Assembly: GCF_021272345.1 (NCBI RefSeq)
Contig: NZ_JAJSDQ010000004.1
Span: 248,001 to 312,000, forward strand
Length of the DNA stretch: 64,000 nucleotides
Direction of reading: 5' to 3'
From: Ornithinimicrobium sediminis
GTDB taxonomy: Bacteria; Actinomycetota; Actinomycetes; Actinomycetales; Dermatophilaceae
The notes under the pieces are model-generated. The model was not told the origin of the DNA, did no database searches, and saw nothing but the letters and a program-made list of their open reading frames with translations. Made by a program: the position numbers and the translations under genes. Shown here piece after piece: positions 1-64,000 of the stretch. The first letter of the stretch is position 1. Every line of letters begins with the position of its first letter.

Positions 1-12
1 GTCGCTCGCGGG

Positions 13-1101
13 TCAGCCGCGGACGGGTCGGGAGCTCGCGACGTCGTCCACGATGGTGATGATGTTCCTGAGGTTCGCCAGCAGCGACCCGTAGACCGGC
101 CAGAGCATGTGCGGCAGGTCCCTGGTCGACATCTCGCTCGTCAGCTCGTCGACGTCCCGGCGCAGGGGTGCGACGTCCCCCTGCGGGTCGCCGACGCGCC
201 GGCCCGTCTCCTCCAGCAGGTCGAGCCAGCGCTCGCGGAAGTGGTCGTCCCACTGCTCCGAGGACACCGTGGACTCGTGGATCATCCTGGCCATCCCCCG
301 GGCCTGGGCGATGCCCTCCTCGACCCGCCTGAGCACCTCCTCGTAGCCCGCCGGGTCGCCCGCCTTGCGCGACAGCTTCCTGCGGGGGTTCCACCGGCCG
401 CTCTCCCGTGACTCCCTGACGACTCTCCAGACGTCGTCCAGGTCGTCGTCGAGCCGGCGCGTGCGGTCGATCCACCTCTGGGAGTCGTCGTCGCTCCACT
501 GCTCACGCATCTCGCGGGCCATGTCCTCCAGCAGGTCGCCGAGGTCGCGGTCGATCCGGTCGAGCTGCTGCTCGGCGCTCCTGTCGACCAGGGGTGGGAC
601 GACCACGAGGTTGACCAGCACCCCGACGCTCACCCCGATGAGCACGTCGAAGATGCGGTCCATGAGCATCGACTCCTGCAGCGTCCAGCTCGTCGTCAGC
701 ACGAAGAGTGCCGTGGTCGCCGCGGTCACCCCCTCGTCCCGGAGCAGGGACACCCGGGCCACCAGCAGCCCGACGAAGAGGGTCACGCCCAGCGCCACCA
801 GGCCCATCCCGAACAGCTCCACCGCCAGGTAGGACAGCACGATGCCGAGGACGGTCGCAGCGACGGTCTGGGTGCCGTGTGACACGCTGCGGTGGACCGT
901 GATGTGGACCGCCAGGAGCGCGGTCCACGGCGCCAGGAAGGCCGAGGTCAGGTCGAAGACGTTGACTGCCAGCACCCAGGCGATGAGCGCGGCCGCCACG
1001 GACTTGGTGATCTGCAGCAGGTCGGTCTGCAGCGACGGCTGTCGGGCGGCGCGGACGGCGCGGGACGGAGCGGACCTGACGGAGTCGAGGACGGTGCTCA
1101 T
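13..1101 (-). CDS. ArAE/FUSC-family membrane protein (paralogue 1)
   Basis: Predicted 362-aa inner-membrane protein of the aromatic acid exporter/FUSC-like type. The N-terminal half (about residues 25-165) holds five or six hydrophobic segments. The C-terminal half is a charged, mostly helical cytoplasmic region rich in Asp, Arg and Trp. The ATG at 1101 is chosen because the longer open frame upstream is low-complexity Arg/Gly/Ala and the conserved core begins about 25 residues after this Met. It lies 56 nt downstream of a clear paralogue on the same strand, and blocks such as LAVNVF, FLAPWTAL and IHESTV are shared, so the pair is a tandem duplication. Export of aromatic acids is a family-level expectation; the real substrate is unknown. 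Confidence 0.85.
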   Translation of the reverse strand: MSTVLDSVRSAPSRAVRAARQPSLQTDLLQITKSVAAALIAWVLAVNVFDLTSAFLAPWTALLAVHITVHRSVSHGTQTVAATVLGIVLSYLAVELFGMGLVALGVTLFVGLLVARVSLLRDEGVTAATTALFVLTTSWTLQESMLMDRIFDVLIGVSVGVLVNLVVVPPLVDRSAEQQLDRIDRDLGDLLEDMAREMREQWSDDDSQRWIDRTRRLDDDLDDVWRVVRESRESGRWNPRRKLSRKAGDPAGYEEVLRRVEEGIAQARGMARMIHESTVSSEQWDDHFRERWLDLLEETGRRVGDPQGDVAPLRRDVDELTSEMSTRDLPHMLWPVYGSLLANLRNIITIVDDVASSRPVRG

Positions 1102-1157
1102 CACCCCACCCTGGCCGCACCGGTCCCGCGCGGCAAGGCCGCGTGCCACGTCGGGTC

Positions 1158-2282
1158 TCAGGCGCGGGCCGCGCGCGAGCCCGCCTCGTTGCCGACGATG
1201 CGGATGATGTTGAGCAGCGCCGACACGAGCGTGCCGTAGATCGGCCACAGCACGTCGGACATCCGGCGCTCGGCGAGCTCCTTGGCGAGCGCACGCACCT
1301 CGTCGGTCAGCGCCGCCAGGTCCCCCTCCGGCTCGGAGATGCGCCGGCCCACCTCCTCCAGCAGGTCGCACCAGCGCTCCGCGAAGTAGTCGTCCCACTC
1401 CACGGCGTCGACCGTCGACTCGTGGATGAGGCGCACCATGCTGCGGGTCTGCGCGATGCCCTCCTCGAGCCGGACGAGCGTCAGCTCGTACTCGGCCGGG
1501 TCGCCGATCGCCTCCTGCGACCAGCGTCGCCGGGGGTTCCAGCGCACGCTCTCCTGGGCCTCGCGCACGAGCTCCCACGCGTTGTCGAGGTCGTCGTCCA
1601 GCTTGCGGGTGCGGTCGACCCAGACCGAGGAGTCCTCGTCGGTCCAGGGCCGGCGGGCGTCCTCGGCCAGGTCCATCAGCAGCCGGCCCAGGCCGCGGTC
1701 GATGCCCTCGACGTACTGCTCTGCCATCTGGGTGTTGAGGGGAGGCACGACCAGCACGTTGACCAGCACCCCGATGACCACGCCGGCCAGCGTGTCCAGC
1801 ACCCTGTCCAGCAGCATCGTCTCATCGACCCGCCAGTTCGTCGTGAGGACGAACAGCGCGGTCGTCGCCACGACGATGCCCTCGTCACGGATGTAGCCGA
1901 TGCGCGACAGCAGCAGCCCGATGAGGAGCACCATGCCGAGGGTGCCCACACCCATGCCGAAGAAGAACGGGAAGCCGTAGGCCAGGCCCACGCCGAGCAG
2001 CGTGGCCAGGACGATCTGCATCCCGCGCGACAGGCTGCGGTGGATCGTGGCGTGCACCGTCATCAGGGCGGTCCAGGGCGCGAGGAACGGCTGCGCCAGC
2101 TCGAAGACGTTGACCGCCAGCAGCCAGGCGATCATCGCGGCCAGCACGGACTTGAGGATCTGCAGCAGGTCGGCCTGCGTGGTGGGACGGTTCAGGGTCT
2201 CCGTCAGCCGCTGCCAGGCGGAGGGAGAGGTGGTCACAGGGGGGTTCACCTTCTCACTCTGGCCGACCCCTGCCTCGGTCAC
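1158..2282 (-). CDS. ArAE/FUSC-family membrane protein (paralogue 2)
   Basis: Predicted 374-aa membrane protein, upstream partner of the paralogue that follows it. It has the same architecture: a hydrophobic N-terminal half with about six membrane segments, then a charged helical C-terminal half. The GTG start at 2282 has GGGAG about 5 nt upstream; a later in-frame GTG would remove about 15 residues and cannot be excluded. The two genes probably share one transcript and may form a hetero-oligomer. The gene is divergent from the small membrane protein beginning at 2378. Substrate unknown; FUSC relatives export aromatic or amphipathic acids. Confidence 0.85.
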   Translation of the reverse strand: MTEAGVGQSEKVNPPVTTSPSAWQRLTETLNRPTTQADLLQILKSVLAAMIAWLLAVNVFELAQPFLAPWTALMTVHATIHRSLSRGMQIVLATLLGVGLAYGFPFFFGMGVGTLGMVLLIGLLLSRIGYIRDEGIVVATTALFVLTTNWRVDETMLLDRVLDTLAGVVIGVLVNVLVVPPLNTQMAEQYVEGIDRGLGRLLMDLAEDARRPWTDEDSSVWVDRTRKLDDDLDNAWELVREAQESVRWNPRRRWSQEAIGDPAEYELTLVRLEEGIAQTRSMVRLIHESTVDAVEWDDYFAERWCDLLEEVGRRISEPEGDLAALTDEVRALAKELAERRMSDVLWPIYGTLVSALLNIIRIVGNEAGSRAARA

Positions 2283-2377
2283 ATAAACTCCCAGCGCGCC
2301 ACACCCGCAGGGGTGAGACCGTGGTCACGGAGGTGACGGGTGCGGCCCGGTCAGGTGCGTGTGGTGGGATCAGGGCC

Positions 2378-2668
2378 ATGACCGAGCGCAGGGGCGTCAT
2401 GGACTGGATGTTCCGCAGCCGTGAGGACGACCGCATCGTCATCGGGCAGCTCCCCAACCTGCCCATCTGGGTCTTCCTGGCCGCCACCGTCGCGAGCTGG
2501 GTGCTGCCGGAGCCGTCGACGGCCTTCACGGCCGCCCGCGTCGTCGCCACGGGAGCGCTGACCTGGTGGGCCGTGGACGAGCTGGTGCGGGGCGTCAACC
2601 CCTTCCGCAGGCTGCTGGGGGCCGGGGCCCTGCTCTGGGTGGTCTCCGGCCTGGTCGGCCTGCGCTGA
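2378..2668 (+). CDS. small membrane protein, unknown function
   Basis: Predicted 96-aa protein with two hydrophobic stretches (about residues 28-45 and 70-90) separated by a short charged loop, so probably two membrane helices. I do not recognise the family. The ATG at 2378 gives a compact protein beginning MTERRG; an in-frame GTG upstream would add 19 residues without homology-like features, and an ATG seven codons later is also possible. It ends 4 nt before the next ATG (2673) and so probably shares an operon with the FUSC-like/GH13 reading frame. Confidence 0.6.
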   Translation: MTERRGVMDWMFRSREDDRIVIGQLPNLPIWVFLAATVASWVLPEPSTAFTAARVVATGALTWWAVDELVRGVNPFRRLLGAGALLWVVSGLVGLR

Positions 2669-2672
2669 GAGC

Positions 2673-5411
2673 ATGAGGGCACAGGAGCAGCTCTCGCTGG
2701 GTCGGCGTCTGCTGCTGGCCGCCGTCATGGTGACGGTGATGCTGGGGGTGCCCCTGACCGCAGGGACCGCCCTGGGCGGGTCCACCGTGGCGAGCGCGGC
2801 AGCCCTGGGCGCCGCCTTCACCCTGCTGCTGACCCTGCGCACCGGGACCGCCCTGGCCCTGAGGGCGCTGCCCGTGCTCCTCGTCGTCATCGCCGCCGCT
2901 GCGCTGAGCGTCGGGACGTGGTGGTGGGTGGCCCTGCTGGCCGCGCTCGGCCTGCTGGCGGGCCTGGGGTCCACACGGGGCCTGCTCGTGCCGTTGGCAC
3001 TCGCCGGGATGCTGGCCGGGTCGACCCCTGCCCTTGGCGCCGGGGAGGACCTGGCCGTCCGGCTGACCGCAGCCGGAGCGGCCGGCCTCTACGCGGTGGT
3101 GGCGGCACGACGGCTGGGCCTGCCGCACGAGGTCCCTGCCGTCCGCACCCCGCAGGGCACCGCGGTCGCCGTCGGGGTGACGCTCGGGGCGGTCGTGGCC
3201 GTGGCCGCCACCATCGCGCTGCTGTCGGACCAGCCGCACGCCGCCTGGGTGCCGGTCAGCGTGTTCGTCCTGGCGGTTCCGACGCCGGGGGTCCGGGTCG
3301 AGCACGGCGCCCGGCAGCGGCTGCTCGGGACGGCGCTCGGCCTCCCGCTCGCCCTCCCCACGGTCGCGCTCGACCTGCCCGAGCAGCTCCGCCTCGCCCT
3401 CGCGGTGCTCCTGCTGCTGCTGGTGGTCGTGACGGCGCGGTCGCTGCTGCCCAACGCCGCCCTGACCACCGCGCTGCTCGTGCTGCTGCTGGACGCGCCG
3501 TCCGGTGGGCTGGCGGCCGGCACCGCCCGGCTCGTCGACGTGGCCCTGGCCGTCGCCCTGGTGCTGGTCGGACTCGCCGTGCTCACCCTGTGGTCCCGGC
3601 GGCGCGACGACCTAGGGTTGCTGGACGGCATACCCGCACTGACCGCCCCGACGCCCGAAGGACCCCGGATGAGCCCTGCGACCCCTGCCCCTGCGCGCGA
3701 CGCCGAGTGGTGGAAGTCCGCCGTCGTCTACCAGATCTACCCCCGCTCGTTCGCCGACTCCGACGGCGACGGCGTCGGTGACCTGCGCGGGGTCATCGGA
3801 CGGCTGGACTACCTGCAGACCCTGGGCGTCGACGTCGTGTGGCTGTCCCCGGTCTACGCGTCCCCGCAGGACGACAACGGCTACGACATCAGCGACTACC
3901 AGGGCATCGACCCGACGTTCGGCACCCTGGCCGACCTCGACGAGCTCATCAGCGGCCTCCACGAGCGGGGGATGCGGATCGTGATGGACCTGGTCGTCAA
4001 CCACACCTCCGACGAGCACCCGTGGTTCGTCGAGTCGCGCTCCGGCACGGACAACCCCAAGCGCGACTGGTACTGGTGGCGGCCGGCCCGGCCCGGCCAC
4101 GAGCCCGGCAGCCGCGGCGCCGAGCCCACCAACTGGGAGTCGTTCTTCTCCGGCCCGACCTGGGAGCTCGACCCCACCACGGGCGAGTACTACCTGCACC
4201 TGTTCTCCCGCAAGCAGCCCGACCTCAACTGGGAGAACCCCGAGGTGCGCGAGGCCGTCTACGCGATGATGCGGTGGTGGCTCGACCGGGGCGTCGACGG
4301 CTTCCGCATGGACGTCATCAACCTGATCTCCAAGGCGACCCACGACGACGGCACGCTGCCCGACGGCCCCAGCATCCCCGGCACCGCCCTCGGCGACGGC
4401 ACGCCCTACTTCATGAACGGTCCCCGCATCCACGAGTTCCTGCAGGAGATGCACCGTGAGGTGCTCGCCGGCCGGGACCTCATCACGGTCGGTGAGATGC
4501 CCGGCTCCACGATCGACCAGGCCGTGCTCTACACCGACCCCGCCCGCGGAGAGGTCGACATGGTCTTCACCTTCGAGCACATGAACCTCGACATCGGCCG
4601 CAGCGGCATCAAGTGGGACGTCGCCCCCCTGCGTCTCACCGACCTCAAGGCCAACCTGACCCTCTGGCAGGAGGGCCTGGCCGCGACGGGGTGGAACTCG
4701 CTCTACTGGAACAACCACGACCAGCCACGCGCGGTGTCCCGCTTCGGTGACGACAGCCCCGAGCACCGGGTGACCTCCGCCAAGACGCTGCTGACCGTGC
4801 TGCACCTGCTGCGCGGCACGCCCTACGTCTACCAGGGCGAGGAGCTCGGCATGACCAACGCCCCGTTCGCCACGATCGAGGACTACCGCGACATCGAGTC
4901 GCTCAACTATGCCCGCAGCGCCCTGGCACAGGGCCACAGCACCGACGACGTGCTCGCCTCGCTCACGGCCAAGAGCCGCGACCACGCCCGCACCCCGATG
5001 CAGTGGGACGGCAGCGAGCACGCGGGCTTCACCGCCGGGACGCCCTGGATCGCGGTCAACCCCAACCACACCGAGATCAACGCCGCCGCAGCGCTCGAGG
5101 ACCCCGACTCCGTGCTGCACCACCTGCGGCTGCTGGTCGAGCTGCGGCACACACAGGACGTCGTGGTCCACGGCGGCTACCACCTGCTGCTGCCCTCCGA
5201 CGAGCAGGTGTTCGCCTACCTGCGCACCCTGGAGGGTCAGAGCCTGCTCGTGGTCGCCAACATGTCCGGCGCGCCCGCGACCGTCGACCTCGCCGAGCAC
5301 GCCGCGCACCTGGACGGCCCGGTGCTCGTGAGCACGCACCGCGACGTGCAGCGCGAGGGGACCCGCCTCACCCTGGCCCCCTGGGAGTCCCGAGCCCACC
5401 TCACGCGCTGA
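2673..5411 (+). CDS. FUSC-like membrane domain in frame with GH13 alpha-glucosidase (912-aa ORF)
   Basis: One uninterrupted 912-codon frame. Residues 1-310 are a membrane domain with eight or nine hydrophobic segments and a FUSC_2-like block (HAAWVPVSVF, then an R..GTALG pattern). From residue 333 the frame is a complete GH13 alpha-glucosidase. A membrane-enzyme fusion of this kind is unusual. Just before residue 333 lie a rare CTAG (3612), GAAGGA and an ATG, the hallmarks of an intergenic start. The simplest reading is two neighbouring genes whose separating stop has been lost by an indel or sequence error, so the membrane gene may really end near 3613-3642, where stops occur in the next frame (TAG 3613, TGA 3640). 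A real fusion protein is the alternative. Confidence 0.6.
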   Translation: MRAQEQLSLGRRLLLAAVMVTVMLGVPLTAGTALGGSTVASAAALGAAFTLLLTLRTGTALALRALPVLLVVIAAAALSVGTWWWVALLAALGLLAGLGSTRGLLVPLALAGMLAGSTPALGAGEDLAVRLTAAGAAGLYAVVAARRLGLPHEVPAVRTPQGTAVAVGVTLGAVVAVAATIALLSDQPHAAWVPVSVFVLAVPTPGVRVEHGARQRLLGTALGLPLALPTVALDLPEQLRLALAVLLLLLVVVTARSLLPNAALTTALLVLLLDAPSGGLAAGTARLVDVALAVALVLVGLAVLTLWSRRRDDLGLLDGIPALTAPTPEGPRMSPATPAPARDAEWWKSAVVYQIYPRSFADSDGDGVGDLRGVIGRLDYLQTLGVDVVWLSPVYASPQDDNGYDISDYQGIDPTFGTLADLDELISGLHERGMRIVMDLVVNHTSDEHPWFVESRSGTDNPKRDWYWWRPARPGHEPGSRGAEPTNWESFFSGPTWELDPTTGEYYLHLFSRKQPDLNWENPEVREAVYAMMRWWLDRGVDGFRMDVINLISKATHDDGTLPDGPSIPGTALGDGTPYFMNGPRIHEFLQEMHREVLAGRDLITVGEMPGSTIDQAVLYTDPARGEVDMVFTFEHMNLDIGRSGIKWDVAPLRLTDLKANLTLWQEGLAATGWNSLYWNNHDQPRAVSRFGDDSPEHRVTSAKTLLTVLHLLRGTPYVYQGEELGMTNAPFATIEDYRDIESLNYARSALAQGHSTDDVLASLTAKSRDHARTPMQWDGSEHAGFTAGTPWIAVNPNHTEINAAAALEDPDSVLHHLRLLVELRHTQDVVVHGGYHLLLPSDEQVFAYLRTLEGQSLLVVANMSGAPATVDLAEHAAHLDGPVLVSTHRDVQREGTRLTLAPWESRAHLTR
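3669..5411 (+). CDS. alpha-glucosidase, GH13 family (internal start)
   Basis: 580-aa glycoside hydrolase family 13 enzyme, probably cytoplasmic, cleaving alpha-glucosidic bonds in maltose, isomaltose or trehalose-type oligosaccharides. All catalytic residues are present, numbered from this ATG: nucleophile Asp215 in GFRMDV, acid/base Glu276 in VGEMP, and transition-state stabiliser Asp351 in NHDQ. The N-terminal VVYQIYPRSF and NHTSDEHPWF blocks are typical of oligo-1,6-glucosidase, alpha-glucosidase and trehalose-6-phosphate hydrolase. GAAGGA sits 6 nt before the ATG, a well-placed ribosome site, and the length is normal for the family. The same frame continues upstream into a membrane domain without a stop. 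Exact substrate cannot be told from motifs. Confidence 0.85.
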   Translation: MSPATPAPARDAEWWKSAVVYQIYPRSFADSDGDGVGDLRGVIGRLDYLQTLGVDVVWLSPVYASPQDDNGYDISDYQGIDPTFGTLADLDELISGLHERGMRIVMDLVVNHTSDEHPWFVESRSGTDNPKRDWYWWRPARPGHEPGSRGAEPTNWESFFSGPTWELDPTTGEYYLHLFSRKQPDLNWENPEVREAVYAMMRWWLDRGVDGFRMDVINLISKATHDDGTLPDGPSIPGTALGDGTPYFMNGPRIHEFLQEMHREVLAGRDLITVGEMPGSTIDQAVLYTDPARGEVDMVFTFEHMNLDIGRSGIKWDVAPLRLTDLKANLTLWQEGLAATGWNSLYWNNHDQPRAVSRFGDDSPEHRVTSAKTLLTVLHLLRGTPYVYQGEELGMTNAPFATIEDYRDIESLNYARSALAQGHSTDDVLASLTAKSRDHARTPMQWDGSEHAGFTAGTPWIAVNPNHTEINAAAALEDPDSVLHHLRLLVELRHTQDVVVHGGYHLLLPSDEQVFAYLRTLEGQSLLVVANMSGAPATVDLAEHAAHLDGPVLVSTHRDVQREGTRLTLAPWESRAHLTR

Positions 5412-5488
5412 GCCGGCGCCGAGCCGTTGCCATCGGCCCTGCCCAGGGAGCAAGGTGGTGCTGTCGAGTCCCCGTCGCGAGGAGCACC

Positions 5489-7066
5489 ATGCCTGTCCAG
5501 CCGCCGTCGTCGTCCGGGGTCTACCTCGAGGAGTCCCCGGACGACCATCACTGGATCCGGCCGGTCGACAGCTCGACGACGGCGTTCGTCGACTTCTTCG
5601 CCCGCGGCCCGCTGGACCACCCCCTCGTGGTCGACAGCTACCAGGAGTTCGTGACGGCCTACGGGGGTCTCGACGCGCGCAGCGAGGCGAGCTACGGCAT
5701 CCGGCAGTTCTTCCAGCACGGCGGCCGGCGTGCCGTGGTGCTCCGGGTTGCGCCGGCCGAGGCCGACCGGGCCCGCGCTGCCATGCTGACCCTGACCGAC
5801 GGACACGAGCCGCTGCTCACCGTCGAGGCGCACACGCCCGGCCACTGGGGCAACGAGCTGCAGGTGGGGGTGGAGGTCGGGGACAGCCAGGGCCGGTTCG
5901 TCCTGGTGGTGCGCCAGGTCGCCCGTCTGCGCGGAGAGCTGCGGGTGGTCGAGTCCGAGGTCCACGACGACCTGAGCATGGACCAGGACGACCCCCGGTA
6001 CGCGCCGACGACCGTGACCAACAGCTCCGCGCTGGTGCACCTGGTCGACCACCTGCTGGAGGACGGCGGTGCCGACCGCCCGCTGCCCGAGCTCACCGCC
6101 GCGACGGTGTCCGACCCGGCCACGCTGCGCGACCCCGGCTGCCCCGGCTTCCGCGCGCTCACCGGCGGGAGCGACGGGGGACGGCCCTCCGCGCTGGACC
6201 TGGCCCGCGGCATGCCCCTGCTCGACCACGCCGACGAGACGATCGGAATCGTCTGCATTCCTGCCATGGCGAACCTCGACCACGGCTACGGGTCGGTCGT
6301 CGGCGCCGCCCTGGCCTACTGCCGGCAGCGGCGCGCGTTCCTGCTCGTCGACCCCCCGCTCACGGTCACGAACAGTGCGGACATGGCGGCCTGGGTAGGC
6401 CGTCACGGTGCCCTACGGGACCCCAACGCCGCGTTCTACTTTCCCCCGCTGCAGGTCGAGGACCCGCTCGCCGCCGGCCGGCCACGGGTCGTCGCGCCCA
6501 GTGGCGTCGTGGCCGGGGTGTGCTCGCGCCTCGACGGCGAGGAAGGTGTCTGGAAGGCACCGGCGGGCATCGAGGCCAGGGTCCGCGGTGCCACCCCCGT
6601 CACCGAGCTCCTCGACGCCGACCAGGACCTGCTCAACCCGATCGCGGTCAACGTCATCCGGACCTTCCCACGCGTCGGGACGGCCGTCTGGGGAGCCCGC
6701 ACCTCCGTGGGGCTCGACGGGCGGGTCAGCGAGTGGCGCTACGTCTCCGTGCGCAGGCTCGCCCTGATGGTCGAGGAGAGCCTCATGCAGGGTCTGCGCT
6801 GGGCCGTGTTCGAGCCCAACGACGAGACCCTGTGGTCGCGCATCCGCGGCGACGTGGAGGTCTTCCTGCACGACCTGTTCCGGGAGGGGGCCTTCGTCGG
6901 CGCCACGCCGAGAGAGGCCTTCTTCGTGACCTGTGACCGCACGACGACCACCCCCGGCGACATCTCCGACGGCGTGGTGAACCTGGTGGTGGGTGTCGCC
7001 CCCAGCAAGCCCAGCGAGTTCGTCGTGGTCCGCCTGCGGCTGCGCGCGGGCCTCTCCCCCCGCTGA
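5489..7066 (+). CDS. phage-tail-sheath-like protein, orphan
   Basis: 525-aa protein with the C-terminal signature of contractile-tail sheath proteins: EWRYVSVRRL, then a Glu-rich helix, WAVFEPNDE, LW..IR, and a final domain with FVTCDRTTTTPGD and SEFVVVRL. The N-terminal GVYLEE and TAFVDFF motifs also match sheath N-termini. In phages, R-type pyocins and extracellular injection systems such a protein forms the contractile sheath around the inner tube. GAGGAG 4 nt before the ATG supports the start. No tube, baseplate, spike, AAA ATPase or capsid gene lies nearby; neighbours are an alpha-glucosidase and an aldo/keto reductase. Either the remaining genes lie elsewhere or the protein has been co-opted. 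Confidence 0.88.
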   Translation: MPVQPPSSSGVYLEESPDDHHWIRPVDSSTTAFVDFFARGPLDHPLVVDSYQEFVTAYGGLDARSEASYGIRQFFQHGGRRAVVLRVAPAEADRARAAMLTLTDGHEPLLTVEAHTPGHWGNELQVGVEVGDSQGRFVLVVRQVARLRGELRVVESEVHDDLSMDQDDPRYAPTTVTNSSALVHLVDHLLEDGGADRPLPELTAATVSDPATLRDPGCPGFRALTGGSDGGRPSALDLARGMPLLDHADETIGIVCIPAMANLDHGYGSVVGAALAYCRQRRAFLLVDPPLTVTNSADMAAWVGRHGALRDPNAAFYFPPLQVEDPLAAGRPRVVAPSGVVAGVCSRLDGEEGVWKAPAGIEARVRGATPVTELLDADQDLLNPIAVNVIRTFPRVGTAVWGARTSVGLDGRVSEWRYVSVRRLALMVEESLMQGLRWAVFEPNDETLWSRIRGDVEVFLHDLFREGAFVGATPREAFFVTCDRTTTTPGDISDGVVNLVVGVAPSKPSEFVVVRLRLRAGLSPR

Positions 7067-7084
7067 CCGCGGGGAGGGCGGGCC

Positions 7085-7918
7085 TCAGAGCATCGTGAAG
7101 TCGGCCGTCTCCGGGTCCGGGAACATCCGCTCGTCGGTGTCGAGCGCGGTCACCGCGGCCATCTCGGCCTCGCTCAGCTCGAAGCCGAAGAGGTCGATGT
7201 TGGAGGCGATGCGCTCCGGGGTCACCGACTTGGGGATGACGACCGTGCCGTTCTGCACGTGCCAGCGCAGCACCACCTGGGCCGGGGTCACGCCGTGCGC
7301 CTCGGCGGCCTCGGTGACCGCGGCCTGGTCGAGGTCCTTGGCCTGCCCGAGGGGCGCGTAGGCCTCGGTCGCGATGCCGTGTGCGGTGCCCGCCTGCTGG
7401 GTGGCCACCTGCTGGAAGCTCGGGTGCAGCTCGACCTGGTTGACCGCCGGCGTGACCTCGGCCTGCTCCATGAGCGTGCGCACGTGCGGCGGCAGGAAGT
7501 TGGAGATGCCGATCGCACGGACGGCGCCCTCGGCATACAGCTTCTCCATCGCCTTCCAGGTCTCGACGTACCTGCCCCACGACGGCACCGGCCAGTGGAT
7601 GAGGTAGAGGTCGACGGTGTCGAGACCGAGCCGTCGGCGGCTGTCGTCGTAGGCCTTCAGGGTGGCCTCGGTGCCCTGCTCGCCGTTGCGCAGCTTGGTG
7701 GTGACGAAGACCTCGTCGCGCGGCAGCCCGCTCGCCCGGATGGCGGCCCCGACCCCGGCCTCGTTGCCGTAGGCGGCCGCGGTGTCGATGTGCCGGTAGC
7801 CGGCCTCCAGCGCCTGCTCGACCGCCACCTGCGTCTGGCCGTCGGGGATCTGGAAGACCCCGTAGCCGACCTGCGGGATGTGGACGCCGTTGTTGAGTGC
7901 GATCTGCGGAACAGTCAT
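7085..7918 (-). CDS. aldo/keto reductase
   Basis: 277-aa NADPH-dependent oxidoreductase of the AKR superfamily, close in motif to 2,5-diketo-D-gluconate reductases (AKR5). The catalytic tetrad is visible: Asp45 and Tyr50 in HIDTAAAYGNE, Lys75 in VTTKLRN and His108 in LYLIHWP. The C-terminal IPKSVTPERIASN block binds the cofactor phosphate. The ATG at 7918 begins MTVPQIALNNG, the usual AKR start; the longer upstream frame is not conserved. It converges on the sheath gene and is divergent from the gene at 8027. Substrate range is probably broad, covering aldehydes and keto-sugars. Confidence 0.92.
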   Translation of the reverse strand: MTVPQIALNNGVHIPQVGYGVFQIPDGQTQVAVEQALEAGYRHIDTAAAYGNEAGVGAAIRASGLPRDEVFVTTKLRNGEQGTEATLKAYDDSRRRLGLDTVDLYLIHWPVPSWGRYVETWKAMEKLYAEGAVRAIGISNFLPPHVRTLMEQAEVTPAVNQVELHPSFQQVATQQAGTAHGIATEAYAPLGQAKDLDQAAVTEAAEAHGVTPAQVVLRWHVQNGTVVIPKSVTPERIASNIDLFGFELSEAEMAAVTALDTDERMFPDPETADFTML

Positions 7919-8026
7919 GCCACAGGCAGCGTGGCGCACCCGCCACGCTATTCCCCACACCCCCGGACAGGGCACCCCCCGGGGGTTCTGGGCGCCGTGG
8001 CACGGATCGTCCCGCACACTGGGCGT

Positions 8027-8530
8027 ATGGAGTGGGCGCTCGCTCTCGTCGCCCTGGTCCTGGTCGTGGGGCTGGGCTGGTCACGGGCTGCCCGGCAGCA
8101 GCCGGAGGAGCCACACACCGGCGTGGCCCGGCCACGACCTCGCGCACCCGACCCCGACCTGCCGCTGAGCGCCGACGACGAGCAGGACCTCGAGCGGATG
8201 TTCGCCGAGGTCGACCGTGAGGAGGCCGCCCACCTAAGGCGCCTGCTGGAGGTGCGGATGGGCGACGTCATCCGGCGTCAGGTGCCCGTGCGCGCCATCC
8301 GGCAGGCGCCGGCGCGCAGCGTGGCCCGGATCTGCTTCTCCAACGGCGACGTCGTGCTGGCGACCAGCCGCCGCCCCGGCGACTTCCTGCACATGGCGAC
8401 CGCGATGCTGCGGACGTCGGTCACCCTCGCCGAGCTCTCACCCGGCGACCAGGGCCCGGCCCTGCGCTTCACCTGGCGCGGGGGCGGCACCCTGGAGGTC
8501 ATCGCGGTCGGTCTCGACCAGGCGGACTGA
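8027..8530 (+). CDS. membrane-anchored hypothetical protein
   Basis: 167-aa protein with one N-terminal hydrophobic helix (about residues 3-20), a Pro/Arg-rich linker and a cytoplasmic domain of about 110 residues ending FTWRGGGTLEVIAVG. I do not recognise the domain. A CACACT box 6 nt before the ATG suggests a leaderless mRNA. The gene is convergent with the pabAB gene and overlaps its 3' end by 32 bp (8499-8530), which is unusual and could give antisense interaction. Confidence 0.65.
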   Translation: MEWALALVALVLVVGLGWSRAARQQPEEPHTGVARPRPRAPDPDLPLSADDEQDLERMFAEVDREEAAHLRRLLEVRMGDVIRRQVPVRAIRQAPARSVARICFSNGDVVLATSRRPGDFLHMATAMLRTSVTLAELSPGDQGPALRFTWRGGGTLEVIAVGLDQAD

Positions 8531-10610
8531 GCTGCGACACGGCGAGGGCGGTCGCCATCGCGCGTGCCTTGGTGAGCGTCTCGGCATACTCCTCCTGCGG
8601 GTCCGACAGGGCCGTGACGGCACCGCCCACCCCGAAGGTGGCGTGGCCCTCGACGACCGTCGCGGTGCGGATGACGATGGAGGTGTCCATGGCGCCGTTG
8701 AGCCCGAGCCAGCCGACCGCGCCGGAGTAGACCCCTCGGGGCGCCCCCTCGAGGGCGTCCAGGATCTCCATGGTGCGCACCTTGGGTGCCCCGGTCATGG
8801 AGCCGCCCGGGAAGCACGAGCGCAGCACGTCGGTCGCGACCATCCCCTCGGCCAGCTCGCCGCGCACCGTCGAGACCAGCTGGTGGACGGTGGCGTAGCT
8901 CTCGACCTGGAACAGGCTGGGCACGTGCACGCTGCCCGAGCGGCACACCCGGTGCAGGTCGTGCCGCAGCAGGTCGACGATCATGAGGTTCTCGGCACGG
9001 TCCTTGACCTGGGCGGACAGGTCGTCGACGAGCGCGGCGTCCCGAGCGGGGTCGGGGTCGCGGGGCCGGGTGCCCTTGATGGGCCGCGCCTCGACGACCC
9101 CCGCGGCCGAGACCGACACGAAGCGCTCCGGCGAGGCCCCGACCACGGCCAGCCCGGGCAGGCGCAGGAAGGTGCCGCACGGCACCGGGCTGAGCCGGCG
9201 CAGGGTGCGGTGCAGTGCCGCGGGGTCGACGGGGTGCGGCCAGGAGACCTCGTTGGTCAGGCAGATCTCGTAGGACTCCCCCGCCGCGATCTGCCGCCGG
9301 CACGCGGCGACCAGCGCGAGGTAGGCCGCTTCGGAGTGCCGCGCCAGGCCGCGCACGTCGGGGCTCGCGGCCGCGGGGTCCGGTGTGTCGGCCGGCGTGT
9401 CGGTGCGTCCCCGGAGCTGCGCCACGAGTGCCTCCACGTGCCGCAGCCAGGCGCGCTGCTCCTCCGCGACCTCGGCGTCGACCAGGGCCATCGCGTGGAC
9501 CTCGCCGGTGGCGTGGTCGAGCACGACCATCCGGTCGCTCAGCACCAGCCAGGCGTCCGGCAGCGCCGAGGCGTGGGCGGCCACGCCGGAGGTCTCCGCC
9601 TTCAGCTCGTAGCCGAGGTAGCCCACGAGGCCCGGCCGGACGTCGAAGGGCAGGTCGCCGTCCACCAGGCGGAAGCGCCCCAGGAGGGCGTCGATGGTGT
9701 CGAGCAGCAGTGGGCGTGCCGCCGAGCCGACCTCCGGGTCGGCGCTCGTGACCTGGGAGCCCGTGCCCACCCGATGGGTGACGGTGACCGCCAGAGGCCC
9801 GTCGGCGAGCGCGACCACCGAGACCCCCCGGCCGTCGGAGGCGTCCAGCCAGCACGACACCTCGCTGTCGGCGGTGAGCTGCTCGTGCAGCAGCCAGGGA
9901 TCCACCGGGCCGGCAGCACGGCAGACCTCGAGGGTCACCTCGCGGGCACGACCTCCCGCGACCGGGTGGGGCCGTGGGGCGTCGCCGACCGCGACCGGGC
10001 CGGGGGTGGGTTCGGTCGCGCACTCGACACCGGCGAGCCGCAGGAAGTTGGCGACGATGAGGTCACCGTGCTGAGACAGCACCGACTCGGGGTGGAACTG
10101 CACCCCCCAGCGTCGCTGTGCCGGGTCGGCCAGGGCCATCAGGCAGCCGTCGTCGAGCGCCCATGCGGCCGGCGCGAGCGGTGAGCGGTCGTCGAGCCGC
10201 ACGTCCAGCGAGTGGTAGCGGACGACCTCGAACGGGGAGGGCACCCCGGCGAAGATGCCGGTGCCGTCGTGCTGGACCGGGGAGACGATGCCGTGCCGGG
10301 GCACCTCCATCTGCACCACGGCGTCACCGGCGAGGTGGGCCATGCCCTGGTGACCCAGACAGACGCCGAGCACAGGCACCTGTCGCTGCCGCAGCGCGAG
10401 GTCCGAGAGCCCCATGTCCCCGGGCACCTGGGGACGACCCGGGCCGGGGCCCACGACGATCGCAGCGAAGCCCTGCAGGTCCGCGGCGGTCGCGGCGTGC
10501 GTGTTGCGCCACACCGTGGGTGCCTCGCCGAGCACCCGGTGCAGCAGGTCGGCGACGTTGAAGGTGAAGCTGTCGACGTTGTCGATGAGCAGCACGCGCC
10601 GATGCACCAC
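8499..10610 (-). CDS. pabAB: aminodeoxychorismate synthase, fused PabA-PabB
   Basis: About 703 aa. It converts chorismate plus glutamine to 4-amino-4-deoxychorismate for p-aminobenzoate and folate. The N-terminal glutamine amidotransferase domain has IDNVDSFTFN, GPGPGRP, nucleophile Cys in GVCLGHQGM and His/Glu in FHPES. The C-terminal chorismate-binding domain has SYEICLTNEV and PIKGTRPRD; Lys in PIKGT is typical of PabB, while TrpE has Ala there, which separates this from anthranilate synthase. Start choice is uncertain: GTG 10610 follows a TAGAGT box by 8 nt (leaderless model); ATG 10634 and GTG 10607 are alternatives. No other folate gene is adjacent. Confidence 0.9.
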   Translation of the reverse strand: MVHRRVLLIDNVDSFTFNVADLLHRVLGEAPTVWRNTHAATAADLQGFAAIVVGPGPGRPQVPGDMGLSDLALRQRQVPVLGVCLGHQGMAHLAGDAVVQMEVPRHGIVSPVQHDGTGIFAGVPSPFEVVRYHSLDVRLDDRSPLAPAAWALDDGCLMALADPAQRRWGVQFHPESVLSQHGDLIVANFLRLAGVECATEPTPGPVAVGDAPRPHPVAGGRAREVTLEVCRAAGPVDPWLLHEQLTADSEVSCWLDASDGRGVSVVALADGPLAVTVTHRVGTGSQVTSADPEVGSAARPLLLDTIDALLGRFRLVDGDLPFDVRPGLVGYLGYELKAETSGVAAHASALPDAWLVLSDRMVVLDHATGEVHAMALVDAEVAEEQRAWLRHVEALVAQLRGRTDTPADTPDPAAASPDVRGLARHSEAAYLALVAACRRQIAAGESYEICLTNEVSWPHPVDPAALHRTLRRLSPVPCGTFLRLPGLAVVGASPERFVSVSAAGVVEARPIKGTRPRDPDPARDAALVDDLSAQVKDRAENLMIVDLLRHDLHRVCRSGSVHVPSLFQVESYATVHQLVSTVRGELAEGMVATDVLRSCFPGGSMTGAPKVRTMEILDALEGAPRGVYSGAVGWLGLNGAMDTSIVIRTATVVEGHATFGVGGAVTALSDPQEEYAETLTKARAMATALAVSQLSPPGRDRPR

Positions 10611-10757
10611 GACTCGCGACTCTACCCGCCGCATCCTCCGGCTGCCCGGCTCAGCCGCGGGTCGACGTATCACCTGCACGGGAGCCCGCCTCCTCCAGCG
10701 CAACGCGGCGGCGGCCCCGTCCGCCGGCACAGACCCGGCAGCAGTGAGAGGACCATC

Positions 10758-11819
10758 ATGAGCAACGGCAGCTTCGCCTTCCTCGTCCATCCGCGCGTCC
10801 GGGTGAGTGCGGACATGGCCCGCGTGTGGTCACCCCTCGGCGCCGTCCCCGAGCGGGTGTACGACACCGCACTGCGACGTCTGCCCGTGCCGCCGATCAC
10901 GATGGCCTCCGTCGTCATCGGTGGTCGGCAGGCCGGCCACGTCGTCATGGTGCCGTGCGGCGCGCGCCGGCTCCTCGAGCAGCCGGGTCGCGGGCGCCGG
11001 CTGGTCGACCGGGCCACCGACCGGGCGGTGCGCCTCGGCGCGGGCCTCGTCGGGCTGGGAGCCCTCACCGCCACCGTCACCGCGGGCGGGGTGGCCCTGC
11101 GCTCCCGCACGGACATCGGCGTGACCAACGGCAACGCCTTCACGGCCGCGACGGTGGACACCCAGGCGCGCCGCCTGCTGGACACCCTCGGCACGGACCG
11201 GGGACGGCACGTCGCCGTCGTCGGGGCCACCGGGAGCGTCGGCAGCGCGGTGACCGCCCTGCTGGCACGGGACCGGGCCGTCGACCGGCTCACCCTGGTC
11301 GCCCGCTCGGCGCCGCGCCTGGGGGCCCTGGCCGCGCGGACCGGCGGCCACGTGCCGACCACGGTCTCGGTCTCGATGCGCGACGTCGCCGACGCCGACC
11401 TCGTCGTGCTGCTCACCGCGTCGGCCGACTCCCTGCTGAGACCCGAGCACCTGCGCCCGGGCGCCGTGGTGCTCGACGCGACGCAGCCCCGCAACACCTC
11501 CCCCGCGCTGGCCGCGGAGCGACCCGACGTCCTGGTGGTCGACGGCGGCGTGGTCGACATCCCCTCCCTGCGGCTGCTGGGCGGCGACATCGGGCTGCCG
11601 GACGGCAAGGCCTATGCCTGCTTCGCCGAGACGGCGCTGCTGGCGCTCTCCGGGCACGAGGGCCACTTCGCCGTCGGCGCCCCCACCCTGGAGCAGGTGG
11701 ACCACACCCGGGCGCTGGCTGCCGACCTGTCCCACCTCGGTTTCACCCCGTGCGCGTCGACCTCCTTCGGCCGACCGGTCCCGGCGCCGGTCGCCCTCCC
11801 GCCGGGGGTGGCGGCGTGA
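10758..11819 (+). CDS. acyl-ACP-reductase-like dehydrogenase
   Basis: 353-aa protein resembling cyanobacterial long-chain acyl-ACP reductase (AAR), which makes fatty aldehydes. Shared landmarks: a short N-terminal domain with TNGNAFTAA, a Rossmann motif VAVVGATGSVGSAV (about 152-165), LTLVARSAPRL, and ACFAETALL carrying Cys288 where AAR has its acyl-thioester cysteine. Length fits AAR (about 340). GAGAGGA precedes the ATG by about 5 nt. It is translationally coupled (GTGA overlap) to an NDH-2-like flavoprotein. No aldehyde-deformylating oxygenase is present, so alkane synthesis is not supported; free aldehyde, wax-ester or another role is open. The substrate is inferred only from family resemblance. 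Confidence 0.7.
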   Translation: MSNGSFAFLVHPRVRVSADMARVWSPLGAVPERVYDTALRRLPVPPITMASVVIGGRQAGHVVMVPCGARRLLEQPGRGRRLVDRATDRAVRLGAGLVGLGALTATVTAGGVALRSRTDIGVTNGNAFTAATVDTQARRLLDTLGTDRGRHVAVVGATGSVGSAVTALLARDRAVDRLTLVARSAPRLGALAARTGGHVPTTVSVSMRDVADADLVVLLTASADSLLRPEHLRPGAVVLDATQPRNTSPALAAERPDVLVVDGGVVDIPSLRLLGGDIGLPDGKAYACFAETALLALSGHEGHFAVGAPTLEQVDHTRALAADLSHLGFTPCASTSFGRPVPAPVALPPGVAA

Positions 11820-13063
11820 GCGCCCGGGTCGTGCTGCTGGGCGGAGGCTACGTGACCCTGCACGCGTATGCCGCGCTGGCCCGGCGGATGCGCGGCGACC
11901 TGCGCCGGGGACGGCTCGAGGTCGTCGTGGTCAGCGCCGACGCCGCGCACAGCTTCCACGGGTTCACCGGGGAGGTGGCCTCCGGTCAGCTGCCCTTCGA
12001 GCGCACCCGCACCCCCCTCACCGAGGTCTGCCCTCGGGCCTGGGTGGTCCACGCGCGGGTGACCGGCGTGGACACCACCGGGCGCACCGTGACCTACCGC
12101 CTGCCCGGCGGTGCCGAGCGGACGCTGTCCTACACCCACCTGGTCCTCGGCACCGGTGGCGCCGAGCCCACCGCCCAGGTGCCCGGCCTCGCCGAGCACG
12201 GGTGCACGCTGCGTGGCACCGGTGACATCAAGGCCCTCGTGCAGCGGGTGCGCGCCGCACTGGCCGCCCCGGACGACGGGCTCGGCTCACGCTCCGTCGT
12301 GGTGGCCGGAGGTGGCATGGCCGGCGTCGAGCTCGCGGCGGCGCTGGCCGACCTCGGGCGCGACCGGCTGAGCGTCACCCTGGTCCATCGCGGCCCCACC
12401 CTGCTGCCGGCGTTGCGCGCCGAGCACCCTCGGCTGGCCGAGCGCGCCGACGCGGAGCTGGAGCGTCTGGGGGTGCGTGTGCGGCTGGGCACAGGCCTGG
12501 CCGGCGTCACCCCCGGCGGGGCCCGGCTCTCCGACGGCTCCTGGCTCGCGGCCCGGACCGTGCTCGGCACGGTCGGGCAGCGGCCGGTGCAGATCCCCGG
12601 CCTGTGCCGGGGTCTGCGTGACGAGCGTGGGCGCCTGGTCACCGCACCGGACCTCTCGGTCGCACCCGGGGTCTGGGCTGCCGGGGACGCGGCGCGCGTG
12701 CTGCATGCGGCCACCGGCCACCCGGTGCCGGCCAACGCGCTGTGGGCCATCAAGGGTGGTGCGCACGTCGGCGCCAACATCGCCCGTGTGCTGGACGACC
12801 GGCCGCCCCGGCCCTTCCGTTACCGCGGGCTGGGCCAGGTGGCGTCCTTCGGGCTGGGCCGCTCGGTGGGCGAGATCTACGGCGTGGAGCTCACCGGGGT
12901 GCCGGCCTGGCTGGTGCGTCTGGCGTTCTTCCTGCGGTTCATGCCGTCCCGCCGCAACGCTGCTGCCGTCGTGTCCGACCTCACGCGTCTCGTGGTGCAG
13001 GGCGGCGCACGACCCGTGCCCGTCGACAGCGGGGTGAGGGCCTCCTCTAGGCTCGCTGCGTGA
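11816..13063 (+). CDS. NADH dehydrogenase-like FAD/NAD(P)-dependent oxidoreductase
   Basis: 415-aa flavoprotein of the type II NADH dehydrogenase-like pyridine nucleotide-disulfide oxidoreductase family. The N-terminal FAD dinucleotide motif is VVLLGGGYVTLHAY, the second (NAD(P)H) motif is VVVAGGGMAGVELAAAL (about residues 160-176), and the FAD ribityl contact is GVWAAGDAA. A C-terminal hydrophobic stretch (PAWLVRLAFFLRF) is typical of the membrane-touching part of NDH-2. GTG 11816 overlaps the previous stop by 4 nt, so translation is coupled to the acyl-ACP-reductase-like gene. It could recycle cofactor or feed electrons to quinone; the acceptor is unknown. Confidence 0.85.
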   Translation: MSARVVLLGGGYVTLHAYAALARRMRGDLRRGRLEVVVVSADAAHSFHGFTGEVASGQLPFERTRTPLTEVCPRAWVVHARVTGVDTTGRTVTYRLPGGAERTLSYTHLVLGTGGAEPTAQVPGLAEHGCTLRGTGDIKALVQRVRAALAAPDDGLGSRSVVVAGGGMAGVELAAALADLGRDRLSVTLVHRGPTLLPALRAEHPRLAERADAELERLGVRVRLGTGLAGVTPGGARLSDGSWLAARTVLGTVGQRPVQIPGLCRGLRDERGRLVTAPDLSVAPGVWAAGDAARVLHAATGHPVPANALWAIKGGAHVGANIARVLDDRPPRPFRYRGLGQVASFGLGRSVGEIYGVELTGVPAWLVRLAFFLRFMPSRRNAAAVVSDLTRLVVQGGARPVPVDSGVRASSRLAA

Positions 13064-13533
13064 GCACACCGACCGACCCTGCACAGGTGTTCCGCGAGGC
13101 CTGGCGCGCTGCCGGGCTCGAGCCCGAGATCGTGCGCTTCGACGAGCCGGTGCCGACGGCCGCGGTGGCCGCGGAGCGGCTGGGGTGCGAGGTGGGGGCC
13201 ATCGCCAACTCCCTCGTCTTCGACGCCGACGGTGTGCCGGTGCTGGTGCTGGCCAGCGGCGCCCACCGCGTCGACACCGGGAAGGTGGCCGCCGACCTGG
13301 GGCTGGCCCGGCTGCGGCGGGCGAGCCCTGACTTCGTGCTGGAGCACACCGGCCAGGTCGTCGGTGGGGTCGGGCCCACAGGCCACCCCCACCCCCTGCG
13401 CACCGTGATCGACGCCGACCTCACGGCATACGACCGGCTGTGGGCCGGTGCGGGCGACAAGCACTCCATGGTGGCCACGACGGTGCGGGAGCTCGAGCTG
13501 CTCACCGGTGGCGCGGTGCAGCCCGTCTGCTGA
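13060..13533 (+). CDS. YbaK/aminoacyl-tRNA deacylase-domain protein
   Basis: 157-aa single-domain protein of the YbaK/ProX group, which hydrolyses mischarged aminoacyl-tRNAs in trans. Visible family features are AIANSLVFDADG, HRVDTGKVA, VGGVGPTGHPHPLRTVID and the C-terminal WAGAGDKHSM. GTG 13060 overlaps the upstream stop by 4 nt, so it closes the three-gene operon. A TAGGCT box ends 6 nt before the GTG, so it may also have its own leaderless promoter inside the upstream gene. Which tRNA it edits cannot be read from motifs. Confidence 0.88.
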   Translation: MSTPTDPAQVFREAWRAAGLEPEIVRFDEPVPTAAVAAERLGCEVGAIANSLVFDADGVPVLVLASGAHRVDTGKVAADLGLARLRRASPDFVLEHTGQVVGGVGPTGHPHPLRTVIDADLTAYDRLWAGAGDKHSMVATTVRELELLTGGAVQPVC

Positions 13534-13604
13534 GCTCGGCGCCTGATCCCCGTCTCAGGCGCGGCCCGGCCCGACCGGCCCCCGAGCCGCCGGTCGGAAG
13601 CGGG

Positions 13605-13940
13605 TCAGTGACCGAACATGGCCTCCAGGTCCGCACATCCGCCGAACGGCGTGAGCGGAGCCGTCGGCACGACGAGGTGTCCTGCCCTGTAGAGCGCCTC
13701 GCCCGCCTTGCCGGTGTGCGCGTGCTGGTGGTGTGCGTTGTTGCCGAGCTTGTTGCCACCGGCCAGGTCGACACACTTGCGGAAGCCGACCGGCTCGTCG
13801 CCGTCCCACACGACGCCGAGGACGAGCATGTGCCCGTGCTGCGGCGGTGGGCCCGGCGGATGACCGTCGGCCTGAGCCGGGCCGGCGAGCCCGACCGCCA
13901 TCAGTGCCACTGCCCCGACGAGTGCTGCAGTCCTGCGCAT
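13605..13940 (-). CDS. small secreted protein, unknown function
   Basis: 111-aa protein with a clear signal peptide (MRRTAALVGAVALMAVGLAG, cleavage probably after AQA) followed by a His- and Gly-rich mature part of about 87 residues. The mature part has two Cys (FRKCVDL and FGGCADL) and HHQHAHTG, which could form one disulfide and bind metal. I do not recognise the family. GAGAGG about 7 nt before the ATG supports the start. It stands alone and is divergent from the thioesterase at 14162. Confidence 0.7.
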   Translation of the reverse strand: MRRTAALVGAVALMAVGLAGPAQADGHPPGPPPQHGHMLVLGVVWDGDEPVGFRKCVDLAGGNKLGNNAHHQHAHTGKAGEALYRAGHLVVPTAPLTPFGGCADLEAMFGH

Positions 13941-14161
13941 GGTGCTACCTCTCTCCCACTCCTCGGCCAGGTCGCTCGACGCGCCCACGGGGAGCCGAAG
14001 AGTCTTTCGACGGTAGCGACGACGGCCCGGGCGCCACAACGGCTCCCGAGGGTTTCGAGGCATCTGTCGCAGCCCCGGAAGCGCTGTCGCAGCCGCAGAC
14101 CGTCCGGCCGCAGCGGAGCTGCTGCCGCCACCGCCTGGCACGGCTCTGCGATCCTGTCGCT

Positions 14162-14653
14162 GTGGACACAGCGGACGAGGCCGGGGTGCAACGGCTGTCC
14201 ATGACCGTGCTGATGACGCCGGACATGGCCAACTTCCAGGGCAACGTGCACGGCGGCACGCTCCTCAAGCTGCTGGACCAGGTCGCCTATACGTGCGCCA
14301 GCCGCTACGCCGGGGCGTATGCCGTCACGCTCTCCGTCGACCGGGTGGTCTTCCGTGAGCCGGTGCATGTGGGCGAGCTCGTGACCTTCCTGGCCAGCGT
14401 CAACTACACCGGACGCACCTCGATGGAGATCGGCATCCGGGTCACCACCGAGGACCTGCTCGACCGCACCGTGCGGCACACCAACAGCTCCTACTTCACG
14501 ATGGTCGCGCTGGGCCCGGACCGCAGGCCGGTCGTGGTGCCGACCTGGGTGCCCAGGACCGAGGTCCAGCGCAGGCGGCACACCGCTGCACAGCGCCGGC
14601 GCGAGCTGCGACGCGAGCTCGAGCGGCGGGAGCAGGACATCCGCCAGGGCTGA
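14162..14653 (+). CDS. acyl-CoA thioesterase, hotdog fold
   Basis: 163-aa protein of the YciA/acyl-CoA hydrolase hotdog family, which cleaves acyl-CoA to free acid and CoA. Characteristic blocks are MTPDMANFQGNVHGGTLLKLLDQ (described here by its NVHGG core), with catalytic Asp in LLDQ, and FREPVHVGELVTF. The C-terminal 30 residues are strongly basic (RRRHTAAQRRRELRREL), probably a helix. GTG 14162 is used because a GATCCT box lies 6 nt upstream and no ribosome site is seen; ATG 14201 is an alternative that would cut into the fold. Confidence 0.88.
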   Translation: MDTADEAGVQRLSMTVLMTPDMANFQGNVHGGTLLKLLDQVAYTCASRYAGAYAVTLSVDRVVFREPVHVGELVTFLASVNYTGRTSMEIGIRVTTEDLLDRTVRHTNSSYFTMVALGPDRRPVVVPTWVPRTEVQRRRHTAAQRRRELRRELERREQDIRQG

Positions 14654-14659
14654 GCCGGC

Positions 14660-15646
14660 CTAGCCTCGCGGGCGCAGACGCACTCCCGGCAGCTCGGGGG
14701 CCGGCAGGCTGTCACCGGGGTAGTCGAACCGGCCGAACCGCTCGGCCTCGGCGCCGGCCAGCTCGGCCTGCCACTGGGCACGGGCCGCGACGACGTCCTC
14801 GTGCGACCGGCCGATGAAGTTCCACCACATGACGATCTGCTCGCCGAACGGCTCCCCGCCCAGCAGCACGACGCGCGCGGCGTCCTCCCCGACCGCCACG
14901 ACCTCCAGGCTCGGGCTCCCGGCGGGCACGAAGGCCAGCTCGGCCCGCTCGACCTGCCGGCCCTGGACCCGCACCGTGCCGGAGTCGACCAGCACGCCGT
15001 GCTCGTGCGCCGGGTCGACGCTCAGCGCCAGCCGGGCACCCGGCAGCAGGGTGAGCTCGGCGCCCAGCAGCGGCGACCGGGTCACGACCGGGGACGCCGG
15101 CACGTCGTGACCGGGCACACCGAGCGCACCGACGAAGACCGACACCACCGCGCCGTCGACCGCCACGGGCTCGGCGCGGTAGCGCTCGAAGTCCGGCTCG
15201 GCCTCGGCCGCGGACGCCGGCAGCGCGACCCACAGCTGCACCCCGTGCAGGGTGGTGGTCTCCGGCGTGGAGACCTCCGAGTGGCTGATGCCGTGCCCCG
15301 CCGTCATGAGGTTGAGCTCACCGGGCCGCACCATCGCGTGGGTGCCGAGCGAGTCGCGGTGCTCGACCTCCCCGCTGAACAGCCACGACACGGTCTGCAG
15401 ACCGGCGTGCGGGTGCGGTGGCACCACCATGCCGCCGGTCTCGGAGACGTCGTCGGGGCCGTAGTGGTCGACGAAGCACCACGCACCCACCATGGTCCGC
15501 CGCCGGGAGGGCAGGGTGCGCCGCACCGTCATCGCCCGGGGCCCGCCCAGCGGCACGTCACGGGCCGTGATGACCTCCACCCCACGGTCGCCGGCGTCCT
15601 CCTCACCGCAGGTCACCTCCACCGGACGGGCCTCGACGTTGCTCAT
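14660..15646 (-). CDS. pirin family protein
   Basis: 328-aa bicupin of the pirin/YhhW family. Metal-binding His78 and His80 lie in PPHPHAG, followed by further cupin residues in AGHGISHSE. The C-terminal pirin domain contains GEPFGEQIVMWWNFIGRS. Relatives act as quercetin dioxygenase-like enzymes or as redox sensors of iron state; the function here is unknown. The ATG overlaps the stop of the PhoD-like gene as ATGA (15643-15646), so the two are co-translated. It converges on the thioesterase gene with only 6 nt between stops. Confidence 0.92.
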   Translation of the reverse strand: MSNVEARPVEVTCGEEDAGDRGVEVITARDVPLGGPRAMTVRRTLPSRRRTMVGAWCFVDHYGPDDVSETGGMVVPPHPHAGLQTVSWLFSGEVEHRDSLGTHAMVRPGELNLMTAGHGISHSEVSTPETTTLHGVQLWVALPASAAEAEPDFERYRAEPVAVDGAVVSVFVGALGVPGHDVPASPVVTRSPLLGAELTLLPGARLALSVDPAHEHGVLVDSGTVRVQGRQVERAELAFVPAGSPSLEVVAVGEDAARVVLLGGEPFGEQIVMWWNFIGRSHEDVVAARAQWQAELAGAEAERFGRFDYPGDSLPAPELPGVRLRPRG

Positions 15647-17439
15647 GTGCCCATCCTGCCTGTGCGATCTGGTCGGTCGCCGCTGCGGCTGCGCCCGCCG
15701 CGGCGCCGAGGGACCCGGCGGCGGGAGCGGTCCCGCACCACGGCCTCCGCCGGTCGGTGGGGCTGGTCGGGCGGCGGCACGTCGAGGTCCACCTGCGCCA
15801 CCCGCGCCAGCCGGGGCCGCTCGTGGTCACCGTCCTCGACCTCGCCGGTCCACCAGGTGACCCTCATCCGCCCGTCGTGCAGCTCCAGGATCGCGATGTT
15901 GTTGTCGTACCAGGGACCGGCCAGGGTGTCCCACTCCCAGGCCGGCCGGGCCACCCTGGCCCAGCGGGCCATCGGCCCGCCCAGGAGCCCCGCCACCCGG
16001 TGGGAGGCCACCACGTTGGCCGCACGCAGCGGCCGCGGCAGCGGGTTGCGGATCGGCGAGCACACGAACTGCAGCACCCGGGTGCCGCCGGCCCGGCGCA
16101 CCTCGGAGATGTAGGAGTGGTGCACGTCGCCGGAGAGGAAGACGACGGATGCCGGCGCAGCGCCCCGGCGGCCCGCGGCGACCTGGTCGACCATGGCGCA
16201 GACCTCGCGGAAGCCGTCCTGGAAGGCCGCCCAGTGCTCGAGGTCGATGCCCTGACGGATCCGCTCGGCCACCCCCGCCGCCCGGCGTCCCCACGCCCCG
16301 TCGACGACGGCCTCGTTCCAGGACTCGAGGTGGTGCAGCCCCGTCGGCAGCAGGAAGGGCAGCGAGGTGCCGACCAGCAGGTGGGAGCAGTCGCCCCGCA
16401 GCTGGCCGCCCAGCCACTCCATCTCGTCGGGGTCGAGCATCGAGCGACGGCCCTCCTCCAGGACCCGGCCGGCGCGTGAGTCGGCCACCACCAGGCGGGC
16501 GTCCCCGAAGTCGCGGGCGTAGGACCAGCGGTAGGTCGTGGGCTCCTGGTCCACCCGCTCGGCGAACGCGTCCAGCACCTCCGACAGGTCGACCTCACCC
16601 TCGCCCTCCTCACGGCGGCGCACCAGCTCGGCCCAGATCTCGTCCTCGGCGCGCTCCTGCACCGAGAGGTTGCCCAGGTGCTGGTAGACCCAGTAGGAGG
16701 CGAGCGCGGCCACGATGCGCCCGTGCCACCAGGTCGTGGCCTCCATCTGCCGGCGCCACTGCCACGAGGTGTTCCAGTCGTCGCGCACGTCGTGGTCGTC
16801 GAAGATCATCATCGTCGGCAGGCACGACAGCACCCACCGCAGCCACGGGTCGCCCCACGCCACCGCATACAGGTGGGCGTACTCGTCGTAGTCCTTCAGC
16901 TCGGCCCCGGGCGGCTCGTCGAGCGAGCGGCGCGAGGAGATGAAGTCCTTCATCTCCTGGCTGAGCTCGTCGGCATACACCTGGTCGCCCAGCAGCAGCA
17001 TGGCGTCCGGCCACTCCGGGGCCTCGCCGCCCCGGGCGACCGCGACGCCGTAGCTGCGCAGGGCGTCGACGCCGTGGGTGAGGTGGCCCATCGCGTCGTG
17101 CGGGACGCTGGTGCGGCAGGAGCCGAACGCCAGCCGGGGCACCCGGTCGGGGCGAGGCACGCGCAGCGTGCTGGGGGGGCGCTGCCCGTCCTCCAGCGGC
17201 CAGACCGTGCTGCCGTCGACCTCCACCCGGTATGCCGTGTGCAGGCCCGGCTCGAGCCCGGTCACCTCCACCAGGGCGTAGTGGTGACCGTGCACGCGGA
17301 AGGTCGGCGCGCTCCATACCCGCTCGTCCCCCTCCAGGTGCACCGAGACCGTCGCCGCGGCCGCCGTCTGCACCCAGACCGCCGCGCTGGAGGTGTCGAC
17401 GTGACGCAGCAAGGGGCCCAGGACCAGCGGATCGGACAT
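15643..17439 (-). CDS. PhoD-like phosphatase/phosphodiesterase
   Basis: 598-aa metallophosphoesterase of the alkaline phosphatase D-like family. Visible motifs are LAFGSCRTS, LLGDQVYADE, IFDDHDVRDDW and VVFLSGDVHHSYISEV, which supply the dinuclear metal ligands. An N-terminal beta-sandwich domain (residues 1-95) precedes the catalytic core. There is no signal peptide or Tat motif, unlike classic secreted PhoD, so a cytoplasmic phosphodiesterase role is likely. A basic low-complexity tail ends the protein. The ATG at 17439 has a CACACT box 6 nt upstream; the long open frame beyond it is the shadow of the SPFH genes. Confidence 0.88.
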   Translation of the reverse strand: MSDPLVLGPLLRHVDTSSAAVWVQTAAAATVSVHLEGDERVWSAPTFRVHGHHYALVEVTGLEPGLHTAYRVEVDGSTVWPLEDGQRPPSTLRVPRPDRVPRLAFGSCRTSVPHDAMGHLTHGVDALRSYGVAVARGGEAPEWPDAMLLLGDQVYADELSQEMKDFISSRRSLDEPPGAELKDYDEYAHLYAVAWGDPWLRWVLSCLPTMMIFDDHDVRDDWNTSWQWRRQMEATTWWHGRIVAALASYWVYQHLGNLSVQERAEDEIWAELVRRREEGEGEVDLSEVLDAFAERVDQEPTTYRWSYARDFGDARLVVADSRAGRVLEEGRRSMLDPDEMEWLGGQLRGDCSHLLVGTSLPFLLPTGLHHLESWNEAVVDGAWGRRAAGVAERIRQGIDLEHWAAFQDGFREVCAMVDQVAAGRRGAAPASVVFLSGDVHHSYISEVRRAGGTRVLQFVCSPIRNPLPRPLRAANVVASHRVAGLLGGPMARWARVARPAWEWDTLAGPWYDNNIAILELHDGRMRVTWWTGEVEDGDHERPRLARVAQVDLDVPPPDQPHRPAEAVVRDRSRRRVPRRRGGRSRSGDRPDRTGRMGT

Positions 17440-17577
17440 CTGCACAGTGTGCCCCGTCGACCGCTGGTGTGCACGGTCCACCCGGAACGACCTGCACGTC
17501 AGCGACGTCACAGCGCTGTGCCACACTGCACGCACGCCGGCCGGGAGGTCCCGGTCCGCTGAGGACGAGGGGACGAC

Positions 17578-19236
17578 GTGAGCAGCAGAGCAGACGAGTT
17601 CATGAGCACCGCCCGGCAGGTGGTCGGCGAGCTCCAAGAGCACCGCGGCGACAGCAGCCGTCAGCAGGGCGACGCCTTCGCGCTCAGCCCTCGGGACTTC
17701 CCCGCGGCGCGCGACCAGGGCCAGTCCGCCGGCACCCGCATCCAGTCCGAGACCTGCTCCCTGACCGACGCGGCCGAGAAGCTGAGCCGCAGCTACTACG
17801 AGCAGGGGCAGCACGGGCCGGTCCACGTCATCACCCCCATGGTGATGCCGCGGGGACGCACGCTGCGCACCTTGCTGCCGGTCCTGCTCCTCGTCGCCCT
17901 CGGGGTGGGGGGCACGCTGGCGCTGTGGCCCTTCGACCTGGCCGGACCCGTCTTCGGCCCGCACTACTGGGTGCTCGTGGTGCTCGCCGCGGTGTTCGCC
18001 TGGTGGCGCCAGGGCATGGTCATGGTGCCCGAGGGCTGCGTGGCGCTGATCTCCCGGTTCGGCAAGGTCGAGGCCGAGGTGGGCCCGGGCCTGGTGACCC
18101 TGCTCAACCCCTGGAAGCGGGTGTCCTACATCGTCAACGTGACCAGGGAGTACCCGTTCAACGCACCCATCCGGCAGGCGCCCACCACGTCCGGGGTCCA
18201 GGCCTCGGTCGACCTCTTCCTGCAGTTCCGCATCGTCAACGCGCGCGAGTTCGTCTTCGTCCTCGGTGCCGTGCAGGGCTTCCAGGACAAGCTCAACAAC
18301 GCCATCTCGGAGACCACGCGCTCGCTGATCTACGAGCAGGAGGCCTCCGGCATCTACGACCTCGTCGGTGAGAGCACCGGTCGCCTGCTGGAGCAGCTCA
18401 ACGCCCAGTTCGCCCCCGCCGTGGAGCTCACCACCGCCAACATCACGCACGCGGAGCCGGCCAACCAGGAGTACCGCATGGACCTCGCGGCGCCCGAGAT
18501 GGTGCGGGTCGCCAAGGAGGCCTACACCTACGAGTACGAGCTCCAGCTGCGCAAGGAGCAGAACGAGGGCGACCTCAACAAGGACCTCGCCTCGCTCAAC
18601 GAGACCCTGTCGTCGATCGCCGCCGACATCGCCCGCTACCAGGCGCAGATGGACACCGCGCTGGAGCGGGAGACCAACCGGGCCGAGGCCCTGGCCCGCC
18701 AGCGCTTCGTCGAGTCGGAGTCGACCGCCAACGCCAACGCGGCGCTCCTGGAGGCCCAGGCGCTGGACATCCGCGCGATGAGCGCGGCACTCGCACCGGA
18801 GATCCTCGACTACCGCTACCAGCGCGACATGCTCGACCAGCTGGAGTCCCTCGCCGCGTCGCTGCCGCAGATCGTGCGTGTGGGCGCGGACGAGGAGGGG
18901 GTGGACTTCCTCAAGGTCGCCCGGCAGCTCGTGGGTGACTCGGACGCGCCGCTGTTCACCGGTGAGGACATGGATGCCATCCGGTCCCGCAAGGACCAGA
19001 TCGCCGAGCGGATCGCCGAGCGCGAGGGCGAGATCGAGCACCTGCTGGAGCCCCCCGAGGCCACGCAGGTCGAGCTCGTCCCGGAGTCCGAGCACACGGC
19101 CGACCCGGCGGGGCAGGAACGCATCGAGCAGATCCGGCGCTCGGTGAGCGGGACGGACCCGTCGCCGGCAGGCCCGGACACGACACCGGACACGACGCCG
19201 GGCAGCACCACCTGGAAGGGGCAGGACGATGAGTGA
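17578..19236 (+). CDS. SPFH/band 7 domain protein A
   Basis: 552-aa membrane-associated SPFH protein. Residues 1-95 are a polar N-terminal extension, about 98-150 hold two hydrophobic segments, 150-330 is the SPFH domain (VMVPEGCVALISRFG, AEVGPGLVTLLNPW), and 330-450 is a long charged coiled coil. The C-terminus is acidic and Thr/Pro-rich. GTG 17578 is preceded by GAGGGG. The last 8 nt overlap the next SPFH gene, so the two products are probably made in equal amounts and assemble together, like HflK/HflC or flotillin cages. Partner and cargo are unknown. Confidence 0.85.
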   Translation: MSSRADEFMSTARQVVGELQEHRGDSSRQQGDAFALSPRDFPAARDQGQSAGTRIQSETCSLTDAAEKLSRSYYEQGQHGPVHVITPMVMPRGRTLRTLLPVLLLVALGVGGTLALWPFDLAGPVFGPHYWVLVVLAAVFAWWRQGMVMVPEGCVALISRFGKVEAEVGPGLVTLLNPWKRVSYIVNVTREYPFNAPIRQAPTTSGVQASVDLFLQFRIVNAREFVFVLGAVQGFQDKLNNAISETTRSLIYEQEASGIYDLVGESTGRLLEQLNAQFAPAVELTTANITHAEPANQEYRMDLAAPEMVRVAKEAYTYEYELQLRKEQNEGDLNKDLASLNETLSSIAADIARYQAQMDTALERETNRAEALARQRFVESESTANANAALLEAQALDIRAMSAALAPEILDYRYQRDMLDQLESLAASLPQIVRVGADEEGVDFLKVARQLVGDSDAPLFTGEDMDAIRSRKDQIAERIAEREGEIEHLLEPPEATQVELVPESEHTADPAGQERIEQIRRSVSGTDPSPAGPDTTPDTTPGSTTWKGQDDE

Positions 19237-20521
19237 GCAGGCCCAGGCACAGCAGGCCCTGCGCCGCCAGGGCACCTCCTCCATCAAGGAGGCCCTGGCC
19301 GGCTGGGGCGACGTCGCCACCCTGCTGCGCGGTGGCGACCAGGGCTCGATCGTGCCCGTCGTCATCCCCAAGGACAGTCGGGGCCTGCGCTGGCTCTCGC
19401 TGGTCTTCCTGGCGGTGTGGGCCGGGGTGACCGCGGCGCTGCTGCTGGCCGAGGACCGTGAGGTGCTGGGCTGGCCCGCTGTCGCCGTGGCCGTGCTCTG
19501 GCTGCTGCTGGCGGCCCTGTGGTGGTGGCGCTCCTCGATCGTGGAGATCGAGGAGGGCACGACCGGGGTCCTCACGAAGTTCGGCGCCATCAGCGGGCCG
19601 GGGCTGCCGCCGGGCCGGCACTACCTGTGGCACCCCTGGGCGAGGGTGGCCTACGTCGTCGACGTCACCACCGAGATCCCGTATGCCGCGCCCGTGCTGT
19701 CCAGCCCGACGCACGAGAACGTCCCGTTGAAGTCGATCGAGTTCTTCCTGCGCTTCCGCATCGTCGACGCCATCCGCTTCGTGCAGACCATCGGGGCCGG
19801 CAACTTCGACCTCGTGCTGTCCAACTCGGTGCAGGACGCCATCCGGCAGCGCAGCCGCCAGGTGCGCACCGAGCGCGCCTACGACCTGCGCGGGTCGGAC
19901 GTCAAGGACATGCAGGACCTGCTCAACCGCCAGCTGACGCGCTACGGCGTGCAGATCATGGGGTGCAACATCCCCGACGTGCAGCTGCCCGACCAGTACC
20001 GCGAGCACCTGTCCACCCGGGAGCGGGTCTCCAAGGAGCTCGCGGCCTACGAGAAGGAGTGGGAGCTCACCCGCAAGCGCCGCATCGACACCCTGCTCAT
20101 GGAGATCGAGCGCTCCAAGAAGGTGCGCGACGCCAAGATCATCGAGGTCAAGGCGGCGGTGAACAAGGCCCGCAAGGACGTCGCCCAGATGCTGGAGGAG
20201 CGCGAGACGGAGGCCCAGCGGGTGAAGTACCAGATCGAGACCCGGGCACGCACCGACCTCGTCGCCGCCCAGGGCGAGGCCAAGGCACAGGCCCAGCTCG
20301 CCACGGCATACCGCGACAACCGCGCCGTGCTGGGCTACGAGCTCGCCCGCCGACGCCTCGACGTGGGTGCCCAGCTGGCCAAGGAGGCCCCCCGGGCCGT
20401 CGTCGTGCACACCGACCCCGGGTCCGGCGACACCTCGGCCCTGTCCACCCTGCTCATGGCCCAGCTGCTTCCGCGCCTCGGCGGTGACACCGGCGGCGCG
20501 GCGGCAGACGACCGGTCGTGA
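19229..20521 (+). CDS. SPFH/band 7 domain protein B
   Basis: 430-aa partner of the preceding SPFH protein. Two hydrophobic segments lie at about residues 52-95. The SPFH domain begins SSIVEIEEGTTGVLTKFG and continues with GPGLPPGRHYLWHPW. From about residue 265 to 375 there is a Lys/Glu/Arg-rich coiled coil. The ATG is inside the last codons of the upstream gene (8-nt overlap). Domain order and spacing mirror the partner, but sequence is divergent, which fits an old duplication forming a hetero-oligomer. The C-terminus is short and lacks the acidic tail of the partner. Confidence 0.85.
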   Translation: MSEQAQAQQALRRQGTSSIKEALAGWGDVATLLRGGDQGSIVPVVIPKDSRGLRWLSLVFLAVWAGVTAALLLAEDREVLGWPAVAVAVLWLLLAALWWWRSSIVEIEEGTTGVLTKFGAISGPGLPPGRHYLWHPWARVAYVVDVTTEIPYAAPVLSSPTHENVPLKSIEFFLRFRIVDAIRFVQTIGAGNFDLVLSNSVQDAIRQRSRQVRTERAYDLRGSDVKDMQDLLNRQLTRYGVQIMGCNIPDVQLPDQYREHLSTRERVSKELAAYEKEWELTRKRRIDTLLMEIERSKKVRDAKIIEVKAAVNKARKDVAQMLEERETEAQRVKYQIETRARTDLVAAQGEAKAQAQLATAYRDNRAVLGYELARRRLDVGAQLAKEAPRAVVVHTDPGSGDTSALSTLLMAQLLPRLGGDTGGAAADDRS

Positions 20522-20603
20522 GGAGCCCTTCGGGTGGCCGCCTCCGGGCCTCCGGCCTACAGTGACCGGGTTCACACCCCCCGTGTCGAAGGAGACCCGT
20601 CCC

Positions 20604-21431
20604 GTGCACCTCGCAAAGCCCCTGGCCGGTCTGGCCGCTGCCGCTCTGGCCCTGTCCGTCTCTGCCCCCGCCTCCGCCATCACCTTCGGTGAGCCCGACA
20701 ACAACGAGCACCCGTTCGTCGGCGTGATGGTCGCCCTCGTCGAGAACCCCGAGGGTGCGCTCGTACCAGCCTGGCGCTGCTCGGGCGCACTGGTGGACTC
20801 GACCCACTTCCTCACCGCAGGTCACTGCACCTACGGTGCCGACTCCGTGGAGATCTGGTTCAGCGAGGACGTCGCCGGAACCAGCTACCCCTGGCCCGGC
20901 GAGGACTCGATCACCGGCACCCCGCACACGCACCCCGACTACGACGACGCGGCGTTCTACCTCAACGACCTGGGCATGGTTGTGCTCGACGAGCCGTTCG
21001 AACTGGCCGAGTACGGTGAACTGCCGGAGGAGGGGTACTTCGACGACTTCTTCGTCAAGCGCGGCCAGAACAAGCAGGAGTTCACCGCGGTCGGCTACGG
21101 TCTGCAGCGCTCGATGCCGGCGCAGACCGGCCTCACCGAGGCTGTGGTAGAGCGCCGGCAAGCGACGCTGCGGATCATCAACCAGGACGCGGCGTTCGGA
21201 GAGAAGAAGGCCGGCAACTCGGTGCTGTTCACCAACAACGCCTCCAGCGGGGGCACCTGCAGCGGTGACTCCGGTGGGCCGATCTTCGTCGAGGGCAGCA
21301 CGACCATCGCGGCGGTGACCTCTTACGGTCTCAACGCGCGCTGCGCCGGCACCGGCGGCGGCTACCGCGTCGACACCGCCGACGACCTCGACTGGCTGGC
21401 CACCTTCGGCCTCTCCCCGACGGAGTCGTGA
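20604..21431 (+). CDS. secreted trypsin-like serine protease (S1), copy 1
   Basis: 275-aa secreted protease. Residues 1-26 are a signal peptide ending APASA. The catalytic triad is readable as His74 in LTAGHC, Asp122 in NDLGMV and Ser223 in CSGDSGGP. Four or more Cys can form disulfides. GTG 20604 has GAAGGAGA about 9 nt upstream. A TACAGT -10-like box lies in the intergenic region. The mature N-terminus ITFGEPDNNEHPFVG resembles that of a second S1 protease at 26146, so the two are paralogues. Substrate unknown. Confidence 0.9.
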   Translation: MHLAKPLAGLAAAALALSVSAPASAITFGEPDNNEHPFVGVMVALVENPEGALVPAWRCSGALVDSTHFLTAGHCTYGADSVEIWFSEDVAGTSYPWPGEDSITGTPHTHPDYDDAAFYLNDLGMVVLDEPFELAEYGELPEEGYFDDFFVKRGQNKQEFTAVGYGLQRSMPAQTGLTEAVVERRQATLRIINQDAAFGEKKAGNSVLFTNNASSGGTCSGDSGGPIFVEGSTTIAAVTSYGLNARCAGTGGGYRVDTADDLDWLATFGLSPTES

Positions 21432-21468
21432 GGCGCTGACCCACACTCCCGCGGTCTAGCGACCGCTG

Positions 21469-21502
21469 AGCAGGGCCCCGGTGACCTCGCCGGGGCCCTG
21501 CT
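21469..21502. terminator. bidirectional hairpin terminator
   Basis: Perfect 13-bp inverted repeat (21469-21481 with 21490-21502, loop of 8) between the convergent S1 protease and GNAT genes. A smaller 6-bp hairpin around CTAG (21451-21466) precedes it. There is no T-tract, as is common for GC-rich actinobacteria. Confidence 0.75.
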
Positions 21503-21521
21503 ACGGCCCAGGCCGTCGGCG

Positions 21522-21971
21522 TCACGGTGCGCCTGACGGCTCCCGGCGCATGGGCAGGTGCAGGATGCCGTCCTCCAGGTAGTCCTCGCCGCTGCGCACG
21601 AAGCCGAAGCGGCCGTACCACTCCTCCAGGTAGGCCTGCGCCCCGATCTCGACGGGCTGCTCCCCGATCCGGTCGATCGCCTCCCGCATCAGGCGGGCGG
21701 CATACCCCTTGCCCCGGTGGGCCCGGGCGGTGGCCACGCGGCCGATCTGCCGGCACCCCTCGCCGCTGAGGACCCGCACGGTGGCCGCCACCTCCCCGTC
21801 GACGTCGACCCACAGCTGCTCGGCGTCGGGCTCGGTGTCGCGGCCGTCCAGCTCCGGGTAGGGACAGTCCTGCTCGACGACGAAGACGTCGACCCGCAGC
21901 CGCAGCAGGTCGTAGAGCTGGCGCGGGGTCAGGTCCTCGAAGCGGCTCGCGTGCACCACGGGCTCGTCCAT
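21522..21971 (-). CDS. GNAT family N-acetyltransferase, ElaA-like
   Basis: 149-aa acetyltransferase of the ElaA subgroup. The N-terminus carries LTPRQLYDLLRLRVDVFVVEQDCPYPELDGRD-type features (a DL..LR..VFVVEQ..YPE pattern). The acetyl-CoA loop is seen in IGRVATARAHRGKGYAARL, and the C-terminal half has WYGRFGFVRSGEDYLEDGI. Substrate is unknown. The ATG at 21971 has a TACGGT box 7 nt upstream, suggesting a leaderless mRNA. It is divergent from the PHP-domain gene, only 47 bp away, so the two promoters overlap. Confidence 0.88.
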   Translation of the reverse strand: MDEPVVHASRFEDLTPRQLYDLLRLRVDVFVVEQDCPYPELDGRDTEPDAEQLWVDVDGEVAATVRVLSGEGCRQIGRVATARAHRGKGYAARLMREAIDRIGEQPVEIGAQAYLEEWYGRFGFVRSGEDYLEDGILHLPMRREPSGAP

Positions 21972-22018
21972 GACGCACACCGTATGCGGTGGCGCAGCCC
22001 TCGCGTAGTTTGCCTCGT

Positions 22019-23044
22019 ATGGCCATCGAACCCGTCGACGCCCTGCGCCGGATCGCCTTCCTGCTGGAGCGCTGCCGCGCCTCGACCTACCGGGTGAAGG
22101 CCTACCGCGAGGCCGCCTCGACCCTCCTCGGGCTGCCGGAGGCGGAGGTGCGGGCGCGGGTCCGGGCCGGCACGTTGCGCGAGCTGGCGGGCATCGGCCC
22201 CTCGACCGCGACGGTCGTCGAGGAGGCGGCGGCCGGCCGCGTGCCGGCCAAGCTCGCAGAGCTCGAGAGGACCGCCGGTGGTCCTCTGGTCGAGGGAGGC
22301 GACACGGTGCGGCAGGCCCTGCGCGGCGACCTGCACAGCCACTCCGACTGGTCCGACGGCGGCTCACCGATCGAGGAGATGGTGGCCACGGCCGTGGAGC
22401 TCGGGCACGACTACCTGGCGCTGACCGACCACTCCCCGCGGCTGCGGGTGGCCAACGGGCTGTCCGCGGCACGGCTCGCGCGGCAGCTGACCGTCGTCGA
22501 CGGCATCAACGCCGCGCTGGGCGACAGCTTCACGCTGCTCAAGGCCATCGAGGTCGACATCCTCGACGACGGTTCGCTCGACCAGAGCCCGGAGCTGCTC
22601 GACCGGCTCGACGTCCGGGTGGCCTCCGTGCACTCCAAGCTGCGGATGGACTCCCCCGCCATGACCCGGCGCATGGTCGCGGCGGTGCGCCTGCCGCAGA
22701 CCAACGTCCTGGGGCACTGCACCGGGCGCCTGGTCACGGGAGGGCGCGGCACGCGGCCGCCGAGCACCTTCGACGCGGCGGCCGTGTTCGAGGCCTGCCG
22801 GGAGTCCGGCACGGCCGTGGAGATCAACTCACGGCCCGAGCGCACCGACCCGCCCGACGACCTGCTGAGCCTGGCGGTGGAGGTCGGCTGTCTCTTCGCG
22901 CTGGACACCGACGCGCACGCGCCCGGCCAGCTGGACTTCCTGGCCTACGGCTGCGAGCGCGCCGAGCGTCTCGGCGTGCCCCTCGACCGGATCGTCAACA
23001 CCTGGCCGCTGCCGCGCCTGCTGGCGTGGGCCGCACCTTGCTGA
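22019..23044 (+). CDS. PHP-domain phosphoesterase with N-terminal HhH (PolX-like, no polymerase core)
   Basis: 341-aa protein. Residues 1-75 are a helix-hairpin-helix region (LAGIGPSTATVVEEAA), and 95-330 a PHP domain with GDLHSHSDWSDGG, LALTDHSPRL, VDILDDGSLD, VASVHSK, NVLGHCTGR and DTDAHAPGQL supplying the metal ligands. This resembles the two ends of bacterial DNA polymerase X but lacks the palm/fingers nucleotidyltransferase part between them. A DNA 3'-end-processing or phosphatase role is plausible. The ATG at 22019 follows TAGTTT by 7 nt, so a leaderless transcript is likely. Confidence 0.82.
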   Translation: MAIEPVDALRRIAFLLERCRASTYRVKAYREAASTLLGLPEAEVRARVRAGTLRELAGIGPSTATVVEEAAAGRVPAKLAELERTAGGPLVEGGDTVRQALRGDLHSHSDWSDGGSPIEEMVATAVELGHDYLALTDHSPRLRVANGLSAARLARQLTVVDGINAALGDSFTLLKAIEVDILDDGSLDQSPELLDRLDVRVASVHSKLRMDSPAMTRRMVAAVRLPQTNVLGHCTGRLVTGGRGTRPPSTFDAAAVFEACRESGTAVEINSRPERTDPPDDLLSLAVEVGCLFALDTDAHAPGQLDFLAYGCERAERLGVPLDRIVNTWPLPRLLAWAAPC

Positions 23045-23104
23045 GCAGCCCAGACCGACCTGACCGCCTCCTGCACGGCCCCGGCCGGTGGGTATGGTCG
23101 TGCC

Positions 23105-24853
23105 GTGGACCGGGACCCCCTGGAGCTGCTCGAACGGCACGCACCCATCGTGCGCTTCAACGAGGGCGAGTACTTCCTGCCCGCCTCGGTCGAGTCCTTC
23201 GTCGAGCAGGCCGAGCTGTGGGAGCGCACCGGCCCCTCCGAGCGGGCCCGGATCGCGGGCTGCGGCGAGCTCGACCTCGACCGGCTCGTCCGGGAGACGA
23301 GAGGGCAGACGGCCCGCCACCACCTACGGCTGGTGGCGACGCCCCTCACCCAGGCCGAGCTCGTGGCGTGGCGGCTGCGCCGCGACCGCCCCCGCTTCCG
23401 GGCCCACAGCCGGCTGGGCCGGGTGGGTGTGCTCGCGCGCTTCATCGACGCGGGCAGCCGCGTCTCCCTCATCCTGCGCGGCAGCGTGCCCACCGGAGCG
23501 CAGGCCGCGGCCGCGCTGCTCGACCGGGATCGGCCGGACCACGGTGACCACCCCTACTACGGGCGGGTGGTGCGCAGCGGGGGCTACACCGTGCTGCAGT
23601 ACTGGTTCTTCTCCTACTTCAACGACTGGCGCTCCCGCGCCCACGGCGTCAACGACCACGAGGGTGACTGGGAGCAGGTCACGGTGATGCTGGTGGACGA
23701 GCAGGGTGCGCCCTGGCCCGTCCCGGCCTGGGTCGCCTTCTCGGCACACGACGAGGTGGGCGCAGACCTGCGCCGCCGCTGGGACGACCCCGACCTCACC
23801 GTCGTCGACGGGCACCCGGTGGTCCACGCCGGCCTCGGCTCGCACGCCGGCGCCTACCTCGCCGGGGAGTACCTGATCTCGGTGCGGGACACCCGCTTCG
23901 CGACCATGGTGCGTGCCTTTCGGCGGGTCACCCGGGTGCTCTTCCCGCTCAGCCGTCGCGAACAGGAGGACGGCGTCGGCATCCCCTACGTGGAGTACCA
24001 GCGGGGCGACGGCGTCGCGATCGGCCCTGGCCAGGAGCGGAGGTGGCGACCGGTCCTCATCGAGGACGACACGCCCTGGGTGCGCGACTACACGGGGCTG
24101 TGGGGCGACGACACCGACGACCCGTTCGGCGGGGAGCGCGGCCCCGCCGGCCCGCGCTACAACCGCGACGGGACCGTGCGGCAGTCCTGGAGCGACCCGG
24201 TCGGCTGGACGGCGCTCGACGTCGTGGTGCCCGACGAGACCGAGCGCCAGTCCCTCATCAGCGAGCGCGTCGAGGAGCTCGAGCAGGAGGTGGCCTCGAT
24301 CAGAGAGGAGCGACGGCGGCGACGTCGGCAGCTGCGCGCCTCGGTCCTCGGCGGACGCGAGGACACGGCGCTGGAGGAGCTCGCGCTGGCCGAGCTCGGC
24401 ACGCGGCTGACGCAACGGCGGGACGAGCGGCAACGGCTCCTGGCCGTCCGCGACACGCCGCCGCCCCCGGTGCACCCGCACGCCCACCTACGGCACCGGC
24501 AGGAGCCGCTGCCGGACGACAGCACGGGGCGCCAGTGGCTGCTCAACATCTGGTCCCGCATCAGCACGCCGCTCATCCTCCTGCTGCTCGCCGCAGTGGT
24601 CTCGCCCACCCGGGCCTCCGACCCGCTCTGGGCGGTCCTGGGGCTGCTGGTGGTGCTGGTCGTCGAGGCGGTCGCGCAGAAGCGGCTGATCACCCTCGCG
24701 CTCAGCCTGGTCATCCTGGTCGGCGCCGGGCTGGTCCTGGTGGCGCTGTTCACCGGGGTCATCGGGTCGTGGCGCATCATCCTGGCGGCACTGCTGGCCG
24801 CCGCCGGGCTGGCCATGCTCGTGCTCAACATCCAGGAAGTCAGGCGCACCTGA
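23105..24853 (+). CDS. Vps62-like protein with coiled coil and C-terminal membrane anchor
   Basis: 582-aa protein. Residues 1-330 resemble the Vps62/DUF946-like fold: HAPIVRFNEGEYFLP near the start, VLQYWFFSYFNDW, then HGVNDHEGDWEQVTVML. About residues 380-445 form a strongly charged coiled coil (EELEQEVASIREERRRRRRQ). The last 100 residues contain three or four hydrophobic helices. The N-terminal domain is therefore probably cytoplasmic and membrane-tethered. GTG 23105 follows TATGGT by 6 nt (leaderless pattern). Function is unknown; in fungi the family name comes from vacuolar sorting, which says little about bacteria. Confidence 0.75.
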   Translation: MDRDPLELLERHAPIVRFNEGEYFLPASVESFVEQAELWERTGPSERARIAGCGELDLDRLVRETRGQTARHHLRLVATPLTQAELVAWRLRRDRPRFRAHSRLGRVGVLARFIDAGSRVSLILRGSVPTGAQAAAALLDRDRPDHGDHPYYGRVVRSGGYTVLQYWFFSYFNDWRSRAHGVNDHEGDWEQVTVMLVDEQGAPWPVPAWVAFSAHDEVGADLRRRWDDPDLTVVDGHPVVHAGLGSHAGAYLAGEYLISVRDTRFATMVRAFRRVTRVLFPLSRREQEDGVGIPYVEYQRGDGVAIGPGQERRWRPVLIEDDTPWVRDYTGLWGDDTDDPFGGERGPAGPRYNRDGTVRQSWSDPVGWTALDVVVPDETERQSLISERVEELEQEVASIREERRRRRRQLRASVLGGREDTALEELALAELGTRLTQRRDERQRLLAVRDTPPPPVHPHAHLRHRQEPLPDDSTGRQWLLNIWSRISTPLILLLLAAVVSPTRASDPLWAVLGLLVVLVVEAVAQKRLITLALSLVILVGAGLVLVALFTGVIGSWRIILAALLAAAGLAMLVLNIQEVRRT

Positions 24854-24860
24854 GGCCACT

Positions 24861-24890
24861 TTGGCGATTCGGCGAGGGCTCACGTATGCT
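24861..24890 (+). promoter_or_regulatory. sigma-70-type promoter of the tRNA cluster
   Basis: TTGGCG (24861-24866), an 18-nt spacer and TATGCT (24885-24890) lie about 50 nt before tRNA-Glu. This is one of the best consensus matches in the window and the only promoter-like signal in front of the three tRNAs. Confidence 0.65.
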
Positions 24891-24947
24891 CTCCCACGTC
24901 CTCGACGGATCCGAGCTGCGCTTGGCGGCGGGGGGCCCGTTGGACAG

Positions 24948-25020
24948 GTCCCCATCGTCTAGCGGCCTAGGACTCCGCCCTTTCACGGCGGCAACACGGG
25001 TTCGAATCCCGTTGGGGATG
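24948..25020 (+). tRNA. tRNA-Glu (TTC)
   Basis: 73-nt cloverleaf. Acceptor arms GTCCCCA and TGGGGAT pair with a terminal G-U. The anticodon stem CCGCC/GGCGG encloses loop CTTTCAC, anticodon TTC. The T loop is GGTTCGAATCC. CCA is not encoded. Confidence 0.95.
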
Positions 25021-25071
25021 CTGGTGTGCAGCGATGCATGTCCGGTATGTAGTACACGTTTGGCCTACCAA

Positions 25072-25145
25072 GGCCCCGTGGCGCAGTTGGTTAGCGCGCC
25101 GCCCTGTCACGGCGGAGGTCGCGGGTTCGAGTCCCGTCGGGGTCG
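25072..25145 (+). tRNA. tRNA-Asp (GTC)
   Basis: 74-nt cloverleaf with acceptor arms GGCCCCG/CGGGGTC, the same CCGCC/GGCGG anticodon stem as the tRNA-Glu upstream, loop CTGTCAC and anticodon GTC. The T arm contains GGTTCGAGTCC. CCA is not encoded. Confidence 0.95.
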
Positions 25146-25152
25146 CAGTGCA

Positions 25153-25190
25153 CGCCGCTGCTTCGCACCATCAGGTGCGGAGCAGCGGTG
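25153..25190 (+). terminator. long hairpin between tRNA-Asp and tRNA-Phe
   Basis: About 17 base pairs (25153-25169 with 25174-25190) closed by an ATCA tetraloop, with two G-U pairs. It has no T-tract. It could be a terminator after tRNA-Asp or a processing signal within one transcript. Confidence 0.55.
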
Positions 25191-25202
25191 CGACCACTAC
25201 CC

Positions 25203-25276
25203 GGCCAGGTAGCTCAGTTGGTACGAGCGTCCGACTGAAAATCGGAAGGTCGGCGGTTCGACCCCGCCCCTGGCCA
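25203..25276 (+). tRNA. tRNA-Phe (GAA)
   Basis: 74-nt cloverleaf with acceptor arms GGCCAGG/CCTGGCC, anticodon stem TCCGA/TCGGA, loop CTGAAAA and anticodon GAA. A CCA triplet follows directly at 25277-25279, so the 3' end is encoded here but not in the two tRNAs upstream. Confidence 0.95.
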
Positions 25277-25291
25277 CCATCAGCTTCAGCC

Positions 25292-25316
25292 GGCACGACC
25301 CGTCGAGGGTCGTGCC
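25292..25316 (+). terminator. terminator of tRNA cluster
   Basis: Perfect 10-bp stem GGCACGACCC/GGGTCGTGCC with a 5-nt loop, 13 nt after the encoded CCA, followed by GTTCTCGTC. It ends the tRNA transcript. Confidence 0.8.
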
Positions 25317-25454
25317 GTTCTCGTCCCGGCCACCTGGGCTCCCGGCGGCGTCGATGAGAGCTGTGTCCTCGTCCTCTCATCGCTCACTCATCCCTGTCGG
25401 GTGGGCTTGTCTCATCGCGGGGACGGACCAGCCGGCCCGCCCAGAGAGGAGACC

Positions 25455-25961
25455 ATGCACCGCCTCACCGCCCTGGCCAGCGTGTCCCTGGCCGCCTTGG
25501 CCCTGAGTGCCTGCGGCGAGTCCGCGGTCGACGACCTCGCCGGCATCGACGTGAGCGACGGCTCCGGGCAGGAGCCCGTGACGGACACCGCCGACACCAC
25601 GACGACGCAGGCCCCCGGCGCCGCCGAGGGCGACGCGGGGCTCTTCGGCACCGCCCCGGACGAGGGCGGCCCGTACGGCGAGCTGCGGGACGGCGTCTGG
25701 GGCGTCGGGCTCGCCGGTGAGGTGGAGCTCACGGTCACCCCGGACGGCACGCTCGAGCTCGTCGACGTGCGGCCGGCCGAGGGCTGGGACGTGACCGACC
25801 AGGAGGAGACCGGTCGCTCGGTCGACGGTGACGCGGTCGAGCTCGACCTCCGCCGCGACGGGGACGGGTTCTTCGAGACCTGGGAGCTCGACGCCGACCT
25901 GCACGACGGCGCGCCCGAGGTCGAGGTGGACTACGAGATCGAGGGCACCTTCGGCGGCTGA
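25455..25961 (+). CDS. lipoprotein, unknown function
   Basis: 168-aa protein with a lipoprotein signal peptide: MHRLTALASVSLAALALSAC, lipobox LSAC, lipidated Cys20. A Thr/Asp/Glu-rich linker (about residues 22-65) precedes a small acidic domain of about 100 residues with repeated beta-strand-like alternation (GEVELTVTPDGTLELVDV, WELDADLHDGAPEVEVDYEI). The family is not recognised. GAGAGGAGA a few bases before the ATG supports the start. It is probably surface-exposed on the outer face of the membrane. Confidence 0.8.
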   Translation: MHRLTALASVSLAALALSACGESAVDDLAGIDVSDGSGQEPVTDTADTTTTQAPGAAEGDAGLFGTAPDEGGPYGELRDGVWGVGLAGEVELTVTPDGTLELVDVRPAEGWDVTDQEETGRSVDGDAVELDLRRDGDGFFETWELDADLHDGAPEVEVDYEIEGTFGG

Positions 25962-26021
25962 GTGCCTCCCACCACGTCGTGTTCACACCGCGCCTGAGCA
26001 TGTCGTAGCATTCGGAGCGCA

Positions 26022-26063
26022 CGAGAGCCGTAGGTCTGCCCCCTGACGCACCTACGGCTCTCG
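26022..26063 (+). terminator. hairpin terminator after lipoprotein gene
   Basis: Perfect 14-bp inverted repeat (26022-26035 with 26050-26063) with a 14-nt loop, followed by CTTTGCG. It lies 60 nt after the lipoprotein stop and before the second S1 protease. Confidence 0.75.
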
Positions 26064-26145
26064 CTTTGCGTCCCGGCCAGGCTCTCGCGCACCACCGTGA
26101 CCTGTCGTACGTTCGGGGTGACACCCGTCCGACGAGGAGCCCACC

Positions 26146-26994
26146 ATGCGCACCACCCCTGTCATCGCGTCCACCGCCGCCGCGCTCGTGATCGGCGCCA
26201 CCGCCGCCCAGGCCGTCACCTGGGGCGAGCCCGACGGCGAGGACCATCCGCACGTCGTCACGCTGCTCTTCTCCCAGCAGGGCGAGGGTTACTACTCCTG
26301 CTCCGGCACGCTGCTGGACGAGGACACGGTCCTGACCGCGGGGCACTGCACCGAGGGCGGCGGACAGGTCAACGACGCCACGTGGGTGAGCAACCACCCC
26401 GACCCGCTCGCCGACTACGAGGGCGACGGCATCGTGGCGTTCCTGGAGTCCAGCGACCACTGGGTGCAGGGGCAGGCGGTTCCCCACCCCGACTACGACG
26501 ACTACGCGGCCTTTCCCGACACCTACGACATCGGGCTGGTCGAGCTCGCGGGCGCGATCGACACCGGGGGCGTCTACGGCACCCTGCCGGAGGAGGGCTT
26601 CCTCGACGCCCTGATGACCCGCAAGGGTGCCACCTCCACGCGTCAGGTCGTCGTCGTGGGCTACGGCCTGCAGGGCACTGTGCCGGCGTTCTACCAGGAC
26701 GACTACGTCCGCTACCGGGGCACCTCCACCATCATGGGTCTCGGGCGCTCCACCAACCAGGGCACCCACACGGTGCAGATGAGCAACACCCCGGGCAAGG
26801 GCAACGGGTCCGGCGGCACCTGCTTCGGCGACTCCGGTGGCCCGGCGTTCTGGGTGGACCCGGCGACCGGGCTGGAGACCACCACCGTCGTGGCGGTGAC
26901 CTCCTTCGGCATCACCGGGCAGTGCGCGGGCACGGACTTCCAGTTCCGCACGGACATCCCCGAGGCCCAGGAGTTCGTGCGCCCCTACCTGTGA
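26146..26994 (+). CDS. secreted trypsin-like serine protease (S1), copy 2
   Basis: 282-aa secreted protease with a signal peptide (about residues 1-23, ending AAQA). The triad is His67 in LTAGHC, Asp128 in YDIGLVEL and Ser230 in CFGDSGGP. The mature start [15 protein letters not shown] parallels that of the S1 protease at 20604, and both share VVGYGLQ and a C-terminal CAGT segment. ACGAGGAG sits about 6 nt before the ATG. The antiporter gene begins 7 nt after its stop and may be co-transcribed. Confidence 0.9.
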
Positions 26995-27001
26995 CGATCA
27001 G

Positions 27002-28252
27002 ATGACCTGGCTCCCCCTGACCCTGGCGGTCCTCGGCCTCACCGGCGTGCTGCTGGCGCTCATCAGCGAGCCCATGCAGCGCCGGCTCCCGTTCACCGAG
27101 GCGCTGGTCGCGCTCGTGCTGGGAGTGCTCGCAGGCCCGATGGTCCTCGACCTGGTGCGGGTGGAGGAGCACGTGCGCGACCTGCTGCTGCTCGAGGGGG
27201 GCCGGGTGCTGCTGGCCGCCTCCGTCATGGCGGCGGCGCTCCGCTACCCGGCGGACCGTCTCACCGGGCTGGTGCGACCGCTCCTGCTGCTCCTTGCGGT
27301 CGTGCTGCCGGTGGCGGCGCTGGTCAGCGGGGTCGCCGCGCTGGCGGTGGGCCTACCGCTCGTCCTGGCCCTGCTGGTCGGCGCCTGCCTGGCTCCCACC
27401 GACCCCGTGCTGGCGGCAGCCGTCGTCACCGGCGCCCCCGCGGAGCGCACCCTCGCCGAGCGGGTGCGTGCCCTGCTGACCACGGAGAGCGGCGCCAACG
27501 ACGGGCTGGGCATCGTCCTGGTCGGGGTGCTGGTGGCGGCGGCCCTTCCAGCCGCGGCGGTCACCGAGGCGCTCGGGAAGGTGCTGTGGCAGGTCGGGGC
27601 CGGCACCGTGATCGGCGGTCTGCTCGGATGGGCCGCCGGGTGGGCGCTGCGCCGCGCCCTCGACCACCACGACCTCGGTGAGGGGCCGGAGCTGGTCTAC
27701 ACGCTGCTGCTGGCCGCGGGGGTGCTCGGCGCAGCCCGGCTCGTCGACGCCGGCGGGGTGCTGGCGGTGTTCGTCGCCGGGCTCGCCTACAACCACATGG
27801 TGCCGAGCACCCCCCGCAGGCACCAGGAGGCGGTGGACGAGGGCATCAACCGGTATGCCGTGCTGCCGCTCTTCGCGCTCCTGGGAGTCGTCCTGCCCTG
27901 GGCCGGGTGGCGCGACCTCGGCTGGGGCGCAGTCCTCTTCGTCGTGGCCGTGCTGCTGCTGCGACGGCTTCCCGTCGTCCTGGCCCTGGCCGGCTCACTG
28001 GGGACGACCCGTCCGCAGGCCGTCTTCATGGGGTGGTACGGCCCGATGGGGGTCAGCGCGCTGTTCTACCTGGCCCATGCCCGTCACGAGGGTGTGGACG
28101 ACCCGGCCGTGTTCGCCGCCGTCACGCTCGTCGTCACTGTCAGCGCCGTGGTCTTCGGGCTCACCGCCTCACCGGGGCGACGGCTCTACGCAGCCCGGGT
28201 CGGTCACGAGGGCACGGGACGGCAGGAGGCGCAGGAGGAAGCACCGTCCTGA
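27002..28252 (+). CDS. cation:proton antiporter, CPA1-type
   Basis: 416-aa membrane protein with 11-12 hydrophobic segments, of the Na+(K+)/H+ exchanger family. Diagnostic motifs are LAPTDPVLAA (the paired acidic/Thr unwound region) and TTESGANDGLG, containing the acidic Asp of the ion site. It exports Na+ or K+ in exchange for protons. The C-terminus is short and acidic with no regulatory domain. No ribosome site is evident before the ATG, which lies 7 nt after the protease stop, so re-initiation is likely. Confidence 0.88.
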   Translation: MTWLPLTLAVLGLTGVLLALISEPMQRRLPFTEALVALVLGVLAGPMVLDLVRVEEHVRDLLLLEGGRVLLAASVMAAALRYPADRLTGLVRPLLLLLAVVLPVAALVSGVAALAVGLPLVLALLVGACLAPTDPVLAAAVVTGAPAERTLAERVRALLTTESGANDGLGIVLVGVLVAAALPAAAVTEALGKVLWQVGAGTVIGGLLGWAAGWALRRALDHHDLGEGPELVYTLLLAAGVLGAARLVDAGGVLAVFVAGLAYNHMVPSTPRRHQEAVDEGINRYAVLPLFALLGVVLPWAGWRDLGWGAVLFVVAVLLLRRLPVVLALAGSLGTTRPQAVFMGWYGPMGVSALFYLAHARHEGVDDPAVFAAVTLVVTVSAVVFGLTASPGRRLYAARVGHEGTGRQEAQEEAPS

Positions 28253-28395
28253 CCGGCGAGCGGTCGGCCAGACGGTGCACCGCCTGACCCACGACGTGCC
28301 GCGCCCAGGGGGTGGTGCGAGACTCGGAGACGGATCCTGCCCGGCGTCGCGCAGCCTGTGGCGCCGGCCCCGACACCTGAGGAGGCAGCACGCCC

Positions 28396-29229
28396 ATGAG
28401 CACCCTGACCGTCACCAGCGGCAGCGACTCGATCGACCTCGAGGTCCAGGACACCGGAGGCACCGGACGTCCCGTGGTCCTCATCCACGGCTGGCCGATG
28501 ACCCACGAGTCGTGGAGCGAACAGGTGCCCGCCCTGCAGGAGGCCGGCTACCGTGTGGTCGCCTACGACCGCCGCGGGTTCGGCGCCTCGGCGAAGCCAG
28601 CGGGCGGCTACGACTACGACACGCTCGCCGACGACCTGCACGCGCTGCTCGAGGCGCTCGACCTCAGCGACGTGACGCTGGTCGGCTTCTCGATGGGCGG
28701 GGGCGAGGTGGCGAGGTATGTCGCACGCCACGGGCAGGACCGCCTGCACAGCGTCGTCTTCGCCGCCGCCGTGCCGCCCTACATGCTGCACACCGAGGGC
28801 AACCCCGAGGGGCCGCTCAACCCCGAGGCCGCGGCCGAGATGGAGGCATCCCTGCGTGCCTCCCGGGACGAGTTCTTCCCCGGTTTCGTCCAGGGCTTCT
28901 ACACCGCGGGCGAGGAGCTGAAGGCCACCCCCGAGCAGGTCAGCAAGGGCATCGAGCTCTGCCTGCAGTCCGACCAGGAGGCGGCGCTCGGCTGCATGGA
29001 GGCCTTCGGCACGACCGACTTCCGCGAGGACCTCACCGCCGTCACCGTGCCCACGCTGGTCATCCACGGCGACTCCGACGGGATCGTGCCCTTCGAGGCC
29101 TCCGGCCGGCGGACCGCGGCGGCGATCCCCGGGGCGATGACGGCCATCGTGAACGGGGCACCCCACGGCCTGAACACCACGCACGCCCAGGCGTTCAACG
29201 CCGACCTGATCGACTTCCTCGGCCGCTGA
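28396..29229 (+). CDS. alpha/beta hydrolase, haloperoxidase/esterase type
   Basis: 277-aa alpha/beta-hydrolase close to the cofactor-free chloroperoxidase/esterase group. Nucleophile Ser99 lies in GFSMGG; the acid Asp is in IHGDSDGIVP and the base His in GAPHGLN. The oxyanion motif is LIHGWPMTH. The length is typical. GAGGAGG lies 11 nt before the ATG, slightly far but strong. It stands alone between the antiporter and a convergent PhzE-like gene. The natural substrate is unknown. Confidence 0.9.
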   Translation: MSTLTVTSGSDSIDLEVQDTGGTGRPVVLIHGWPMTHESWSEQVPALQEAGYRVVAYDRRGFGASAKPAGGYDYDTLADDLHALLEALDLSDVTLVGFSMGGGEVARYVARHGQDRLHSVVFAAAVPPYMLHTEGNPEGPLNPEAAAEMEASLRASRDEFFPGFVQGFYTAGEELKATPEQVSKGIELCLQSDQEAALGCMEAFGTTDFREDLTAVTVPTLVIHGDSDGIVPFEASGRRTAAAIPGAMTAIVNGAPHGLNTTHAQAFNADLIDFLGR

Positions 29230-29240
29230 ACCGACCAGGC

Positions 29241-31121
29241 TCAGGCCGAGGGGTGGCCGAGCGCGTGCCTGATCAGCGCGTGGAGGGTGGAGAGACCGTC
29301 CCGGGAGAGCACCGACTCCGCATGTCCCTGGATGCTCGCGACCCCGTCGCCGCGCAGGCCGACGACCGCGTCGTGGAGGGGGTCGACCGCCACCTCGAGG
29401 GGGCGACCGTCGGGCAGGCATGCCGCACCGGGGCGGGCGACGAAGGTGTTGTAGAACCCGATCCGTGCGTGGCGCCCCCACAGCTCGACCGGCACCTGCA
29501 CACCCTGCAGCGGCCGGTCCAGCTTGCTGATGGTCAGGCCGGCCAGCCCGGCCAGCACCTGGTGGCTCAGGCACACGGTGAGCAACGGTGCCCGGGCCTC
29601 CAGGCGCGCTCGCACCAGGTCACGCAGGTGCACCATCCGCTCATCCTCGACGTCCTCGGGGTCGCCCGGCCCCGGGCCGAAGAGCACCAGGTCGACGTCG
29701 GCGAGGTCCTGCGGTGAGACCGTGTCCCAGCGACGCACCTCCGCGGTCATGCCGAAGTGGCGCACCTGGTGCGCCAGCATCTGGGTCCACATGTCCTCGG
29801 CGTCGACCACGAGCACCCGCCGGCTGAGCAGGTCGGGGTCGGGGCGGGGCTCCTGGGGAGAGAGCCAGAACGGCGACAGCGACTCGTTGCGGGCCTCCAG
29901 CGCGTCGGCGACGCCCGGCAGGTCCGCCAGCTGCACGGCATACCGCGTCTCGCGCCGGGGGCGCAGGCCCAGCGCGGCGAGCATGCCGCTCGCCTTCGCC
30001 GTCGTCTCGGCGACCTCCGAGCGGGGGTCGCTGTGCCGCACCAGGGTGGCACCGGCACTGACGCGCACCGTGCCGTCGCCGCTGAGGTGCGCGGTGCGGA
30101 TGAGGATCGGGGCGTCGAGGTGCTCGGCGCCGTCGTCGTCCCGTTCGACCAGGGCGAGCACGCCGGAGTAGTAGCCACGCCCCTCCGGCTCGTGCCGTCT
30201 GATCACGGTGCAGGCGTTCTCCATCGGCGAGCCGGTCACCGTCGGGGCGAACATGGTCAGGCGCAGCACGTCGCGGGGGTCGTCCTCGGACTGTCCGTCG
30301 AGGAGGTACTCCGTGTGCGTGAGGTGAGCCATCTGCTTCAGGTAGGGGCCCGTGATCCGCCCGCCGTGCGTGCAGATCTGGGCCATCATCTTCATCTCCT
30401 CGTCGACCACCATGAAGAGCTCCTCGGTCTCCTTGGTGTCCTTGATGAAGGCCTCGAAGGCGGGCACGACGTCCTCGGCCTCGTCGCGGGGATGGCGGAA
30501 GGTGCCGGAGATGGGGTTCATCCGCACCCGCCCGTCCTGCACGCTCACATGGCGCTCCGGTGTGGCGCCCACGAGCGTGTGCCCGGGGGTGCTCACGGCG
30601 AAGGTCCAGTAGGCCCCGCGCTCGTCCTGCACCAGCGTGCGCAGCCAGGTCAGCGCTGCCGTCGCGGGCAGGGTGGCGGTGTGCGCCACGATGTCGCGAC
30701 GGATCACGAAGTTGGCGCCCTCACCGTTGCCGATCTCGTCCTCGACGACGCGCTCGACGATGGCCGCGTAGTCCTCGTCGGACACGCTGAACCGCTCGTC
30801 GGTCACCTCCACCGCAGCGTGCGGGAGCCGCTCGGTGAGCACCGCGACCGGCACCCGCTCGTATGCGGTCGCACACAGCGCGCGCAGCGGCGTGCCGTCG
30901 TCATGCGCGTCGAAGCCGCGCTCGGCGATCTGGCGGAAGGGCACGAGGGTGAGCACCGGCAGGCCCGCCTCGGCCGAGGGGATCTGCGCGAGCAGGTCGA
31001 GGTCCCGCACCTCCCCGACGATGACCTCGGCGGCGCCCTGGCCCTCGCGCACCAGCACGGCCCAGGCCTGGCCGCCGGGGTCGGCGAGGACGCGGTCGAG
31101 CACGGGATAGGCCTCGGGCAT
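29241..31121 (-). CDS. PhzE-like chorismate-utilising synthase with fused amidotransferase
   Basis: 626-aa enzyme. Residues 1-410 are a chorismate-binding domain (GEGANFVIRRD, NPISGTFRHP, ELFMVVDEE, TGSPMENA) and 430-626 a glutamine amidotransferase domain (FGPGPGDPED, Cys in LTVCLSHQVL, His/Glu in QGHAESVLS). The domain order, synthase first and amidotransferase second, matches PhzE (2-amino-2-deoxyisochorismate synthase) and is opposite to the PabA-PabB fusion at 8499. No other phenazine gene is nearby, so the product may feed an unlinked pathway. ATG 31121 follows a CAGACT box by 7 nt; an ATG 11 codons earlier is possible. Confidence 0.82.
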   Translation of the reverse strand: MPEAYPVLDRVLADPGGQAWAVLVREGQGAAEVIVGEVRDLDLLAQIPSAEAGLPVLTLVPFRQIAERGFDAHDDGTPLRALCATAYERVPVAVLTERLPHAAVEVTDERFSVSDEDYAAIVERVVEDEIGNGEGANFVIRRDIVAHTATLPATAALTWLRTLVQDERGAYWTFAVSTPGHTLVGATPERHVSVQDGRVRMNPISGTFRHPRDEAEDVVPAFEAFIKDTKETEELFMVVDEEMKMMAQICTHGGRITGPYLKQMAHLTHTEYLLDGQSEDDPRDVLRLTMFAPTVTGSPMENACTVIRRHEPEGRGYYSGVLALVERDDDGAEHLDAPILIRTAHLSGDGTVRVSAGATLVRHSDPRSEVAETTAKASGMLAALGLRPRRETRYAVQLADLPGVADALEARNESLSPFWLSPQEPRPDPDLLSRRVLVVDAEDMWTQMLAHQVRHFGMTAEVRRWDTVSPQDLADVDLVLFGPGPGDPEDVEDERMVHLRDLVRARLEARAPLLTVCLSHQVLAGLAGLTISKLDRPLQGVQVPVELWGRHARIGFYNTFVARPGAACLPDGRPLEVAVDPLHDAVVGLRGDGVASIQGHAESVLSRDGLSTLHALIRHALGHPSA

Positions 31122-31260
31122 AGGCAGCAGTCTGTCATCCCGGGCCGGCGTCATGATCCGGGCCGCAGCTCTGGGTGGCGCTCTGGCGGACCGGGGGCTG
31201 ACGGGTCGTGCTTGTGGACGGGGGTGGGGGTGTGTCGGTGGCGGGCGACATGGTGGACAC

Positions 31261-32586
31261 ATGTTCGACGACGAGCCCGACGACGAGCCGGTGGTGGAGG
31301 TGCGGTCGGGGGTGGTGCGCGTGGGGGTGGACGACCTGACCGACGGCCCTCCTGAGTGGGGGTGGCGGGGGCCGGGGGAGGTGCTGGCGGGGTGCCTGGC
31401 GGACGGGACCCGTGGGGTGGTGGCCGCGGCCGGGGTGGGCCGGGACGCGCCCCGGATGGGAGGGGAGGAGCTGGTGTCGGCGTTGGCGCAGGTCGACGTG
31501 CTGCGGGCGCGCACGGAGACGGTCACGGTGCGCCTGGTGGCCGAGGCGTTGGGGCGCGGGGTGCACACCGATCAGGGGCTGAGCGCTCAGGACTGGGTGG
31601 CGCAGCGGTGCCCGTGGCTGTCCGGTCCCCAGGTCGCGGATGTGGTGGCCGTGGCCCGCGGGGTCGGTGACCCGGTGCACGGGCAGGTCGCGGACGCGGT
31701 GTGGGACTCGTTGCTGCCGGTGCGCCGGGCCGCGGCGGTGCTGCGGGCCGCGGCCAGGGTCAGACCGTTCCTGGACACCGACCAGTATGTCGACGCGGTG
31801 GGCACCCTGCTGGGGGTCGCGGTCGAGCCTCGGCACAGCGACCCGGACCTGCGCCGGGTCGCGGACCACCTGGTGTCGGTGGTGGTCCCGGACCGGGACC
31901 ACGACACCCGAGCACGGGCCGCTGCGGCCCTGCGGGGGGTGCACGAGTCGTCGCTGGCCGACGGGTCGCTGACCCGGTTCGTGCTGACCTGTGACGCCGA
32001 CGGCGCCGCCCTGCTCCGCAGTGTGCTCGCCTCACCGTTGGCGGCCCCCGTGCCGGACGAGACCGGCGGGCCGGACCCGCGGACGGCGTCGCAGCGCCGG
32101 TACGACGCGGTGCTGACCGTGCTGCGCCGCGGGCTGGCCGGCGGGGACTCGACCCCGACGTCACCGAAGGCGACGGTGGTGGTCACCATCGCCTGGGACC
32201 CCCTCCAAGAGGCGTTGACCGGGACGGGGACGACGGCGACCGGGGACGTGCTCTCCCCGGGCACCGTCCGCAGGGTCGCGTGCGACGCCCAGCTCATCCC
32301 GCAGGTCCTGGGCACCGACCGGGAGGTGCTGGACCAGGGCCGGGCGCGCCGGTTGGTGACCCCGGGCCAACGGGTGGTGCTGGCCCACCGCGACCAAGGC
32401 TGCACCTTCCCCGGGTGCACCGTCCCGCAGGCCTGGTGCGAAGCCCACCACGTCGTGCACTGGTCCCGCGGCGGACGATCCGACATCGACAACTACGCCC
32501 TGCTCTGCGGGCGACACCACACGTTGGTCCACGACCACGACCTCACCGCCACCGTCACCACCACCAGCGTCACCTGGCACCTCTAG
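31261..32586 (+). CDS. DUF222 / HNH endonuclease domain protein
   Basis: 441-aa protein of the abundant actinobacterial DUF222-HNH family. DUF222 occupies about residues 55-300. The C-terminal HNH nuclease motif shows zinc-like Cys pairs in CTFPGCTVP and the HNH core CEAHHVVHWSRGG, then DNYALLCGRHHTLVH. The protein ends 16 residues after the HNH core, shorter than the tails usual for the family, so a small C-terminal loss is possible. Such genes are often multicopy and variable between strains. The cellular role is not established. It is divergent from the PhzE-like gene. Confidence 0.82.
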   Translation: MFDDEPDDEPVVEVRSGVVRVGVDDLTDGPPEWGWRGPGEVLAGCLADGTRGVVAAAGVGRDAPRMGGEELVSALAQVDVLRARTETVTVRLVAEALGRGVHTDQGLSAQDWVAQRCPWLSGPQVADVVAVARGVGDPVHGQVADAVWDSLLPVRRAAAVLRAAARVRPFLDTDQYVDAVGTLLGVAVEPRHSDPDLRRVADHLVSVVVPDRDHDTRARAAAALRGVHESSLADGSLTRFVLTCDADGAALLRSVLASPLAAPVPDETGGPDPRTASQRRYDAVLTVLRRGLAGGDSTPTSPKATVVVTIAWDPLQEALTGTGTTATGDVLSPGTVRRVACDAQLIPQVLGTDREVLDQGRARRLVTPGQRVVLAHRDQGCTFPGCTVPQAWCEAHHVVHWSRGGRSDIDNYALLCGRHHTLVHDHDLTATVTTTSVTWHL

Positions 32587-32712
32587 CTCACCCGCCCCGC
32601 ACCCGGCCCCAACGGCCGGGCCACAGGCATGGCTAGGGGCTGCCCGAAGCACGTGCCCGGGGCGGACCCTGCGGCAGACGATCGGTCCGGCGAGGCCGGG
32701 CGAGGGCGCGGA

Positions 32713-33123
32713 TCAGCCCAGGCGGATGAGACCTGCAGCAGTCGGCTGGAAGCCACAGACCCGCTCGTAGAAGTCGGCGGCCTCGGGCTCGTAGTCGACG
32801 TGCAGGTACTGGCAGCCCAGGCTGCGCGCCTCGTCGACCGCACGGGTGACCAGCGCCGTGCCGATGCCCTGCCGCTGCACACTCGGCAGCACCACGGTGT
32901 CGAGCAGCACGGCATGTGCGCCGCCGTCACCGATGACGTTGACGAAGCCGACCAGCTGGTCACCGCGGTGTGCCGTCACCCAGCAGATGCTGTGCCGCTT
33001 GAGCCGCTTCGACCACGGCACGAAGCCGTGTCCGCTCGCCCGGAAGGCGCGTTCGTGCAGCGTCGTCAGCTCCTCGTCGTCGACCGGCCCGTCCACCCGG
33101 TACGTCGTCTCCACCACCGTCAT
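32713..33123 (-). CDS. GNAT family N-acetyltransferase
   Basis: 136-aa single-domain acetyltransferase. The acetyl-CoA-binding motif is VLPSVQRQGIGTALVTRAVDEA, followed by LHVDYEPEAADFYERVCGF, a common GNAT C-terminal block. GAGG lies a few bases before the ATG at 33123. Substrate unknown. It stands 150 bp from ilvD on the same strand and is not obviously co-regulated. Stop-side neighbour is the convergent HNH gene, with a small CCCGGCC/GGCCGGG hairpin at 32602-32620 between them. Confidence 0.85.
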   Translation of the reverse strand: MTVVETTYRVDGPVDDEELTTLHERAFRASGHGFVPWSKRLKRHSICWVTAHRGDQLVGFVNVIGDGGAHAVLLDTVVLPSVQRQGIGTALVTRAVDEARSLGCQYLHVDYEPEAADFYERVCGFQPTAAGLIRLG

Positions 33124-33273
33124 CGTCCTCGCGTCCTGCGCCTTCCGTGGTGATGACCCGCGGCTGTCCGAGCCGGGGGTCCGAGCCGACCCAGCGCGTC
33201 ACGACGACGCGTGGATCACGGACTGTACCCCTCCTGTCCGACCCTCCGGAGGGGTCGCGCCCGCGCTGCTCCC

Positions 33274-36059
<2,786 letters not shown>

Positions 36060-36061
36060 TC

Positions 36062-36096
36062 AGGCTGCCCGCCAGGACGTCCCCGGCGGACAGCCT
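36062..36096 (-). terminator. hairpin between ilvN and ilvC
   Basis: 12-bp stem (36062-36073 with 36085-36096, one G-U in the RNA) with an 11-nt loop. No T-tract follows, so partial termination or mRNA stabilisation within the ilv operon is more likely than full termination. Confidence 0.45.
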
Positions 36097-36107
36097 AGGG
36101 GGGTGGG

Positions 36108-36428
36108 TCAGCCCCAGGCAGCGGCCATGGCGCCGACCGGGCGCGGGCCGTTGTCGTTGATCGCCCACAGCTGCTCGCGGATCGCGGCCGCGTCGTCCAG
36201 CTCCTCGATGTGGATGACCTCGATGAGCTTGTCCAGCTGGCTGGTGACCTTGTGCAGCTGCTCGCTGGAGACGTTGACCAGGATGGTCATCCGGGAGACC
36301 TTCGGGTCCTCGGTCGGGCCGACCACGAGGTGGTCGATGTTGAAGCTGCGACGGGCGAAGAGCACCGACACGCGGGCCAGGACTCCGGGGTTGTTCTCGA
36401 CCAGGACGGACAGTGCGTGGCGGCTCAT
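36108..36428 (-). CDS. ilvN: acetolactate synthase small subunit, short form
   Basis: 106-aa regulatory subunit. Residues 1-75 are the ACT domain that binds valine (LSVLVENNPGVLARVSVLF, RRSFNIDHLVVGPTED, SRMTILVNV). Most actinobacterial IlvN proteins are about 160-175 aa with a second C-terminal domain; that domain is absent here, and the chain ends with an unrelated-looking tail after about residue 80. ATG 36428 has GAAAGG and GTGAG upstream; an in-frame ATG at 36506 would add 26 residues. It follows ilvB by 82 nt. The truncation could alter feedback control; the sequence does not show which mutation caused it. Confidence 0.85.
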   Translation of the reverse strand: MSRHALSVLVENNPGVLARVSVLFARRSFNIDHLVVGPTEDPKVSRMTILVNVSSEQLHKVTSQLDKLIEVIHIEELDDAAAIREQLWAINDNGPRPVGAMAAAWG

Positions 36429-36510
36429 GGTGCTCACCTTTCGGGTGGGGGTGGTGCTCGGGTATGCGGTGTCGGGTGCGGGGAGGTCGGTCGTCGGTGC
36501 GGTCATCGGC

Positions 36511-38295
36511 TCACTCGTCCTCGTCGAAGTCGGGAGCCAGGTCACGGGCGTACTGGATCGCGTCGTTGCTGGTGCCGGCCGGGACCATCGGCCAGACCAT
36601 GGCGTCCTTGTGGACCCGGAAGTCCACGACGACCGGACGGTCGTCGACGGCCATGGCCGCCTCGATGGTCGCGTCGACGTCGGCCGGGCTGTCGCAGCGC
36701 AGACCGGCGCAGCCGTAGGCCTGCGCCAGCATGACGAAGTCGGGCACCTGCGCCGACGGGGCGCCGGAGTTGCTGTAACGCTCGGAGTAGAAGAGCGTCT
36801 GCCACTGCCGGACCATGCCCAGGGCCGCGTTGTTGATGACGGCCACCTTGATCGGGATGCCCTCGACCGCACAGGTGGCGAGCTCCTGGTTGGTCATCTG
36901 GAAGCAGCCGTCGCCGTCGATCGCCCAGACCGTGGAGTCCGGGCAGCCGATCTTGGCGCCCATCGCCGCCGGCACGGCATACCCCATGGTGCCCAGGCCA
37001 CCGGAGTTGAGCCAGGCGTGGGGGCGCTCGTAGCCGATGAACTGGCTGGCCCACATCTGGTGCTGGCCCACGCCGGAGGTGTAGATCGCGTCGGGGCCGG
37101 CGATGGCGCCGATCCGCTGGATGACGTGCTGCGGCGCCAGGGAGCCGTCGGCCGGCTCGTCGTAGCCCAGCGGGTAGCGGCTCTTCCACATCAGGCACCG
37201 GGTGACCCAGGCGGCGTAGTCGGGCTCGGCGCCCTGCGCGGTGCGCATCGTGAACTCCGTGACGAGCTGGTCGACGACGACCCGGGCGTCGCCGAGCAGG
37301 CCCACGTCGACCGGCCGGTTCTTGCCGATCTCGGCGGGGTCGATGTCGGCGTGGATGACCTTGGCGTGCGGGGCGAAGGAGTCCCGGGCGCCCGTCACCC
37401 GGTCGTCGAAGCGGGCGCCCAGGCTGATGATCAGGTCCGACTTCTGGAGCGCGGCCACCGCGGAGACGGTGCCGTGCATGCCCGGCATGCCCATGTGCTG
37501 GGGGTGGCTGTCGGGGAACGCGCCCCGGGCCATCAGCGTCGTGACCACCGGGATGCCGGTCAGCTCGGCCAGCGCACGCACCTGGGCGTGCGCCCCCGCG
37601 CGGACGGTGCCGCCGCCGACGTAGAGCACCGGCCGACGCGAGCGCAGCATGAGCTCGACCGCGTCGCGGACCGACTCGGGCGTGGGCTCGGTCTGCGGGC
37701 GGTAGCCGGGCAGCACCAGCTCACCGCGGCCCGGCTGGGTGACCAGTGCCGCCAGCGCGTCCTTGGACACGTCGACGAGCACCGGCCCCGGACGGCCCGT
37801 CTGCGCCAGGTGGAAGGCGCTGGCGACGGTGTCGGCGATCAGGTTGGGGTCGGTGACCAGGAAGGAGTGCTTGGTGACCGGCATCGTGATGCTGCGGATG
37901 TCGGCCTCCTGGAAGGCGTCCGAGCCCATCGCCGCGCTGGGGACGTTGCCGGTGATCGCGACCATCGGCACCGAGTCCATGTTGGCGTCGGCCAGCGGGG
38001 TGACCAGGTTGGTCGCTCCCGGACCGCTCGTCGCCATGCACACGCCCACCCGGCCGGTCGCCGCGGCATACCCCTGCGCCGCGTGGCCCGCGCCCTGCTC
38101 GTGCCGCACCAGGATGTGCCGCAGGCCCCGGGCGCCGTAGAGCGCGTCGTAAAGCGGGAGGACCGCGCCGCCGGGAAGGCCGAAGATGTGCTCGACGCCT
38201 ACGCGCTGGAGGGTCTCGACGAGGCTCTCCGCGCCGGTGCGCGGCGCGGGGCGGTCGGTGTCCGTGGCTGCGGCGGTGCGGGTGACCGTGCTCAT
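36511..38295 (-). CDS. ilvB: acetolactate synthase large subunit
   Basis: 594-aa thiamine-diphosphate enzyme, the first common step of branched-chain amino-acid synthesis. TPP-activating Glu lies in [14 protein letters not shown]; the TPP/Mg motif is [21 protein letters not shown]; other landmarks are [15 protein letters not shown] and [12 protein letters not shown]. The ATG at 38295 has AGGA about 10 nt upstream. The leader in front contains a peptide with L-V-L-I codons and a terminator with a T-run, so expression is under transcription attenuation. First structural gene of ilvB-N-C-D. Confidence 0.96.
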
Positions 38296-38347
38296 GGAAG
38301 CGGTGTCCTGTCGGCTGGTGTCTGGCGGTGCGTGAAGGTCGGGCAAC

Positions 38348-38382
38348 AAAAAACCCCTCGGTCCGGGAGGACGAACGAGGGG
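38348..38382 (-). terminator. ilvB attenuator terminator
   Basis: On the minus strand, CCCCTCG (38376-38382) pairs with CGAGGGG (38354-38360); an inner 4-bp stem extends the hairpin, and six T residues follow directly. It is the only classical T-run terminator I see in the window and lies between the leader peptide and ilvB. Confidence 0.9.
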
Positions 38383-38401
38383 AGGACGCGATCGGCTGCG
38401 G

Positions 38402-38449
38402 TCAGCGCGATACGCGTCCTGGGGCAATAAGTACGAGAGCGGTGTGCAT
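38402..38449 (-). CDS. ilvB leader peptide
   Basis: 15-codon ORF on the minus strand, [15 protein letters not shown], containing Leu-Val-Leu-Ile in a row and a later Val, with codons unusual for this genome (GTA, CTT, ATT, GTA). It stops 20 nt before the attenuator stem. Ribosome stalling at these codons when branched-chain aminoacyl-tRNAs are scarce would favour an antiterminator, as in known ilv leaders. No strong ribosome site is visible. Confidence 0.88.
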
Positions 38450-38456
38450 GGGCTCA

Positions 38457-38485
38457 ACCATGAACCATGATTGCCGTCGCGTCAA
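38457..38485 (-). promoter_or_regulatory. probable ilvB operon promoter
   Basis: Minus-strand TTGACG (38480-38485) is a good -35. The matching -10 at 17-nt spacing is CATGGT (38457-38462), a weak match. It sits immediately before the leader peptide and after the pcm stop. Confidence 0.45.
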
Positions 38486-38498
38486 GCCCCTCGGCGCA

Positions 38499-38516
38499 GG
38501 CTCCTGCTCAGGAGCC
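38499..38516 (-). terminator. small hairpin at pcm stop
   Basis: GGCTCCTG/CAGGAGCC inverted repeat with a 2-nt centre spanning the pcm stop codon; it could separate pcm from the ilv promoter. Weak: very tight loop and no T-run. Confidence 0.35.
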
Positions 38517-39074
38517 CTGCAGCGGGACGAAGCTGTACCAGCCCTCGCTCTCGGTGCTGACCTTGCCGTCGTGGAGCTCCGCCGTCACCAGGCGCCCCCG
38601 CACCGGGACGACCATCCGGCCCCCGTCCGCGAGCTGGTCCAGCAGCGGCTGCGGCACGTCGTGGGCCTCGGCGCTGACCAGGATGCGGTCGTAGGGTCCG
38701 TCGGCGGGGCGGCCGAGCACCCCCTTCACCGCCTGCTCGACCCTCGCGCCCTGCACGTCGTGCGCCTCCAGCGCTGCCCGGCTGCGTTCGACCAGCTCCG
38801 GCACGATCTCGACCCCGACGACCCATCCGTCCGGGGACACCAGGCGGGCGAGCATCGCGGTGGTCCACCCCGAGCCCGAGCCGACGTCGAGCACCCGGTG
38901 ACCGGGCCGGGCGTCGAGGAGCTCCAGCAGGCGCACCACGGTGCTGGGCTGGGAGCAGGTCGCGCCGTAGCCGATGTCCAGAGCCCGGTCCAGGCCTGCC
39001 CAGGCCCGCTCCGCCTTCGGCAGGAACCTCCGTCGCGGGACCTCGCGCATCACCTGCCGGACCCGGTCGGTCAT
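38508..39074 (-). CDS. pcm: protein-L-isoaspartate O-methyltransferase-like
   Basis: 188-aa SAM-dependent methyltransferase of the PCMT family, which marks isoaspartyl residues for repair. The SAM motif is [19 protein letters not shown], preceded by the PCMT-specific [21 protein letters not shown] (shown by its GATCSQPS core). The later [23 protein letters not shown] matches the family post-I region. Some PCMT-like actinobacterial proteins act on other substrates. GAGAGGG lies just upstream of the ATG. It is followed by the ilv leader on the same strand. Confidence 0.88.
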
Positions 39075-39104
39075 CGTCCCTCTCCGTCGTGCGGGGCACG
39101 CGGC

Positions 39105-39491
39105 TCAGTCCTGTGAGCCACCGGGGCGCGCGTCCTTCCTGTCCTTCGGCCGTGCGTCCTGGGGACCACCGGGTCGCGGGGAGTCCTCGCAGGTCGTGCC
39201 GCGCGCCTCCGAGGAGACCCAGTGGCCGAAGTTGCGGCACCCCTCGGGGACGGTCGGGCCACCCGGCGCCGAGGCCGCTCGGGACACCTTCTCCCCGTGG
39301 CCGATGTCGGCCGACATCTGCAGGGCGGCGACAGCCACCACAGCGGCCGAAGGGGGCGTGCCCGACACACCGGCGCTCGACGGACCGGAGCTCGCAGGGC
39401 CGGCGGACAGGGTGGCGCTCGACGGCAGTGGGGCGACGAGCAGCAGGGCTGCGGCGGCGAGCGCCACCGCGGGCCGGATGGTGCGGACCAT
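39105..39491 (-). CDS. secreted hypothetical protein
   Basis: 128-aa protein with a signal peptide ([20 protein letters not shown], cleavage near SSA) followed by a low-complexity Ser/Gly/Pro/Ala mature part. It contains two Cys (PEGCRNFG and TTCEDSP) that could form one disulfide, and a highly charged Pro/Arg/Asp tail. The family is not recognised. AAGGAGGG a few bases before the ATG is one of the strongest ribosome sites in the window. It is divergent from lpdA. Confidence 0.72.
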
Positions 39492-39624
39492 GGTCCCTCC
39501 TTCTCCCCCGTCCCTCCTCACGGTAGCCCTCGCGCCCACCCACGACCAGGTATGCCGAACCTCGGTGCCCACGGCTGTCGGGCCGGGACCTGCACGCCCA
39601 CCGGCGCTTCGGCATACTGAGCGC

Positions 39625-41025
39625 ATGGCCGATCACTATGACGTTGTTGTCCTGGGCGCTGGCCCCGGTGGGTATGTCGCGGCGATCCGCGCGTCGCAGC
39701 TGGGCAAGAAGGTGGCCGTCGTCGAGAAGAAGTACTGGGGCGGTGTGTGCCTCAACGTCGGCTGCATCCCCTCGAAGGCCCTGCTGCGCAACGCCGAGCT
39801 GGCGCACATCCTGCAGCACGAGAAGGCCAAGTTCGGCATCGAGGGCGAGGCGTCCATGGCCTTCGGGCCGACCTACAAGCGCAGCCGCCAGGTGTCCGAC
39901 GGCATCGTCAAGGGCGTCCACTACCTGATGAAGAAGAACAAGATCACCGAGGTCGACGGCTGGGGCACCCTCACCTCGCCGACCTCGGTCGACGTCGAGC
40001 TCAACGACGGCAGCACGAGCCGGCTGACGTGCGACGACCTGATCATCGCCACCGGCGCGGAGACCCGCCTCATCCCCGGCACCGAGCTGTCCGAGCGCGT
40101 CGTGACCTACGAGGAGCAGATCCTCACCGACGAGCTGCCGGGCAGCATCGTCATCGCCGGCTCGGGCGCGATCGGCGTCGAGTTCGCCTACGTCCTGGCC
40201 AACTTCGGGGTGGACGTCACGATCGTGGAGTTCCTCGACCGCATGGTGCCGACCGAGGACCCCGAGATCTCCAAGGAGCTCGCCAAGCACTACAAGAAGC
40301 TGGGCGTGAAGGTGATGACCTCGACCAAGGTCGAGTCGATCGACGACAGCGGCGACAAGGTCAAGGTCACCGTCAGCCCGGCCTCCGGCGGCGACGCGCA
40401 GGTCATCGAGACCGACAAGGTCATGCAGGCGATCGGGTTCGCGCCGCGGCTCGAGGGCTACGGGCTGGAGAAGCTCGACGTCGAGCTCACCGATCGTGGG
40501 GCCATCAAGATCGACGGGCGCGGCCGCACCAACGTCGAGCACGTCTACGCCATCGGCGACGTCACGGCCAAGCTCATGCTGGCGCACACCGCTGAGGCCA
40601 TGGGGGTCGTGGCGGCCGAGACCATCGCCGGGGCCGAGACGATGGAGCTCGACTACGACTTCATCCCGCGGGCGACCTACTGCCAGCCGCAGATCGCCTC
40701 GTTCGGCTACACCGAGGAGCAGGCCAAGGAGAAGGGCTTCGACGTCAAGACCTCGAAGTTCCCGTTCAGCGCCAACGGCAAGGCCGCCGGCCTCGGCGAC
40801 ACCGTCGGGTTCGTCAAGGTCGTGGCCGACGCCGAGCACAACGAGATCATCGGCGCGCACATGATCGGCCCGGACGTCACCGAGCTGCTGCCCGTGCTGA
40901 CGCTGGCGCAGCGATGGGACCTCACCGCGGACGAGGTCGCCCGCAACGTCTTCGCGCACCCCACGCTCGGCGAGTCGGTCAAGGAGGCCATCGAGGGCAT
41001 CGCCGGGCACATGATCAACCTCTGA
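39625..41025 (+). CDS. lpdA: dihydrolipoyl dehydrogenase
   Basis: 466-aa FAD enzyme that reoxidises dihydrolipoamide in pyruvate, 2-oxoglutarate and branched-chain dehydrogenase complexes. FAD motif [13 protein letters not shown], redox pair Cys42 and Cys47 in [15 protein letters not shown] motif [15 protein letters not shown], and the C-terminal His-Glu pair in AHPTLGESV are all present. CATACT ends 6 nt before the ATG, so the message is probably leaderless. It stands alone, not beside complex E1/E2 genes, as is usual in actinobacteria. Confidence 0.96.
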
Positions 41026-41047
41026 GGCACGGCTCTCCCCTGCGTCG

Positions 41048-41156
41048 TTGCCCGCCCCTTTGGGGTGTTGCCCGCCCGTCGGGTGTGCAGATGTGGCTCC
41101 ATACAGCCACGTCTGCAGACCCGACAGGGGTGCTGCGCGTGCAGACCCGACAGGGG
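41048..41156. repeat. structured intergenic region: long hairpin plus direct repeats
   Basis: Between convergent lpdA and the response-regulator gene. A near-perfect 24-nt inverted repeat (41075-41098 with 41105-41128, 6-nt loop, three mismatches or so) forms a strong bidirectional terminator. Overlapping it are two direct repeats: an 11-nt GTTGCCCGCCC pair (starting about 41047 and 41067) and a 16-nt GCAGACCCGACAGGGG pair (41115 and 41141), the second copy outside the hairpin. Confidence 0.75.
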
Positions 41157-41174
41157 GTCTGGACGTGCGGGCCC

Positions 41175-41858
41175 TCAGAGCAGGCGCCGGTCCATCGCCC
41201 AGGCGGTGAGCTCGTGCCGCGACGACAGCTGCAGCTTGCGCAGCACCGACGAGACGTGCGTCTCGACGGTCTTGACCGAGATGAAGAGCTCCTTGGCCAC
41301 CTCCTTGTACTGGTAGCCGCGGGCGATCAGGCGCATCACCTCGCGCTCACGGGCGCTGAGCCGGTCCAGTTCCTCGTCGACCTCGGCGATCTCCCCGGCG
41401 GCCGCACCGAAGGCGTCCAGCACGAAGCCGGCCAGCCGGGGGCTGAAGACCGCGTCGCCGTCGGCCACCCTGCTGATCGCCGAGGCCAGGTCACGGCCGC
41501 TGATCGTCTTGGTGACATACCCCCGGGCCCCGGCCCGGATCACCGCGATGACGTCGTCGGCGGCGTCGGAGACCGACAGAGCCAGGAAGCGCACCGGCGC
41601 ACCCGACTCCGTGGTCAGCCCGGCACATCCACGGATCACGTCGCCGCCTCCGCGGCCGTTGCCTCCCGGCAGGTGCACGTCGAGCAGCACGACCTCGGGC
41701 CGCTCCTGCCGGATCTGCTCGACCGCGGCATCGACGGTGCCGGCCTCGGCGACGACGTCGAGCTGGGGTGCGACCTCGGCGAGCTCGGCCCGCACCCCGG
41801 CGCGGAAGATGCGGTGGTCGTCGACGAGCACCAGACGCACGGGGCGGGGGGAGGTCAT
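41175..41858 (-). CDS. NarL/LuxR-family response regulator
   Basis: 227-aa DNA-binding response regulator. The receiver domain has acidic DD at residues 13-14, phospho-acceptor Asp60 in VVLLDVHLPGG, and the conserved Lys in GYVTKTISG. The C-terminal LuxR helix-turn-helix runs LSAREREVMRLIARGYQYKEVAKELFISVKTVETHVSSVLRKL (core KTVETHVSS). Its ATG overlaps the kinase stop as ATGA, so both are co-translated. Together they form a two-component system; with the divergent PspC/toastrack protein this looks like the envelope-stress LiaRS/Psp-related locus of actinobacteria. Confidence 0.92.
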   Translation of the reverse strand: MTSPRPVRLVLVDDHRIFRAGVRAELAEVAPQLDVVAEAGTVDAAVEQIRQERPEVVLLDVHLPGGNGRGGGDVIRGCAGLTTESGAPVRFLALSVSDAADDVIAVIRAGARGYVTKTISGRDLASAISRVADGDAVFSPRLAGFVLDAFGAAAGEIAEVDEELDRLSAREREVMRLIARGYQYKEVAKELFISVKTVETHVSSVLRKLQLSSRHELTAWAMDRRLL

Positions 41859-43108
41859 GAGGTCGCTCCTTCTCGGGGGGCTCCGGCGGGAGTGCTCTCC
41901 TCGTCGGTCTCCAGCGGCAGCTCGAGGCTGATCTCCGTGCCGCCGTCCAGCACCCGGACCCGGGCGGACCCGCCGTGCCGGCGCATCCGGCCGATGACCG
42001 ACTCCCGCACCCCCAGCCGGTCGGCGGGCACCGCGTCGGGGTCGAAGCCCGGCCCGTGGTCGCGCACGAAGGCCTCGACGCGTCCCTGGCCGACCTCCAC
42101 GTAGGCCGTGATGGGGGGCGCGCCGTGCAGAGCCGCGTTGGTCAGCGCCTCCCGCAGCGCGGCCACCAGTGCAGCGCCACGCTCGTCCACCACGTGGTCG
42201 CCGGTCACGACGACCTCGACCGGTATGCCGTGCCGGTCCTCGACCTCGTGGCCCACCTCGGTCACCGCGGAGGCGAGGGTCTGCGGGCCACCGGGCGGGC
42301 CGGCGTACAGCCACTGGCGCAGCTCCCGCTCCTGGGCCCGGGCCAGCCGGATGACCTGCGGGTCCTGCGAGCTGCGCTGGATGAGGGCCAGGGTCTGCAG
42401 CACGGAGTCGTGCAGGTGGGCGGCGATGTCGGCGCGCTCGGTGGCGCGGATGCGGGCGGCCTGCTCGGACCGGAGCTCACCCCAGAGCCGGTTGCCGTAG
42501 GGCGCCACGATGACGGCAGCACCGACGAGCACGACCAGCACCGCGACCACGACGTCCCACAGCTCGGCCAGGCCCAGCCCGCGCGTGGTGAGCAGCACCA
42601 GGCCGACGACGGCGAGCAGCACCCCCGCCCCGACACGGAGGGCGACCCCCTGGCGCGACCAGGGGTCCTCGGGCATCCACCGACGCCCCGTCCCACGGTC
42701 GAGCTGGGACCACGCGAAGACGGCACCGACGGTGACCAGCAACAGCGGGATCCATCCCGAGACGTCGAGCCGGAAGCCCGACAGCGACGCGATGCCGAGC
42801 AGCAGCAGCCCCATGCCCAGCACCACGACCCAGGCGGCCCGGGTGGAGCGCTGCTCCGGGGCCGTGACCGGCTCCGTCGCCCCGTCCGACTCGTCCTGGG
42901 GCACGAAGATCCACATGAACCCGTACGCGACGACGCCCGCACCGCCGGCGACAGCCAGCACCAGCAGGCCCACCCGCACCACGGTCGCCTCGATCCCGAG
43001 GTGGTCGGCCAGGCCCTGGGCCACCCCGGCCAGCACCCTGCCTCGCACCGGGCGCACCAGTGGGGGTCGGTGGTGGTGCGGGGACGGGGCCGCGTGGTCG
43101 GTCGACAC
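41855..43108 (-). CDS. PspC-domain sensor histidine kinase
   Basis: About 417 aa. Residues 20-75 are a PspC domain (VLAGVAQGLADHLGIE, then a hydrophobic helix ending WIFVPQD). Several membrane segments follow (about 90-220). The cytoplasmic part has a HisKA_3-type phosphorylation site in IAAHLHDSVLQTLALIQ and an ATPase domain with REALTNAALHG and DHGPGFDPDAV. GTG 43108 is chosen, with AGGA about 8 nt upstream; GTG 43144 would add 12 residues. It probably senses membrane stress directly through PspC and phosphorylates the coupled LuxR-type regulator. Confidence 0.88.
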   Translation of the reverse strand: MSTDHAAPSPHHHRPPLVRPVRGRVLAGVAQGLADHLGIEATVVRVGLLVLAVAGGAGVVAYGFMWIFVPQDESDGATEPVTAPEQRSTRAAWVVVLGMGLLLLGIASLSGFRLDVSGWIPLLLVTVGAVFAWSQLDRGTGRRWMPEDPWSRQGVALRVGAGVLLAVVGLVLLTTRGLGLAELWDVVVAVLVVLVGAAVIVAPYGNRLWGELRSEQAARIRATERADIAAHLHDSVLQTLALIQRSSQDPQVIRLARAQERELRQWLYAGPPGGPQTLASAVTEVGHEVEDRHGIPVEVVVTGDHVVDERGAALVAALREALTNAALHGAPPITAYVEVGQGRVEAFVRDHGPGFDPDAVPADRLGVRESVIGRMRRHGGSARVRVLDGGTEISLELPLETDEESTPAGAPREGATS

Positions 43109-43232
43109 CCCTCCATCCTGACCCACCACAGCCCCGGCGGACACCCCGGCATACGGGACTCAGGGCACGACCAGGGTCCGCTCAGGGTCGACCCTCATGG
43201 TGCGCGAGGGCGCGCAGGGACAGGCTGGGAGT

Positions 43233-44792
43233 ATGACCGAGCACCCCTCCGACGGCCGGCCGCGCAGCGAGCTGCCCCCGGCCGCACAGCAGCCCACCGC
43301 CCCACTTCCTCCCGGTGGCACCCCGCCGCCTCCCGGTGGCACCCCGTCGCCTCCCGGTGGCACCCCGTCGCCTCCCGATGGCACCCCGGGTGGTGGCCAG
43401 AGCTCCGGTGGTGATGGTGACCACGGCGCCGGCTACGGCACGCCACCCCCGGGCGGGTCCGGCACGGACCGCCTCTTCGCCGGCCTGCGCGGCATCGACG
43501 TGCGCCGCACCGACGACGGGTGGATCGGTGGCGTCTGCGCGGGGCTGGCCCACCGGCTCGGGCTCGACCCGATCGTCGTGCGCGCCGGAGCGGTGGTGCT
43601 CGGGATCGTGCTCGGCCTGGGCCTGGCGCTCTACCTGCTCGCGTGGCTGCTCGTGCCCGACACCCGGGAGCAGACGCACCTCGAGCGCGGCCTGCGCGGC
43701 GGCGAGGCAGGCTCGATCGTCCTGCTGGTCGCGACCGCGGTCGTGCTCGTGGGCTCCCTGCCGTGGTGGGGTTTCATGACCTTCGACGCGCCCGGCTCGG
43801 GCCTGGTCTCGCTGCTGGTCGTCGCCGGCCTGGCCTGGGCGCTGTGGTCGGTGTGGCAACGGCGCTCGGCCCCCGGCGAGGTCGGCCGGACCGGCAGCAT
43901 GCCCGTGGTCGCCATGGCCCCGTCGGCGGGTGCCGGCGGTGGGCCGCAGACCCGCTCCCCCGCGGCCGGGACGGCCTCCACGTATGCCGCACCGCCGCCA
44001 CCGCCGGGTGCCACCGGCGGGTACGACCCCAGCCGACCTGTCCCCACCGGTGGCACAGGGTTCGGCGGGTCCGGCTACGGCGGCTACGGCCAGGGCGGCG
44101 GGCCCGGTGGGCCCCCACAGCAGGGAGGTCCCCCACCTGCTCCCCCGGCACCGTCTCACCTGCGACGCCGTAGCCCCGGTGCCGTCGGCGGTCTGATCGT
44201 CAGCGGTCTGCTGCTGATGGTCGTCGGCGGGCTCATCTGGGCGGCCGACAGCGTCACCCTGTCGGGCAACACCCTCTCGGTGGCGCTCGCGGCCGGTCTG
44301 CTCCTGGTCGGTCTCGTCCTGGTGGGCCTCGGGCTCGTCGGCCGGAGGGCAGGCTTCGTGGGCTTCCTCGCCTGGGTCACCCTGGTCGCTGCGGCGCTGA
44401 CGGCGCCCTTCCCCTCGAGCTTCACCTGGGGGGACCGCGGCGGCGACGTCACCTGGAGCCCCACCCAGGTCTCCGAGCTGCGCGACTACTCCCTGGGCGC
44501 CGGCACGGCCGAGCTCACCCTGGAGAGCCTCGACCCGGCCGACCTGAACGGCCAGCGCATCGACGTGGACCTGGGTGCCGGGGAGCTGCGCATCGTCGTC
44601 CCGGAGGGGCTCGACGTGACCGTCAACTCCGACGTCGGAGCCGGCGAGGTCACCCTCGAGGGCGACGGCCGCGGCAGCTCGGTCGAGGGTGGTCTCGGAG
44701 TCAGTGAGCAGACCGTCCTCGGAGACCTCCCCAGCCAGCTCGAGATCGAGGCCAACGTCGGCCTCGGCACGATCACCATCGTCCAGGAGTGA
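43233..44792 (+). CDS. PspC-domain protein with C-terminal toastrack (LiaF-like) domain
   Basis: 519-aa membrane protein. Residues 1-85 are Pro/Gly-rich and contain four tandem 7-residue repeats of the PPGGTPS type. A PspC domain follows (about 90-150: GWIGGVCAGLAHRLGLDPI, then a membrane helix). A second Gly/Pro-rich linker precedes about four membrane helices, and the last 110 residues form an extracytoplasmic beta-rich toastrack domain (LGAGELRIVVPEGLDVTVNSDVGAG pattern, core DLGAGELRI). It is divergent from the PspC kinase and probably a partner or target of that system. GGGAG lies just before the ATG. Confidence 0.85.
   Translation: MTEHPSDGRPRSELPPAAQQPTAPLPPGGTPPPPGGTPSPPGGTPSPPDGTPGGGQSSGGDGDHGAGYGTPPPGGSGTDRLFAGLRGIDVRRTDDGWIGGVCAGLAHRLGLDPIVVRAGAVVLGIVLGLGLALYLLAWLLVPDTREQTHLERGLRGGEAGSIVLLVATAVVLVGSLPWWGFMTFDAPGSGLVSLLVVAGLAWALWSVWQRRSAPGEVGRTGSMPVVAMAPSAGAGGGPQTRSPAAGTASTYAAPPPPPGATGGYDPSRPVPTGGTGFGGSGYGGYGQGGGPGGPPQQGGPPPAPPAPSHLRRRSPGAVGGLIVSGLLLMVVGGLIWAADSVTLSGNTLSVALAAGLLLVGLVLVGLGLVGRRAGFVGFLAWVTLVAAALTAPFPSSFTWGDRGGDVTWSPTQVSELRDYSLGAGTAELTLESLDPADLNGQRIDVDLGAGELRIVVPEGLDVTVNSDVGAGEVTLEGDGRGSSVEGGLGVSEQTVLGDLPSQLEIEANVGLGTITIVQE
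43308..43391 (+). repeat. four tandem 21-nt coding repeats
   Basis: Four copies of a 21-nt unit starting CCTCCCGGTGGCACC (43308, 43329, 43350, 43371), the last with a few changes, encoding Pro-Pro-Gly-Gly-Thr-Pro-Ser-like heptads in the N-terminal tail of the PspC/toastrack protein. Copy number probably varies between strains by slippage. Confidence 0.9.
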
Positions 44793-44797
44793 ACGCC

Positions 44798-45151
44798 ATG
44801 ACCGCACCGCACAGCGACCCCACGGAGCCTCAGAGCACCGGACGCGCCGACACCGCCCCGCAGGAGGGACCTCGCCACTCCACACCTCGCGACTCCACGA
44901 GGCCCACCGGCGGCAGCGCACCCCCCGGCGCAGCGGAGCCGGTGCGACCCTCCGGGCCGTCCTGGCCGACGGTCGCCCTCGGCATCGTGTGCATCGTCGT
45001 CGCCGGCATGGCCCTGACCTACCAGCTGATCGACATCACCGTCGACTGGTCGATCGCGACCCCGGTCGCGGTCGTCGGCGCGGGCGCCCTGCTCGTGCTC
45101 CTCGGCCTGGTCGGCCTGCTCGGAGGCCGCTCCGAGGACGGGACCCGCTAG
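44798..45151 (+). CDS. small two-helix membrane protein
   Basis: 117-aa protein: a 45-residue polar, Pro/Thr/Ser-rich N-terminus, then two hydrophobic helices (about 52-70 and 82-105) and a short charged tail. The family is not recognised. AGGAG 8 nt before ATG 44798 sets the start; an in-frame GTG overlapping the upstream stop is the alternative. It lies in an operon with the PspC/toastrack gene and is followed by two strong hairpins, so it may be a further component of the same envelope-stress locus. Confidence 0.7.
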   Translation: MTAPHSDPTEPQSTGRADTAPQEGPRHSTPRDSTRPTGGSAPPGAAEPVRPSGPSWPTVALGIVCIVVAGMALTYQLIDITVDWSIATPVAVVGAGALLVLLGLVGLLGGRSEDGTR

Positions 45152-45158
45152 GCACCTG

Positions 45159-45193
45159 GTGGCCGGGTGCCCTCCGGGGCGGCACCCGGCCAC
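45159..45193 (+). terminator. hairpin terminator 1 after PspC operon
   Basis: Perfect 13-bp stem GTGGCCGGGTGCC/GGCACCCGGCCAC with a 9-nt loop, starting 8 nt after the stop of the small membrane protein. Confidence 0.8.
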
Positions 45194-45201
45194 CGGCTCC
45201 T

Positions 45202-45236
45202 CCGAGGCCGCACGGTCACCGACCGTGCGGCCTCGG
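45202..45236 (+). terminator. hairpin terminator 2 after PspC operon
   Basis: Second perfect 15-bp stem (45202-45216 with 45222-45236, 5-nt loop), only 8 nt after the first. Two adjacent strong hairpins insulate the metY riboswitch transcript from read-through. Confidence 0.75.
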
Positions 45237-45346
45237 CCACGTCATACCCGAGGACCACGACACACAGCGCCGAAGACACATCGTCTCCACGGCGCTCAAG
45301 CCGCAGATCCCTCGGAACGGCGCGGCTCGCAGGCGATGGCGTCGCA
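45237..45346. other. gene-free stretch before metY promoter
   Basis: Part of the 571-bp gap between the PspC operon and metY. Apart from the hairpins upstream and the promoter, riboswitch and uORF downstream, I see no convincing ORF or structure here. Confidence 0.5.
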
Positions 45347-45375
45347 TTGACTTCGGCCAGCTCGGGGTGTTACAC
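45347..45375 (+). promoter_or_regulatory. metYX promoter
   Basis: TTGACT (45347-45352), a 17-nt spacer and TTACAC (45370-45375) lie about 15 nt before the SAM-IV aptamer, so transcription would start just upstream of the riboswitch. Confidence 0.65.
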
Positions 45376-45388
45376 ATTTCCCAGCATG

Positions 45389-45507
45389 AGGTCATGAGTC
45401 CCAGCCGAAGGCCCCGGCCGGCTGGGCGGCAACCCTCCACTCGCGGTGGGGTGCCCCGGGTGATGACCAGGTGCCCGTCCTCGCGGCCGGGCACAAGCGC
45501 GGGCTTC
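45389..45507 (+). ncRNA. SAM-IV riboswitch
   Basis: The sequence matches the SAM-IV pattern recalled from Streptomyces: GGTCATGAG at the start (45390), GGCGGCAACCCTCC in the core, GGTGGGGTGCCCCGGGTGATGACC closing the first helix (its ATGACC at 45463-45468 pairs with GGTCAT), then a GTGCCCG/CGGGCAC hairpin and the AAGCGCGGG pseudoknot strand. It senses S-adenosylmethionine and represses methionine genes. Position upstream of metY agrees. The expression platform is not obvious; a 216-nt leader follows. Confidence 0.93.
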
Positions 45508-45551
45508 TCAGCCGAGGGGCCCAGCCGACGCCGACCATCAGGAGCGCCGCT

Positions 45552-45578
45552 GTGACCCGTCGAATGTGTCGCTGCTGA
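45552..45578 (+). CDS. short uORF with Cys codons in metY leader
   Basis: Eight codons, GTG start, MTRRMCRC then TGA, preceded by AGGAG with ideal 7-nt spacing. It lies between the SAM-IV riboswitch and metY, 144 nt before metY. Two of the last three codons are Cys. Cys-rich short ORFs are known attenuating leaders of sulfur genes in mycobacteria; a similar Cys-sensing role here is inference. An internal ATG would give only MCRC. Confidence 0.6.
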   Translation: MTRRMCRC

Positions 45579-45722
45579 GCCCACTCGCAGCCACCCGTCG
45601 CGCCGACGACGCCTGCAGCCGCCCCGGGGCACCCCCGCGCGCGACGCCTTGACGTCCCGGCTGCGGACCCGGCAGGCACCCTCCCCCTTCCACCTCCCCC
45701 GCAGACACCTGGAGCACAACCC

Positions 45723-47033
45723 ATGAGCTGGTCCTTCGCCACCCGTCAGATCCACGCCGGCCAGAGCCCCGACAGCGCCACCGGCGCACGCGCACTGCCG
45801 ATCTACCAGAGCACGTCGTTCGTCTTCGAGGACGCCGACCAGGCGGCCAACCGCTTCGCCCTGGCCGAGCTCGGCCCGATCTACACCCGCATCGGCAACC
45901 CCACCAACGAGGTGGTCGAGGCCCGCATCGCCGACCTCGAGGGTGGCGTCGGCGGGCTGCTGGTCGCCTCCGGGCAGTCGGCCGTCACGCTCTCCCTGCT
46001 CAACGTGGCCGAGGCAGGGGACCACATCGTCGCCTCCCCCAGCCTCTACGGCGGCACGCAGAACCTCTTCGAGCACACCCTGCCCAAGCTCGGCATCCAG
46101 GTGACCTTCGTCGACGACCCCGCCGACCCCCGGTCGTGGCGTGCCGCGACGACCGAGCGCACCAAGGCCTTCTTCGGCGAGACGCTGGCCAACCCCAGCA
46201 GCGACGTCCTCGACATCACCGCCGTCGCCGAGGTCGCGCACGAGGTCGGCGTGCCGCTGATCGTGGACAACACCGTGCCCACGCCCTACCTGTGCCGCCC
46301 GATCGAGCACGGCGCCGACATCGTGGTGCACTCCGCGACCAAGTTCCTCGGTGGTCACGGCACGGCCATCGGCGGCGTCATCGTGGACAGCGGCAACTTC
46401 GACTTCGCCCAGCACCCGGAGCGGTTCCCGGGCTTCAACACCCCGGACGCGAGCTACCACGGGCTGGTCTACGCCCGTGACCTCGGGGTGGGCGGCGCGC
46501 TGGGCGCCAACCTCGCCTACGTCCTCAAGGCGCGCGTCCAGCTGCTGCGCGACCTCGGCCCGGCCGCCGCGCCGTTCAACGCCTTCCTCATCGCCCAGGG
46601 CCTGGAGACGCTCTCGCTGCGGATCGAGCGGCACGTCGCCAACGCCGAGGCGGTCGCCGGCTGGCTGCTCGAGCACGCGCAGGTGCAGTCGGTGTCGTAT
46701 GCCGGGCTGCCGGGTCACCCGTCCCACGCCCGCGCCCAGCGCTACCTGCCCGCGGGCGCCGGAGCGGTGCTGGCCTTCGAGATCGACGGCGGCGCCGACG
46801 CGGGGCGCCGTTTCGTCTCCGCGCTGCAGCTGCACTCCCACGTGGCCAACATCGGCGACGTCCGGTCGCTGGTCATCCACCCTGCCTCGACCACGCACTC
46901 CCAGCTCAGCGAGAGCGCACAGCGGGCGGCCGGCGTGACCCCGGGCCTGGTCAGGCTGTCGGTGGGCCTGGAGCACGTCGACGACATCATCGCCGACCTG
47001 GAGGCCGGCTTCATCGCCGCCAAGGGCGCCTGA
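45723..47033 (+). CDS. metY: O-acetylhomoserine sulfhydrylase
   Basis: 436-aa PLP enzyme of the Cys/Met metabolism family, making homocysteine from O-acetylhomoserine and sulfide. PLP Lys207 lies in HSATKFLGGHGT. Other family marks are YTRIGNPTNEVVE, ASGQSAVTLSLL, DNTVPTPYLCRPIEHGAD (core DNTVPTP) and SSTTHSQ-like IHPASTTHSQL. Length (about 430) fits MetY rather than the shorter MetB/MetC. A Gly/Ala-ending tail completes the protein. Under SAM-IV riboswitch control; metX starts on its last base. Confidence 0.95.
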   Translation: MSWSFATRQIHAGQSPDSATGARALPIYQSTSFVFEDADQAANRFALAELGPIYTRIGNPTNEVVEARIADLEGGVGGLLVASGQSAVTLSLLNVAEAGDHIVASPSLYGGTQNLFEHTLPKLGIQVTFVDDPADPRSWRAATTERTKAFFGETLANPSSDVLDITAVAEVAHEVGVPLIVDNTVPTPYLCRPIEHGADIVVHSATKFLGGHGTAIGGVIVDSGNFDFAQHPERFPGFNTPDASYHGLVYARDLGVGGALGANLAYVLKARVQLLRDLGPAAAPFNAFLIAQGLETLSLRIERHVANAEAVAGWLLEHAQVQSVSYAGLPGHPSHARAQRYLPAGAGAVLAFEIDGGADAGRRFVSALQLHSHVANIGDVRSLVIHPASTTHSQLSESAQRAAGVTPGLVRLSVGLEHVDDIIADLEAGFIAAKGA

Positions 47034-48190
47034 TGGCCGAGCCGGCCCGACTCCTGGAGGGACCCGCCTCGCGTCTGTGCTCAGTGGTGGTGGGCAGCCT
47101 GGACACCGACGGTGGCGAGCACCTGCCCGAGGTCAGGATGTCCGTCCAGACGTGGGGCCGGCTCAACGAGGCGGGCGACAACGCGGTGCTGGTGCTGCAC
47201 GCCCTCACCGGCGACCCCCATGTCGTCGGTGAGGCGGGACCGGGACAACCGACCCCCGGGTGGTGGCCGGGGCTCATCGGGCCGGGCTGCCCGCTGGACA
47301 CCGAGGAGCTGTTCGTCGTGGCCCCCAACGTGCTCGGTGGGTGCCGCGGCAGCACCGGGCCGAGCACGCCGGCCGCCGACGGGCGGCCCTACGGGTCCAG
47401 CTTCCCCGTCCTCACCATCCGCGACCAGGTGCGCGCGGAGGCCGCGCTGGCCGACGCGCTCGGCATCCGCTCCTTCGCCGCGGTGGTCGGCGGCTCGATG
47501 GGCGGCATGCGCGCGCTCGAGTGGGCGGTGTCCTACCCAGGGCGGGTCCGCCGCTGCCTGGCCCTGGCCACGTGTGCGGTCGCGACGGCCGACCAGATCG
47601 CGTGGGCCACCCCCCAGCTGCACGCCATCCGCGGCGACGCAGGGTTCGCCGGTGGCGACTACTACCCGGGGCCGGGGCCGCGGGCGGGCCTGGAGGTCGC
47701 CCGCATGATCGCGCACACGACCTACCGTGCGGCCGAGGAGCTCCAGGACCGCTTCGGACCCGCACCCCAGCTGGGCGAGGAGCCCCTGCGGGGCGGACGG
47801 TATGCCGTGCAGTCCTACCTGCAGCACCACGGCCGCAAGCTGGTCCGCCGCTTCGACGCCAACTCCTACCTGGTGCTGACCGAGGCGATGAACAGCCACG
47901 ACATCGGCCGGGGCCGCGGCGGCGTCGAGGCGGCCCTTCGCCGCATCACCGCAGAGCTCACGGTGGCCGTCGTGGACAGCGACCGGCTCTTCACGCCCGC
48001 CGACGGTGCCGTCATCGCCCAGGCGCCGGCCTGCCGTGAGCTGGCGACGATCCACTCCCCCTACGGCCACGACGCCTTCCTCATCGAGACCGAGCAGGTC
48101 TTCGACGTCATCAGCCGGGCGCTGCAGGCCACTCCCCCGGCGGTGCGCGCCGCCACTCCCCGCAGCCTGCGACCCTCCGGTCTCTGGTGA
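47033..48190 (+). CDS. metX: homoserine O-acetyltransferase
   Basis: 385-aa alpha/beta-hydrolase-fold acyltransferase that activates homoserine for metY. Nucleophile Ser155 in VVGGSMGGM; Asp in VVDSDRLFTP; His in SPYGHDAFLIE. The substrate region NVLGGCRGSTGPS and the AVQSYLQHHGRKLVRRFDANSYL segment (core FDANSYL) are diagnostic. Start ATG overlaps the metY stop by one base (TGATG), so it is translationally coupled and shares the riboswitch. Acetyl versus succinyl donor cannot be fully settled from motifs; acetyl is usual in this phylum. Confidence 0.95.
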   Translation: MAEPARLLEGPASRLCSVVVGSLDTDGGEHLPEVRMSVQTWGRLNEAGDNAVLVLHALTGDPHVVGEAGPGQPTPGWWPGLIGPGCPLDTEELFVVAPNVLGGCRGSTGPSTPAADGRPYGSSFPVLTIRDQVRAEAALADALGIRSFAAVVGGSMGGMRALEWAVSYPGRVRRCLALATCAVATADQIAWATPQLHAIRGDAGFAGGDYYPGPGPRAGLEVARMIAHTTYRAAEELQDRFGPAPQLGEEPLRGGRYAVQSYLQHHGRKLVRRFDANSYLVLTEAMNSHDIGRGRGGVEAALRRITAELTVAVVDSDRLFTPADGAVIAQAPACRELATIHSPYGHDAFLIETEQVFDVISRALQATPPAVRAATPRSLRPSGLW

Positions 48191-48322
48191 CCTGCTCGCG
48201 GTGACCTGCGCGCACCTGGGTCGATGCGAACCCGGGGGCAACCACGGTGTCCTTCGCTGCGTCTGAGCCCGTGAGGGTCCTGCCACCTACGATGGTGGGA
48301 GACACCGGTGAAGGGAGTGGGG

Positions 48323-48769
48323 ATGGACTGGCTGCAGGAGACCCAGTGGCTCTGGTGGGTGGGCGCCGCACTGGTGCTGGGCCTCATCGAGATCGCCTCG
48401 CTCGACCTGGTGTTCACCATGCTCGCCCTGGCCGCCGTGGTCGCCGCCGTCGGTGCCGCCCTCGGTCTGAGCTTCCCCCTGCAGGTCATCCTCTTCGTCC
48501 TTGCCGCCCTGCTGTCGCTGGCCCTGCTGCGGCCCCTGCTGCTGCGCAAGCTGAAGCTCAGCGGCCCGGTCGTCCCGACCAACACCGACGCCAACGTCGG
48601 TCAGAGCGCCGAGGTGCTCGTCCCGGTGACCGACCGCAGCGGCATGGTGAAGCTGCGCGGTGAGCAGTGGACCGCACGCACCGAGACACCGGACGTGGAG
48701 CTCGAGGTCGGCCAGATCGTCCGGGTGGTCCGCATCGACGGCGCCACCGCCATCGTCACCGCCACCTGA
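48323..48769 (+). CDS. NfeD-like membrane protein
   Basis: 148-aa protein with three hydrophobic segments (about residues 10-75), then a C-terminal OB-fold-like NfeD domain (GQSAEVLVPVTDRSGMVKLRGEQWTART, core GMVKLRGEQW). The NfeD domain binds stomatin/QmcA-type SPFH proteins, and such a gene follows after 55 nt. AAGGGAG about 5 nt before ATG 48323 sets the start; the earlier GTG at 48308 lacks a site. No serine-protease (ClpP-like) domain is present, so it is the short NfeD form. Confidence 0.88.
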   Translation: MDWLQETQWLWWVGAALVLGLIEIASLDLVFTMLALAAVVAAVGAALGLSFPLQVILFVLAALLSLALLRPLLLRKLKLSGPVVPTNTDANVGQSAEVLVPVTDRSGMVKLRGEQWTARTETPDVELEVGQIVRVVRIDGATAIVTAT

Positions 48770-48824
48770 GACCCCGACCCGGCGACCGCCACCCCAGATC
48801 CGCTGCACCGACGAAAGGCACGAC

Positions 48825-49922
48825 ATGCCGGACCCACAGACCATCGCTCTCTACCTCGTCCTTTTCCTCCTGGTCCTGTTCGTGGCCACAGCCATCGCCC
48901 GCGCGGTGCGCATCGTGCCGCAGGCGACCGCTGTCATCGTGGAGCGGCTCGGTCGCTACAGCCGCACCCTGGACGCGGGGCTGCACATCCTCATCCCCTT
49001 CGTCGACAAGGCACGGGCCACCGTCGACCTGCGCGAGCAGGTCGTCTCCTTCCCGCCGCAGCCGGTGATCACCAGCGACAACCTGGTCGTCTCGATCGAC
49101 ACCGTCATCTACTTCCAGCCCACCGACCCCAAGGCGGCGACCTACGAGATCGCCAACTACATCCAGGGCATCGAGCAGCTCACCGTCACCACGCTGCGCA
49201 ACGTCATCGGCTCGCTGGACCTGGAGCAGACCCTGACCAGCCGTGACCAGATCAACGGCCAGCTGCGCGGCGTCCTCGACGACGCCACCGGCCGCTGGGG
49301 CATCCGCGTGAACCGGGTCGAGCTCAAGGCCATCGACCCGCCCGCCAGCGTGCAGGACTCGATGGAGAAGCAGATGCGCGCCGAGCGTGACCGCCGCGCC
49401 ACCATCCTCAACGCCGAGGGCGTCAAGCAGTCGCAGATCCTCACCGCAGAGGGTGAGAAGCAGGCCCAGATCCTGCGCGCCGAGGGCACCGCCCAGGCCG
49501 CGATCCTCGAGGCACAGGGTGAGGCCCGCGCGATCCTGCAGGTCTTCGACGCCATCCACAAGGGCAACCCCGACAGCAAGCTGCTGGCCTACCAGTACCT
49601 CCAGATGCTGCCGCAGATCGCCCAGGGCGAGTCCAACAAGATGTGGATCGTGCCGACGGAGCTGACCAAGGCCCTCAGCGGCATCGGCAACGCCCTCGGG
49701 GGCGACACCTCGGGCGGGTCCTCCCTCGACGGCCCGGCCGGCAGCGTGAGCCCGGACGCGCACGGCGAGGGGTCCGACCTGGACATCAAGGTGGACGAGC
49801 CGCAGCTCGAGGACCCCAACGAGGCGCTGCGCCGCGCCCGGCAGGAGGCTGCTGACGCCACGGCCGAGGCCGAGCGGACGACCGCGACCACCCGCGGTGC
49901 CCGTCCCCCGCGGGAGGGCTGA
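48825..49922 (+). CDS. SPFH/stomatin-like protein (QmcA-type)
   Basis: 365-aa protein: one N-terminal membrane helix (about 6-28), SPFH domain (VPQATAVIVERLGRYSRTLDAGLHILIPFVD pattern, core VERLGRY), an Ala/Glu-rich heptad region at 200-260 (ILNAEGVKQSQILTAEGEKQAQILRAEGTAQAAILEAQGEA, core EGEKQAQILRAEG) and an acidic C-terminus. This is the QmcA/stomatin type, partner of NfeD. GAAAGG precedes the ATG. Third SPFH gene in the window; unlike the pair at 17578 it has the classical AEG repeats. Confidence 0.92.
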   Translation: MPDPQTIALYLVLFLLVLFVATAIARAVRIVPQATAVIVERLGRYSRTLDAGLHILIPFVDKARATVDLREQVVSFPPQPVITSDNLVVSIDTVIYFQPTDPKAATYEIANYIQGIEQLTVTTLRNVIGSLDLEQTLTSRDQINGQLRGVLDDATGRWGIRVNRVELKAIDPPASVQDSMEKQMRAERDRRATILNAEGVKQSQILTAEGEKQAQILRAEGTAQAAILEAQGEARAILQVFDAIHKGNPDSKLLAYQYLQMLPQIAQGESNKMWIVPTELTKALSGIGNALGGDTSGGSSLDGPAGSVSPDAHGEGSDLDIKVDEPQLEDPNEALRRARQEAADATAEAERTTATTRGARPPREG

Positions 49923-49929
49923 GCCGCAG

Positions 49930-51135
49930 GTGCTCATCCGTGGCTGCCGCCCCTGGGGGGCGGCGCTGTCCGACGTGCAGGTGAGCGACGGTGTCATCAC
50001 CGAGGTGACAGCGCACGACCCGGCCGCGCCGGCACAGGAGGACGAGCTCGACGGCCGCGGCCGGCTGATCCTGCCGACGTTCGCCGACGTGCACGTGCAT
50101 CTCGACTCCACCCGGCTGGGGCTGCCCTTCCGGCCGCACACCGGCGGCTCCGGGGTGTGGGAGATGATGCTCAACGACCGTGCGCACTGGCGCGAGGCCG
50201 AGGTCGGGATCGTCGAGCGGGTGGCCCACACACTCGGGGCGATGGTCGCCCGGGGCACGACCCGGGTGCGCAGCTTCGCCCAGGTGGACGTGGACTGCGG
50301 GCTGGAGCGGCTGGAGGCCGTGCTGGCTGCGCGCGAGACGCACCGGCGCCGGGCGGAGGTCCAGGTGATCGCCTTCCCCCAGGCCGGGCTGCTGCGCGAG
50401 GAGGGCTCCGCGCAGGTGCTGGAGGACGCGCTGCGCGCCGGGGCCGACGTCGTGGGTGGCATCGACCCGTGCGCCCTCGACCGCGACCCGGTGCGCCACC
50501 TCGACATCGTCTTCGGCCTGGCCGAGCGGTACCAGCGGCCGGTGGACATCCACCTGCACGAGCCCGGCGAGCTCGGCCGCTTCAGCGCCTCGCTCGTCCT
50601 CGAGCGCACCCGGGCCCTCGGCATGCAGGGCAACGTGCTCCTCTCACACGGCTACGGGCTCTGGGACGGCACCGAGTCGCAGACGCGCGCCCTGGTCGAG
50701 GACCTCGCCGAGGCCGACGTGGCAACGGCCACGGTCGCACCCGGTGGAGGGCGCGGCATACCGCTCGTGCAGCTCACCGAGGCCGGGGTGCGGGTGGGGC
50801 TGGGCGAGGACGGCCAGCGTGACTACTGGTCGCCCTACGGCAACGCCGACATGCTGGACCGCACCTGGCAGCTCGCCTTCACCAGCGGCTTCCGGGCCGA
50901 CGTGCTCGTCGAGCACTGCGTCGCGGTCGCGACTGCCGGCGGCGCCGCCGTCATGGACCGCGCGCGGCCGCGGCCCGCCTCGGTCGACGACCGGCCCGGC
51001 CTGGAGGTGGGCGCCGACGCGCACCTCACGCTGCTTCCCGGGGACACGGTGACCTCGGCGGTGATGGACCGGCCGCAGGACCGGACGGTCATCCACGCCG
51101 GCCGGGTCGTGGCCGAGGGCCTCGAGCTGGTCTGA
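49930..51135 (+). CDS. amidohydrolase family protein, cytosine deaminase-like
   Basis: 401-aa metal-dependent hydrolase. Metal ligands are His-His in FADVHVHLDS, His in VDIHLHEPGE, His in VLLSHGYGL and Asp in GLGEDGQRDYWSPYGNADML (core LGEDGQRD). Resembles cytosine/creatinine-type deaminases, including N-isopropylammelide hydrolases. GTG 49930 is 7 nt after the upstream stop and follows GGAGGG at about 13 nt; the GTG at 49897 would overlap the SPFH gene by 26 bp. Its tie to the NfeD-SPFH pair is positional only. Confidence 0.85.
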   Translation: MLIRGCRPWGAALSDVQVSDGVITEVTAHDPAAPAQEDELDGRGRLILPTFADVHVHLDSTRLGLPFRPHTGGSGVWEMMLNDRAHWREAEVGIVERVAHTLGAMVARGTTRVRSFAQVDVDCGLERLEAVLAARETHRRRAEVQVIAFPQAGLLREEGSAQVLEDALRAGADVVGGIDPCALDRDPVRHLDIVFGLAERYQRPVDIHLHEPGELGRFSASLVLERTRALGMQGNVLLSHGYGLWDGTESQTRALVEDLAEADVATATVAPGGGRGIPLVQLTEAGVRVGLGEDGQRDYWSPYGNADMLDRTWQLAFTSGFRADVLVEHCVAVATAGGAAVMDRARPRPASVDDRPGLEVGADAHLTLLPGDTVTSAVMDRPQDRTVIHAGRVVAEGLELV

Positions 51136-51142
51136 CGGCCGC

Positions 51143-51679
51143 TCAGGCGAGGTCGAGCTGGGCGAGCACCACGCGGGCGATCCGGGCCGGCGGGTTCACC
51201 ACGTCCTGCACCATCCCGGCCTCGTCCGCGCCGAGTGGCTCCAGGGTGTCCAGCTGCGACTCCAGCAGCGACGGCGGCATGAAGTGCTCGCGCCCCTGCA
51301 TCCGCTCCATGAGCAGGTTCTTGTCACCGTGCAGGTGCACGAAGAAGGTGCCGTCACCGCCCTTGCGGAGGATGTCGCGGTAGACCCGCCGCAGCGCCGA
51401 GCAGGTGAGCACCGTCGACTCACCGCGCGCATGGTGCTCGGCCGTCCAGTCCGCCAGGATGTGCAGCCACGGCCACCGGTCCTCGTCCATCAGCGGGCGC
51501 CCGCTGGCCATCTTGTCCAGGTTGGCCTGGGGGTGGTAGTCGTCGCCCTCGGCGAACGGCCAGCCCAGGCGGTCCGCCAGCTCGCGGGCCACGGTGCTCT
51601 TGCCGCAGCCGGACACCCCCATCACCACCAGGTGCACGGGCGGGTCGGGGAAGGGAACGGTGGGGGTCATCCCGGTCAT
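51143..51679 (-). CDS. gntK: gluconokinase
   Basis: 178-aa kinase phosphorylating gluconate to 6-phosphogluconate. Walker A GVSGCGKST is at residues 21-29; gluconokinase-specific features are GDDYHPQANLDKMASGRPLMDEDRWPWL (core GDDYHP and DRWPWL) and CSALRRVYRDILR. ATG 51679 overlaps the permease stop as ATGA; a second ATG three codons later is possible. With gntP it forms a complete uptake and activation unit; 6-phosphogluconate then enters the pentose phosphate pathway. Confidence 0.95.
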   Translation of the reverse strand: MTGMTPTVPFPDPPVHLVVMGVSGCGKSTVARELADRLGWPFAEGDDYHPQANLDKMASGRPLMDEDRWPWLHILADWTAEHHARGESTVLTCSALRRVYRDILRKGGDGTFFVHLHGDKNLLMERMQGREHFMPPSLLESQLDTLEPLGADEAGMVQDVVNPPARIARVVLAQLDLA

Positions 51680-53094
51680 GGCACCACGAACCAGAGCAGC
51701 ACGGCAAGGGCGAAGATGGCCAGACCCAGGGTGGTCTCCATGACGGTCCAGGTCTTGAGGGTGGTCTTGACGTCCATCCCGAAGAACCGGCTGACCAGCC
51801 AGAAGCCGGAGTCGTTGACGTGCGAGAGCACCGTGGAGCCGGCAGCGATCGCGAGCACCAGGCACACGACCTTGAGGTCGGACAGGTCGGCGGCGACCAC
51901 GGCGGTCGACAGCAGGCCCGAGGCGGTGACCAGGGCGACCGTGGCCGACCCCTGCGCCACCCTGAGGATCGTGGCGATGAGGAAGGCCGAGACGATGAGC
52001 GGGAGGCCCAGGTCGGCCAGGCTCTCCTCCAGGGCGGCACCGATGCCGCTCTGCCGCAGCACCCCGCCGAACATCCCTCCGGCGCCGGTGATGAGCACGA
52101 CCGCCGCGATGGGTGCCAGCGCGTCGTTGAGGATGCCCTCGACGGTGGCCAGTGAGCGGCCTCGCCTGCCGAGGGTGTAGCTCGCCACCAGCACGGTGAT
52201 GAGCAGCGCGACCGGGGTCTGCCCGACCAGGATCAGCACGTCGGCCCAGCCCGCGTCCTCCGCGACCGTGCCGACGGTGCGCAGGGTCGTCAGGGTGGTG
52301 TTGAGAGCGATAAGGACCAGGGGCAGCAGCAGGATCGCCAGCACGGAGCCGAAGCTCGGCGGGGTGGCCTCCCGCGGCCGGCCGTCCGGCCCGTCGTCGA
52401 GCTCGACCGGGTCACCGCCGGACATGCCGGCGAGCATGCTCTCGCGGATCGGCACGTCGATCTTGCCTGCGTAGGCCTTGACGAACAGGTAGACCCCGAC
52501 ATACCAGCTGACGAAGGCCACCGGCACGCCGACGAGCAGCGTGAGACCGACCGAGCCGCCCAGCTCGGTGGCGGCGGTGACCGGCCCGGGGTGCGGCGGC
52601 ACGATCGCGTGCATGGCGGCGAAGGCACCCGCCGCGGGCAGCGCGTAGAGCAGCAGCGACCCGCCGAAGCGTCGCGCCACCGAGAAGATGATGGGCAGGA
52701 AGACGACCAGACCGGCGTCGAAGAAGATCGGGAAGCCGAAGAGCAGCGCCGCGACGCCGAGCGCGAAGGGCGCACGCTTCTCGCCGAACCGGGCGATGAG
52801 GGTGTCGGCGAGCACCTGCGCACCGCCGGTCACCTCGAGCAGCCGGCCGATCATGGCCCCGAGCCCCACGAGCAGGGCCACCTGGCCCAGCGTCGACCCG
52901 AAGGCCCCGATCGCGACACCCGGCACGTCCGCGAGCGGGATGCCCGCGACGACGGCGGTGACGAAGCTGATCAGGATGAGCGCGACGAACGCGTGCATCC
53001 GCACGACGATGATGAGCACCAGCAGCAGCGCCACGGCTGCCGCAGCGATGGTGAGCAGTGTTCCGGCACCGTATGCCGGGTCGATGGCTTCCAT
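51676..53094 (-). CDS. gntP: gluconate:H+ symporter
   Basis: 472-aa permease of the GntP family with about 13 hydrophobic segments. Family motifs are GLGAMIGRLLEVTGGAQVLA, FGFPIFFDAGLVVFLPI (core PIFFDAG), PPHPGPVTAA and SHVNDSGFWLVSRFFG. It imports gluconate and possibly related aldonates. GGGAGGG lies 4-6 nt before the ATG. The gluconokinase gene overlaps its 3' end, so both are made together. No GntR regulator is adjacent within the window; control is unknown. Confidence 0.94.
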   Translation of the reverse strand: MEAIDPAYGAGTLLTIAAAAVALLLVLIIVVRMHAFVALILISFVTAVVAGIPLADVPGVAIGAFGSTLGQVALLVGLGAMIGRLLEVTGGAQVLADTLIARFGEKRAPFALGVAALLFGFPIFFDAGLVVFLPIIFSVARRFGGSLLLYALPAAGAFAAMHAIVPPHPGPVTAATELGGSVGLTLLVGVPVAFVSWYVGVYLFVKAYAGKIDVPIRESMLAGMSGGDPVELDDGPDGRPREATPPSFGSVLAILLLPLVLIALNTTLTTLRTVGTVAEDAGWADVLILVGQTPVALLITVLVASYTLGRRGRSLATVEGILNDALAPIAAVVLITGAGGMFGGVLRQSGIGAALEESLADLGLPLIVSAFLIATILRVAQGSATVALVTASGLLSTAVVAADLSDLKVVCLVLAIAAGSTVLSHVNDSGFWLVSRFFGMDVKTTLKTWTVMETTLGLAIFALAVLLWFVVP

Positions 53095-53363
53095 GGGCCC
53101 TCCCTGTCCCTGAGAGCCCCTGGGCGAGCCCCCGACTGTTGCCAACGTAGTGGCGCGGGGCAGGTCCTGCAGTCCGAGACCGGTCGGCGGGCGTGCCCGC
53201 CTCCACCACCCCCATCTCCGCCATCGGAACGAGACCTGCGACGACGCGGCTCCGCGGCCGGCCACGCACGCCCCCTACGCTGTTCACTGCAGGAACGTAC
53301 GGTGCCGCACCCCGCTGCCGTAGTCTCGCTCCCCAGATCGCCTGACACCCTCCCAGGAGAGCC

Positions 53364-54611
53364 ATGACCGCCTCGACCTCCGAGCCCGACTTCGACGTCG
53401 TCCTGCTCGGCACCGACATCGGCATCTACGCCCTCGCACGTGCCTTCCACGAGCGCTACGGCCTCACCAGCACCGTGATCTCCCGGGTGGTGGCCGGGCC
53501 GATCAACTGGTCCTCGTTCATCGAGACGGTCGAGCTGGGCGAGGACGCGCAGCGGGCGGACACGCTGGCCGCGCTGGAGCGCGTCGGCGCCGAGCGCAAG
53601 GCCGCCGGCCGCACCACCCTGCTGCTGTCCAACGCCGACTCGTTCAGCCGCATGCTCAGCGAGCAGGCCGAGTGGCTCTCGCAGTGGTACGTCGTGCCCG
53701 CCGTCGACGGTCCGGTGCTGGACATGATCGCGGACAAGATCGAGTTCGGCCGGGTCTGCGAGGAGCTCGGCATCCCCGTCCCGCGCACCCTCGTGCAGGA
53801 CTTCGGCACGGCCGACGACCCCGGCTGGACCCCCGACACCGTCGACCTCACGTTCCCCGTGGTGGCCAAGCCCGCGGTCGGCGCGGCCTACGAGGGCCTG
53901 CGCTTCGAGGGCAAGAACAAGATCTACAAGGTGGACACCCCCGAGGAGCTGCTGGACATCTTCGCGCGGGTGCGCCGCGCCGGCTTCCGCGACCGCTTCG
54001 TGGTGCAGGAGCTCATCCCCGGCGACGACACCGCGATGCGCAGCATCACGGCCTACGTCGACCAGCGAGGCGAGGTCACCCTCCTGGCCACCGCCCAGGT
54101 GCTGCTCCAGGAGCACCAGCCCCTGGCGATCGGCAACCCCGCCGCGATGGTGACCACCCCCTACCCCGACCTCATGGAGCAGGCGGCGCGCCTGCTCCAG
54201 CACGTCGGCTACCGGGGCTTCGCCAACTTCGACGTCAAGGTCGACCCGCGTGACGGCGTCGCCAAGTTCTTCGAGGTCAACCCCCGCATCGGCCGCAACA
54301 ACTACTACGTGACCGCGGCCGGGGCCAACGTGGCCGAGTTCATCACCGGTGACCTCATCCAGGGCCGGGAGCTGGACCAGGTCGTCGTGCGCAACGAGAT
54401 CCTCTACTCGGTGCTGCCGATGTTCCTCCTGCGCCGCTACCTCAGCCCCGAGCTGAAGACCCTGGTCAAGAAGGTCACCCGCAAGGGGGTCTTCCACCCG
54501 CTGGTCACCCACGACTCCCTCAAGCGCAAGGCCTATGTCGCTGCGGCCAAGGCCAACTACGTGAAGAAGTACGCGACGTACTACCCGCGGCCCACGGACT
54601 CGGGCTTCTGA
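53364..54611 (+). CDS. ATP-grasp carboxylate-amine ligase, D-aspartate-ligase-like
   Basis: 415-aa ATP-grasp enzyme. An N-terminal Rossmann-like domain (VVLLGTDIGIYALARAFHERYG) precedes the ATP-grasp core: ADKIEFGRVCEELGIPVP, FPVVAKPAVGAAYEG, VQELIPGDDTAM, and metal-binding FFEVNPRIGRNNYYVT. It resembles ligases that add D-Asp or another amino acid to the peptidoglycan stem peptide, so a role in cross-bridge formation is possible but unproven. AGGAG 5 nt before the ATG. Convergent with the YigZ gene, stops directly adjacent. Confidence 0.82.
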   Translation: MTASTSEPDFDVVLLGTDIGIYALARAFHERYGLTSTVISRVVAGPINWSSFIETVELGEDAQRADTLAALERVGAERKAAGRTTLLLSNADSFSRMLSEQAEWLSQWYVVPAVDGPVLDMIADKIEFGRVCEELGIPVPRTLVQDFGTADDPGWTPDTVDLTFPVVAKPAVGAAYEGLRFEGKNKIYKVDTPEELLDIFARVRRAGFRDRFVVQELIPGDDTAMRSITAYVDQRGEVTLLATAQVLLQEHQPLAIGNPAAMVTTPYPDLMEQAARLLQHVGYRGFANFDVKVDPRDGVAKFFEVNPRIGRNNYYVTAAGANVAEFITGDLIQGRELDQVVVRNEILYSVLPMFLLRRYLSPELKTLVKKVTRKGVFHPLVTHDSLKRKAYVAAAKANYVKKYATYYPRPTDSGF

Positions 54612-55247
54612 TCAGTCCGGCAGGTCCACCCAGTCGGTCCCGGTGACGGAGCAGCGCGCCTGTCCGGAGGTGAGGGCCGCCACGGAGGCCTCCAGCGCGG
54701 CCACCTCGGTCTGCGCAGCAGCCAGGCGGAGGGTGACCTCGGCTGCGTAGTCGACACCGTGCACCGTGGTGCCCCGCGCCCGCAGGTCGTGCTCCAGCCG
54801 GCCCGCGGCCTCGTGGCCCACGACCACCTCGAGCAGCACGACCGGGGTACGCCGCACGACGCGGGCCTCCGCGACGGCCGCCCTCACGGCTCCCCCGTAG
54901 GCCCGCACCAGGCCTCCGGTGCCCAGGAGCACACCGCCGAACCAGCGGCTCACGACGGCGACGACGTCGCTCAGGCCTGCTCCGTCCAGCACCTCGAGCA
55001 TCGGCATACCGGCCGTGCCGCCCGGCTCACCGTCGTCACTGGAGCGTCGCACCGTGCCACCGGGGCCCAGCAGGAACGCCGAGCAGTGGTGTCCGGCGTC
55101 CCCGTGCCGGGCGCGCGCCGCCTCGACGACGCCCCAGGCGGACGCCTCGGTGCGCACGGGCTCGAGACGGCACACGAACACCGAGCGTCGCTCCTCGGTG
55201 CGCACCTCCACCGGCCGGGCCGGCGTCCGGTAGCTCTCGGGGGCCAT
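54612..55247 (-). CDS. YigZ/IMPACT family protein
   Basis: 211-aa protein of the YigZ/IMPACT family. The N-terminal IMPACT domain contains HHCSAFLLG, SDDGEPGGTAGMPMLEVL and VSRWFGGVLLGTGGLVRAYG, the signature loop. A smaller C-terminal domain (DUF1949-like) follows. Function is not settled; eukaryotic IMPACT relates to translation control. ATG 55247 follows TAGGCT by 6 nt. It is divergent from copC with only 35 bp between start codons, so both messages must be leaderless or nearly so and the two -35 regions lie in each other's coding sequence. Confidence 0.92.
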   Translation of the reverse strand: MAPESYRTPARPVEVRTEERRSVFVCRLEPVRTEASAWGVVEAARARHGDAGHHCSAFLLGPGGTVRRSSDDGEPGGTAGMPMLEVLDGAGLSDVVAVVSRWFGGVLLGTGGLVRAYGGAVRAAVAEARVVRRTPVVLLEVVVGHEAAGRLEHDLRARGTTVHGVDYAAEVTLRLAAAQTEVAALEASVAALTSGQARCSVTGTDWVDLPD

Positions 55248-55282
55248 CGCAGGAGCCTACGGCGCGTTCCTAGACTGGCGGT

Positions 55283-55957
55283 ATGTCGTCCCCCACCTGC
55301 GCCGCCGGGCCGCACCGCGCCGGCACGCGCACCGCTGCCGTCCTCACCGTCCTCCTGGCGCTCCTGGTGACCCTCGTCGCCGCGGCGGGGCCTGCTCGTG
55401 CCCACGACGTCCTGCTGGGCTCCTCGCCGGAGGACGGGTCCGTGGAGGAGAGCGCCCCGGAGGAGATCGTGCTCACCTTCTCCGGCGAGATCGCCACGAT
55501 CGGTGCACAGGTCGTGGTGGAGGGCCCCGACGGGACAGTGGCCGACGGCGACCCCGAGGTCGAGGGCGTCACCGTCACCCAGCCCGTCTCACCCGACGCT
55601 CCCGCCGGCGACTACTCCGTCGTCTGGCGCGTCACCTCCGAGGACGGGCACCCCATCTCCGGGGACTTCACCTACGAGGTGACCGGTGACCCGGAGACGG
55701 CGGATCCCGCGGCGACGACCGCCCCGGAGAACGAGGGCGCAGCCTCGGACGACGACGCGGCGACCACCAGCGCCCCGGCCGGCACCCCGGGCGCCGACGA
55801 CGCGCCCGCCACCGAGCGCGCCGCGGCCACGGACGCCGTCGTGCCGGAGACCCCCGGCAGCGCCGGCGGCGGCACGCCGGTCTGGGTCTGGGTCGTGCTC
55901 GGAGCAGCGCTGCTCGTGCTCGGCGGGGTGGGCGCGATCGCGGTGCGACGACGCTGA
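55283..55957 (+). CDS. CopC-domain copper-binding protein, membrane-anchored
   Basis: 224-aa exported protein. A signal peptide (about 1-40, ending ARA) exposes an N-terminal His-Asp (AHDVLLGSSPEDG), the copper-binding start of CopC. The domain continues with IVLTFSGEI and closes with SEDGHPISGDFTYEV, supplying the second His. A long Thr/Ala/Asp-rich linker and a C-terminal membrane helix with RRR follow. No CopD-like channel gene is adjacent. The ATG follows TAGACT by 6 nt (leaderless). Confidence 0.92.
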   Translation: MSSPTCAAGPHRAGTRTAAVLTVLLALLVTLVAAAGPARAHDVLLGSSPEDGSVEESAPEEIVLTFSGEIATIGAQVVVEGPDGTVADGDPEVEGVTVTQPVSPDAPAGDYSVVWRVTSEDGHPISGDFTYEVTGDPETADPAATTAPENEGAASDDDAATTSAPAGTPGADDAPATERAAATDAVVPETPGSAGGGTPVWVWVVLGAALLVLGGVGAIAVRRR

Positions 55958-56110
55958 GTCCGCGCCGGGTGCACGGGCACCTCTCCGGCTCATGTACCGT
56001 TACGCCTACGAGAAATACACATTCCCGGGCCGGCTCCGCTCGCCGGTCGGTGCACCACGCATCGACCGTCAGGTGATGCCGCCCCGGCAGACGCACGAGG
56101 GGGTCACGCC

Positions 56111-56326
56111 ATGGGGCGCGGCCGAGCCAAAGCCAAGCAGACGAAGGTTGCCCGGAGACTGAAGTACTACTCCCCGGACACCGACCTCACCGCACTGGAG
56201 CGTGAGCTACGAGCTCGCGAGAGTGCCGAGTCGACCTACGTCGTCCCTGACGACGCCGAGGACGACGAGGCGGACGGTGACGACGTCGACGACACATCAG
56301 GCCCCTGGGCCGCGGACGGTCGTTGA
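56111..56326 (+). CDS. DUF3073 protein
   Basis: 71-aa basic-then-acidic protein beginning MGRGRAKAKQTKVARRLKYYSP, the signature of DUF3073, a conserved small protein of actinobacteria often found near purM. The last 30 residues are Asp/Glu-rich. GAGGGGG lies about 6 nt before the ATG. A strong terminator follows. Function is unknown. Confidence 0.93.
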   Translation: MGRGRAKAKQTKVARRLKYYSPDTDLTALERELRARESAESTYVVPDDAEDDEADGDDVDDTSGPWAADGR

Positions 56327-56346
56327 CCGTTCGCACGACGTGTGAC

Positions 56347-56375
56347 ATCCCGGGGCGCCACCGCCCCGGGATTTC
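56347..56375 (+). terminator. terminator after DUF3073 gene
   Basis: Perfect 11-bp stem (56347-56357 with 56362-56372) with a CCAC loop, followed by TTCTC. Starts 20 nt after the DUF3073 stop. Confidence 0.85.
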
Positions 56376-56409
56376 TCGCGCCCGGACCGTGTCGCCCTAG
56401 ACTCACCGG

Positions 56410-56967
56410 ATGGATGCGGACCGGGGGGAGACGTCGCGTCGCGATGCTGCCCTCGCCGGACGCCCCGCGCGGACTCGCCGCTCCGACACCCGGCCCACCG
56501 TGCCCGGGTGGGTCTGGCTGGTCCTCATCGTCGTGGGCTTCGCCCTCCTGGTGACCAGCCAGTGGACCCGGTTCGACGAGCGCGAGATCACCATCGACGC
56601 GTGGTCGTGCACGAGCACTCCCTCCGCCGACCGGTCGTGGGCCGCCCTGGAGCGCGCCGGCTGCCGGCAGGCCGACCTCGACCTCGAGATCGAGCTCCTG
56701 CACGGTGTCGCCCCGGTGTCCGGGCAGACCGGCACCGACCCCGTCGTCGTGCCGTCCGTCGACGGCGACGCCGTCAACCTCTCGCTCAAGGTGGTGCTGG
56801 AGAACCCGGCCACGGCCATCGTGCTGGTGGACGCCGCCGCCGACCCGCCGCGGCCCGGTCGCGAGATGAACGGGGACGTCGCGGGCACGCGCTGGAGCTC
56901 CCCCTTCGACGTCGCCGAGAGCGAGGACTTCATCCTCCTCGTCGGCCCGCGTCCCGGCACCAGCTGA
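56410..56967 (+). CDS. membrane-anchored hypothetical protein
   Basis: 185-aa protein with one membrane helix at about residues 32-50 (WVWLVLIVVGFALLV) between a basic N-terminus and an extracytoplasmic domain of about 130 residues with two Cys (WSCTST and AGCRQAD), a possible disulfide. The family is not recognised. ATG 56410 follows TAGACT by 6 nt, the same layout as copC, so the mRNA is probably leaderless. Convergent with purM, 35 bp apart. Confidence 0.72.
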   Translation: MDADRGETSRRDAALAGRPARTRRSDTRPTVPGWVWLVLIVVGFALLVTSQWTRFDEREITIDAWSCTSTPSADRSWAALERAGCRQADLDLEIELLHGVAPVSGQTGTDPVVVPSVDGDAVNLSLKVVLENPATAIVLVDAAADPPRPGREMNGDVAGTRWSSPFDVAESEDFILLVGPRPGTS

Positions 56968-57002
56968 GACCGGCCTGCTCCCGGACCGCCTGAGCAGTCG
57001 GG

Positions 57003-58121
57003 TCAGCGGTGAGCGCCGACCATGCGGACCGCGCCGCCGTCGACGCCCTTGGCTCCCTGCACGACGTCTGCCTGCACGACGTCGGCCTCGTCGAGGTCGC
57101 TGACCACCCCGACCTCCCCCAGCGCCCAGGCGGCCACCCCCCGCTCCCGGGCGTGCCGGACCGCTGCGTCGGCCTGCTCCGCGGGCAGCACCACCACGAA
57201 GCCCACCCCCATGTTGAGGGTGCGCTCCAGGTCGTGCTGCGGCACGCGCCCCCAGCGCGCGACGGCGCCGAAGACCGGCGGCAGGGCCCAGGTGGACCGG
57301 TCCACCGTGGCGATGGCCCCCGCCGGCAGCACCCGGGCCAGGTTGGCCGCCAGCCCGCCGCCGGTGACGTGGGACAGCGCGTGCACGTCGACACCGTCGC
57401 TGCGGACGAGGTCGAGCAGCAGGCGTGTGTAGATCCGGGTGGGCTCGAGCAGCTCCTCCCCCAGGGGCCGCCCGAGCTCCTGGACGTGCGTGCCCCAGTC
57501 CAGACCGGCGGCCGCCACGACGCGGCGCACGAGGGAGTAGCCGTTGGAGTGCAGACCCGAGGCCGCCAGCGCGACGACCGCGTCGCCGGCCCGCACCCGC
57601 TGCGGGCCGAGCACGTCGTCGTGCTCCACGACCCCGGTGGCCGCCCCGGCGAGGTCGTACTCGTCGGGGCCGAGCAGGCCGGGGTGCTCGGCGGTCTCAC
57701 CGCCGACCAGGGCCACCCCGGCCAGCTCGCAGCCCTGGGCGATGCCGCCCACGACCGCGGCGATCCGCTCGGGCACGACCCTGCCGCAGGCGATGTAGTC
57801 GGTCATGAAGAGCGGCTCGGCGCCGCACACCACGATGTCGTCGACGACCATCCCCACCAGGTCGATGCCGATCGTGTCGTGCACGTCCATGGCCTGGGCG
57901 ACGGCGACCTTCGTGCCGACCCCGTCGGTGCTGGTCGCCAGGACCGGTCGGCTCATGCCCTTGAGTGCGGAGGCGTCGAACATGCCCGCGAAACCGCCCA
58001 GGCCGCCCATCACCTCGGGGCGCTGGGCACGGCGCACCGCGTCCTTCATGAGCTCGACCGCGCGGTCACCCGCCTGGACGTCCACGCCGGCTGCGGCATA
58101 CGTGATCGGCTCGTCGCTCAT
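57003..58121 (-). CDS. purM: phosphoribosylformylglycinamidine cyclo-ligase
   Basis: 372-aa enzyme forming aminoimidazole ribotide (AIR) in purine synthesis. Family features are TYAAAGVDVQAGDRAVELM, GGFAGMFD, LATSTDGVGTK, IGIDLVGMVVDDIVVCGAEPLFMTDYIACG (core MVVDDIVVCGAEPL), GGETAEHPG and ASGLHSNGYSLVRR. Length is normal. It follows purF after 23 nt, so both enzymes are probably co-transcribed. Confidence 0.96.
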   Translation of the reverse strand: MSDEPITYAAAGVDVQAGDRAVELMKDAVRRAQRPEVMGGLGGFAGMFDASALKGMSRPVLATSTDGVGTKVAVAQAMDVHDTIGIDLVGMVVDDIVVCGAEPLFMTDYIACGRVVPERIAAVVGGIAQGCELAGVALVGGETAEHPGLLGPDEYDLAGAATGVVEHDDVLGPQRVRAGDAVVALAASGLHSNGYSLVRRVVAAAGLDWGTHVQELGRPLGEELLEPTRIYTRLLLDLVRSDGVDVHALSHVTGGGLAANLARVLPAGAIATVDRSTWALPPVFGAVARWGRVPQHDLERTLNMGVGFVVVLPAEQADAAVRHARERGVAAWALGEVGVVSDLDEADVVQADVVQGAKGVDGGAVRMVGAHR

Positions 58122-58144
58122 CGGGTCCTCGCTGGGTGTCGGGG

Positions 58145-59740
58145 TCAGGGACGGCGCAGCGCGTCGGCGGCGCCCGTCGGGGCCCCCACCGGCACCCCGT
58201 CGGCGTCGACGGTGGAGCCGCGGACAGGCACCTGGCGCGGCGCGCCCGGCACGGGGACGCCGCCGGGGAACTCCAGCTCGAGCACGTCCTTGCCCAGACG
58301 GTCGCCGCGCGGCAGCTCGATCGGGTAGACCCCGGAGAAGCACGCGGTGCACAGCTGGTCGGCCGGCTGCTCGGTCGCCTCGACCATGGCCTGCTCGCTG
58401 ATGTAGCCCAGCGAGTCGGCGCCGACCGAGGCCCGGATCTCGTCGGAGTTGAGGCCGGTCGCGATGAGCTCGGCCCGGGTGGCGAAGTCGATGCCGTAGA
58501 AGCAGGGCCAGCGCACCGGAGGCGAGGAGATGCGCACGTGCACCTCGGCGGCGCCCGCCTCGCGCAGCATGCGCACCAGCGCACGCTGCGTGTTGCCGCG
58601 CACGATGGAGTCGTCGACGACGACGAGGCGCTTGCCGCGGATCACCTCGCGCAGCGGGTTGAGCTTGAGCCGGATGCCGAGCTGGCGGATCGTCTGGCTC
58701 GGGGCGATGAAGGTGCGCCCGACGTAGGCGTTCTTGACCAGCCCCTGGCCGTAGGGGATGCCGCTGGCCTCGGCGTAGCCGATGGCCGCCGGGGTGCCGG
58801 ACTCCGGGGTCGGCATGACCATGTCGGCGTCGACGGGATGCTCCAGCGCGAGCCGGCGGCCCATCTCGACGCGCGACTCGTAGACCGAGCGACCGGCGAG
58901 CTTGGTGTCCGGCCGGGCGAGGTAGACGTACTCGAACACACAGCCCTTGCGTGCCTGCTCGGCGAAGCGATGGCTGCGCAGGCCGTTCTCGTCGATGGCG
59001 ATGAACTCCCCGGGCTCCACGTCACGGACCACGCTGGCACCCACGATGTCCAGCGCGGCGGTCTCCGAGGCGACGACCCAGCCGCGCTCCAGCCGGCCGA
59101 GGACCAGCGGGCGCACCCCCTGGGGGTCGCGTGCGGCATACAGCGTCTGCTCGTCGCAGAAGACCAGCGAGAAGGCTCCACGCAGCATCGGCAGCACCTG
59201 CATGGCCGAGGCCTCGAGCGAGCGGTCCGGGTCGGCGGTGAGCAGCCCGGTGACGACGGCCGTGTCGGTGGTGTTGCCGCGCCCCATCTCGCCGGGCACG
59301 TCGCGCTTGTCGCCCCCGTGGAGGTCGATGAGGATGTCGCGCAGCTCGTGGGTGTTGATGAGGTTGCCGTTGTGCGCCAGGGCCACGGTGCCGCCGGTGG
59401 TGCCGCCGAGCGTCGGCTGGGCGTTCTCCCACGAGTTGCGCCCGGTCGTGGAGTAGCGGCAGTGACCCACGCCGATGTGTCCGCGCAGCGAGGCCAGGCT
59501 GGACTCGTCGAACACCTGGGAGACCAGGCCGACGTCCTTGTAGACGAGCAGGGACCGGCCGTCGCTGGTCGCGATGCCGGCCGCCTCCTGGCCGCGGTGC
59601 TGCAGCGCGTAGAGGCCGAAGTAGGTCAGCTTGGCGACCTCGTCCCCCGGTGCCCAGACACCGAAGACACCACAGGCGTCCTGCGGGAGGGACTCCTCGG
59701 GGAGGAGGTCGTGGGAGAGGCGTCCGTCGGGTCGAGCCAC
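58145..59740 (-). CDS. purF: amidophosphoribosyltransferase
   Basis: 531-aa enzyme catalysing the first committed purine step. A 22-residue propeptide precedes nucleophile Cys23 (DACGVFG), exposed after cleavage. The glutaminase domain has GHCRYSTTG and AHNGNLIN; the PRTase domain has VVVDDSIVRGNT, the PRPP loop. Two Cys in QLCTACFSG match Fe-S-type PurF. The C-terminal 35 residues are a non-conserved Pro/Ala tail. GTG 59740 follows a GAGACT box by 7 nt. Confidence 0.96.
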   Translation of the reverse strand: MARPDGRLSHDLLPEESLPQDACGVFGVWAPGDEVAKLTYFGLYALQHRGQEAAGIATSDGRSLLVYKDVGLVSQVFDESSLASLRGHIGVGHCRYSTTGRNSWENAQPTLGGTTGGTVALAHNGNLINTHELRDILIDLHGGDKRDVPGEMGRGNTTDTAVVTGLLTADPDRSLEASAMQVLPMLRGAFSLVFCDEQTLYAARDPQGVRPLVLGRLERGWVVASETAALDIVGASVVRDVEPGEFIAIDENGLRSHRFAEQARKGCVFEYVYLARPDTKLAGRSVYESRVEMGRRLALEHPVDADMVMPTPESGTPAAIGYAEASGIPYGQGLVKNAYVGRTFIAPSQTIRQLGIRLKLNPLREVIRGKRLVVVDDSIVRGNTQRALVRMLREAGAAEVHVRISSPPVRWPCFYGIDFATRAELIATGLNSDEIRASVGADSLGYISEQAMVEATEQPADQLCTACFSGVYPIELPRGDRLGKDVLELEFPGGVPVPGAPRQVPVRGSTVDADGVPVGAPTGAADALRRP

Positions 59741-59765
59741 GACGCCCAGTCTCCCACAGTCCGGC

Positions 59766-60053
59766 TCAGCGCAGCGTGGTCCACTCGACGACGAGGAACA
59801 CCACCGCGCCCGCCAGCCCCCCGAGCAGGGCCCCGGTGATCCCGAGCAGCACGAGCTCCTGCCCGTCGGAGGCGACCGGGGAGCTGGGTCCCAGCAGCGT
59901 CAGCACGATGCCGACGACCAGGCCCAGGACCGCACCGGTCCCCAGGAACGGCAGCAGCCGGGGAGTGCGCGGGCCGTCGGAGGTGGTGCGGCCCACCTGC
60001 GGCGCGGCCTCGTCGGGCGAGCCGGAGGGCTGGTCGGAGGACGGGTCGGTCAC
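59766..60053 (-). CDS. small two-helix membrane protein
   Basis: 95-aa protein: a 35-residue polar N-terminus and two hydrophobic helices (about 36-55 and 68-90) ending VVEWTTLR. The family is not recognised. GTG 60053 overlaps the SDR stop as GTGA, so the two are co-translated. It is followed 25 nt later by purF, but purF also has its own leaderless-type box. Confidence 0.68.
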   Translation of the reverse strand: MTDPSSDQPSGSPDEAAPQVGRTTSDGPRTPRLLPFLGTGAVLGLVVGIVLTLLGPSSPVASDGQELVLLGITGALLGGLAGAVVFLVVEWTTLR

Positions 60054-61072
60054 CCCTCCAGGGTACGCGGCACGTCCTGACGGCGGGCGAGGGCGTCCAG
60101 CAGCGAGCGGTGCTCCTCGTCGGTCAGCCCTGCACCCGAGGGCGGCCGCTCGAGCGTCGCCAGCTCGTCGGCCAAGGTCTGCGCCAGGGGACGGGTGGCC
60201 AGCCCGTGGGCGCGCGCACGTGCGCCCGTGCGCTGCATCAGGACGTATGCCGTGGGCTCGCCGCCGAGCCACAGCGGGAGCGAGCGTGGCCCCGCCCAGG
60301 GCTGGACCCCCTGCTGCTGCAGCCACGGCGCAGGTGCCGGCACCAGCGGCCCACGGTGTCCTGCCACGGCGCGGGCCAGGGCGAGGACGTCGCCGAGCGG
60401 CGTCGTCGGCCCCACGGCGTCCATCGCGCCTGCGACCCGGTGCCGCGCGGCGTGGGCGACCCAGGTGGCGAGGTCGCGGACGTCCACCAGCTGCACCGGC
60501 TGGTCGTCGGCCTCGGGCACGAGCACCCGGTCGCCGGGAGTGCCGGGGTGGGCGAAGCGCCAGGGCCAGTAGCCGCTGCGGCCGCTGCGGTCCCCCGGCC
60601 CGCCGATGAGGCCCGCCCGCACCAGCAGGCTGCGCTCGGCGCCGAAGGCCGCCACGACCAGCTGCTCGCCCGCCACCTTGGCCGGCCCGTAGTCCTGGGG
60701 GCCCTGCATCTCGTCGGCCGGGAGGGCCGGCAGCAGCGGCGTGTCGTCCTCGTCGCGCCCCCCGGCAGCCTCGGCGTAGGCGCTGCCCGAGGAGACGAAG
60801 ACGTAGTGACCGGCGACGGGGGCCAGGTCACGCACGGCACGACGCACGTGGTGCGGCTGCCGGGCCACGTCCACGACGGCGTCCCAGCGCTCGGCCCGCA
60901 CCTCGGCCAGCGCGTCCTCCCGGTCCCTGTCCGCCTGCACCCAGCGCACCCCCTCGGGCACCCGGCCGGACACCCCGCGGGCCACCGCGGTCACCTCGTG
61001 GCCGGCCGCGCGCGCCTCCCGGCAGACCGTCGCACCCAGGAAGCCGGTGCCGCCCAGCACGAGCAGACGCAT
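60050..61072 (-). CDS. NAD-dependent epimerase/dehydratase-family protein (extended SDR)
   Basis: 340-aa extended short-chain dehydrogenase-like protein. The N-terminal cofactor motif is LLVLGGTGFLGATVCREARAAGHEV. The Ser-Tyr-Lys set is partly readable: SSGSAYAE and DYGPAKVAGEQ with Tyr and Lys. The C-terminal half is more variable. The substrate is unknown. Its ATG is one base after the LLM oxidoreductase stop, and it overlaps the next membrane-protein gene, so all are one operon. Confidence 0.88.
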   Translation of the reverse strand: MRLLVLGGTGFLGATVCREARAAGHEVTAVARGVSGRVPEGVRWVQADRDREDALAEVRAERWDAVVDVARQPHHVRRAVRDLAPVAGHYVFVSSGSAYAEAAGGRDEDDTPLLPALPADEMQGPQDYGPAKVAGEQLVVAAFGAERSLLVRAGLIGGPGDRSGRSGYWPWRFAHPGTPGDRVLVPEADDQPVQLVDVRDLATWVAHAARHRVAGAMDAVGPTTPLGDVLALARAVAGHRGPLVPAPAPWLQQQGVQPWAGPRSLPLWLGGEPTAYVLMQRTGARARAHGLATRPLAQTLADELATLERPPSGAGLTDEEHRSLLDALARRQDVPRTLEG

Positions 61073-61073
61073 C

Positions 61074-61976
61074 TCAGGGCTCCAGCTCGATGTGGTCCAG
61101 CACCGCGGGGTCGGCGCGGTAGGGGTCCTCGGGGCGCGGCCAGTGGACGATGACGTCGGTGAAGCCCAGCTCGCGTGCCCGGCCGACCTGCTCGGCGAAG
61201 AAGCCCGGGCTGCGCAGCGCCGGGACGCCGCTGGAGTCGAGGGACAGGTAGCGGTCGGGGTCGTGCCCTCCGGGACGGTGGCCGTCGGCCACCGCCTGCT
61301 CGACGGCGACGCAGAAACGCTCCGACAGCTCCCCCACCCCGTCCCACCACGCGTCGACGGCGGCGGTGTCGGTGAGGTCCTGCGCCTGGCCGGCCGGACC
61401 CGTCGTGACCCACCCTTGGCCCTGCCGCGCCGCCAGCGCCATCGCCTTGGGCCCGTTGGCCGCGACGACGAAGGGCACCCTGGGCTGCTGGACGCAGCCG
61501 GGGACGTTGCGGGCGTCCACCGCCCCGTAGAACTCGCCCTGATGGTCGACGTGGTCGGTGGTCAGCGTGCGGTCGAGCAGGTCGACGAACTCGGCGAACC
61601 GCCGGGTCCGCTCCCCCCGGCTCAGGTGCTGGCCCAGGATCTGCGCGTCGCGCTCACCGCCGGTGCCCAGACCCAGCACGACCCGGCCGTGGCTGATGTC
61701 GTCGAGGGTCACGACGTCCCGCGTGAAGGTCACCGGGTGGCGGTAGTTGGGGGAGGCGACGAAGGTGCCGAGCCGGATGCGCTCGGTCACCATCGCCGCA
61801 GCCGTGAGGGTCGCCACGGTCGAGTGCCAGGGCGAGTCCGGCAGCCCGCCCCAGACGAGGTGGTCGTAGGTCCAGGCGTGGTCGAAGCCGCGCTCCTCGG
61901 CGTGCCGCCAGAGCGGCTCGGCCTGTCGCCAGGGGTGTTCGGGGAGGATGCAGATGCCGTAGCGCACGTCCCTCAT
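61074..61976 (-). CDS. LLM-class flavin/F420-dependent oxidoreductase
   Basis: 300-aa luciferase-like (beta/alpha)8 oxidoreductase. Features are YGICILPEHPWRQAEPLWRHAEERGFDHAWTYDHLVW (core WTYDHLVW), ERIRLGTFVASPNYRHPV and HGRVVLGLGTGG, which match F420- or FMN-dependent LLM enzymes of actinobacteria. Cofactor is not certain. GAGG is close to the ATG at 61976. First gene of the string SDR, membrane protein, purF and purM, following the MFS gene after 55 nt. Confidence 0.9.
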   Translation of the reverse strand: MRDVRYGICILPEHPWRQAEPLWRHAEERGFDHAWTYDHLVWGGLPDSPWHSTVATLTAAAMVTERIRLGTFVASPNYRHPVTFTRDVVTLDDISHGRVVLGLGTGGERDAQILGQHLSRGERTRRFAEFVDLLDRTLTTDHVDHQGEFYGAVDARNVPGCVQQPRVPFVVAANGPKAMALAARQGQGWVTTGPAGQAQDLTDTAAVDAWWDGVGELSERFCVAVEQAVADGHRPGGHDPDRYLSLDSSGVPALRSPGFFAEQVGRARELGFTDVIVHWPRPEDPYRADPAVLDHIELEP

Positions 61977-62031
61977 CCTCGCGCCTCGCCGCCGCTCGCG
62001 CACCCTCCGCCCGTCCGCGCACGTCCGTTGC

Positions 62032-63309
62032 TCATCCGCGCACCCCGGCCTGGGTGTCGTGCGCGTCGACCATGCTCTGCGAGACCTGCGAGGCGACATA
62101 CGCCACGGCCAGCAGACAGGTCACCGTCGCCCCGACGAAGACCGCCGGCAGGCCCCACGTCTCGGCCACCTGGCCGCCCAGGACCGCGCCCAGCGGCATC
62201 AGGCCGTAGCCGATGGTGCGTGCCGCACCACCGACCCGGCCCAGCAGCTCACCGGGGACGAGTCGCTGGCGCACGGTCTGGCCGATGACGTTGCCGATCG
62301 TGTTGGTGACGCCCAGCACCAGGAAGGTCGCCGCGATGGGCACCGGGCGCGGCCAGAGCAGCGGCACCAGCAGGCCCACTGAGTTGACCCCCCAACAGGC
62401 GAACATCAACGGCATCTCGGCCCAGCGCCGCACCAGCCGCTCGGCCAGCAGCGAGCCGACCACGGCACCCACGGCCAGGAGCATGACGAGCAGCGGGTAG
62501 TGCTCCGCCGCCAGACCCACCTGGGACCCCGCGCCGACGACCCACAGCACGAAGACGGCGAAGTAGCCGGTGTTGGCCATGTTGAGCACCGAGCCGCTGA
62601 CCAGCAGGGGACGCAGCACCGGGTGGCGCAGCAGGAAGCGCGCGCCCTCGGTGACCTCCGCCCACCCCGTCGCGGTCCCCGTGCGCTCGACGCGGTAGCT
62701 GCCCCGCATCCCCAGCCCGACGACCAGCAGGAAGGTGACGGCGAGGGCGGCCGGCACGCCGGCGGCCCAGCCCGCACCGAGCACGAGGAGCCCGGCGGCG
62801 ATCGGTGCGCCGACGAAGGTCGCGCACACCTGCTGCACGGCCAGGACCCGCCCGTTGGCCGCCGACAGCCGCGAGCGCGGGGCGATGCTGGGGACGATCG
62901 AGGAGCCGGCGAGGTCGACCACGACGTCGGTGATGCCGTAGCCGAAGGCGACCGCGATGAGCAGCGGCATCGTCAGCCGGTCGCTCACGAGCAACGTCGT
63001 GAGCGTCACCAGCAGGGTGACGCGCACAGCCATGCCGGCGAGCTGGGTGCGCCTGCGGTCGGTCCGGTCGACCACGACACCGGCGAGGATGCCGAAGAGC
63101 AGCCACGGGAGGAAGAAGGCCACCGAGATCAGGGAGACCAGCAGCGGCGAGCGGGTCAGGGTGACCGCGATGAGCGGCACCGCCGCGGCCATGATGCCGT
63201 CGGCGATGTTGGCCAGGCCGACCCCGGTCAGGTGGACGTGGAAGGTGCGCCCCAGCGGCGCGACGGGCTGGCCGGCGGCGGTGTCGCGTGCTCTGGTGTC
63301 GGCGGTCAT
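62032..63309 (-). CDS. MFS transporter (enterobactin exporter/drug efflux type)
   Basis: 425-aa major-facilitator transporter with 11-12 hydrophobic segments. The motif-A loop GILAGVVVDRTDRRR lies between helices 2 and 3. The MFS_3/enterobactin-exporter-like group is suggested by ADGIMAAAVPLIAVTLTRSPLLVSL (core ADGIMAAAVPL). GGGAGAG about 5 nt before the ATG. It is divergent from an ArsR-type regulator across a 66-bp region with tandem repeats, so it is probably the regulated target of that gene, for efflux of a toxic compound. Confidence 0.9.
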   Translation of the reverse strand: MTADTRARDTAAGQPVAPLGRTFHVHLTGVGLANIADGIMAAAVPLIAVTLTRSPLLVSLISVAFFLPWLLFGILAGVVVDRTDRRRTQLAGMAVRVTLLVTLTTLLVSDRLTMPLLIAVAFGYGITDVVVDLAGSSIVPSIAPRSRLSAANGRVLAVQQVCATFVGAPIAAGLLVLGAGWAAGVPAALAVTFLLVVGLGMRGSYRVERTGTATGWAEVTEGARFLLRHPVLRPLLVSGSVLNMANTGYFAVFVLWVVGAGSQVGLAAEHYPLLVMLLAVGAVVGSLLAERLVRRWAEMPLMFACWGVNSVGLLVPLLWPRPVPIAATFLVLGVTNTIGNVIGQTVRQRLVPGELLGRVGGAARTIGYGLMPLGAVLGGQVAETWGLPAVFVGATVTCLLAVAYVASQVSQSMVDAHDTQAGVRG

Positions 63310-63329
63310 GGTCTCTCCCGTAGGCTTGT

Positions 63330-63385
63330 CCAAAGGAACATCTGCAAAGACTTCTCTGCAAAGGTATCTCTGGAAATGACGGATG
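63330..63385. promoter_or_regulatory. tandem 14-nt repeats in the MFS/ArsR divergent promoter
   Basis: Three full 14-nt units, CCAAAGGAACATCT (63330), GCAAAGACTTCTCT (63344) and GCAAAGGTATCTCT (63358), and a partial fourth, GGAAATGACGGATG (63372), which runs into the regulator start codon. They are AT-richer than surroundings and fill the space between the divergent genes, as expected for an operator array. Binding by the adjacent ArsR-type protein is inferred. Confidence 0.6.
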
Positions 63386-63957
63386 ACAAGCCCCAGGAGC
63401 GAGTGCTCGACGCGAGCGCGATGAAGGCCTTCGCCCATCCGCTGCGGATGGCGATGTACAACTACCTGACCGACCACGGGTCGGCCACGGCGACGATGCT
63501 GGCCCAGCACCTCGACGAGAGCACCGGCCAGACGAGCTACCACCTGCGCCAGCTCGAGCGGCACGGGTTCGTCGAGGAGGACACGGGGCGCGGGTCCGGC
63601 CGGGAGCGCTGGTGGAAGCCGGTCAGCTACACCCTGCACGGCACCGAGGTGCGCGACGACCCGTCCGCCGAGCTGCCGGTCCGGATGATGCTGCAGGCCA
63701 CCATCGACCACCGGGCGACCACGATGAGCCGCTGGCTGGAGCAGGCACTCGACGAGCCTCAGGAGTGGGTGGAGGCGACCGTCAACTCCTCGGCCACCGC
63801 TCCCATGACGCTGGCGGAGGCCACGTCCATGCGCGACGAGGTCTTCGCCGTGCTCGTCCGGCACCTCGAGGCCGCACGCGAGGCGCACCCCGACCCCGAC
63901 GACCCCACGACGCGCCGGATGCGGGTCTACTTCGACTCGTTCCCGCTCACCCGTTGA
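63376..63957 (+). CDS. ArsR-type winged-helix transcriptional regulator
   Basis: 193-aa regulator. The N-terminal winged helix (about residues 12-85) is of the ArsR/HTH_20 type: MKAFAHPLRMAMYNYLTDHGSATATMLAQHLDESTGQTSYHLRQLERHGFVEE (core TSYHLRQLERHGFV). No Cys metal site is seen, so it is not a classical arsenic sensor. The C-terminal 100 residues are a helical ligand or dimer domain with no recognised family. The ATG is inside the partial fourth 14-nt repeat. No ribosome site is evident. It probably represses itself and the divergent MFS gene. Confidence 0.88.
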   Translation: MTDDKPQERVLDASAMKAFAHPLRMAMYNYLTDHGSATATMLAQHLDESTGQTSYHLRQLERHGFVEEDTGRGSGRERWWKPVSYTLHGTEVRDDPSAELPVRMMLQATIDHRATTMSRWLEQALDEPQEWVEATVNSSATAPMTLAEATSMRDEVFAVLVRHLEAAREAHPDPDDPTTRRMRVYFDSFPLTR

Positions 63958-63982
63958 TCAGGGCAGGAGGGGCAGGTATGAC

Positions 63983-64000
63983 GTGAGGTCGGACCGGCTG
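63983..64000 (+). CDS. possible start of a further gene, truncated by window end
   Basis: AGGAGGGG (63965-63972) is followed by a GTG at 63983 and an open frame to the window edge. The nearer ATG at 63978 reaches TGA after two codons. Six codons only, so identity is unknown. Confidence 0.25.

Follow-up and report, generated by a model that had tools for sequence, protein, structure and literature searches.

In Mycobacterium tuberculosis, expression of PPE2 requires a translated leader ORF that is itself controlled by a B12 riboswitch, according to the available portion of the report concerned (PMC11260477). Leader peptides containing cysteine have been predicted before actinobacterial cys operons, where terminators were not found and regulation was considered to be possibly Rho-dependent; the accessible sections of the same work report no conserved RNA structure upstream of methionine operons, and cite the tna operon as a model (PMC1262725). 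Translation attenuation of cysteine genes in M. smegmatis is cited (Canestrari 2020) in the available text of PMC13236596, and other uORF motifs are described in the accessible part of PMC8632094. For Streptomyces lividans, the available sections of PMC8079986 list both SAM-IV and metL, make no mention of a uORF after SAM-IV, and present metL, which lies before metNIQ, as a leaderless ORF of 28-29 residues that is called methionine-dependent on sequence grounds. A tandem of SAM-IV and leader ORF was undescribed among the literature matches listed, subscription papers lying mostly outside the search, and the accessible part of a tandem-riboswitch review (PMC9481103) describes no SAM-IV/uORF tandem.

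Architecture of the metYX leader

The leader examined here precedes metY and metX within a 64,000-nt stretch of Ornithinimicrobium sediminis DNA, referred to throughout as the window. Its features are listed below in window coordinates.

45347-45376, + strand: promoter-like element, TTGACT and TACACA separated by 18 nt (predicted, from a consensus match only)
45390-45505, + strand: SAM-IV riboswitch aptamer (RF00634, 109.8 bits, E 2.3e-19, model positions 1-116 of 116)
45501-45522, + strand: linker hairpin of nine pairs, GGGCUUCUC (45501-45509) with GAGGGGCCC (45514-45522)
45540-45544, + strand: Shine-Dalgarno site AGGAG of the uORF, read from the sequence and kept in the SAM-IV clade of the genus
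45552-45578, + strand: uORF, GTG to TGA, encoding MTRRMCRC, read from the sequence; frame, start and stop are kept in relatives
45561-45566, + strand: fixed codon pair CGA-ATG (Arg-Met) of the uORF, from codon-usage comparison
45571-45591, + strand: hairpin across the uORF stop codon, GCUGC(U)GAG with CUCGCAGC, from the window fold
45579-45710, + strand: C-rich, G-poor spacer (53% C, 26% G), a candidate Rho-loading stretch
45723-47033, + strand: metY, O-acetylhomoserine/O-acetylserine sulfhydrylase (NF005872, 729.5 bits, cut-off 703)
47033-48190, + strand: metX, homoserine O-acetyltransferase (NF047917, 488.6 bits, cut-off 475)

The original prediction, made from the sequence alone, placed a SAM-IV aptamer ahead of metY, and this was recovered over the full length of the RF00634 model, for which the gathering score is 38; it is also the single SAM-IV match in the genome at an E-value of 0.001. 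The sequence similarly bears out the eight-codon ORF that was said to lie about 45 nt past the aptamer, with AGGAG at a spacing of 7 nt and with Cys at two of its last three sense codons. Its codons read GTG ACC CGT CGA ATG TGT CGC TGC TGA, the stop occupying 45576-45578, with 46 nt between the aptamer end and the start codon and 144 nt between the stop and the metY start. The 5' strand of the linker hairpin overlaps the 3' end of the aptamer. The uORF-core pattern CGAATGYGYHGCYG has one match in the genome, namely the uORF of the window. Elsewhere in the window, three tRNA genes stand in a row at 24948-25276.

Conservation of the uORF within the genus

Orthologues of metY were sought in 31 genomes of the genus set, which appears from its sequences to include both Ornithinimicrobium and Serinicoccus; genome G005 gave no match, and 29 orthologue leaders together with that of G009, obtained via locus L019, provided 30 metY leaders. 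SAM-IV followed by the uORF is present in 10 of the 30, with the peptides MTRRMCRC (the window), MTCRMCSR, MTRRMCGC, MTCCRMPSR and MTCCRMPNR. When these ten leaders were aligned, mean identity between the Shine-Dalgarno site and the uORF stop was 86%, as opposed to 44% in the spacer between the uORF stop and the metY Shine-Dalgarno site, so that the uORF is kept while the remainder drifts, a check that had been proposed alongside the original prediction. Identity reaches 97% between the Shine-Dalgarno site and the second codon and 100% across CGAATG, and the eight- and nine-codon forms of the uORF differ in length by exactly one codon. The uORF is more than a chance ORF.

Conservation of the Cys codons had been expected too, and here the comparison went the other way: each of the 28 genus uORFs that were read contains at least one Cys, but at differing positions, the residues standing before Arg-Met in MTCCRMPNR and after it in MTRRMCRC, while MNHHRMRR and the 16 Streptomyces-type uORFs described below have none. 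Two of the 12 genus SAM-IV metY leaders lack the uORF, these being from genomes G020 (loci L014/L119) and G009 (L019). At a further locus, L013, CGAATG is out of frame with the GTG led by its Shine-Dalgarno site, and the stop of the GTG frame lies across the start of metY; the cause may be either a fault in the assembly or a change to translational coupling.

Retention of the uORF without the aptamer

The uORF is kept in the absence of SAM-IV, as judged by a whole-genome search with stricter filters, in 18 of the 30 genus genomes whose metY leader could be read, and its persistence there indicates that it is retained independently of the aptamer. In these 18 genomes, TTGACTTCG precedes the ATG that opens ORFs of the MTSRSRRMRRC type. 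Of 20 leaderless rows, which include two duplicates, 19 have their ATG 29-32 nt past the end of the -35 hexamer (at L133 the earlier in-frame ATG was taken, and the second ATG fits), and TAGAAC, TAGAC or TACAAC lies as a -10-like element between the two in 18 of the 20 rows, L126 and L127 being the exceptions. On the basis of this promoter spacing, the uORF of the 18 genomes is apparently leaderless. A pattern resembling the leaderless start gave two matches in 58 genomes.

Comparison of the 20 leaderless and 11 SAM-IV leaders revealed that the block GCATTGACTTCG is common to the window, where it lies before the aptamer, and to the leaders of the leaderless clade. Among the 11 SAM-IV leaders, TTGACTTC occurs in four (L111, L112, L113 and L119) and TTGACC in five; at L117 and L123 the script returned no -35 match, and TTGAAC and TTGACG are readable there. 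Since promoter blocks are shared, the aptamer, linker and Shine-Dalgarno site of the one clade occupy the place of the leaderless start in the other. The two groups form sister clades with starred support in the metY tree, in which the label 'U' denotes CGAATG at -260 to -100, and the presence of SAM-IV with a uORF in other families hints at loss of the aptamer. Counts of the label outside the genus were left unused, being misleading at L064 and at L043/L046; at L064 (Brevibacterium) CGAATG looks like a chance occurrence, there being no Shine-Dalgarno-led start in its frame.

SAM-IV loci beyond the genus

SAM-IV matches fell at 137 distinct places, of which 116 were oriented and read; the 20 lowest-scoring rows, and G008:C23, the leader of which was read as L116, make up the remainder. 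Of the 116 loci, 51 have a short ORF as their first led ORF when the Shine-Dalgarno rule is strict; when it is relaxed, the first ORF is short (4-50 codons) at 56, long or open at 56 and absent at four. The median distance from the aptamer to the uORF start is 37.5 nt (range 9-84, n=56), the same as for main genes that come first (n=56), whereas at uORF loci the main gene, found in 45 of the 56, starts at a median of 177 nt past the aptamer. The equal medians, with the main gene displaced, indicate that the uORF fills the place where the riboswitch otherwise meets the gene.

Three kinds of uORF follow SAM-IV. The CGA-AUG kind comprises Micrococcales-type metY leaders and 16 Streptomyces-type loci, the latter encoding MSKRMR (12 loci), MNQRMR (two), MSQRMR (one) and MSKRMS (one), with no Cys and one internal Met. 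The gene behind these is assigned as class V aminotransferase-like on the strength of its sequence and of the S. lividans table given in the available text of PMC8079986, and the same accessible text, through its metL-type peptide and SAM-IV gene, provides the grounds for the label 'Streptomyces-type', which we infer from likeness of sequence. The Cys-rich kind was found at L022, L028, L147, L180 and L229. The RRHxDLxR...C kind follows SAM-IV at six loci, four of which (L020, L179, L198 and L226) were scanned, all matching NF042934, 'putative leader peptide'; the same scan gave no match for L022, L028 or the metL-type peptide, and a Pfam scan of six peptides gave none.

A number of individual leaders are also recorded here. 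Loci L022, L180, L194 and L195 correspond to two sites (G008:C58:218252-218561 and G010:C1:1759719-1760030), each with a pair of SAM-IV aptamers back to back on opposite strands and less than 100 nt apart, and the short ORF after one aptamer of each pair contains at least seven Cys. The genes behind these aptamers are presumably LLM-class flavin monooxygenases, which they resemble. A metY leader labelled Streptomyces sp. SID13031 (L052) carries a further short Cys uORF, MTECCCR*, with no SAM-IV by motif check. The metY leaders of three actinobacterial MAGs (L043, L046 and L051) likewise have no SAM-IV by motif check, and encode a longer leader peptide with VASQMC and, later, Arg-Met-Pro, that of L051 matching NF042934. 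At L049, a SAM-IV-like leader of metY that was missed by the motif check is followed by ATG CTC TGT TGT CGG (MLCCRNTHR*), again a short ORF with Cys-Cys.

Codon content of the uORFs

The codon content of 40 unique uORF peptides was compared with that of 329 control ORFs from the loci concerned, sampled in 2000 length-matched draws. The peptides contain 67 Cys, against a mean of 18.9 expected (maximum 36), and 31 Met, against a mean of 13.4 (maximum 29), a comparison in which related peptides are not independent. When the same uORFs are read in shifted frames, the +1 frame holds 50 Cys and the +2 frame 14, as against the 67 in frame.

CGAATG occurs no more than 100 nt after 31 of the 116 aptamers, as opposed to 15 of 1680 control windows, although the 31 loci are not independent since they consist of 14 metY leaders, the 16 Streptomyces-type loci and L028. 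It is in frame with a Shine-Dalgarno-led start at all of these except L013 (30 of 31: 29 by script and L002, where the script picked up a CGAATG at the start codon itself, by reading; L206 lists an additional out-of-frame candidate start). Within the 56 short ORFs, the Arg of Arg-Met is encoded by CGA in 31 of 32 pairs, whereas of 2166 Arg codons counted as background in the downstream genes 8.3% are CGA. The pattern AGCGAATGCGNTAG is present in 29 of 31 Streptomyces-type genus genomes, its reversed control giving one match, and of the 30 matches read out of 32, 28 are preceded by an aptamer that is SAM-IV-like in a motif check. The metL-type peptide R-M-C-A-F was found in seven of the 31 genomes, with CGA-ATG-TGY in all seven copies, and an earlier Arg-Met pair in L230 uses CGT; the metL pattern C-M-C-R-R-M-C, which proved too strict, gave no match in 41 genomes.

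Retention of CGA-AUG across uORF types indicates that the rare codon CGA is favoured before AUG, while Cys codons come and go. Decoding by I-A wobble is poor, and CGA may accordingly delay decoding of the codon that follows, sharpening a one-codon Met sensor. The idea of a dual sulfur sensor, as first put forward for this leader, therefore stands in part. That the leader takes two sulfur inputs is a fair inference because the uORF is conserved and Cys codons are enriched after SAM-IV, but cysteine as the conserved input does not hold, and with CGA-AUG as the fixed element, methionine, or slow decoding of CGA-AUG, is no worse a candidate than cysteine for the second input.

RNA structure and the C-rich spacer

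A hairpin in the linker after the aptamer is supported by 14 leaders, where 95.9% of cells are paired, compared with 31-67% in slid controls, and the covariation score of 0.282, against 0.151 for shuffled alignments, was equalled by none of 500 shuffles; pairs changed on both sides number three, which 79 of 500 shuffles reached. The equivalent helix of the Streptomyces-type leaders is paired in 97.5% of cells with little variation (142 of 500 shuffles as high). An anti-Shine-Dalgarno helix of CCUCG with CGAGG, sought in the Streptomyces-type leaders, was paired in 86% of cells with no covariation and is not established.

The uORF-stop hairpin is seen in the window fold. An unusually stable fold of the window leader was considered and rejected (z 0.12 and, for the 150-nt stretch enclosing this hairpin, -0.83 against shuffles); two leaderless leaders fold with z of -2.39 and -1.95. 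In the 18 leaderless leaders, the pairing of the stop-codon hairpin (S1:S2) is present in 97.9% of cells with no covariation, and the stop-codon strand alternatively pairs with GGGCUCAGCAG some 100 columns downstream (S1:S4; 98.5% of cells), with one pair changed on both sides in two sequences and a covariation score reached by 12 of 500 shuffles. The helices S2:S3 (84%) and S3:S4 (81%) form in most rows only, with no covariation. S1:S2 and S1:S4, as exclusive pairings of the strand that would lie under a terminating ribosome, resemble an attenuator in the leaderless clade; the long-range S1:S4 helix was not seen in the window, and no terminator was noticed by eye in the leaders.

The C/G ratio of the spacer at 45579-45710 is 2.06, a value reached by three of 3194 overlapping windows of equal size on the + strand, probably including the site itself, and by 11 on the - strand. 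The ratio is at least 1.6 in seven of eight leaders, that of L113 being 1.49.

A proposed serial leader and its alternatives

The aptamer, the conserved uORF, the independence of the two modules and the codon bias could be accommodated in a two-stage leader in which SAM-IV gates the uORF, the uORF senses sulfur codons and Rho decides whether metYX is transcribed, a reading to which we assign a probability of about 0.4. SAM-IV would open or close the first ribosome-binding site downstream of it, which belongs to the uORF, and not the metY site some 170 nt further on, high SAM leaving the uORF site closed. A ribosome that enters would decode CGA-AUG-Cys just ahead of the stop, and scarcity of charged Met- or Cys-tRNA would cause it to pause atop the stop-codon hairpin, beside the C-rich spacer. 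The paused ribosome would then shield the spacer from Rho, in a manner similar to that of tnaC, and metYX would be transcribed; with no ribosome present (high SAM), or with its quick release (sufficient sulfur amino acids), Rho would end the transcript. The predicted outcome is an AND gate that responds to low SAM together with slow decoding of sulfur codons. Counted in its favour are the uORF's conservation next to a drifting spacer, its position at the distance from the aptamer that a main gene otherwise has, its retention where SAM-IV is missing, the enrichment of Cys and Met, the fixed CGA-AUG that recurs in metL-type peptides, the NF042934 matches after SAM-IV and the C-rich spacer. This serial gate is weakened because an anti-Shine-Dalgarno helix for the uORF is not established. 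Also counted against it are the two of 12 genus SAM-IV leaders without a uORF, the 56 of 116 SAM-IV loci in which a long or open ORF comes first, the Streptomyces-type uORFs with no Cys and a single internal Met, the out-of-frame L013, the Cys-rich +1 frame, the kinship of the peptides, leader folds that are no better than shuffles, and the lack of a long-range S1:S4 helix in the window fold.

A simpler arrangement, in which scarce cysteine stalls the ribosome at the two Cys codons and metYX is induced, would draw on the presence of at least one Cys in each of the 28 genus uORFs, on Cys being the strongest enrichment in SAM-IV uORFs, on the poly-Cys and NF042934-type leader peptides that follow SAM-IV elsewhere, and on the predicted Cys leader peptides of Actinobacteria described in the available text of PMC1262725. 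Nevertheless, cysteine alone is the weaker signal, since CGA-AUG is kept in MNHHRMRR and in the 16 Streptomyces-type uORFs, none of which has Cys, and the Cys positions move, such that a cysteine-only attenuator seems unlikely. The extreme shortness of the uORF and its single Met codon could equally suit an ORF that senses nothing, serving as a landing site by which ribosomes cover the leader or are positioned, with CGA as a fixed pause and SAM as the sole regulator; the riboswitch-controlled uORF required for PPE2 expression offers a precedent in the accessible part of PMC11260477. Enrichment of both Cys and Met, and retention of the uORF in a clade without the riboswitch, render this improbable.

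The remaining alternatives concern the core itself. Conservation of CGAAUG as an RNA word, for binding of protein or RNA or for pairing, rather than for its codons, would explain why six nucleotides are fixed and why the rare CGA is used instead of CGC. However, the word is in frame with a Shine-Dalgarno-led start in all but one of the 31 SAM-IV loci, the metY and Streptomyces-type leaders have a stop a few codons further on, the distance from the word to the start in the leaderless clade is a multiple of three (only in-frame starts having been sought there), and no complementary partner was seen by eye; an RNA word is accordingly a distinctly unlikely explanation. A +X+ motif closes peptides such as MSKRMR and MTCRMRR, and R-L-R leader peptides are mentioned in the available portion of PMC8632094, both of which would fit arrest of the ribosome by a nascent peptide of Arg-Met-Arg type, triggered by SAM, methionine or a drug. 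Yet the residue after Met varies (R, C or P) and the bias towards CGA is unexplained by the peptide, and arrest of this nature appears very unlikely. The R-L-R peptides of macrolide leaders stall the ribosome.

The CGA-AUG core suggests a very small codon-level sensor. Tentatively, and with some doubt, mini-ORFs that end in CGA-AUG may constitute a distinct modular class of actinobacterial regulatory uORF in which a slow, inosine-decoded CGA before AUG makes a one-codon sensor of methionine supply. It is similarly conceivable, if doubtful, that this module is placed behind SAM-IV at Streptomyces-type and Micrococcales-type loci, used leaderless as in Serinicoccus-type metY, or set at the end of longer peptides as in metL ahead of metNIQ. 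Were this so, SAM-IV in front of the module would make a natural AND gate with SAM and methionine as its inputs, joined by cysteine in metYX leaders, and both the gated and the ungated form would occur in a single genus. Such mini-ORFs are easily missed in annotation because many are of 6-12 codons. If many SAM-IV riboswitches meet a leader ORF first, they would represent the front half of a two-signal circuit as opposed to a simple on/off switch, and a genus with and without the aptamer before the same kind of uORF would allow the two inputs to be separated by comparison and experiment.

Comparison with known leaders

Set against the SAM-IV riboswitch (RF00634), the window aptamer scores over the whole model, but the first gene-like element after it is the eight-codon uORF and not metY. 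The likeness to the B12-uORF-ppe2 arrangement lies in a riboswitch-controlled leader ORF that decides expression of the downstream gene, a role that is predicted here; there is overlap between the ppe2 uORF and its gene, with termination-reinitiation as the main mode of action, according to the available text of PMC11260477, whereas the uORF of the window stops 144 nt short of metY and has a conserved Arg-Met core. Cys leader peptides (of cys operons, as described in the accessible part of PMC1262725, and of NF042934/NF042936) are comparable in being short ORFs with Cys codons before sulfur genes, with Rho proposed to act. The window peptide differs from these in following a SAM riboswitch and in its fixed CGA-AUG core, and has eight residues compared with the 20 needed for the NF042934/Ms4527A profile scan. 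With metL of S. lividans, as presented in the available sections of PMC8079986, it has in common a C-terminal R-M-C and a methionine gene, but it is far shorter (eight versus 28-29 residues), and metL is given there as leaderless. The resemblance to tnaC would be one of proposed logic only, in that a ribosome paused at the end of a leader ORF may shield a Rho site. In E. coli, tnaC acts through nascent-peptide arrest on tryptophan, and it is in this arrest, a feature of tnaC for which no counterpart is shown in the window, that the two leaders differ.
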